Positions 1 through 32,286 of a DNA stretch of 32,286 nt are shown here, piece after piece. Location: assembly GCA_010672585.1 (NCBI GenBank), contig JAAHGF010000049.1, positions 1 through 32,286 on the forward strand. The letters are read 5' to 3'. A program made the position numbers and the translations under genes. Numbering within the stretch: position 1 is the stretch's first letter; every line of letters starts with the position of its first letter. Under the pieces are notes generated by a model that ran no database searches, was not told the DNA's origin, and was given only the letters and a program-made list of their open reading frames with translations. The stretch comes from Okeania sp. SIO1I7 (GTDB lineage Bacteria > Cyanobacteriota > Cyanobacteriia > Cyanobacteriales > Microcoleaceae).

Positions 1-76
1 TTTGCCATTCTGAGTCACTCATATCACTTGGGTATGGTTGACGTTGAGGGTTGGCGATCGCAGGTAGACGACTCAT
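1..76 (-). CDS. Partial transposase N-terminus, IS5-like (runs off the window)
   Basis: Only the first 25 codons are visible. Read on the minus strand from an ATG at 76-74, they include the segment YPSDMSDSEWQ. That resembles the opening of IS5/DDE transposases of the type annotated with an N-terminal DUF4096 domain, which typically begin with a Tyr-Pro-(S/T)-Asp-(L/M)-(S/T)-Asp-x-(E/Q)-Trp pattern. The catalytic DDE residues would lie off the window. The next gene to the right, a truncated integrase, ends at 152, so an insertion here could have removed its 3' end. I saw no convincing terminal inverted repeat in 80-150. The call rests on a short match recalled from memory. Confidence 0.5.
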   Translation of the reverse strand, partial: MSRLPAIANPQRQPYPSDMSDSEWQ

Positions 77-151
77 TAGTTATAAAATGGAGCAAGTATA
101 GTAAAGAATAACACTATATTCACTTATAACTTAACTTTCTTTAGATTTACT

Positions 152-907
152 TTATAAATCAGCTCTAAAAGTAATAGATTTGTGAGAAACCTTAGACCAT
201 CTTAAACCTACAGCTTCACTAGGTCTACAACCAGTAGCCAACAAGAATCTCACAAACCCAGTATAAAATGAGTAATATTGACTCTTATTGAAATTATCAA
301 AAATACACTCAACCTCAATATCTGTAAAAGGTCTGGGAGACGGAGATTCTTCCCATCTATGTTTCAACCCCTTGATAATATTGCTAAAAAAATTTGAAGT
401 TGAATGCAAGTCACTCCACCACGTTACAGCAGCTCTAACCCAAGTGAGCACTCTTTTGCTCATAGAAACTGTAGTGTTTTCTAACAGCCAATTCCTGTAT
501 ACCTCAGCATCATTGACACAGAACTGTTCAGGAATCCATCTTTTAATAGTGTTCTTTAGATAATTCCACGTTGAATCTTTCCATCGGTAGCGATTAGCTT
601 TCAAAAATTCTTCCCAAACAAATATTATCAAAGGGGATTTCACGATCGCCTCTACTGGTGCTTGCAAAGTGGGGCGATATCTTTCCAGACTGAAATCAAA
701 CTTTCCAGCAGAGATGTCAGCGTTGATCAAAGCCAAAACAGATTTCGCTTGAGGATAATTATCTGGAGAGTCGGCCAACCTCAAGGCCATTACCTTGTCC
801 TTACCAAATATCTGTTTAGAAAACCTTATTTCTAGTCGGCCTTTTTTGCTGTGTATTTTGGCCTTCCCTCGTCCACCACTTTCGATTATATTATTGGCCT
901 TTTCCAT
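152..907 (-). pseudogene. Tyrosine recombinase/phage integrase, truncated before the catalytic His/Arg/Tyr
   Basis: The 251-residue product has the order expected of a cyanobacterial tyrosine integrase. Residues 1-70 are a basic arm-binding-like region (GGRGKAKIHSKKGRLEIRF). Residues about 90-170 are a SAM-like core-binding domain. The catalytic domain begins near 195, and its first active-site arginine, R228, lies in TGCRPSEAVGLRW. The frame stops 23 residues later, so the later Lys, His-x-x-Arg and nucleophilic Tyr are missing. Full-length relatives are usually about 350-400 residues. No continuation is visible in 1-151, where a transposase start is found instead. The start codon lies about 100 bp from a partial tRNA-Val copy, the usual place for an integrase beside its attachment site. 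It is probably inactive. Confidence 0.8.
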
Positions 908-1004
908 TGTATTGTTGCTTTTTCTGGGGTATTACACTTTTATCTTCTGCACCCCATCCGAAAACCCCTAAAAAATCAATCTTTTTTCAATGTAAAGCTC
1001 ACTC

Positions 1005-1046
1005 CTTACAAGCAGGATGCCACTGGTTCAAATCCAGTACCGCCCA
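1005..1046 (+). other. 3' half of tRNA-Val(UAC): probable attachment-site (att) remnant
   Basis: The segment reads as the 3' half of a tRNA. It has the anticodon loop CTTACAA (1005-1011, anticodon UAC), the 3' anticodon stem GCAGG (1012-1016), variable loop ATGCC, a T-arm with 5-bp stem ACTGG/CCAGT around TTCAAAT (1022-1038), acceptor strand ACCGCCC (1039-1045) and discriminator A. No D-arm or 5' acceptor strand (GGGCGGT would be needed) is present upstream, so it is not a functional gene. A 3'-half copy next to an integrase is the typical remnant of an element integrated into a tRNA gene. The intact tRNA would then lie to the left of the window. Assignment to valine rests on the anticodon. 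Confidence 0.75.
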
Positions 1047-1484
1047 TAAAATAAATCTAGTTATTAGTTAAACTTATGGTAATTATTTTGTTACCCTAAA
1101 TTTAATTAATTATTAGCTAAAGTCCCAGTATTAATGAAAATAGATATATTTTTATAGGTACTTATTACTTTTGATTGGCCAAAAGGCCATCGCCATCTCA
1201 AGTTTGATTTTACTGGACAATCAATATTTAAAGCCTCTCTCTGCCTGTCTACACTCTACAAGTAGAAGCAAGAAAAATTTTTCCTTTTAGTCAATCATCT
1301 CCTGGAAAATTAAGATGTAATAGTTAATTATTAGACATCTCCCCACCCCTACTTCCTATACCCCCACTTCCGATCAGAAAAGGGAAACCTTAAAATTTTC
1401 TGGGGTTTAAGACACGAAGTGGCCTTTCGGAGACTATCCCGATGCAATTTTGCCTTCTTCCTTCTTCCTTCTTCAAATTCTATC
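1047..1484. other. Gene-free spacer downstream of kaiC
   Basis: No gene is supported in these 438 bp. The stretch is AT-rich. It contains a short palindrome around GGCCAAAAGGCC near 1178 and, close to the kaiC stop, a run of 7-bp CCTTCTT-type tandem repeats at about 1451-1473. The same heptamer family recurs near 20.6 and 22.6 kb. Confidence 0.5.
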
Positions 1485-3044
1485 CTATTCTTCTGGTGTC
1501 TTCTCTTGAACTCCCTGTATAATTCTAGATAATTCACTTTTTTCATTAACTGTAATTCTAGTGGGAGAACCACTAATAATTCTTTCATAGCTACGGAAGG
1601 AATCCTTGATCTCTGGACCATTTGATGTTATTGTGTATTCTCTAATTCCTTTGTCATGCCATGAACCACGCATTTTGAAGACGTTAATAGCGCGGGACAT
1701 TTCACCACGAATTTCCACATACTGTAGCATTATGATTGTATCGGTAATAGTAGAAATATGAGTATTTGTAATAGAATGAGACCCCATAAATTGATCGGTC
1801 GTATTAGTAAAAAAGCCTGTTATTTCTTCTTGCTTGGCAAAACCTGTAACCCCAATCACAAATTGTCTAAAGGCATTATTACTTACTCCTCTTGCTAAAG
1901 CAGATAGAGAATCAATCGCTATTCTAGAGGGTTTAAAGTTCGCAATTTCTGATTTAATAATTTGTAAGTGGTCTTCTAAACCTGCTGATTCTGGGTAGCT
2001 ACACAAGATTCTCAATAGTCCCTTTTTTTCTAATTCTTCAAAATCTATACCCCAAGAATAGGCATTACGAAATAATTGAGCGCGAGATTCTTCATAAGCA
2101 AAAAGCATCGCAGGTTCATTATTTGTACAACCATTTTCTAAGAATTTACTTACTAAAAGAGTTTTTCCTGTACCTGTAGCTCCAGTTGCTAATATGATTG
2201 AATCTTTAAAGAAACCACCTCCACACATTGTATCTAAAATATCATCTCCAGAGGAAACTCTAACATTTGAAGAACGTTGAGTTAGTCGCATTGCTCCTAG
2301 TGGGAATATATTTACACCATCATTAGTAATCGTAAATGGATATTCCCCCTTCATGTGGGTTGTACCCCTCAGTTTTAATATTTCCATGGTTCGCCTTCTA
2401 CGCTCACCTTCTAGAGCATTACGAACTATAACAACATTATCTGAGACAAATTCTTCAACTCCAAATCTGGCTACTGGACCATATTCTTCTACTCTTTCAG
2501 TGGTCATAATTGTAGTTGCACCAACTTGTTTGAGTCGCGCAACTAAACGAAATATTTCTCTTCTGACTACAGAAGCAGCATCATATTGTTGAAATACAGC
2601 AGTTACTGAATCAATAGAAACTCTTCTTGCTTTGTATTTACGAATAGCATATTGAATTCTTTCTATTAAGGCAGATAAGTCAAAGTTTCCGACTATATCT
2701 TGCCCCTCTGGATCGGGAGAAGCGTCTAGTATAAATAATTTCCCATCATTAACTAATTTCTGTAAATTCCAACCAAAACTGTAGGCGTTTTTAATAATAT
2801 CGTGGGGAGATTCTTCAAAGGTTACAAATACTCCTGGTTCATCAAAATAGATAATTCCATTATAAAGAAACTGAATAGCAAGCAATGTTTTACCTGTTCC
2901 AGATGTACCACTTACTAATGTGGTTCTGCCAACTGGCATACCTCCATGACTGATGTCGTCGAACCCCTCAATCATAGTCCGAATTTTCTCAACTCCTACT
3001 GTTGCTATTCCATCTCTTTTAATAGGTTCACTATTTTCATTCAT
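1485..3044 (-). CDS. kaiC: Circadian clock ATPase/autokinase KaiC
   Basis: KaiC is the hexameric core of the cyanobacterial clock. It autophosphorylates, autodephosphorylates and hydrolyses ATP, and KaiA and KaiB regulate it. The 519-residue product has the same length as the Synechococcus elongatus protein and aligns without gaps from residue 20. The CI domain has Walker A GTSGTGKT with K52 and the Glu pair FEES (E77/E78). The CII domain has ATGATGTGKT and YEES. The phosphosites fall in HISTITDTII and correspond to S431 and T432, with T426 also kept. The C-terminal tail that binds KaiA (RITVNEKSELSRIIQGVQE) is intact. It lies downstream of kaiB on the same strand, but the 427-bp gap is unusually long and structured for a kaiBC operon. 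Nothing suggests loss of function. Confidence 0.99.
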   Translation of the reverse strand: MNENSEPIKRDGIATVGVEKIRTMIEGFDDISHGGMPVGRTTLVSGTSGTGKTLLAIQFLYNGIIYFDEPGVFVTFEESPHDIIKNAYSFGWNLQKLVNDGKLFILDASPDPEGQDIVGNFDLSALIERIQYAIRKYKARRVSIDSVTAVFQQYDAASVVRREIFRLVARLKQVGATTIMTTERVEEYGPVARFGVEEFVSDNVVIVRNALEGERRRRTMEILKLRGTTHMKGEYPFTITNDGVNIFPLGAMRLTQRSSNVRVSSGDDILDTMCGGGFFKDSIILATGATGTGKTLLVSKFLENGCTNNEPAMLFAYEESRAQLFRNAYSWGIDFEELEKKGLLRILCSYPESAGLEDHLQIIKSEIANFKPSRIAIDSLSALARGVSNNAFRQFVIGVTGFAKQEEITGFFTNTTDQFMGSHSITNTHISTITDTIIMLQYVEIRGEMSRAINVFKMRGSWHDKGIREYTITSNGPEIKDSFRSYERIISGSPTRITVNEKSELSRIIQGVQEKTPEE

Positions 3045-3220
3045 ATTTTTATCTTTGGAATGTTAAAAAAATTTAGCTATCCGCAAGTATATAAGTATAT
3101 CTACATATATCAGGATTGTCGCATCATAATGTATGGCATTTTTAATTTTGGGAGAATACAGAATATTCTGCTCTCTTACTTTTGTCTTTAGGCAAAAGTT
3201 TATCAAAATAATATGGGTCT

Positions 3221-3251
3221 AAAACCCCGCCTTGATTGGCGTTCGGGTTTT
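3221..3251 (-). terminator. Terminator-like hairpin between kaiB and kaiC
   Basis: Inverted arms AAAACCC-CGCC and GGCG-TTC-GGGTTTT surround a TTGATT loop. Read in the direction of kaiB transcription the 3' arm ends in GGGGTTTT, giving a short T tract. A three-base bulge and the short T run weaken it as an intrinsic terminator. It could attenuate read-through from kaiB into kaiC. Confidence 0.35.
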
Positions 3252-3299
3252 TGGAGAGTTGCTCACGCATCCCCTACTTTCCCTCCTGGCTCTCCTCCT

Positions 3300-3340
3300 G
3301 GGAGGGGCGGGGGTGGGTTGGGGAGGGGCGAGGGGTGGGT
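3300..3340 (+). repeat. G-run tract with G-quadruplex-forming pattern
   Basis: On the plus strand eight runs of three to five G are separated by 1-3 bases, for example GGGGCGGGGGTGGGTTGGGG. This is far beyond the minimum four-tract quadruplex pattern and stands out in an otherwise AT-rich window. The C-rich complement lies upstream at 3271-3298 (CCCC and CTCCTCC runs), so a hairpin is an alternative fold. Confidence 0.6.
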
Positions 3341-3471
3341 TAACTTCTGACTTCTGACTTCTGACTTCTGACTTCGTTAAATGCCATACCTAAATGAAAA
3401 TCGCGACTATGTCCAGAGTATTTATATCACAAAATACTAAAATTTATGTTAATTGTATCAATAAGTTCATT

Positions 3472-3786
3472 TTAGAGATTAAATTCGTCTTCATTGAGTT
3501 CCTCATAAAGTAGATCTAATCCAATTAATACCTTTTCTCTATCTGAAAGATCCCCAATGATTTTTCTTACAGGTGGGGGTAATATTTTTGACAAAGTTGG
3601 TGTGGCCAATATTTTATCCTCTTCTGCTAATTGAGGATTTTTTAGTACATCTATTACTTTTAGGGCATAAACTCCTTGAAATTCTTGCTCAAGAATATCT
3701 TTGAGTGTCTTTAGTGCCCGCACAGAATTAGGAGTATTTCCAGCAACGTACAATTTTAAAACGTAGGTTTTCTTCAGGGGACTCAT
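3472..3786 (-). CDS. kaiB: Circadian clock protein KaiB
   Basis: KaiB switches between a tetrameric ground state and a thioredoxin-like monomer. The monomer binds the KaiC CI ring, sequesters KaiA, and helps SasA and CikA read out clock phase. The 104-residue product (Synechococcus KaiB has 102) keeps the N-terminal strand [16 protein letters not shown], the fold-switching segment [20 protein letters not shown], the [15 protein letters not shown] block and an acidic C-terminus. It follows kaiA on the same strand, but an IS200/IS605 relic separates the two. Its likely promoter lies in 3787-4107. It looks intact. Confidence 0.99.
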
Positions 3787-4107
3787 AGTTATTCTCTAGT
3801 GATTTTTTGCTGTTTGAGGAGTTTTTTCTTGATGAACAGAGGTTTTAACTATGTTTAAATTTTACAAAATTTACAAAAAAAATTATATTTTTTATTCATC
3901 TAAGGCGGACAGTAGTAAGGAGTAAGGGATATTTTCTGTTGTGTACCCCCGTTAACTATTGGGTTTAATATTCCACACCTCATCTTTAATATTAATCAAT
4001 CTGGGTGGAGTTTAATTTCTACCTCAATTGCCCCAACTACTATATGTCCCTAATCCGACAGTTCATCTACCTGATTCTTTTCTACAATTTGAAGGTTCAT
4101 ATATTCA
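3787..4107. other. Upstream region of kaiB
   Basis: These 321 AT-rich bp lie between the kaiB start and the end of an IS200/IS605 relic. No gene is visible. Whatever promoter serves kaiB should lie here, or reads out of the relic. Confidence 0.4.
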
Positions 4108-5238
4108 TTGACATACTCCCGACGTTGCCCTTACGGGACAACGCGGGATTCTTCAGTCTGGGAAACCCTGACCGCTGTTTAGACAGAGGTGATGTCCTCC
4201 CCCTGTTTTGAACTGGAGAATAACAAAATGTAGCTAGCTTGTCAAGGGCTTGTGAACGTTTAGCTTATGAAGGTATCCGAATCCTGGCCCTGGCTTTCCC
4301 ATACGACGCTCCCCTGCGGGAGAGCGCGGGACTTCCCGCCAGGAAAGTTAAAATATATTTAATAATTTGATGTTTTATCCGGCCTAAAGGCAGAGAGATT
4401 CTTGGAATCACTTCCAAGGTTTCCTCTTTCTTTGAGAAACCTTAAAATCAGCTATCTCTTATGAGTAATGTTTAAACTGTTTCCACCGTTCAATAGAACC
4501 AATGAACAAGCTTAATTTAGCTAATTCCAGAGGGTTATATCTCCAGCAAGATACGATAATGTGTTGCCAAATCTCAACTTTTTTTGGTGTGGACTTTATG
4601 AAGTCTCCTAGCTGCTTTAAGTGCGATCGCCACCACTTTAGTTAGGCTTTATTATTTTCCGGATGTTGTGCGACACTGTAGCATCTCCGTTCTACTAAAC
4701 TTAACCAAACTTACCCAAAACGATATTTTGATCTTTGGAGCTAGCTTCCTGCTTCTGTGAGAATCACCGACCGCAGTCTTTCACCTTCTTCTCTCCACAG
4801 GCTTAAAATCGGTGGGAACTCCACCTACTGATACACATAGTTTTTCAGGTTGACAGCTTGGTAATTGTATGTAGTTCCTTTGAATAATCTTAATACTTCC
4901 TTCTAAATAAAAACTTTCTTTTCTACCTTTTTTCTTAAAGGCCGGAAATCCACGTTTAGGAATAGTTAGAAAGTTTTTAAATGCCCGGTCTAAATCTCTT
5001 AAGGCTTGCCCTTGGCACACCCGATCGATACTTCATAATACCAGGGATTAATTGATTTTACTTCAGCTACTAAAGGTTTATGCAAGGTAATTGCATTCGG
5101 ACGTTTCTTGGTTGATTCGTACTCTTTGGCACAAGTTACCACTCCCCGGTTATCATCATGACGAGCAACTCCTGGGTGTTTATCAAGTATTTTTTTTTGC
5201 TGATTATTAACTTTTAACTTAGTTTTAAAGGATTTCAT
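4108..5238 (-). mobile_element. Decayed IS200/IS605-family element between kaiA and kaiB
   Basis: The element reads on the minus strand, from a tnpB start at 5238 to a right-end-like sequence at 4108. That end begins TTGACATACTCC and continues into a strong hairpin at 4118-4147, with CCCG, CGTTG and CCC paired to CGGG, CAACG and GGG around TTAC. This is the kind of subterminal hairpin that TnpA recognises. A second related hairpin lies at about 4304-4330. The sequence at 4150-4215 after the first hairpin resembles the region that encodes the guide (omega) RNA beyond tnpB. The size, about 1.1 kb, matches a tnpB-only member, but only the 5' part of tnpB is recognisable. The left boundary near 5240-5330 was not resolved. 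Confidence 0.65.
4781..5238 (-). pseudogene. tnpB: tnpB (IS200/IS605 accessory nuclease) 5' fragment, frameshifted
   Basis: Two overlapping frames together give the N-terminal part of an IS605-type TnpB, the RNA-guided nuclease related to Cas12. The first (5238-4999) carries MKSFKTKLKVNNQQKKILDK, KKRPNAITLHKPLVAEVKS and NPWYYEVS. The second (5020-4781) carries QALRDLDRAFKNFLTIPKRG, FKKKGRKESFYLEGSIKI and QRNYIQLP. The frame changes at about 5000-5020. Beyond residue about 130 similarity ends, so the RuvC-like Asp/Glu residues and the zinc ribbon are absent. No tnpA is present. It cannot encode an active nuclease. Confidence 0.85.
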
Positions 5239-5681
5239 TGTCAGCGATCAGTTACCTCCTGTCATCAAGTTAGATATTGACCCAATTATATCACAATAAA
5301 CATATAATTATGTATAATTATGTCTAACTTTTAACTTATGTAGTTAGCCCCTAGCCAAGCCAATTTTGATGGGCACACTCCGGCGGTTTTGCAACCTGAA
5401 TCTATTGTCTATTATACCATAATCAATTTGAAAGCTTTCCTAAAAGGACAGGGCTTTAAACCCAACTTTCCAGTAAAAGTATTAAACTTTAATTAAAGGT
5501 AAATTATTTATTTGCAATATAAAATTTTACACCTAGGATACTTTACCTGATATGTATCTTGAAAGTTCTTAAGCTTACCTATATATTTATGTACTTTATA
5601 CTTACTTTTGATAAATATTTAAGGTATCATTCCAGTGCCATAATATTGAGCTAGTTAATTTTTATTTTATAATTTAAAATT
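5239..5681. other. kaiA downstream spacer
   Basis: No gene is supported here. The part next to tnpB (5239-5340) is AT-rich and may contain the element's left end. At about 5433-5472 there is a compact segment with TTTCCTAAAAGGA and GGGCTTTAAACCC palindromes. It resembles the CTTTAAACC-bearing ends of small elements seen at 12.7, 14.9 and 15.1 kb. Confidence 0.4.
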
Positions 5682-6653
5682 TTAAGATTCTCTAGGAATA
5701 GAACGTCGGTACATTTCACATAGGTGTGCTATTGTATCTATAAGAGTTAATCGGTAATCTAGTAATATTTCCTCACTACGTCCTTCTAACTGTAATTGTT
5801 TGGAAAATTCATCCATTAAGTCCATGTGAATTTCTACAATTTGTGTTACAGGAACATCTGAGAAAAAACATAAGTTGACAAACTCATCTATTTGATTGTT
5901 GAGGGAATTATCTTTAGAAAAATATTTGAGCACAATGTGACGGTACTCTAAGTTAAGTTTATCTAAAAACGTACGCCGCTCTTCTGGAGGCATATTCCTA
6001 ATGAAATTTATGGGATTCCTTTTGTAATACACACCTAGGTATCCTAATCTTTCTCTTAATTTTTCAGACAGTCTACGTTGCTGTTGATTGAGTAAATTTT
6101 TGGTATTCTCATCGGCAATTTGACTAGACTTTTGAGATTTATCTGTTGAGGAATTACTTGGAGAAAGTTTCAGAAATTTTTGAATTGACTGCCCAATATA
6201 AAAATCAATTTGGCTTAGTTGTTCAATGAGTAATGAAACTTCTGCCTCATGGTAAATAAAACTTGAATCGTTATGCTGTTCCTGAGATTTAGTAAAATTA
6301 GTATTAGCTAAATTCGGATTTTCCCGATCGCGTTCAGATTCAAGTTGTTTGATAATTACAGCAGGTAGTAAAATTGATTTATCTTGTAACTTCTCAATCA
6401 AAGAAATTAGTTGAGAATACTCTTGGAAGATCAAACAATCTATGTTAGTATTTTCCTCAACAAGCTGAAAAAATTCTCTGGAAGAATTAGTCAGTGCTAC
6501 AAGATAGCGATCGCTACTCAGTAATTTCGTTACTGAATTAGCAAATCGATCATCATATAGGTATACACAGACAGATATTTGAGTAGACAAAGTTTTAGGT
6601 AAAGTAGCTAAATCTTGGTTAGGGTTAGAATCTGTAATCTGAGAAATCTCCAT
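5682..6653 (-). CDS. kaiA: Circadian clock protein KaiA
   Basis: KaiA dimers bind the KaiC C-terminal tails and stimulate KaiC autophosphorylation. The 323-residue protein has an N-terminal pseudoreceiver-like domain (residues about 25-165, starting ISVCVYLYDDRFANSVTKLL), a low-complexity Ser/Asn/Gln linker, and a conserved helical C-terminal domain (about 195-318). That domain includes LGVYYKRNPINFIRNMPPEE and EYRHIVLKYFSKD, where dimerisation and KaiC binding occur. Synechococcus KaiA has 284 residues, and the extra length lies in the N-terminus and linker. kaiA has a divergently transcribed histidine kinase upstream, and an IS relic separates it from kaiB, so it is probably transcribed on its own. 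Confidence 0.98.
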   Translation of the reverse strand: MEISQITDSNPNQDLATLPKTLSTQISVCVYLYDDRFANSVTKLLSSDRYLVALTNSSREFFQLVEENTNIDCLIFQEYSQLISLIEKLQDKSILLPAVIIKQLESERDRENPNLANTNFTKSQEQHNDSSFIYHEAEVSLLIEQLSQIDFYIGQSIQKFLKLSPSNSSTDKSQKSSQIADENTKNLLNQQQRRLSEKLRERLGYLGVYYKRNPINFIRNMPPEERRTFLDKLNLEYRHIVLKYFSKDNSLNNQIDEFVNLCFFSDVPVTQIVEIHMDLMDEFSKQLQLEGRSEEILLDYRLTLIDTIAHLCEMYRRSIPRES

Positions 6654-7089
6654 TACAAAATTATTATTATATTAAACATCTAAAAACAAATTTTAACAAA
6701 TATTAACATAGACTGCCTCTATATTTTCTTTGTCAGGAAGATAGCATAAGGAATAAAAAATATAGATTAATGATGAATAATATTTCTCAAATTATATTTA
6801 ATTTCCCAACCCAAGAATATCTCTAACATAGCGTCAGCTTAACGGAATGGTATCCGTTTACAAGGCATTTATTTCTGTTGTTCTCACCAATCAGTATTAA
6901 GATTATAACAAGCCATAAATTATAGAGCAGTTTTCTCAAAGAGTGTTAACGTAGCTATTTTGAATAATCTTGTAGATAAATGTGGGGATAATTGGGTTTG
7001 GTAATAATGGCCTAAATTATAGTTAGGTTAGTCAAAATACACTCATCGCTAATGAACTTACTCTCAGCATATAATATGCTCTAACTGTC
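6654..7089. promoter_or_regulatory. Divergent promoter region between kaiA and the histidine kinase
   Basis: This 436-bp AT-rich spacer separates two divergent genes and must hold both promoters. I could not assign specific -10/-35 boxes or operators with confidence. No small ORF stands out. Confidence 0.5.
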
Positions 7090-10000
7090 ATGTCAATGGC
7101 CTACACTACTTTAAAAAAATTTATATCTTTTATACCAATCTGCTTACACACAGAAAATTTGCAGGTAGTATGGTCAATTCTCTGTAAAGAAAAATACAAT
7201 GAGTTAGTAGTAGTAAATCATCAGCACCAACCACTAGGACTAATTTACTTACATAATTTAATTCCCGATATAGATTTAAAGTCTGAAACTCAATCTTCTC
7301 AAAATCATGCTCTAATTTTGAATTGGCAACAACCTCTATCTGAAGTAAGTTCTTTGACACTCAATAGTCTGAGAGTTTTATCAGCAGATTTACCTATTAC
7401 TAAGCTATGGCCATATCTCCAGGCACAATCAGAAGGGCAAATTAATCAAGAATCTGATACTTTAGACCTTGCATCTCCTAGTACACCTATTGCATTGGTA
7501 GACAAGGAAGGTAAATTTTTAGGGTTGCTAAATACCTTGCGTCTACTAGAATTTATTGCCATAAATCAAGATCGAGAGGCAGAATTAAGTAGAAAAAGTT
7601 GTATCTCTGCTCCAGAAAATGTTCTAAAAACATCTGGGAAGTTTTTACCTACACCTACTCCCAAGGAAAATTTGCAACCCCAGACAACAGCAGAGACTTC
7701 TTCTTACCTCTATTCACTAATAGAGCTTTTAGAAAAACTGCCTCTACCTTTAATGTTACAGAGCAATGACGGCGAAATTATTAAGCAAAATCTGGCATGG
7801 CGTTCTCAGATCACAAAAGAATCTGATTTGATGGAAATTGCAGATGCTGTTGTAAGTTTATCTACCAAAAATATCAAACAACAGTCCAGAAGAGTAGAAA
7901 TGCCAGATTCTCTAGCAGTAGTGAAAGATATGATTACATTGTCATGTCCAGCTACAACTAATTGGAGATTTTCTCCTGCAACACTTTTACAAGAACGAGC
8001 AAAATTGCCAGAGTCAAATTCTGCTTCTAGCTTTTGTTATTACACTCAACCAGATACCTATATTTGTACTTGTCCTCAAGAAAATGGCCAGGAACGAGTA
8101 TGGCAGTTTAGTAGTCAACCATTATTTGACTTGACATTAATTTTAGCTCAGGATGTCACGGAGCAACGCTTGATAGCAAAAGAGTTGGAAGCTAAAAATG
8201 CTGATTTGATTCAGCTTAATCGACTTAAGGACGAATTTTTGGCTTGTATTAGCCATGAGCTGAAAACGCCTTTAACTGCTGTATTGGGTTTATCTAGTTT
8301 ATTGAAGGAGCAAGCTCTGGGGAGTCTTAATGAACGTCAAGCTCGTTATGCTCAACTAATTCATCAAAGTGGTCGTCATTTAATGGCTGTAGTTAATGAT
8401 ATTCTAGATTTGACTCGTATGGAAACAGGTCAGATGGAGTTGAATTCTGAACCTGTGGATATTCAGAAGGTTTGCGATCGCGCTTTTCAAGAGGCTTTAC
8501 AACTTCAGTATAAAAATACTCAAGATTCATCTTCTTCCTCACTACCTGATTCTTTAAAAGCAAAGTATACATTGGAAATAGAATCTGGTCTAAATACTTT
8601 TATTGCAGATGAATTGCGTTTGCGTCAGATGTTGGTAAATTTGTTATCCAATGCTTTGAAGTTTACTCCAGCAGATGGCAAGATGGGATTGAAAGTAGCT
8701 AAATGGGAAAAGTGGATAACTTTTACAGTTTGGGACTGTGGCATTGGTATTCCAGCAGACAAGCAACATTTGATTTTTCAGAAGTTTCAACAATTAGAAA
8801 ATCCTCTGACTCGTCAGTTTGAAGGGACTGGTTTAGGTTTGGTATTAACTCAACGTTTAGCTCGTTTACATGGTGGGGATGTTACGTTTATTTCTCAGGA
8901 AGGTAAAGGAAGTGAGTTTACGTTAATTTTGCCTCCAAGTCCGCCTCAAAAAGATTTAGGAACTGAAGGATGGGAAACAAATGATTATCTCAAAGAACAA
9001 GGATTAATTCCTACTCGGAAAAGTGAAGTTGGTACAAAAAAATATAGTAAGTTACCTGTTAACAATTACCAAGTACCTGTTATTAATTATTCATCTCGTT
9101 TAGTTTTGATTGTTGAAGCAGCACCACTATTTATTGAAGATTTAACAAATAAATTAACAGGTTTAGGTTATCGAGTTGTTATTGCACGTTCTGGCACAGA
9201 AGCGGTGGAAAAGGCGCGAAAATTACAACCAAAATTTATATTTCTTAATCCATTACTGCCTCTTTTATCGGGTTGGGATGTATTAACTCTGCTGAAAACG
9301 GATGTTGATACTTGTCAGATTCCTGTAGTAATAACTGCAACTAGAGGGGATAAAGAACGAGCGATAAATAATGGTGCAAATAAGTTTTTAAGTTTACCTG
9401 TGGAACAATTAGAATTAGAAGAAGTACTGGCAGAATTTCCTGATTCAGCATCACAAAATCATTATCAAAAGTTAGTAATTATGCGCTTAGTTCCAGGTAA
9501 ATATGAGTTTCAGCAGTCTACAGAAGAAAATTATATTTATGAGGAGAAGTTCCCTTCGCTGCCAGGAGAATACACAGTAATAGAAGCAGATGATTTAGCT
9601 CAAGCAAATTTACTTGCTAAGATTTGGCAACCTAATGTCATTCTGATCGAAAAAGTTAGTAATTCAGTAAGTCCAGTTAAATTTATTAATAAATTCAGTC
9701 AATATTCTACTTTAACAGCTATTCCTTTAGTAACTCTAGATTCTGAAACTACTCAAGTGGCTAATCAATTTAAACAACTTTCTGTGTTTCCTTTTTTGGC
9801 TTTTGAGAAAAATGACAATAATTTAACAGAAACAAAACTTGATTATGAATATTTAAATTCTGCGTTGTGTCAAGTAATTTCTATTGCTGCGGGTATGAGT
9901 TGGCTGCCTACTATATTAGTTATGGATGTGGCAAATATTGAGGATTTTACAGTACCTTTAACAGATGTTTTGTCTGAGGAAGCTATTGTTAATTTCTCAG

Positions 10001-10485
10001 ATTTGACTTCTGAACAAAAGGGGAGAGACTTAGGAAATAATACTTTTAGTTCTCCGATTTTTCCTGCTTTGAGTTCTGATTTAGAAGTGGCTAATCAAAG
10101 TTGGAAATATTGTGAACAAACAAAATTACCAATTGATAGTACACAGGTATTAGTTCAATATATTCAAACTTCTGGGTTTAAAGGTTTAATTGCTAAATCT
10201 TGGGTTGAAGTTTTGTCACAATTGAAAAATCAGAGTGTGGATTTATTATTAATTTGTTTACGGAGAAATTTACCACCTGGTTTGGATAAAGCATTATCTG
10301 ATTTAGAGCAAATAGTTACAAAACCTCCTATATTAGTGTTGGAATATTATGATTATAAACTACCCAAAAATATGACAGTAGAAAGTTTAAATTTAGTCTT
10401 GAGCAAGGTAGCTACAAAAATTTTGCCTTCTGATTTGTCAATAGTAGCTTTGTTGGAAGAAATTAAGGGTCAGTTGATATTTTAG
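7090..10485 (+). CDS. Hybrid sensor histidine kinase: CBS pair, PAS-like, HisKA-HATPase, degenerate receivers
   Basis: This is an 1131-residue cytosolic signalling kinase with no clear membrane segment. Residues about 10-160 look like a CBS pair (ELVVVNHQHQPLGLIYLHNL, ALVDKEGKFLGLL), a candidate adenine-nucleotide sensor. Residues about 205-365 look PAS-like. The HisKA domain carries the H-box ISHELKTPLTA with phosphoacceptor H389. The HATPase domain has an N box with N521, a G1 box DCGIGIP from D549, and GTGLGL. The C-terminal half holds a receiver-like domain (about 670-790). There E676 stands in the acidic pocket and N720 replaces the phosphoacceptor Asp (FLNPLLPLLSGWD). Two further receiver-like folds follow, also without the Asp. 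It is divergent from kaiA. The kinase-plus-pseudoreceiver build recalls CikA, but the N-terminus is CBS rather than GAF, so it is not simply cikA. No SD sequence precedes either ATG (7090 or 7096). Confidence 0.9.
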   Translation: MSMAYTTLKKFISFIPICLHTENLQVVWSILCKEKYNELVVVNHQHQPLGLIYLHNLIPDIDLKSETQSSQNHALILNWQQPLSEVSSLTLNSLRVLSADLPITKLWPYLQAQSEGQINQESDTLDLASPSTPIALVDKEGKFLGLLNTLRLLEFIAINQDREAELSRKSCISAPENVLKTSGKFLPTPTPKENLQPQTTAETSSYLYSLIELLEKLPLPLMLQSNDGEIIKQNLAWRSQITKESDLMEIADAVVSLSTKNIKQQSRRVEMPDSLAVVKDMITLSCPATTNWRFSPATLLQERAKLPESNSASSFCYYTQPDTYICTCPQENGQERVWQFSSQPLFDLTLILAQDVTEQRLIAKELEAKNADLIQLNRLKDEFLACISHELKTPLTAVLGLSSLLKEQALGSLNERQARYAQLIHQSGRHLMAVVNDILDLTRMETGQMELNSEPVDIQKVCDRAFQEALQLQYKNTQDSSSSSLPDSLKAKYTLEIESGLNTFIADELRLRQMLVNLLSNALKFTPADGKMGLKVAKWEKWITFTVWDCGIGIPADKQHLIFQKFQQLENPLTRQFEGTGLGLVLTQRLARLHGGDVTFISQEGKGSEFTLILPPSPPQKDLGTEGWETNDYLKEQGLIPTRKSEVGTKKYSKLPVNNYQVPVINYSSRLVLIVEAAPLFIEDLTNKLTGLGYRVVIARSGTEAVEKARKLQPKFIFLNPLLPLLSGWDVLTLLKTDVDTCQIPVVITATRGDKERAINNGANKFLSLPVEQLELEEVLAEFPDSASQNHYQKLVIMRLVPGKYEFQQSTEENYIYEEKFPSLPGEYTVIEADDLAQANLLAKIWQPNVILIEKVSNSVSPVKFINKFSQYSTLTAIPLVTLDSETTQVANQFKQLSVFPFLAFEKNDNNLTETKLDYEYLNSALCQVISIAAGMSWLPTILVMDVANIEDFTVPLTDVLSEEAIVNFSDLTSEQKGRDLGNNTFSSPIFPALSSDLEVANQSWKYCEQTKLPIDSTQVLVQYIQTSGFKGLIAKSWVEVLSQLKNQSVDLLLICLRRNLPPGLDKALSDLEQIVTKPPILVLEYYDYKLPKNMTVESLNLVLSKVATKILPSDLSIVALLEEIKGQLIF

Positions 10486-10581
10486 GGAGTAGGGAGTAGG
10501 GAGTAGGGAGTAATTCTTGACTTAGTTTGAGCATTTACAAATATTTGTGGCCTATTTGCGTAGTGCTATATCTAGAATTCG
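10486..10581. repeat. GGGAGTA heptamer repeats after the kinase gene
   Basis: About four copies of the 7-bp repeat GGGAGTA lie at 10485-10512 directly after the kinase stop codon. This is a short tandem repeat of the type common in filamentous cyanobacteria. The rest up to 10581 is plain AT-rich spacer. Confidence 0.7.
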
Positions 10582-11594
10582 ATAACTAAGACGTTGTAGT
10601 TAGAGAAATTTTCCATCACAGGCAAAGCTCAAAAATTCTCGGTGACTCTAAAATCTAATAACTAAGACGTTGTAGTTATTAGTTATAGAAATTTTTAATC
10701 ACACAGAAAGCTCAATATTCTCAGTTCCTCTAAAATCTAATAACTAAGACGTTATAGTTATTAGTTATAGAAATTTTCAACTCAAAGAAAGCTCAATATT
10801 CTCAGTTCCTCTAAAATCTGATAACTAAGACGTTGCAGTTAGGGAAATTTTTCACCACAGGCAAAGCCCTTAATTCTGAGTTCCTCTACAATCTAATAAC
10901 TAAGACGTTGTAGTTAGAGAAATTTTCAACGACTCAGAAAGTTCCTCATTCTCGGTGTCTCTACAATCTAATAACTAAGACGTTGTAGTTATTAGTTATA
11001 GAAATTTTCAATCACACAGAAAGCTCAATATTTTCAGTTCCTCTAAAATCTGATAACTAAGACGTTGTAGTTAGGGAAATTTTCCACCACAGGCAAAGCT
11101 CAATTTTCTCGGTGACTTTAAAATCTAATAACTAAGACGTTGTAGTTATTAGTTATAGAAATTTTCAATCACACAGAAAGCTCAATATTTTCAGTTCCTC
11201 TAAAATCTGATAACTAAGACGTTGTAGTTAGGGAAATTTTCCACCACAGGCAAAGCTTAATTTTCTCGGTGACTTTAAAATCTAATAACTAAGACGTTGT
11301 AGTTATCAGTTATAGAAATTTTCAATCACACAGAAAGCTCAATATTCTCAGTTCCTCTAAAATCTAATAACTAAGACGTTGTAGTTATTAGTTATAGAAA
11401 TTTTCAACTCAAAGAAAGCTCAATATTCTCAGTTCCTCTAAAATCTGATAACTAAGACGTTGTAGTTAGGGAAATTTTCGACCACAAGCAAAGCTCAATT
11501 TTCTCGGTGACTCTAAAATCTGATAACTAAGACGTTGTAGTTATCAGTTATAGAAATTTTCAACTCTCAGAAAGCTCAATATTCTCAGTTCCTC
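10582..11594. repeat. Tandem array of 13 units (75/82 bp), each with a near-palindromic core
   Basis: Thirteen units begin at 10582, 10658, 10740, 10821, 10896, 10971, 11053, 11128, 11210, 11285, 11367, 11448 and 11523. Each opens with the near-palindrome TAACTAAGACGTTGTAGTTA or a one-base variant. Two unit types occur. Type A (81-82 bp) continues TTAGTTATAGAAATTTTC and then contains AGAAAGCTCAATATTCTCAG. Type B (75-76 bp) continues GGGAAATTTTC or AGAGAAATTTTC and then contains CAGGCAAAGCTCAA and TCTCGGTGACT. The order is B A A B B A B A B A A B A, and the A-A-B block appears twice. In A units the palindrome extends outward (CTAATAACTA with TAGTTATTAG), and in the last unit both arms change together to CTGATAACTA/TAGTTATCAG. 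A+B is 157 bp, not a multiple of three, and TAA/TAG stops recur, so it is not coding. The whole unit is conserved, not just a core, so it is not CRISPR. Confidence 0.95.
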
Positions 11595-12012
11595 GTAAAT
11601 ATTTTTCTTCTCTAGTTTGACGTTCAATTCAATTCTATTACTCAACACGAAACTTCCTGAAAATTCTCTCAGCATTAAGAATTAACAAGAAGTTAATGTA
11701 ATTTGAGGTTTATACATTTTCTGACTTCTGGGATAACTAAATTCAATACTCAACATTCTGGGTAAATATTTTTCTTCTCTAGTTTGATGCTCAATTTAAT
11801 TCTATTACTCAAGGCAAAATTTCCTGAAAATTCTCTCAGCATTAAGAATTAGCAAGAAGTTAATGTAATTTGAGGTTTATACATTTTCTGACTTCTGGGA
11901 TAACTAAATTCAATACTCAACATTCTGGGTAAATATTTTTCTTCTCTAGTTTGATGCTCAATTTAATTCTATTACTCAACGCAAAATTTCCTGAAAATTC
12001 TCTCAGGATTAA
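11595..12012. repeat. 167-bp tandem repeat, about 2.5 copies
   Basis: Copies start at 11595, 11762 and 11929 with GTAAATATTTTTCTTCTCTA. The period is 167 bp in both intervals. The third copy breaks off near 12012 after CTGAAAATTCTCTCAG. Copies 2 and 3 are more alike than copy 1 is to either. Internal landmarks are CAAGAAGTTAATGTAATTTG and TTTCTGACTTCTGGGATAAC. The period is not a multiple of three and no ORF crosses it. The array abuts the 13-unit array with no gap but shares no obvious unit sequence with it. Confidence 0.93.
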
Positions 12013-12125
12013 GAAAGAGATTGTCTAGGTATCAATGATGAGGTGAAATTTACTCAGATATTTTCTGAAATGGAAAGATATTTGTCTTTTGATTGAATAT
12101 TTAATCAATAAATAATTAAGGAGCA

Positions 12126-12503
12126 GTTATTCTTATATCAGACACCATTAGAGTAATAACTTATGGCAGTATTAACACCGCTACAACTGATAATAAAGAA
12201 GGTGCAAAAAGTATTAATTCTAGATTTTCTACAGAAAAGTATTCTAAATCATCCGATAAAAAGATTAGAGAGTATGAAGTTGCAGTGGATACTTTAGAGG
12301 CAGAAATGGGTAATTTGATAAATGTTTTTGAGCGGTTGCTAACTAGAGCATAAAAACAAACTCAGACTGAAATTCAACTAGATGAAATAGAACTTTCTGT
12401 TGAAGTTAATGGAGAAGGAAAAGTGAGTCTTTTCGGAAGTGGTGGAAAAGCTGGTGCAAAAGGTGCTATAAAACTTAAATTTAAGCGACAGCTACAAAAC
12501 TGA
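12126..12503 (+). pseudogene. Pepco-like small protein gene, no standard start, internal TAA
   Basis: One frame runs from about 12126 to a TGA at 12501-12503, interrupted only by TAA at 12351-12353. The first part contains VILISDTIRVITYGSIN and KKIREYEVAVDTLEAEMGNL. The second contains QTQTEIQLDEIELSVEVNGE and GAKGAIKLKFKR. The glycine-rich C-terminus ending in a basic strand resembles the small Pepco-type (peptidase-co-occurring) proteins found beside cyanobacterial caspase-like peptidases. That identification is from memory. A good ribosome-binding site, AAGGAG (12118-12123), stands five bases before ATT at 12129, where a start codon is expected, so the start seems mutated. The peptidase gene follows directly, which fits a former two-gene unit. 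Confidence 0.6.
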
Positions 12504-12766
12504 AATTCAACTAGGTGAGATAGAACTTTCTGTTGAAGTTGATGGAGAAAGAAAAGTTAGTCTTTTTGGAAGTGGTTTCAGCAATTAACAATTAACAATT
12601 AATAATTACCTCTCCCTTTGAGGGAGAGGATTGACTTTTAAGGAAAAAAAGATTTTTTTTTCCTTTGAAAGGGGAAGCTTTAAACCTGAATTATTTAATT
12701 ATTAATTATTCGGTAAAAGCTGTTGGAAAGGGTGCTATAAAACTTAAATTCAAGGGACATCAACAA
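12499..12766 (+). pseudogene. Second, interrupted copy of the Pepco-like C-terminal segment
   Basis: Bases 12499-12576 repeat 12367-12443 with a few changes (shared ACTGAAATTCAACTAG and ATAGAACTTTCTGTTGAAGT). Bases 12712-12766 repeat 12444-12497 (shared GGTGCTATAAAACTTAAATT). Between them sit 135 bp (12577-12711) that are absent from the first copy. The tandem duplication therefore came first and an insertion then split the second copy. The second copy ends at the start codon of the caspase-like gene. Confidence 0.75.
12577..12711. mobile_element. 135-bp hairpin-bearing insertion inside the Pepco-like duplication
   Basis: Comparison with the uninterrupted copy defines the insert, which is flanked by GGT on both sides. 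It contains a perfect 9-bp hairpin CCTCTCCCT-TTG-AGGGAGAGG (12609-12629) and an A-tract/T-tract hairpin (12640-12667). Its right end (GCTTTAAACCTGAATT and then AATTATTCGGT) matches, inverted, the left end of the element at 14861. It has no coding capacity and fits a MITE. Confidence 0.7.
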
Positions 12767-12767
12767 A

Positions 12768-13355
12768 ATGGCTAAGAAGTTTGCAATGACTATTGGAGTT
12801 AAGAAATATAAGTTCATTCGTCCTCTCAAGTATGCTGCAAATGATGCTAAAAAAATGCGAAACTTTTTACTTACGAAAGCAGGTTTTGATCAAGTTTGGC
12901 ACTACTCAGATTATTCTTCTAATAAATATAAATATCCAGGACGTTCTGATATAGAAATACAATTGGAAGAGATTGGAAATTTATCAATGGGGTCTGAGGA
13001 TTACTGTTGGTTTTTTTTCAGTGGCCATGGTTCCATACATGATGGTATTGAGTACCTCATACTTTCTGATACCCATAAAGATATTCAAAAAAGTGGAATT
13101 TCAGTTAACTATGTCATTCAGCAGCTCAAAAAATGTGGAGCGGGGAATGTTGTATTGTTTCTAGATATGTGCAGAGACCAGGGTATTAAAAGTATCGAAA
13201 GACCGGGAGAGCAAACTAAACAAAAAGCTCGTCAAATGGGAATGATTAGCTTTTTTTCTTGTAGTTCTAATGAATATTCTTGGGAACTACAAGAAAAAAA
13301 GCATGGAGCTTTTACTTATGCATTGTTAAAACTATTGGGTAAAGAGAAAGGATAA
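12768..13355 (+). CDS. Caspase-like (C14/metacaspase) peptidase domain, probably a truncated gene
   Basis: The 195 residues form the p20-like part of a caspase-fold cysteine peptidase (orthocaspase/metacaspase type). The catalytic His is H87 in FFFSGHGS and the catalytic Cys is C135 in VLFLDMCRDQG, with the specificity-related Asp before it (D133). The N-terminus AMTIGVKKYKFIRPLKYAAN is typical of the family. TAA at 13353 ends the frame, but the same frame then continues without any shift through family-like sequence (GRQTPCVVADPIEMSDFILI). The stop is therefore probably a nonsense mutation in a longer peptidase-plus-C-terminal-domain gene. Both catalytic residues survive, so the short product could still be active. 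The start ATG directly follows the Pepco-like relic. Confidence 0.85.
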   Translation: MAKKFAMTIGVKKYKFIRPLKYAANDAKKMRNFLLTKAGFDQVWHYSDYSSNKYKYPGRSDIEIQLEEIGNLSMGSEDYCWFFFSGHGSIHDGIEYLILSDTHKDIQKSGISVNYVIQQLKKCGAGNVVLFLDMCRDQGIKSIERPGEQTKQKARQMGMISFFSCSSNEYSWELQEKKHGAFTYALLKLLGKEKG

Positions 13356-14009
13356 ACTGTTAAAAAGTTAAATAAATCCCTGCAAAAAAGGGTGAAACAA
13401 TTAACAAAAAAGAAAGGACGACAAACTCCTTGTGTTGTAGCTGACCCAATTGAAATGTCTGATTTTATTTTGATACCAAAGTATGCAACGACAAGCAATT
13501 ATCAAAATGAAATAGAAGAGGATTTACTGACACCTATTGACGAAAAAATTGCATCACCAAAACTGCCAAAAGATTCAATTTGCGTAGAACAAAATATTGA
13601 ATTAGAGAATTTGGAGGAGTATCCTACTGAACCTCAAACAGATAGTTGTAATTGGCAGACTACAGATAATCAAGAGGAAGTAATGATTCTCCAGGAGTTC
13701 TTACAAGAAAGAGAAATAATAGAAAAACTTAGGAATCAAAGTAATGAAAAACAAGAAGAGATAGTAACACAAAATCAGTCAGTATTAACCACATTAAATA
13801 TTCAGGAAAAGTCTAATAAGTTTTCCTGCAAAAAAATATTAGTATCTACAGCATCAGTAGTAATGTTAGTCTTTGGTACTAATACCATTACTTTCAATCG
13901 ACTGCCACAAATAAATACTCAATTGCCTAAAGCACCTGCTCCAGGTATGAACAATAACTATAAAAGGATTCGACTTGTTGATGAAAGAGTTAATAATACC
14001 CAGGAATAA
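13356..14009 (+). pseudogene. Continuation of the caspase-like gene: end of peptidase domain, linker, membrane segment
   Basis: The frame is the same as the upstream peptidase and stays open from 13356 to a TAA at 14007. It starts TVKKLNKSLQKRVKQL and continues RQTPCVVADPIEMSDFILI, the usual end of this peptidase domain. An acidic Glu/Gln-rich linker and one hydrophobic segment (ILVSTASVVMLVFGTNTITF, about 13837-13896) follow. A GTG at 13392 could serve as a new start, but no ribosome-binding site supports it. The conserved reading frame shows it was once joined to the peptidase. Confidence 0.75.
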
Positions 14010-14720
14010 AATTTAGCAATTAGACAGTTTCATCAAAATGATATTCCGGCTGGCAAATGGGCTGTAGAAAGATTACTAGAAACAGGAAAATTAGAAAAAG
14101 CAAGAGAAGCGATCGCTGCCGTACCGGAACAACTCAAACACCATCCAGAAATTAATTTTCTTAAAGGTAGATTAGCTTGGGAAATTTTCCAAGATAGTAA
14201 TCAAAATAATCTGATAGATAAAGCTATAAGTTATTGGGAAAAAGCTACTGCTAAAAGTCAAAAAAATATTCAATATCAAAATGCTTTAGGTTTTGCTTAT
14301 TACACTAAAGGAGATATGGAAAAAGCTTATGGTTCTTGGTTAAAAGTATTAGTTTTTTCAGGATAAATATCTCTAGAGATGGAAAAATTTCGTCCTTTTT
14401 CTGATGGCGGTCAGGGAAATTTATCTATCAATAAGAGAGAAGCTATGAATGCTTATGCAGGTCTAGGTTTAGTCAAACTAAAATCTGCTAAAAATTTCCA
14501 AAAAGCTCCCGACCAAGCTTTAAAATATGTTAGTAAAGTGATGAGAGAAGCTGCCAAAGAGTTTCATATCCAACAATTACAAAAAAATTGGTTATGGTCT
14601 CCCACAGCTCGTCAAGATTGGGATTTATTATTGAGACTTCGATATCAGGAACAACCAGTTGAATATAATAAGCATTTTGAAGATATTGCAGTAATATCAT
14701 GTCCGGTTGAATACTTATAA
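14010..14720 (+). pseudogene. Continuation of the caspase-like gene: TPR-like C-terminal region with an internal TAA
   Basis: The frame continues after the second TAA and is broken by a third at 14364-14366. Segments such as KWAVERLLETGKLEKAREAI, HPEINFLKGRLAWEIF, KAISYWEKATAKSQKNIQYQ and NALGFAYYTKGDMEKAYGSW have the spacing of tetratricopeptide-like helical repeats. After 14367 the segment NAYAGLGLVKLKSAKNF continues the helical region. The last residues (about ISCPVEYL) are encoded inside a MITE that begins at 14694, so the true C-terminus is lost. An ATG at 14379 opens the last 113 codons but looks fortuitous. Confidence 0.75.
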
Positions 14721-14838
14721 ATAAATTACGGAGGAGTCAGGAGTTAGGAGGGAAGAAAGAAGAAGAAAAAAGCAATAAAATAATAAAGAGGAGGAAAAGG
14801 AGAAAGTTTTTTCATAACTAATTATCCGGACATGATAT
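14694..14838. mobile_element. 145-bp MITE-like element truncating the caspase-like gene
   Basis: Perfect 13-bp terminal inverted repeats, ATATCATGTCCGG (14694-14706) and CCGGACATGATAT (14826-14838), with weaker pairing for about 12 bp further in. The interior is purine-rich (GAGGAG, AAGAAGAAG) and has no ORF. The left end forms the last codons of the caspase-like reading frame. I could not define a target duplication. Confidence 0.7.
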
Positions 14839-14860
14839 AAGATATTGAAAATTAAAATTA

Positions 14861-15103
14861 ACCGAATAATTAAGGTTTAAAGCCTCTTATTCTTTGAATA
14901 AATCAAGAAAAAAAATCATGTTCACCAATACTCTTATTTTAAAGAGAGGTCATTTCAGTTATCAGTACCTCTGCAATAAGAAGGCTTGAAATATGAAACA
15001 TTCTCTTCTCTTGGTCGATTAGATATGGCGAGGAGACCTCGCCATCTCTCGACCGCTTTTTTATCTCCTTAAAAGGGAAGGCTTTAGAGCAGAATTTTTC
15101 GGT
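14861..15103. mobile_element. 243-bp MITE-like element with imperfect terminal inverted repeats
   Basis: The left end ACCGAATAATTAAGGTTTAA continues AGCCT. The complement of the right end (15079-15103) reads ACCGAAAAATTCTGCTCTAA and then AGCCT. The ends therefore match at both extremes and differ in the middle. The same end occurs in the insert at 12577-12711, and a related one at about 21332-21382. The interior carries the hairpin at 15013-15054. No coding sequence is present. Confidence 0.6.
15013..15062 (+). terminator. Strong hairpin plus T run, intrinsic-terminator-like
   Basis: A perfect 9-bp stem ATGGCGAGG/CCTCGCCAT around AGA (15025-15045) is extended by GGTCGA/TCGACC (15013-15018 and 15049-15054). 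GCTTTTTT follows at 15055-15062. It lies within a MITE-like element, downstream of the caspase-like relic on the plus strand and convergent with the glycosyltransferase gene. Confidence 0.5.
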
Positions 15104-15119
15104 AATTATTTATAGCGTT

Positions 15120-15214
15120 TCTCAAGTTACTGAGGTACAGTTGTTTTTCTTATTTTCTATTCCCTGTTTCCCTACTCCCTAAAATAAACGAATTTTGTAC
15201 CTCACGTTTCTTGA
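15120..15214. mobile_element. 95-bp inverted-repeat element
   Basis: The left arm TCAAGTTACTGAGGTACA and the complement of the right arm, TCAAGAAACGTGAGGTACA, pair with a few mismatches around a pyrimidine-rich centre (CCCTGTTTCCCTACTCCC). It has no coding capacity and lies just downstream of the glycosyltransferase stop. Confidence 0.5.
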
Positions 15215-15261
15215 TAATTGCTGTGTTAATTGTTAATTATTAATTCTTGAACTATTAACTA

Positions 15262-17310
15262 TTACTGCTTTTTCAAGAATATATTTTTAGGAACTTTACC
15301 TAATTGATAAGCTCCACGACTATCTAAATATTGATATTGTCCTGGTTGTAATCCTACATGAATAAACTTTTTTGGATAACCAATCATTACAACATTACCA
15401 GAAGAGTCTTTCTGAACAACTTTCTCTAAATATTCTCTGGCATTTGTAGCGCGTCGGAAAAATTCTACTTGTTGCTGAGTATAAAAAACTAAACTAGGTT
15501 TTTCAAAGCTAATCATCACTATTTCTTCACCAGGTTGTCTAACTTCAACAATAGTTTGAGCTAATTGACGTAAGGGTAATTGACGTTCTTGGTCTACTAA
15601 AAACATCATCGGATTAATAGTAAAAATTAAACAAGCTACTAATCCAATAAAATTAGTACTCCAAATCCAAGAAGTTTGTTTTTTAACTAAAAGAAATCCC
15701 ACAACTATTGCTGCAGTTATTAAAATTAATCCACCACGAATTAATAAACCTGACTCTCTTATTAAATCTGGGAAATATGGCATAGCTGGGTCTCTATCTA
15801 GCCAGTTAAAACTGAAGATAATTCCTATGGCTAAAATGACCATAAAAATGATATTGACAACAATTGAAGCAGATAAAAAGTGACTTATTAATTTAGAATT
15901 ATTTCTCCCTAATTTGGCAATAGGTTTAACAGAATTATTGCTTGTATTAAAAGTTGATGTGGAGTTATTGGTAATTTTATTAGTCTGACTGGGACTAGGA
16001 ACTAAATCTCTATTAATAATAATATCGCTCCACAATAATCCTATTAATATTGCTGCTGCTGGCATTAATGGTAAGACATAGCTAGGTAATTTGGTGGCAG
16101 AGACTGAGAAGAAAATGAAGATACAAATAAACCAGAAAAAAGCAAATAGACTTAACTGTTCATTTCGAGGTTTATTGCGCCAATAACGACGTTGCCAAAA
16201 TTTAGTTTGAGCGATCGCTATTGGTAAATAAATAGACCAAGGTGCAAAACCAATTAGTACGACTAAAAAGTAAAAGTACCAAGGTGCTCCATGATGATTA
16301 ACAACTTTGGTAAAACGTTCAAAATTGTGATAACCAAAAAAACTATCAATATATTCTTTACCATTGACTAAGGTGACTAAAGAATACCAAGGCAAAGTAA
16401 TAGTAAAAAAAATTAAGCTACCACGCAAAATATTGATTTCTTGCCAAATTTGAACGAATTTACCCACATATAATAAAAATGAACCAATAATTAGTGCTGG
16501 TAAAACAATTCCAATCGGACCTTTGGCGAGAACTGCTAAAGATATTAGGATATAAAAAGCTAAATACCATCTGTTAATTTTGGGATTTTTTGTACCTATT
16601 GATAATTTATTTTTATTTGGCAGTGATGAAACTTTTTTGCTGAGTATTTGGCTGTTTTTTGGCTGTTGATTTTTTTGCTTTTGAGGATAATTTACTTGAG
16701 AAATTTGATCATTATCTTGATTATCTACTTGTGAAGCATATCCGATAAAAAAGGCGAATAAAGCCGAACACATACAACCTGTTAATAACATATCAGAAAC
16801 TCCAATACGTCCCCAAGCAATAGTTTCTGGATTTAAGGCAATCATAGCAGCACCAATCCATGCTATTAATAATTTTACGATTAAAGACTTATTCTTAGGA
16901 GTAGATTCCTGATTACTCAAATGATAATTACCATATTTGTAGAGGACGTAAAATCCAAAACATACTAAACAAGTAGCAGATATTGCTGAAGGGAGACGCA
17001 CAGACCATTCATTAATACCAAAAATATGATAAGCGATCGCCATTAACCAATAAATTAAAGGTGGTTTATCAAAGCGAGTTTCTCCATTAAAATAAGGTGT
17101 AATCCAATCTCCAGTTTCTACCATTTGACGAGCAGCTTCAGCAAAAAGTGGTTCTGTTTCATCAATTAGACCAATATTTCCCAAATTACAAAAAAAGGCT
17201 AACCAAGCAAGTAAAAATATCCATAAAATAGAAAGTCCTAATGTTAAAAGATGATTTTTGGGTTGAGTTTTCAACCAATTGATAATTTCTAATTCTTGTA
17301 TTAGTTTCAT
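15262..17310 (-). CDS. ArnT/PMT-type membrane glycosyltransferase
   Basis: This 682-residue polytopic inner-membrane protein belongs to the GT-C fold group (ArnT/dolichyl-phosphate-mannose-protein mannosyltransferase-like). Such enzymes move a sugar from a polyprenyl-phosphate donor to an acceptor on the periplasmic side. After the first membrane helix (about 21-43) comes the acidic motif IDETEPLFAEAARQM with D50/E51. GDWITPYFNGETRFDKPPLIY follows, as in ArnT-like proteins. About a dozen hydrophobic segments follow, interrupted by Asn/Ser/Lys-rich loops (about 205-250 and 440-470). A soluble C-terminal tail begins near 580. The substrate cannot be told from sequence; lipid A or a surface glycan is possible. 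The gene upstream on the same strand ends 86 bp away, so the pair may be co-transcribed. Confidence 0.88.
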   Translation of the reverse strand: MKLIQELEIINWLKTQPKNHLLTLGLSILWIFLLAWLAFFCNLGNIGLIDETEPLFAEAARQMVETGDWITPYFNGETRFDKPPLIYWLMAIAYHIFGINEWSVRLPSAISATCLVCFGFYVLYKYGNYHLSNQESTPKNKSLIVKLLIAWIGAAMIALNPETIAWGRIGVSDMLLTGCMCSALFAFFIGYASQVDNQDNDQISQVNYPQKQKNQQPKNSQILSKKVSSLPNKNKLSIGTKNPKINRWYLAFYILISLAVLAKGPIGIVLPALIIGSFLLYVGKFVQIWQEINILRGSLIFFTITLPWYSLVTLVNGKEYIDSFFGYHNFERFTKVVNHHGAPWYFYFLVVLIGFAPWSIYLPIAIAQTKFWQRRYWRNKPRNEQLSLFAFFWFICIFIFFSVSATKLPSYVLPLMPAAAILIGLLWSDIIINRDLVPSPSQTNKITNNSTSTFNTSNNSVKPIAKLGRNNSKLISHFLSASIVVNIIFMVILAIGIIFSFNWLDRDPAMPYFPDLIRESGLLIRGGLILITAAIVVGFLLVKKQTSWIWSTNFIGLVACLIFTINPMMFLVDQERQLPLRQLAQTIVEVRQPGEEIVMISFEKPSLVFYTQQQVEFFRRATNAREYLEKVVQKDSSGNVVMIGYPKKFIHVGLQPGQYQYLDSRGAYQLGKVPKNIFLKKQ

Positions 17311-17396
17311 TCAGATTTAGTTATCCTTTGTTTGTCTTAAAAATTTCAACCCTAATTTAGCTAGAAATTGAAAGAATGACCATTAATAATATTTTT

Positions 17397-17960
17397 TCAA
17401 GGCTTTAAAATTAACAACCATTCTAATGTTTCTCTATTCCAAATAGGAGATTTTGTTTCTCCTACAACATAAGGTCCCCAGTATAAACGAGAGCCATCTT
17501 GGGCAAAGACAACTAGAATATCTCCTGGTTTCAAGGTTAATTTTTCTTCTGGCAAAGAAAGTATTAATCCCTTATTGCTACCTTCTCCCGGAGCAAAATC
17601 CCAGTGAGCAGATTTTTGGTAAGATTGGTCTGAGGATTTAGCTAGTAGTGCTAGACGAATTGGACGATCTGTACAGTTACTAACTCGAAAAGCTCCTTTA
17701 TCGGTTTTTACTATAGATGATTGAGAAGTAGTTATGAGGAGACCACATTCTTGAATCTGTTTTGTTGGAGATTTTGGTACGGGTTTCTGGGTAGGAATGT
17801 TGAGTAACGGAGGTTGAGAAAATGTCTCAGAATCATTTGTTTCCCAAAATATTGTTAACTGAAATCTGCCAATAATTAATCCTAACAAAAAAAATATAAA
17901 AGTAATAATAGTTTGTGTATAAGGTTGAAATTTAATTTGAATTGAATTCTTTCTTTTCAT
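17397..17960 (-). CDS. Conserved hypothetical, single membrane anchor
   Basis: I do not recognise a named family. The 187-residue product starts with a basic segment (MKRKNSIQIKF) and one hydrophobic helix (about 18-38, TIITFIFFLLGLIIGRF). A Pro/Ser/Thr-rich stretch (45-65) and a soluble domain of probable beta character (about 70-187) follow. That domain contains two cysteines (C72 and C96) and ends RETLEWLLILKP. The topology suggests an anchored periplasmic domain. It sits 86 bp upstream of the ArnT-like glycosyltransferase on the same strand, so the two may work together in the envelope. It looks intact. Confidence 0.7.
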   Translation of the reverse strand: MKRKNSIQIKFQPYTQTIITFIFFLLGLIIGRFQLTIFWETNDSETFSQPPLLNIPTQKPVPKSPTKQIQECGLLITTSQSSIVKTDKGAFRVSNCTDRPIRLALLAKSSDQSYQKSAHWDFAPGEGSNKGLILSLPEEKLTLKPGDILVVFAQDGSRLYWGPYVVGETKSPIWNRETLEWLLILKP

Positions 17961-18112
17961 TCTTTAACTAGACACCCTGATTTTGTTCAATTAACCTGAT
18001 ACATTACAGCTTGCTCTTCTGTTATGTTAAACTACCTAGAGTATTTTTAACTTTCAAATTGATTTAAAAAGTCAAAAAAACAAAAATATATTTAACTTCA
18101 ATATCTATATCT

Positions 18113-18445
18113 ATGCAAAATACTCGTCTCAATAGATTATTTAATGTTATTAGTGAAAGGTTTAGGCGATGGTTGAGTAATCCTTGGCGTCGAATTTCTC
18201 TATTAGTTATTAGTTTATTATTTGGTAATTTTGCTGGGACTGCGGTTTCTACGATCGCTGGACAAGAAGGTTACTTAGATGTTATTTATGCTTTAATATG
18301 TTTGCTGATTACTGAATTCTTAAACTGGTTGACTTATGGTATTAAGGGGAAAATAGCACGTTCTTTGGGAATAGATATTTTGAATGGTTTTAAAATTGGT
18401 TTTACTTATGGTCTATTTTTAGAAGCTTTCAAATTAGGTTCTTAG
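18113..18445 (+). CDS. Ycf20-family (DUF565) protein
   Basis: The 110-residue protein matches the Ycf20/DUF565 family, which is conserved in cyanobacteria and plastids. The plant and algal relatives have been linked to non-photochemical quenching. Signature segments are SNPWRRISLLVISLLFGNF, AGTAVSTIAGQ and a second hydrophobic stretch DVIYALICLLITEFLNWLTY. That gives two to three membrane helices and a short C-terminal amphipathic region. The protein is probably in the thylakoid or plasma membrane. It is divergent from the hypothetical gene to its left (152-bp gap) and appears monocistronic. The exact role in cyanobacteria is unknown to me. Confidence 0.85.
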   Translation: MQNTRLNRLFNVISERFRRWLSNPWRRISLLVISLLFGNFAGTAVSTIAGQEGYLDVIYALICLLITEFLNWLTYGIKGKIARSLGIDILNGFKIGFTYGLFLEAFKLGS

Positions 18446-19422
18446 ATTTTCTCTACGTTAAGGTAGTAGGTTTTAGGTATTAAACTTGAATTTTGTCTAA
18501 CTACTTAGTAGTTAACTAGGGCTTGTCGATTAAATCTAAAGGTATTTACATATAAAGACTTTAGCCTTTTTTGGGCTAAAAAAAGTGCCTGGTATCACGT
18601 CTAAAACGCTCATGCAAGTTAGTATTTTAGGAGCATAGTTGGGCCGAAAAATCATTCTTACAATTCTTACTTCTACCTCTTCTAAATTTCCATTTCTCCT
18701 GTCTCCTGTCTCCTGTCTCCTATCCCTACTAAAAGACTTTTGAGCGCCAACCCTAACTAGCTTTCAGATATCAACTTAGGGTAGTAGGTTTTAGGTATTA
18801 AACTTGAATTTTGTCTAACTACTTAGTAGTTAATTAGCTTTCAGCTATCAGCTTAGGGTAGTAGGTTGTAGGGAAGTAGGTATTAAGTATTAAATTTTAA
18901 TTTTGTCCGACTACTTAGTAGTTAACTAGCTTTCAATTATCACCTAGGGTTGAAATTCTATACTTCTACAAGCAGGATAATTTAAGAGGGGTTGAAATGA
19001 CATTTCAAAAAGGATTTTGATCGATTCTCGATTTAAGTATAAATATAAATAAGCTGTTTGCTGACTGCTGAATTGCTGACCGCTTTTTCAAGTAATGATT
19101 AATATATAGCAATGATATAGCAATGAGAAATAATTTGTAAAAAATCTCAGGATATATCAAAACTCTGAGACTTTTACCCCTATTCTCTGTTAAGAGTTCC
19201 CTATTCCCTAAATTAAAAGATATTTTTACCCGCAACTGAAATAGGATTACTATATTTATATTTCATCTTCCCTTTAAACCAATATCTACATTTCCTAAAC
19301 TATTAGGGTCCTGTTATTATTGTCACTATGCTCTGAAGATCGGGCGATCAACTTTTTCAACCTAAAACCTAAAAACTAAAACCTACTACCTACCACCTTC
19401 TTGAATAGTTAATTTAATTTTT
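18446..19422. other. 977-bp repeat-rich spacer
   Basis: No convincing gene lies in this gap. It contains three copies of a 60-75 bp repeat (18462-18930, listed separately), a hairpin TTTAGCC/GGCTAAA near 18559-18580, a run of CTCCTGT heptamers at about 18696-18722, and plain AT-rich sequence from 18960 to the glycerate kinase start. Confidence 0.6.
18462..18930. repeat. Three copies of a repeat with an AACTACT-T-AGTAGTT palindrome
   Basis: Copies lie at about 18462-18520, 18780-18835 and 18857-18930. Each runs GGTAGTAGG, then TTTAGGTATTAAACTTGAAT (altered in copy 3), then TTTTGTCTAACTACTTAGTA ending in GTTAA. The 15-bp palindrome AACTACTTAGTAGTT is at 18499-18513 and 18817-18831. In copy 3 it is GACTACTTAGTAGTT. 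Copies 2 and 3 are directly adjacent and joined by TAGCTTTCAGCTATCAGCTT. The repeat is non-coding. Confidence 0.85.
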
Positions 19423-20496
19423 ATGGAATTTTCCAATTTATCTCTAGTACAAATTTTAGAAGCTTTAAAACTAGGAAATTTTCTAGGAAAAAAAGATGTA
19501 GAAATCTTAGAAACTCAGGAATTAATAGACCGAAAACGTGCCCAGTTTTTTAACATTACTTCAGAAAATGTCAGAGAAGTAATTAGAGAGCGATCGCTTA
19601 TATTTCAATCTGTAATTACTGACTATCATAAATTACCCTTGAAGGATAATAATACTCTAGAAAACTTATGGAAATTTTGGTTGCCTTTAGGGATAAAATT
19701 AGCAGATAAATGTCAAAATTCAGGTCATCTATTAGTTCAAGGTATTTTAGGCGCACAAGGAACAGGTAAAACTACTCTGGCTAAAATTTTAATCTTGATT
19801 TTAGATAAACTTGGCTACAATACAATAGCTATTTCTATTGATGATATTTATAAAACCTACGCTGAACGTCAACTATTACAAAAACAAGATTCTCGATTAA
19901 TTTGGCGCGGTCCCCCAGGGACCCATGATGTTAGTTTAGGAATAGAAACTTTAGATAAATTACGTCAATTTCATAATCAAAATTCCGATGGTTTAATTCC
20001 AATTCCCAGATTTAATAAATCTCTTTTTCATGGTGCTGGAGATAGAATTGAACCTGAGATGGTAAGTAAAGTTGATATTGTTTTATTTGAAGGTTGGTTT
20101 GTTGGAGTTAGACCAATTTCTGAGAAAGTTTTTAATGTTGCACCACCACCTATTATTACAGAAACCGACCGGGAATTTGCCCGTGATATGAATCGAAAAT
20201 TAATAGACTATTTACCTCTTTGGCAAAAGTTAGATAAATTAATTGTTTTATACCCTACTGATTATCGTTTTTCTAAACAATGGCGACAACAAGCAGAACA
20301 ACAAATGATTGCTTCTGGAAAGTCGGGAATGAGCGACGATAAAATTGAAAAGTTTGTGGAGTATTTTTGGAAAGCATTACATCCAGAATTATTTATTACG
20401 CCACTAATAAACAATACTGAATTAGTAGATTTAATCATAGAAATTAATTCCGATCATTCCATTGGCAAAATTTATCAACCAAATTATTTAAGTTGA
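19423..20496 (+). CDS. D-glycerate 3-kinase (plant/cyanobacterial GLYK type)
   Basis: The enzyme phosphorylates D-glycerate to 3-phosphoglycerate, the last step of photorespiratory 2-phosphoglycolate salvage, and acts in the cytosol. The 357-residue protein has an N-terminal helical region and then the P-loop GAQGTGKTT (residues 110-118, K116). The motif AISIDDIYKTYAERQ is typical of the phosphoribulokinase/uridine-kinase-like P-loop group. RGPPGTHDVSLG, PRFNKSLFHGAGDR and the Walker B-like DIVLFEGWFVGVRP follow. This pattern and the length fit GLYK rather than the unrelated bacterial GarK or GckA kinases. It stands alone, with long repeat-rich spacers on both sides. It appears complete. Confidence 0.9.
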   Translation: MEFSNLSLVQILEALKLGNFLGKKDVEILETQELIDRKRAQFFNITSENVREVIRERSLIFQSVITDYHKLPLKDNNTLENLWKFWLPLGIKLADKCQNSGHLLVQGILGAQGTGKTTLAKILILILDKLGYNTIAISIDDIYKTYAERQLLQKQDSRLIWRGPPGTHDVSLGIETLDKLRQFHNQNSDGLIPIPRFNKSLFHGAGDRIEPEMVSKVDIVLFEGWFVGVRPISEKVFNVAPPPIITETDREFARDMNRKLIDYLPLWQKLDKLIVLYPTDYRFSKQWRQQAEQQMIASGKSGMSDDKIEKFVEYFWKALHPELFITPLINNTELVDLIIEINSDHSIGKIYQPNYLS

Positions 20497-21486
20497 GCAA
20501 CAAGACTTTATTTTGTAAACATTGTGATTTCTATCAGGTGAAATTTTTAGACACCATAACCCATGTTTGCTCATAATAGATTGTTATAGCAGAAGAAAGA
20601 AAGAAGAAGGAAAAAGGAAAAATTTTATGTTGTCTGAGTTTTAAGCTGTCGATCTGTCCTAACCTTTCCTTGGATTGCTATATTATTATGTTCAGATAAT
20701 TAGCGATATAGCAGAAGGAAGAAGACCTTTAGTTATCTAGGATAGAAGGAAAAATCTGGCGTTGTCTGATACCAAATTCAACAAAGGTAGTTACATCTTA
20801 ATCTATATTTTTTACCTTAAGTATAAAATTTTATCACTTGCAGATATTGTCAATATTTAATATTTTTTTCTCTTTTTTTTTCTGCTAATTTTCCTCTGTT
20901 CCCAAATCCATCTTCGATGAATGTAGCAATATTTTATGAAATTAGTATGATTTTTAAGCTTTTAATATTTCCTAACCTTTTCTTCTTCTTCTACTGCTAT
21001 AAAAAAAACTTTCTCCTGTTCTTCCCTGCTCCTGACTCTAAGTAGAGCAAGCTAGAAAAAAGACGTCGCATTTTTAATCAAAAAACCCCTAAAGGCAATG
21101 AATATGAACTTTTGAACTAATTTACAATTTGATACATAGCGCCCAAAATTTACCATGTTCTACTTAATACCAATTCCCAAAAATAATGCTATACTTCTTC
21201 AACACTTCAGTTATTAAATAAGAAGTAAGGTTTATTTTGTAGGATGGTAAGCAATGAGAAAAATTCAGTTTCTTTCATTTCCTCTTGTCAACACTGACCA
21301 TCCTAAAACTACTTAGAACTTTATATTAGTTTTACCGCAAAAATAAGTTATCAAACCTCCCCTTTTAAAGGGATAAAAAAGAAAATTCTGCATTTTCTTG
21401 CCTTCCTATTTCAGGCGATACTGATAATTGAAGTTCACAGCTCCTCTGGAGGAGGCTAACAGATAACTTAATTGACTCCAAACTAT
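20497..21486. other. 990-bp spacer with dispersed repeats
   Basis: No gene is supported. Two copies of a TATAGCAGAAG repeat are at 20585-20660 and 20707-20772 (listed separately). A segment resembling the MITE end at 15079-15103 is at about 21332-21382 (CCCCTTTTAAAGGGATAAAA). A short hairpin CTCCTC/GAGGAG lies just downstream of the pentapeptide gene near 21440-21456. Confidence 0.5.
20585..20772 (+). repeat. Two copies of a TATAGCAG/GAAGAAGG/GTTGTCTGA repeat
   Basis: Both copies begin TATAGCAGAAG, pass through a purine-rich GAA/GGA tract, and end GGAAAAAT followed by GTTGTCTGA. The first continues GTTTTAAGCT. An inverted third copy lies at about 22494-22650. The purine tract varies in length and resembles slipped heptamers. 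Confidence 0.7.
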
Positions 21487-22275
21487 TTATTTATCAACCT
21501 TTTCTTTACCTTCTTCTTGAACTTCAGGAACTACTTTAGGAGCGACTTCAGGGAATACTTCAGGGACTACTTTTTTGGGAGCACAAGCAACAAAATTAGT
21601 TAGTAAACATACACTTGGACCTATGGTTGTACCACGCAAATTAACCCCTTCTAGATTAGCTCCACTAAGATTAGCAAGAGTTATATTTGTTTCAATTAGT
21701 TTTGCCTTAGCAAGGTTAGCATTAGAAAAGTTTACATCTTTCAAATTTGCTTGACGCATATCAGCATTAAAAAGATCAGACTCACTCATATTGGCATTTT
21801 CTAAATTAGCTCTAAACCAATATGACTGACGTAAATTTGCATTAGAAAAATTAGCCCCACTAACAACAGATTCAATCAAATTAGCTTCAAATAGATTAGC
21901 ATTTTCTAAAGTTGCTCCTGTCAGATAAACTCTAGATAAATTAGCATGAGCTAGATAAGAATCTGTTAAATCTGCACCTCGAAGATCCGCATCATTCATT
22001 TTTACTCTAGAGAGATTGGCATTAGAAAGATTAGCACCAATAAGATTAGTAACAGCAAGATTTGCCCCAGATAAATTTGCTCCTTCAAGATTTGCACCTT
22101 CAAGGTCAGCTCCAATCAAATTAGCATTATATAAGTTAGCCTTACTAAGGTCACATCCGGAACATTCATTAGTTTCTAATAGTCTTCTAATAGCTGCTGG
22201 ATTAGCTGCTTTTGCTGAATTTATCCAACCAAGTTGGGATAAAATCATTATGATTGCTAATATTGTCAGTTTCAT
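21487..22275 (-). CDS. Exported pentapeptide-repeat protein
   Basis: The 262-residue protein has a probable signal peptide (residues 1-23, hydrophobic TILAIIMILSQLGWI ending AKA). A short region with two cysteines (NECSGCDLS) leads into about 35 tandem A(N/D)LXX pentapeptides (about 41-215), for example ANLIGADLEGANLEGANLSG. These repeats build a right-handed quadrilateral beta-helix. The C-terminus is a Pro/Val/Glu-rich tail (VVPEVFPEVAPKVVPEV) after a Cys-containing cap. A periplasmic or thylakoid-lumen location is likely. The repeat gives structure but not function, and cyanobacteria carry many such proteins. No partner is evident in the neighbourhood. Confidence 0.92.
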   Translation of the reverse strand: MKLTILAIIMILSQLGWINSAKAANPAAIRRLLETNECSGCDLSKANLYNANLIGADLEGANLEGANLSGANLAVTNLIGANLSNANLSRVKMNDADLRGADLTDSYLAHANLSRVYLTGATLENANLFEANLIESVVSGANFSNANLRQSYWFRANLENANMSESDLFNADMRQANLKDVNFSNANLAKAKLIETNITLANLSGANLEGVNLRGTTIGPSVCLLTNFVACAPKKVVPEVFPEVAPKVVPEVQEEGKEKVDK

Positions 22276-22662
22276 ATTCAGTATTTGAGGGTATAGAGAA
22301 TGATTGAACAGAAAATATATCTGAGTAGTAAGTATACAAATAATTTTGTCTATCTACTTATAGAGATAATTGCTTAATTTATCATACATCCAAATTTTTT
22401 AGACCGACAAATTTAAAACATTATTAATTATTAAATAGTTGACATTTAGTCAAGTATTCAATTGGGATTGAATTCTTGCTTATAGCAGTCGAAGCAAAGA
22501 GTGCGGACATATCAAAAGCTTAAAACTTAGACAACGCAAGATTTTTCCTTCTTCCTTCTTCCTTCTTCCTTCTTCCTTCTTCCTTCTTCCTTCTTTCTTC
22601 TGCTATATTCCTTCTTCCTTCTTCCTTCTTCCTTCTTTCTTCTGCTATATTCCTAATTTTAA
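22276..22662. repeat. Spacer with inverted TATAGCAG repeat and CCTTCTT heptamers
   Basis: This 387-bp gap contains no gene. Bases about 22494-22650 are an inverted copy of the 20585 repeat: AGCTTAAAACTTAGACAACG, then about 15 CCTTCTT-type heptamers in two blocks, each ending TTTCTTCTGCTATATTCC. The second block looks like a slippage duplication of the first. The rest (22276-22490) is AT-rich and should hold the promoter of the pentapeptide gene. Confidence 0.75.
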
Positions 22663-25257
22663 CTATTTAGTTATCATGCTATAACTGCCATCCCAATCAT
22701 GTGGTGGTGGATTTGTTATATGCTTAACCGATCGTTGAATATGTGTACCAACAGCTTCATCATCAGGTCTCATTTTTTTAGCTCTCTTAAAGTAACTAAC
22801 AGCCAAAGCAAAATTCCTTTCCATATAAGCTGTCCTAGCTCTAGAATAAAGTTCTAAAAACTGTTCTGTTTCCTGGTCAATATTATCTGAAATTGCACCA
22901 ATCAATTCATATATACTCACCGATTTTTGCTTACCTTTAACTTTAACCTTATCCAACTCTCTGACCCTAACATAATCGCGACAAAGTTGATAAGTAAACT
23001 CACTTAAAATAATATCGCAGCCATAATGTTTAGTAATTGCTTCTAAACGGGAACTCAAATTTACACCATCACCAATTACTGTATAATCCATTCGTTTTTT
23101 AGAACCAATATTACCAGATACTACCTCTCCTGAACTAATACCAATACCAATTTTAAATTGTGGTTGATCGGGACGAGACTCATTAAATTTTCGGAGACGA
23201 TGACGCATATCTAAAGCAGTTTTAACCGCCATTAAAGCATGATTTTCTAAAGGTAATGGTGCACCAAAAACAGCCATTAAAGCATCCCCAATAAACTTAT
23301 CCAAAGTCCCTTCATGGTCAAATACTGCCTCTACCATTGTTTCAAAATATTGATTTAGAAGCTTAACTACTTCAGAAGCTTCTAGATTTTCTGTAAGAGT
23401 TGTATAACCTCGAATATCAGAAAATAAAATAGTTACTTCCTTACGCTCTCCTTCAAGTAAAGCATCTTCAGCTAAAGCCATTACTTGTTCTGCAACCTCT
23501 GGAGTCATGTAGCGATACATAGTATTTTTCATGCGTTTTTCTTGACTAATATCTTCAAGAACTACCAATCCACCACGCACACCACCTTCAGGATTAGTTA
23601 GGGGATTAACTGTTAGATTCAAACTACGTTCAATGACTCGATCTAGTTCAGATAAATCTATTAATCTGCTAAAATCCATGTGGTTATTTTGAACTAAATT
23701 TGCCTTAGGATTTGTTGGTGTTTGTTCCCCCCAAGGAAGAAAAATATTAGGATTTTTTGGTTCGGGAACTGCTAAAATATAAGCTGTTTCTTCTTCACCT
23801 TCAAATTTTATAAAAGAACCTACTCGTAAATTTTGCTCTGGAACATATTGTCTAGTGCCATGCTGTAAACTATCTTCTAAACGAAACTGTAAATTTTCAA
23901 TTGGTATAACTTCCCATACATATCTACCAATCAGTTTTTCCTCCCAAAGTTGTCTACTTGTTTTACCTTTTATTTCTTGGTCAATAGGACAACCTAGCAT
24001 TTCTAAAGCTGCTCCATTGATAGTCACAATTCTGCCTTGCATATTTGTAGAAATTACAACATCAGACAAACTTTGTAGAATATCTTTCTGATATTGCTTT
24101 TCTACTAAAACATTTTCAAAAAGTTGAGAATTCTGAAGGGCAATACCTGCTTGAGCATTAAAAGCTAGTAAAAATTGTTCATCTGAAGAATTAAAACTAC
24201 CTTGATTTTTATTAATTAACTGAGTTACCCCAATCAATTCGCCCTTAGCATTGTACACAGGCATACAAAGAATACTTCTTGTTTGATAACCTGTTTTTTG
24301 ATCTGTACTAGGGTCAAAACGAGGGTCTATATAAGCATCAGGAATATTAAGAGTTTCTCCAGTAGAAGCAACATAACCAGCGATACCTCGATTTGCAGGA
24401 ATTCTAATTTCCACCATTTTTTTTTCATCTGCTGTCGCTACCTTAGTCCAAAGTTCATTTGTTTCTTTACTAAGTAGAAACAATGTGCTACGATCTGCTT
24501 GCATTAAATTACAAGCTTGATCCATTACAGATCTTAAAGTTGTTTCCAAGTCCAGACTTTGACCTAAAGTTGTGGTAGCTTTGAGCAATGCTGAGACCCC
24601 TCGCTGATTCCGAGCTGCTACATAAAATGATTGACAACTTTCTATAATAATTCCCATTGAGTCTCCGAAAGAGCGGAATAGTTGCTCATCTTCTCCATCA
24701 AAAGGGACATCATTTGCTTTATTAAGTAGTCGTACTACTGCTACTGGTTTGTTAGAGTTGGTGGTACTGAAAACTGGTATGCAGAGGATGGTACGAGTAT
24801 CATAGCCTGGAGGTTGGTCTACCTCTTCGCTGAAGAGTGGATGAGTTTTGGCATCAGCAATATTGAGTGCTTCTCCTGTTGTAGCTACATGGCCTAAAAT
24901 ACCGACATGAATTGGTAAGTGGTAATCTTGGGACTTACCAGTACTTTCGAGAACCGTCTTGTACCAAAGTTGTTTTTTCTCTTGGTTAACTAAGAAAATA
25001 GTTGTTTGATCTGCTTTCAGGATTTGACCAATTTTGATAGTAAAAGCATCTAATAGTTGTTCTAGTAAAGTTTCAACACCTTCATTGTTAATTAAGTCAA
25101 TAGCTCGTAGATATTGATGAAATTCAGCAGTAATAAAGTCTAGCAGACAAACAAACTCTCCTACTGGCAAATCTTTGACGCGAGTTGCCAGTAGACCCAT
25201 ACGATCAACTTGAGTCAATGTTGCCAGAATACTACCAGCAGCGTTAGAGAATGTCAT
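22663..25257 (-). CDS. Class III adenylate cyclase, GAF-GAF-PAS-cyclase-TPR (CyaB1/CyaB2-like)
   Basis: The enzyme makes cAMP from ATP and is regulated by cyclic nucleotide bound to its GAF tandem. The 864-residue length and domain order match Anabaena CyaB1/CyaB2. GAF-A (about 60-215) and GAF-B (about 225-385) both carry the NKFDE signature (NKANDVPFDGEDE and NKNQGSFNSSDE). PAS is at about 395-525 (ILQSLSDVVISTNMQGRIVT). The cyclase domain (about 595-780) has the metal-binding D614 in FSDIRGYT and D658 in KFIGDALMAVFG. The adenine-specifying pair K654/T726 is present (MDYTVIGDG), as is the NLSSRLE helix with its Asn and Arg. A TPR-like tail ends the protein. All catalytic residues are present. 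It is cytosolic by sequence and stands alone. Confidence 0.95.
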   Translation of the reverse strand: MTFSNAAGSILATLTQVDRMGLLATRVKDLPVGEFVCLLDFITAEFHQYLRAIDLINNEGVETLLEQLLDAFTIKIGQILKADQTTIFLVNQEKKQLWYKTVLESTGKSQDYHLPIHVGILGHVATTGEALNIADAKTHPLFSEEVDQPPGYDTRTILCIPVFSTTNSNKPVAVVRLLNKANDVPFDGEDEQLFRSFGDSMGIIIESCQSFYVAARNQRGVSALLKATTTLGQSLDLETTLRSVMDQACNLMQADRSTLFLLSKETNELWTKVATADEKKMVEIRIPANRGIAGYVASTGETLNIPDAYIDPRFDPSTDQKTGYQTRSILCMPVYNAKGELIGVTQLINKNQGSFNSSDEQFLLAFNAQAGIALQNSQLFENVLVEKQYQKDILQSLSDVVISTNMQGRIVTINGAALEMLGCPIDQEIKGKTSRQLWEEKLIGRYVWEVIPIENLQFRLEDSLQHGTRQYVPEQNLRVGSFIKFEGEEETAYILAVPEPKNPNIFLPWGEQTPTNPKANLVQNNHMDFSRLIDLSELDRVIERSLNLTVNPLTNPEGGVRGGLVVLEDISQEKRMKNTMYRYMTPEVAEQVMALAEDALLEGERKEVTILFSDIRGYTTLTENLEASEVVKLLNQYFETMVEAVFDHEGTLDKFIGDALMAVFGAPLPLENHALMAVKTALDMRHRLRKFNESRPDQPQFKIGIGISSGEVVSGNIGSKKRMDYTVIGDGVNLSSRLEAITKHYGCDIILSEFTYQLCRDYVRVRELDKVKVKGKQKSVSIYELIGAISDNIDQETEQFLELYSRARTAYMERNFALAVSYFKRAKKMRPDDEAVGTHIQRSVKHITNPPPHDWDGSYSMITK

Positions 25258-26225
25258 TTGAACTGCTTTATCTTAAAGTTAAATTACTCCAACTTAAGTG
25301 TATATTTTCTCTGGGTTTAATTTTTTCCAAGCAGATAAAGTTTTTTACTTACAAAAAAATGTTATTATACTAAACTAGACTATATCTAAGTATATTTATT
25401 GCAATAGTACGGCAAAAATCTAGAAAAGTTAGGACTATTAGAAGTATTTAGAATTATATTGCTTAGTATGATTAGCTAAATCCGATGATTAGTTTTAGTC
25501 TACTTAATTATCACACAAGATTGAATTTAATATCCCGCAGTCCATATCTAAAATCTATGATTTAGAACTGGGTTAGTAGGAGTATAGATTCTTTGACATA
25601 CTCCACTCACTTCAGGGAGTGGATTCTCCCAGACTCACCCATCAGGGATTACTGGCTAATTCAGACCGCTTAACTATCTCTACTCACCCAGTAACTAGCC
25701 AGAGGCGGAGATGTCCCTAGTCGTTTAGGTGGTTAACCTCAGTTCTCGGATGCCCTACCATACTCTTTTACAAAAATACAATGTGATTAAATTATTGGTA
25801 CTTCGTTAGTTTCCATAGCTGTTTTGACTGTGTTTTTACTACCACAAGTTCTTAGTTTCGACCTTTTCGGACTCTTTGCCTCTAGATGATTTATCTAGCC
25901 TACGGAGTAGGGGGTTGGGTATTGCAACCAGTCCGAGCTTAACACAAAGTTGCCCTGGAACAGCAAGGCTTTCAACCCAGTTTTTCGGTAAAATTGTGTT
26001 GTCAAGCCTAATCGGTGGAAGGTTTACTCTCTTTACAATTTCTAGAATGTGTCATCAATTAAAGAGGTTGACATTAAAGATACAGTATGCTTGTGAAGAA
26101 TAACTACAGAAATCAACAAAAAAGGACTTCTGTAAATGACTAGACCTCCGTCAATCATAGAATGGCTATTTTGTCAATTTGTTAATTGATGACACGCCCT
26201 AGCGATCTTTGCAGATAGTCTTAGG
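25258..26225. other. 968-bp spacer with an IS605-type end relic
   Basis: No intact gene is present. Bases 25258-25590 are AT-rich and include the upstream region of the adenylate cyclase gene. Bases 25593 to about 25770 are an IS200/IS605-type right end. Bases 25771-26120 are of higher G+C and may be the decayed remainder of that element. I could not recognise a protein in them on either strand. Confidence 0.5.
25593..25770 (-). mobile_element. Orphan IS200/IS605-type right end (possible guide-RNA relic)
   Basis: The left border TTGACATACTCC is identical to that at 4108 in the tnpB relic. It runs into the hairpin CCACTC/GAGTGG (25603-25608 with 25617-25622) and then GATTCTCCCAGACTCACCC, followed by about 130 bp of mixed composition. 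This is the layout of the right end of a tnpB element, where the guide RNA ends. No tnpB reading frame was found to the right. Confidence 0.6.
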
Positions 26226-27359
26226 TTATGCTGCTGATGGTATAGAATGAGCAGAGATAACTTTTCGATAATAGTTTCTTAACTGCTGAGTTGCTGCTGA
26301 CCATCCCCAACGTTCTGCTTCAGTTCTGGCATTTTGACGTAGAGTTTCTCGTTCCTTAGAATGAGCTAAGAGATTTTGAGTAGCTTTAATAGCTCCTTTT
26401 TCATCAGCAGGATCGAACAGATAACCATTTATTCCATCTGTAACAATATCAGGAATACCTCCAGAATTAGCTGCTACTACAGGGGTGCCAGCGGCCATAG
26501 CTTCTAGAAGTACCAATCCTAGAGTTTCGGTGCGAGAGGGAAAAATAAAAGCATCAGCAGAAGCATAGGCAGAGGCCAGTTTTTGACCCCGGAGATAGCC
26601 CACAAAGTGTGTGGGAGTGTCTGCAAAATGTTCTTCTAGGGATTCTCGGTTGGGTCCATCTCCTACAAGAGCTAGACAAGCATTGGGGATGGCCTCCAGA
26701 ATTGGTTTAATACGGTCAATCTCTTTTTCTGCACCTAAACGGCCAACGTATAGTAGTATTGTACTATCTGGATTTCCTTGACTGAGGCGATCGCGCATTT
26801 CTTGACTAGCATGGTGGGGCTGAAATAATTCTGTATCAACTCCACGCTGCCAAAGGTCCACTCGCTCAATGCCATGGTTGCTTAATTCTTCTACCATTGC
26901 TGTAGAGGTACAAAGATTTAAGTCTGCTTGGTTATGGCCTGATTTAAGTAACTCCCAAAGCAACCCTTCGAGCATTCCTAAACCATAATGATGTAGGTAT
27001 TGAGGAAGGTGGGTATGATAGGATGCTACAAGTGGTATATTCAGCTTTTTCGCATAGTACAGGCCACCTAAACCTAATACTGCTGGATTAGCTACATGAA
27101 TTATATCTGGCTGAAACAGCTCTAGCTGTTTGCCAATAGTGGGAGTTGGTATTGCTAATTTTAATTCTGGATAGAGAGGTAAGGGAAAACCCTCAATGCC
27201 ACAAATTGTTGCTCCTTGATATTCCTTTAGTCCTCCCTCGGGGGAAAATATTAGCACTTGGTCGCCAGCACGTTGCAGATGTTCAACAGTGTGGCATAGA
27301 CGTGTAACTATACCATCTATTTTTGGTAAAAAGGTTTCGGTAAAAAGGGCTATCCTCAT
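26226..27359 (-). CDS. sqdX: Sulfoquinovosyltransferase SqdX (SQDG synthase)
   Basis: SqdX transfers sulfoquinovose from UDP-sulfoquinovose to diacylglycerol, making the thylakoid sulfolipid SQDG. The 377-residue protein is a GT4-type GT-B glycosyltransferase. The N-terminal domain begins MRIALFTETFLPKIDGIVTR and includes HVANPAVLGLGGLYYAKKLN and ASYHTHLPQY. The C-terminal nucleotide-sugar domain has LLYVGRLGAEKEID, the EX7E motif (SRTETLGLVLLEAMAAGTPV, with both Glu) and a GGIPDIV loop. The close match to cyanobacterial SqdX separates it from general GT4 enzymes. It lies on the same strand as sqdB, but the two are split by a DUF4291 gene and spacers. Confidence 0.95.
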   Translation of the reverse strand: MRIALFTETFLPKIDGIVTRLCHTVEHLQRAGDQVLIFSPEGGLKEYQGATICGIEGFPLPLYPELKLAIPTPTIGKQLELFQPDIIHVANPAVLGLGGLYYAKKLNIPLVASYHTHLPQYLHHYGLGMLEGLLWELLKSGHNQADLNLCTSTAMVEELSNHGIERVDLWQRGVDTELFQPHHASQEMRDRLSQGNPDSTILLYVGRLGAEKEIDRIKPILEAIPNACLALVGDGPNRESLEEHFADTPTHFVGYLRGQKLASAYASADAFIFPSRTETLGLVLLEAMAAGTPVVAANSGGIPDIVTDGINGYLFDPADEKGAIKATQNLLAHSKERETLRQNARTEAERWGWSAATQQLRNYYRKVISAHSIPSAA

Positions 27360-27814
27360 AAATTGTTTGGAAAATATTTAGTCAGAATATTAATTTTTCA
27401 ACTTGGTAATAGCTATAGTTCATAAAAATATAGTCACATAAGACATATCCTTATTTTGCAGGTGTTGCCCTGACTGGGTGAACTACAACACCCTCGCTTC
27501 CCATAGTCAAAGACATAAGAGATCTCTTTTTCTTTGCCTCTTTTTTGATTATCTCCCTGATTCAATTTCTGGTTGGTCATCATACAGAGACTTGGACGTA
27601 GGTTCTTATGTGTCTAGAGGTAGCGTATCAGTCCAGAAAACCCTATTGAACTCAGATCCCTGACTCGACTCGGCTATTTGATTTTCGTTCTGATCGCAGA
27701 CATTGTTAGATTATCTTAAATATTCGCCCAAATTTCTGGAGACCATATGACTATATTTAACTACATAAGACTATATCTCTGTTAAATGTTTATGATACCT
27801 ATTGCCTATTGATT
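27360..27814. other. Spacer between sqdX and the DUF4291 gene
   Basis: No gene is recognised in these 455 bp. Bases about 27460-27700 have higher G+C than the AT-rich flanks and look like degraded coding or transposon sequence. On the plus strand fragments such as SSYRDLDV and QKTLLNSDP appear with stops between, and I could not assign a family. The sqdX promoter should lie close to 27360-27460 if it is not co-transcribed. Confidence 0.4.
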
Positions 27815-28459
27815 TTAGTCACGAATTGATAATCCCAGTTTATGTATTATCTCAGAATTCTCAACTGGATAAACATTTTCTTTAGGTGTGATTAAGTCAG
27901 TCCATTTACTAGGTTCTCTATAGATACGCTGCTGTTGTACAAATTCTGTAATATTTTCTATCTTCACAATCCAATCTCGGCTATAATTTCGTAGAGCTTC
28001 ACCCCGTAGTCCTAATTGAATTGCTCGTCGTTCCACTTTTTGACCCATGGGATTATGGTCTGGGTCCCATTGCAATCTTACAGGCGATCGCTTCACAACT
28101 TCTTTCCATTCTTCTTGAGTTTTATAGATAGTTGGAATAAATTTTGAATGTACTCCTTTTGTTAAAATTTCATCAAATGCTGTGCGTTTGATACTCACAG
28201 CCAGAATTATTTCTTGTCCTGTTTTGCTGCCCCACCCAGAACGATACATCATCCACAAAAAGTTGGTTTTAATCCAACTCATTCTATTCAGGCTAAACTC
28301 CCCACCAAAATAACCTTTTGACGCTGCGAAATTACCGATTTCTGGCCTATATGCTTGGTAGACAACCACAGAGTTTTCATCAAATTGTGCTAAAATATGC
28401 CTACCAGTAGTAGGCCAATTACTAACTTGAGTTAAATAGTTTTCTGTAGCTAGCTCCAT
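27815..28459 (-). CDS. DUF4291 domain protein
   Basis: The 214-residue protein matches the DUF4291 family. Landmarks are the opening ILAQFDENSVVVYQAYRPEI, the strongly conserved NRMSWIKTNFLWMMYRSGWG, and later VRLQWDPDHNPMGQKVERRA and GLRGEALRNYSRDWIVKIEN. The family is widespread and scattered in bacteria and some eukaryotes and has no established function that I know of. The length is near the family's usual 190-210 residues. The gene sits between sqdB and sqdX, which are commonly adjacent in cyanobacteria, and an IS605-type relic borders it on the sqdB side. It may therefore be a later arrival. An ATG at 28459 with no strong ribosome-binding site is the only good start. Confidence 0.88.
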   Translation of the reverse strand: MELATENYLTQVSNWPTTGRHILAQFDENSVVVYQAYRPEIGNFAASKGYFGGEFSLNRMSWIKTNFLWMMYRSGWGSKTGQEIILAVSIKRTAFDEILTKGVHSKFIPTIYKTQEEWKEVVKRSPVRLQWDPDHNPMGQKVERRAIQLGLRGEALRNYSRDWIVKIENITEFVQQQRIYREPSKWTDLITPKENVYPVENSEIIHKLGLSIRD

Positions 28460-28880
28460 ATCAACGAAACCATTAACACTTATAAGTGGCGATCGCTTCT
28501 TTTTTAAAATTATTTAACCAAAAAGAGGTAACAGTTTTTACTATTACCCCCATGATGTTTATAGACACCTTCTAAAAATCTAGACAATCCTAGACACGCT
28601 CTTCATCGGTGAGGTCAAGGGATTTTCCGACTCACCCGTCCATAAGTCTACTCACAAAGAAGGGTGATGTTCCGCTCAAGCACATTGAGTTTAGGATTCC
28701 CTCTGGGGTTTTCATCCTTATGAAAAGTCGAGTGCAAAACACTCTATAATCGTTGCTAAAATCCTCTGGTCTTAGCAGACATAAGTGATAATAACACAAA
28801 TTAATAGCGTAAAAACATAGACATTTTGTAGATATAAGTCTTGGATAGTCTATGCTTCTAAGCTTCTAGCAAGCAACAGT
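28460..28880. other. Spacer between the DUF4291 gene and sqdB
   Basis: No gene is present. It contains the IS605-type end relic at 28591-28750, a HIP1 site (GCGATCGC) near 28489, and AT-rich sequence on both sides. Confidence 0.5.
28591..28750 (-). mobile_element. IS200/IS605-type end relic between sqdB and the DUF4291 gene
   Basis: TAGACACGCTC at 28591-28601 resembles the TTGACACGCTC/TTGACATACTCC borders of IS605-type right ends. After a weak hairpin come GATTTTCCGACTCACCC and TCTACTCAC and GATGTTCCGC, in the same order as at 25624-25715 (GACTCACCC, TCTACTCACCC, GATGTCCC). It is more degraded than the 25.6-kb copy. No transposase sequence is seen. Confidence 0.5.
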
Positions 28881-30140
<1,260 letters not shown>

Positions 30141-30280
30141 TCAGGTATTGGAACTTTATGGCATTTCTTGTTTAAATCAAATGCAACTAGCTAAAAATTC
30201 CACCAATAAATATTTCTTATACCCTGATGAACTATATTCCTACTATTTGTTATAGTATATTTTCTGAAATTTAAGAACAT

Positions 30281-30871
30281 TTATAGTGTAACTTCGTCTG
30301 CAAAGCTAGCCCAACGAGTAAATTCAAAAGGCCCAGCGATCGCTCCCCAGATATGCTCATCAGTTTCGGGGTTGCGCCCTTGGTCATGGCTGATAAATTT
30401 ATGTTCGTCTATCTCAAAATGGCTATCTAAGTAGGTAGTTTGGCCTTTACGGACTACAGTACAAGCTTTTCCTGGTTCTACTTCACCTTTAAAGCTATGG
30501 CCAGTCCATTTTGTAATAAAGTTACAACCAGGTAGTTTCTTTATTTGTTCAGTTTTGAATGCTTGTAAGCGTTGAGGATCGCGAGAAGCTCCGTAAAATG
30601 CTTCTTCTTGATCTATGGCATAGTTTTCAATGTCGATATGGTCTGCTGTAGGGACTAATTTTAATATTCGGACTCGGTAGGGTTGGTTGAGGGTAATGTC
30701 GTAAGCTTGCTCTAGATAGAGGCTGAGTCCATTTAATAATTCATAGGGAAGTGGGCGCATACAAACGCGAATGTGAGCAAAGAGGGGAGGGTTTTCAAAG
30801 GCTTGCTGTTGGTTACTAAAGTCGGCTGCTAACCAACGTGCCAAGGTAAGAATGTCTGTTGAGTTAGTCAT
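30281..30871 (-). CDS. CpcT/CpeT-family phycobiliprotein chromophore lyase
   Basis: Members attach phycocyanobilin or phycoerythrobilin to a cysteine of phycocyanin or phycoerythrin beta subunits (Cys-153/155 for CpcT). The 196-residue protein has the usual family length. Landmarks are LARWLAADFSNQQQAFENPP, HIRVCMRPLPYELLNGLSLY, QPYRVRILKLV, EEAFYGASRDP, GCNFITKWTGHSFKGEVEPG and DEHIWGAIAGPFEFTRW. It forms a calycin-like beta-barrel in known structures. I cannot decide between CpcT and CpeT from sequence alone, because no phycobilisome gene lies in the window. It is 182 bp downstream of sqdB's start side, on the same strand, and looks complete. Confidence 0.92.
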   Translation of the reverse strand: MTNSTDILTLARWLAADFSNQQQAFENPPLFAHIRVCMRPLPYELLNGLSLYLEQAYDITLNQPYRVRILKLVPTADHIDIENYAIDQEEAFYGASRDPQRLQAFKTEQIKKLPGCNFITKWTGHSFKGEVEPGKACTVVRKGQTTYLDSHFEIDEHKFISHDQGRNPETDEHIWGAIAGPFEFTRWASFADEVTL

Positions 30872-31441
30872 TTTGATTGAGTGTAAATTCGGAATTATAG
30901 TTCAAATAAAATACTTAATATTTTATTTTGTAATTAGGGAACTTTATCAAAAAAATCAACGTCTCATATAATATTTATTTTTTTTTTTTAGCTATTGAAA
31001 TATTTTTTGAATTATTTTTTTATGTGTTTTGGTTTTGTATTTTTGATTTATTTAAATATAGATTAAACTAAACACTATCTTGCGATTTTAATATAGGTGG
31101 TAAGTAAGTTATTGAGAATAAAAGTAATTATTAGCTGTAATCATATCTGATGTGTTTACATTCTGAAAAATCTCAAATAGGGATAGTTGTTAGAGTAGTT
31201 GAATTTAAAAGTTTTTGAATATGGCATATATATTCAATGAAAGTTAAGTATAAATTATTTTGATCTTTGACTTCAAGGAAAATTGAGATTTGGAGAACAT
31301 AAATATTTGGCCATTGAACTAATTTAGAATTACTTAGTTCTGTTTAGTATGTCTATAGAATAGGTTACAGAATTATTATTTTCAAAAGTGAAATTCTCAC
31401 TTATAATTTGGGAGAAATTATTTTATTGAGAAAAATGGCCA
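30872..31441. promoter_or_regulatory. AT-rich region upstream of the collagen-like gene
   Basis: This 570-bp divergent spacer between the lyase and the collagen-like gene is very AT-rich, with runs of A and T near 30970-31050. It should contain both promoters. I could not assign specific elements and saw no small gene. Confidence 0.45.
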
Positions 31442-32286
31442 ATGGGCGATCCTTTTAACTCTTTTCAGGAATCGAATACATTTTCGGTTCCTCTTCCAGT
31501 TGGTAATTCTGCTGAAGAAAACTTAGTCTTATTCTTCTCTGAAGATGCTTTGAGCAATGAAAGAGAAATAGGGCCACAAGATGTCAGCGTAGAAATCATA
31601 ACAAACAATGAAATCCCGATATCATTTGGCAATGAGATTCCGTTTATACAGCCTGGTCCTGAAACTGAGACAGGCTCAAATTTAAGAGATTTATTTATTC
31701 CAGATCAAGATAGCGAAAGCGATGTAGTAACTTCGTTTGCAGATAATAATCTGGATGGGTTACAAATTCCATTCTTATTAGATGGGGTCAGAGCTAATGA
31801 ATTACAAATATCAGATATAAAAATAGCTGGCAAAGAATACCTAGAAGTCAAGGCAGTAGGTGACCATGCTCAGACTTACAGAGTATTAGCACTAATAGAA
31901 AAAAATGATTCTTTGATCAAAGCCCAACAAATTCAACCTCCAGATGCCGCACAACAAGTCGTTAATAATGAAATTCAAACCCTTGTACCTGGACAACAAA
32001 CAACTGTAACTGGTGTTGAGTTAGTTCCTGGGCCATCAATTCCTTCTAATCAGTTTGTAGAAGTTCCTATTCCAGTAATACCTGGTCCTCCCGGTGTACC
32101 TGGAACTCCTGGTGCTCCTGGTCTCGCAGGTCCAGTAGGTCCGGCAGGTGTACCAGGAACTCCTGGTCTGGCTGGTCCGGCTGGTCCAGTAGGTCCGGCA
32201 GGTGTACCAGGAACTCCAGGATTAGATGGTACTCCTGGTCTGGCTGGTCCGGCTGGTCCAGTAGGTCCGGCAGGTGTACCAGGAAC
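31442..32286 (+). CDS. Collagen-like Gly-X-Y repeat protein (3' end beyond the window)
   Basis: The visible 281 codons comprise a 214-residue acidic N-terminal region, with no signal peptide or membrane helix, and then an unbroken Gly-X-Y tract. The tract starts at G215 (32084) and runs to the window edge, with triplets such as [18 protein letters not shown] and GPA. Pro in the X or Y position is frequent, as needed for a triple helix. The start chosen is the ATG at 31442; an ATG seven bases upstream meets a stop after seven codons. At the DNA level the tract is built of near-identical blocks that alternate GTACCAGGAACTCCTGGT with GGTCCAGTAGGTCCGGCAGG. Trichodesmium is known to make a sheath collagen-like protein (TrpA). 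This could be a relative, but the ends must be compared. Confidence 0.88.

Follow-up and report, generated by a model that had tools for sequence, protein, structure and literature searches.

What are thirteen tandem, non-coding repeat units doing in the genome of Okeania sp. SIO1I7? The units occupy positions 10582-11594, on the plus strand, of the 32,286-nt stretch analyzed here (the window, contig C54 of a 9.48-Mb genome). A domain scan of 10 window proteins placed them near kaiC, kaiB, kaiA and a hybrid histidine kinase, with a caspase-like ORF downstream. A first-pass annotation of this DNA had proposed a multi-site protein-binding platform, a precursor of small stable RNAs or selfish expansion, and had suspected selection on pairing between the palindrome arms. 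Of these proposals, the platform appears well supported at the level of sequence, because we found a matching predicted DNA-binding protein family; the RNA proposal gained no support, and the pairing hint failed. We consider it likely, from the comparisons below, that the array represents 13 tandem sites for a family of autoregulated DNA-binding proteins whose genes lie in other parts of the genome.

Architecture of the array

Repeat, ORF and unit comparisons confirmed a tandem array at 10582-11594 (best TRF score 1187), and a recount returned the unit order originally proposed, B A A B B A B A B A A B A, with unit spacings in the two expected length classes of 75-76 and 81-82 bp. What distinguishes A from B units is a 7-bp duplication, TAGTTAT, that follows the core in A units. 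Every unit begins, as the annotation had recognized, with a palindrome around ACGT, AACTAAGACGTT(G/A)(T/C)AGTT. The palindromic cores, all on the plus strand, lie at 10584-10601 (core 1, B unit), 10660-10677 (core 2, A), 10742-10759 (core 3, A), 10823-10840 (core 4, B), 10898-10915 (core 5, B), 10973-10990 (core 6, A), 11055-11072 (core 7, B), 11130-11147 (core 8, A), 11212-11229 (core 9, B), 11287-11304 (core 10, A), 11369-11386 (core 11, A), 11450-11467 (core 12, B) and 11525-11542 (core 13, A, at the array end). Core 4 is a GCAGTT variant; core 3 is an ATAGTT variant and is identical to the site preceding four HTH genes read in this genome (see below). No ORF of at least 80 aa overlaps 10582-11594, in agreement with the view that the repeat is non-coding. 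A CRISPR array (repeats of ~25-40 bp, unique spacers, cas genes) was likewise rejected, as the spacers are repeated units of two types and cas domains were absent from the 10 window proteins scanned.

Conservation had been thought to cover the whole unit. Variation is instead uneven and concentrated in the spacer, and the conserved part is an 18-bp near-palindrome: across the 13 window units and the 14 units at the syntenic site of a second genome, 1 of 18 core columns varies (2 of 18 bases if the A/B gap is left out of account) versus 33 of 65 spacer columns. The coordinated change of both arms noted in the last unit did not hold up in a larger sample, since the varying pair is A/T in eight, G/T in three, A/C in two and G/C in one of 14 A units from the two genomes.

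Other repeats were apparent in the window. A second tandem array (11595-12015; 167 bp, 2.5 copies) directly abuts the palindrome array, and its first unit contains a dyad, ATTAACAAGAAGTTAAT, to which another paralog may bind. The interval 12768-14009 holds the caspase-like Peptidase_C14 ORF of 195 aa and, after it, an ORF of 205 aa with no Pfam match. Heptamer runs occur at 3343-3375 (ACTTCTG), 10483-10512 (TAGGGAG), 18695-18721 (TCTCCTG) and 22545-22643 (TTCCTTC), and collagen-like 18- and 54-bp repeats fill a reading frame that runs off the contig end (31442-32286).

The palindrome recurs in arrays with differing spacers

The core found in the window, hereafter class I, is an 18-bp near-palindrome of the form AACT-NN-(A/G)ACGTT-NN-AGTT. 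Searching with the whole array gave matches in 8 of 39 genomes including its own, many of them short and covering the core region. The generalized core AACTNNRACGTTNNAGTT gave 126 strand-wise matches (78 plus, 48 minus) in the 9.48-Mb genome, and the reversed control gave none; at least six of the 126 fall within reading frames and are probably coincidental. One reading-frame motif, AACTCAGACGTTATAGTT, mimics the class I palindrome and has to be left out of counts; matches of this form in reading frames were dropped in this genome at C15, C28:62565, C33 and C48 (twice), as was a match at C30 (1904-aa ORF), and the tallies for G007 and G011 include matches of the AACTCAGACGTTATAGTT form. The mimic was also seen inside reading frames at loci L058, L066, L069, L073 and L074.

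At least 10 other tandem arrays of the class I palindrome are present in this genome, with differing periods and largely unrelated spacers. Among the stretches fetched, 11 clusters of at least three sites (the window array included) had main spacings of 39/79, 52, 63, 78-79, 93-94, ~154 and 169 bp beside the 75/82 bp of the window, and a twelfth array, of 141 bp, was found in a blind 400-kb sample. When spacers were compared without their cores (12 units from 11 class I arrays), 12 of 66 pairs beat every shuffle; eight of these links were strong and fell within three groups and four were marginal, leaving five to seven spacer groups according to how the marginal links are treated. Class I units share no border beyond the core. 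Spacers exceeded cores in variability in 20 of 21 arrays (37 of 363 core columns varying, 361 of 1496 spacer columns), in a sample restricted to arrays of at least four units from classes I, III and IV, not II, of which 16 came from this genome, after scanning 70 loci. Lost cores are under-counted in this comparison, because units were located via their cores (at most five mismatches). The single exception, L198, is a 168-bp array (768-3156) with the class IV core in both orientations.

The arrays are not placed or oriented in any consistent way with respect to genes, and their periods tend weakly to multiples of 10.5 bp (R 0.36, p~0.03, uncorrected; 28 values, some of which share a locus). 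Two loci combine palindromes in other ways: at L064 (3000-4060) a 169-bp unit carries the class I palindrome together with a second, class III-like dyad, and at L068 (3080-3131) two class I palindromes stand inverted, 34 bp apart, near an SMC/RecF-type ATPase ORF (3393-4607).

These data bear on the most serious rival to protein-loaded sites, namely that the arrays are a passive satellite: like other intergenic DNA of this repeat-rich genome, operator-like sites would have multiplied through slippage or unequal exchange, and even if the protein occupies them, the cell would gain nothing. Tandem arrays lacking a known palindrome are common, accounting for 14 of the 17 in the 400-kb sample (round coordinates, large contigs) versus three with one, so the genome makes arrays readily. 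Period, spacer and gene context also vary widely between arrays, and copy number differs at the syntenic site (13 versus 14 units). Against this stand the lower variability of the core and the sharing of one core by 11 class I arrays from several spacer groups; in addition, palindrome loci in the 400-kb sample fall in arrays more often, in our reading, than one would guess from how little of the DNA arrays occupy. Selfish or passive expansion may be the route by which arrays grow, and as a full account of them we judge passive amplification unlikely, if the strongest of the competing readings.

A family of predicted DNA-binding proteins carries the palindrome at its gene starts

In this genome, isolated copies of AACTAAGACGTTATAGTT end exactly at position -1 before the ATG of four HTH paralogs (one on C88). 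The class I clade of a protein tree comprises 45 rows drawn from several genomes, orthologs among them; in 44 of these the site ends at -1, and in the remaining one at -3. A start could be read for 24 genes in named Okeania, Hydrocoleum and Microcoleaceae records, and 22 of those have the site. The predicted class I protein site can be written as AACTAAGACGTTRTAGTT. Matches to the family number 27 in this genome, 24-29 in each of four genomes of the same genus and up to 48 in genus g7; no family gene was found within the window. Of 19 family genes (of the 27) whose upstream sequence was read, 17 carry a palindrome of a recognized class and two do not.

The first three HTH products are 175-195 aa long and have a weak N-terminal HTH_17/excisionase match (E 0.007-0.01; 16.6-16.9 bits, under the curated cut-off of 27). 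Their C-terminal domain is related to phrog_8676, a phage family with no assigned function, and is found in eight phage records; relatives of the HTH proteins were not confirmed in any viral contig, and there were none in the plasmid collection. An AlphaFold model reached pLDDT ~70-88 over residues 1-50 and 55 overall, with confidence confined to the N-terminal winged HTH, where helices are predicted at residues 8-15 and 19-27 and strands at 35-37 and 40-44. Foldseek returned no match to this model at E 1e-3; the matches we favor, phage Xis 4j2n (probability 0.77, E 1.7, rank 8), 3ucs and the MerR-type 5d90, were not top-ranked. The N-terminal domain is tentatively predicted, from the model and the profile match, to be an excisionase/MerR-like winged HTH.

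Values of dN/dS were 0.04-0.35 in 15 of 16 ortholog pairs and 0.72 in one pair with few changes, and the operator was identical at 18 of 18 positions in 15 of the 16 (pairs overlap in both counts). Divergent paralogs carry other palindromes upstream, and in several other clades the palindrome lies ~6-13 bp upstream, in some cases with a ribosome-site-like stretch between it and the gene. On a 92-row protein tree, eight operator labels required 12 changes compared with 46.5 when shuffled (0 of 200 shuffles as low), with the labels set after reading the sequences, 21 rows classed as 'other' and some long branches flagged. The sequences show that palindrome class follows protein clade. They also show that one palindrome serves both gene starts and array cores, and that cores are kept while spacers drift.

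Palindromes of divergent paralogs as predictors of arrays

If the arrays are sites for these proteins, the palindromes of divergent paralogs should form arrays as well. Four paralog palindromes were searched in this genome, each against a control. The class III palindrome ACTRTTGKMCAAYAGT, allowing one mismatch, occurs at 297 places versus none for its control, a few of them in reading frames, and forms arrays of ~71, 76 and 77 bp. Class IV, ATTGCGACNGTCGCAAT, allowing two mismatches, occurs at 42 places versus none; the operator itself is the sole exact copy, and array sites keep the arms ATTGCG/CGCAAT with two central bases changed relative to the operator. Periods of the ATTGCGACNGTCGCAAT arrays are 43-44, 52, 65, 83 and 168 bp, with up to 22 units. 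Class II, AACTGTTTCGGARCA, allowing one mismatch, gave 36 places versus one and is the weak case: 11 of the places belong to a coding repeat, no fewer than six others fall within reading frames, a 69-bp array in apparent ORFs on the two strands accounts for nine, and a single ~136-bp array is clearly intergenic. The ACGATC palindrome ACTANAACGATCTAGT gave five places versus three for its control and no array in this genome. A 99-bp array at C22:425658 was dropped as it lies inside an ORF. Two of the predictions hold clearly, one holds weakly and one fails.

Single class III palindromes also occur within a dispersed, MITE-like element of ~56 bp, ACTRTGTATAGAGTCCAGTA-palindrome-...ACTATATATAGCG, which is present at roughly twelve intergenic loci (L172-L190). 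This element is one of the points favoring a mobile-element origin, in which the palindromes would mark the ends or centers of short, non-autonomous elements, with the HTH proteins as what is left of a transposition or excision system; the weak resemblance of the HTH to excisionases and the phage relatives of the C-terminal domain are others. We regard this origin as improbable, given that orthologous copies with similar upstream sequence persist in related genomes under purifying selection and that class I array units have no common border outside the core.

Genes and sites coincide across the cyanobacteria

A profile search (at most eight candidates scored per genome) found the protein in 8 of 386 cyanobacterial genomes, from five families. 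Relatives outside the family of the window's genome carry AACTATAACGTTAGAGTT (twice), AACTCTAGCGCTAGAGTT and AACTATTGCGCAATAGTT upstream. A site pattern for the phylum, built from three out-of-family genomes, was scanned over the 386 genomes with one mismatch allowed. At least three sites were found in 7 of 8 gene-bearing genomes versus 0 of 378 gene-less genomes, whose maximum was two (Fisher 3e-14, uncorrected for kinship), and at least three remained in all seven after the source operators were subtracted. The reversed control reaches three to four in about nine gene-less genomes, and two of the gene-bearing genomes, G363 (5 versus 3) and G172 (4 versus 2), are little above their own reversed control; in G023, the gene is present and the scan gave no pattern site. 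Among 61 genomes of the window's family, the numbers of gene matches and class I sites are correlated (Spearman 0.83), and 14 of the 61 have exact class III sites, these being the same three genera and, with one place, G020. An array of AACTATTGCGCAATAGTT with a 73-bp period was noted in G010 (C81:36230-36539), a class absent from the operators read in that genome.

Explanations at the RNA level

The exact placement of the class I site, ending at -1 where a hairpin would mask the start codon, is what an RNA-level operator would lead one to expect: the palindrome before the ATG would act as an mRNA hairpin controlling HTH translation, with the arrays as decoy RNA. The more distant palindromes of several other clades, some separated from the gene by the ribosome-site-like stretch, do not fit this arrangement; moreover, the core has internal mismatches, its flanking arms do not covary and the sole recognizable domain of the protein is a DNA-binding fold. 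We hold such a mechanism to be very improbable.

HetF is a caspase-type protein. In Nostoc, the NsiR1 array comprises 12 tandem copies upstream of hetF, each described as having its own promoter (PMC9045159). Like our array, it consists of a dozen or so tandem units lying between genes of a cyanobacterium, and it has a caspase-type gene close by, here the caspase-like ORF downstream. As portrayed in that source, it differs in working as RNA through a promoter in each unit, whereas the units here have no promoter or RNA-fold signal. One weak promoter-like site does lie 37 bp upstream of the array (10517-10545), but none lies inside it (5 in the region versus 8.7 expected), none of 11 units folded better than its shuffles (nine plus-strand and two minus-strand units, z -0.13 to +1.21), the array has no Rfam match, and no common RNA would result from arrays that share a core and largely lack a common spacer, so a transcribed array with a promoter and small RNA per unit, and with it the proposed small stable RNA precursor, is by these predictions the least probable reading of all. 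The Trichodesmium genome is described as ~40% non-coding, with ~80% of that fraction found transcribed (PMC4649490); the array could thus be transcribed without transcription being its function.

Discussion

Protein-loaded sites remain our preferred explanation. We infer direct binding, dimerization and autorepression: the protein would combine an N-terminal winged HTH with a C-terminal domain common to phage proteins, and most likely a winged-HTH homodimer would bind AACTnnAACGTTnnAGTT, a dyad of 18 bp. Since a copy of this dyad covers the beginning of the gene that encodes the protein, a dimer bound there would repress that gene. Further copies in satellite-like arrays would be loaded by the same dimers, and divergent paralogs would use other palindromes, most with arrays of their own. 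The arrays may then be docking platforms that gather many dimers in one place, the resulting nucleoprotein cluster organizing, insulating or anchoring the DNA of a very large genome; as a by-product, arrays would also set the protein level by titrating the autorepressor. This docking function, which we favor, is the weakest step of the explanation.

Palindrome and proteins together suggest 'satellite' DNA in a bacterium, with binding proteins of its own to match. Conserved boxes are reported from otherwise dissimilar nematode satellites (PMC3694981), and, going by that account, the CENP-B box and nematode satellites share with our arrays a short conserved box in tandem repeats whose remaining sequence differs; a conserved box within otherwise unrelated tandem arrays is what we found here. 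In the CENP-B case the binding protein is known, whereas here it is predicted from sequence. Unlike CENP-B satellites, the present arrays are bacterial and palindromic, several box classes are matched to paralogous proteins, and the box also stands at gene starts.

The parC locus has clustered direct repeats bound by the adaptor ParR, with families that have their own repeat sequences (PMC9426499). The likeness to the system described there is a DNA-binding adaptor on clustered repeats, with binding predicted in our case, and a site also appears at the protein's own gene here, as judged from the putative operators. Unlike parC/ParR, the protein is an HTH rather than the typical ribbon-helix-helix, the sites are palindromic, the arrays are many and dispersed over the chromosome, and there is no match in the plasmid collection. 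No filament-forming NTPase was found among 10 window proteins and 10 proteins of other loci (few HTH loci being annotated); one of the latter, at L068, has the SMC/RecF-type ATPase domain.

Xis proteins bind clustered sites. The family is predicted to share the fold of Xis/MerR-type winged HTHs in its N-terminal 50 residues, and is unlike them in its greater length, extra C-terminal domain and many paralogs per genome. REP/BIME palindromes and the ram sites of RacA are dispersed chromosomal palindromes bound by proteins; unlike these, the present sites form head-to-tail arrays with array-specific spacers, and their palindrome classes are matched to genes. TAACTGA heptamers are reported as intergenic in some cyanobacteria and other bacteria, with many just before start codons in one genome (PMC4679880). 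As characterized there, they are 7-bp simple repeats, whereas ours are palindromes with long spacers.

Autoregulated HTH proteins are a known kind, as are the other parts of the system: clustered sites, boxed satellites and parC repeats. None of the systems we compared unites many paralogs with palindromes specific to each class and with matching satellites dispersed over a bacterial chromosome, and no prior description was found in the literature searched, which lay mostly beyond subscription full text. We raise as a tentative, and on balance doubtful, proposal that the paralog set of Okeania-type cyanobacteria, with a palindrome for each clade and satellite arrays over the chromosome for most classes, is a counterpart of box-bearing centromeric satellites; as protein clusters addressed by sequence, it would organize, anchor or segregate a very large genome, and its addresses would diversify through co-evolution of recognition helix and palindrome.

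The upkeep of the ~40% of non-coding DNA in Trichodesmium, a repeat-rich marine cyanobacterium, is presented as unexplained in the account of its genome (PMC4649490). Part of such DNA here gains a candidate partner in a paralogous protein family whose gene-start palindromes predict existing satellites, and what was an anonymous repeat becomes a putative lock-and-key system with several candidate protein-site pairs.
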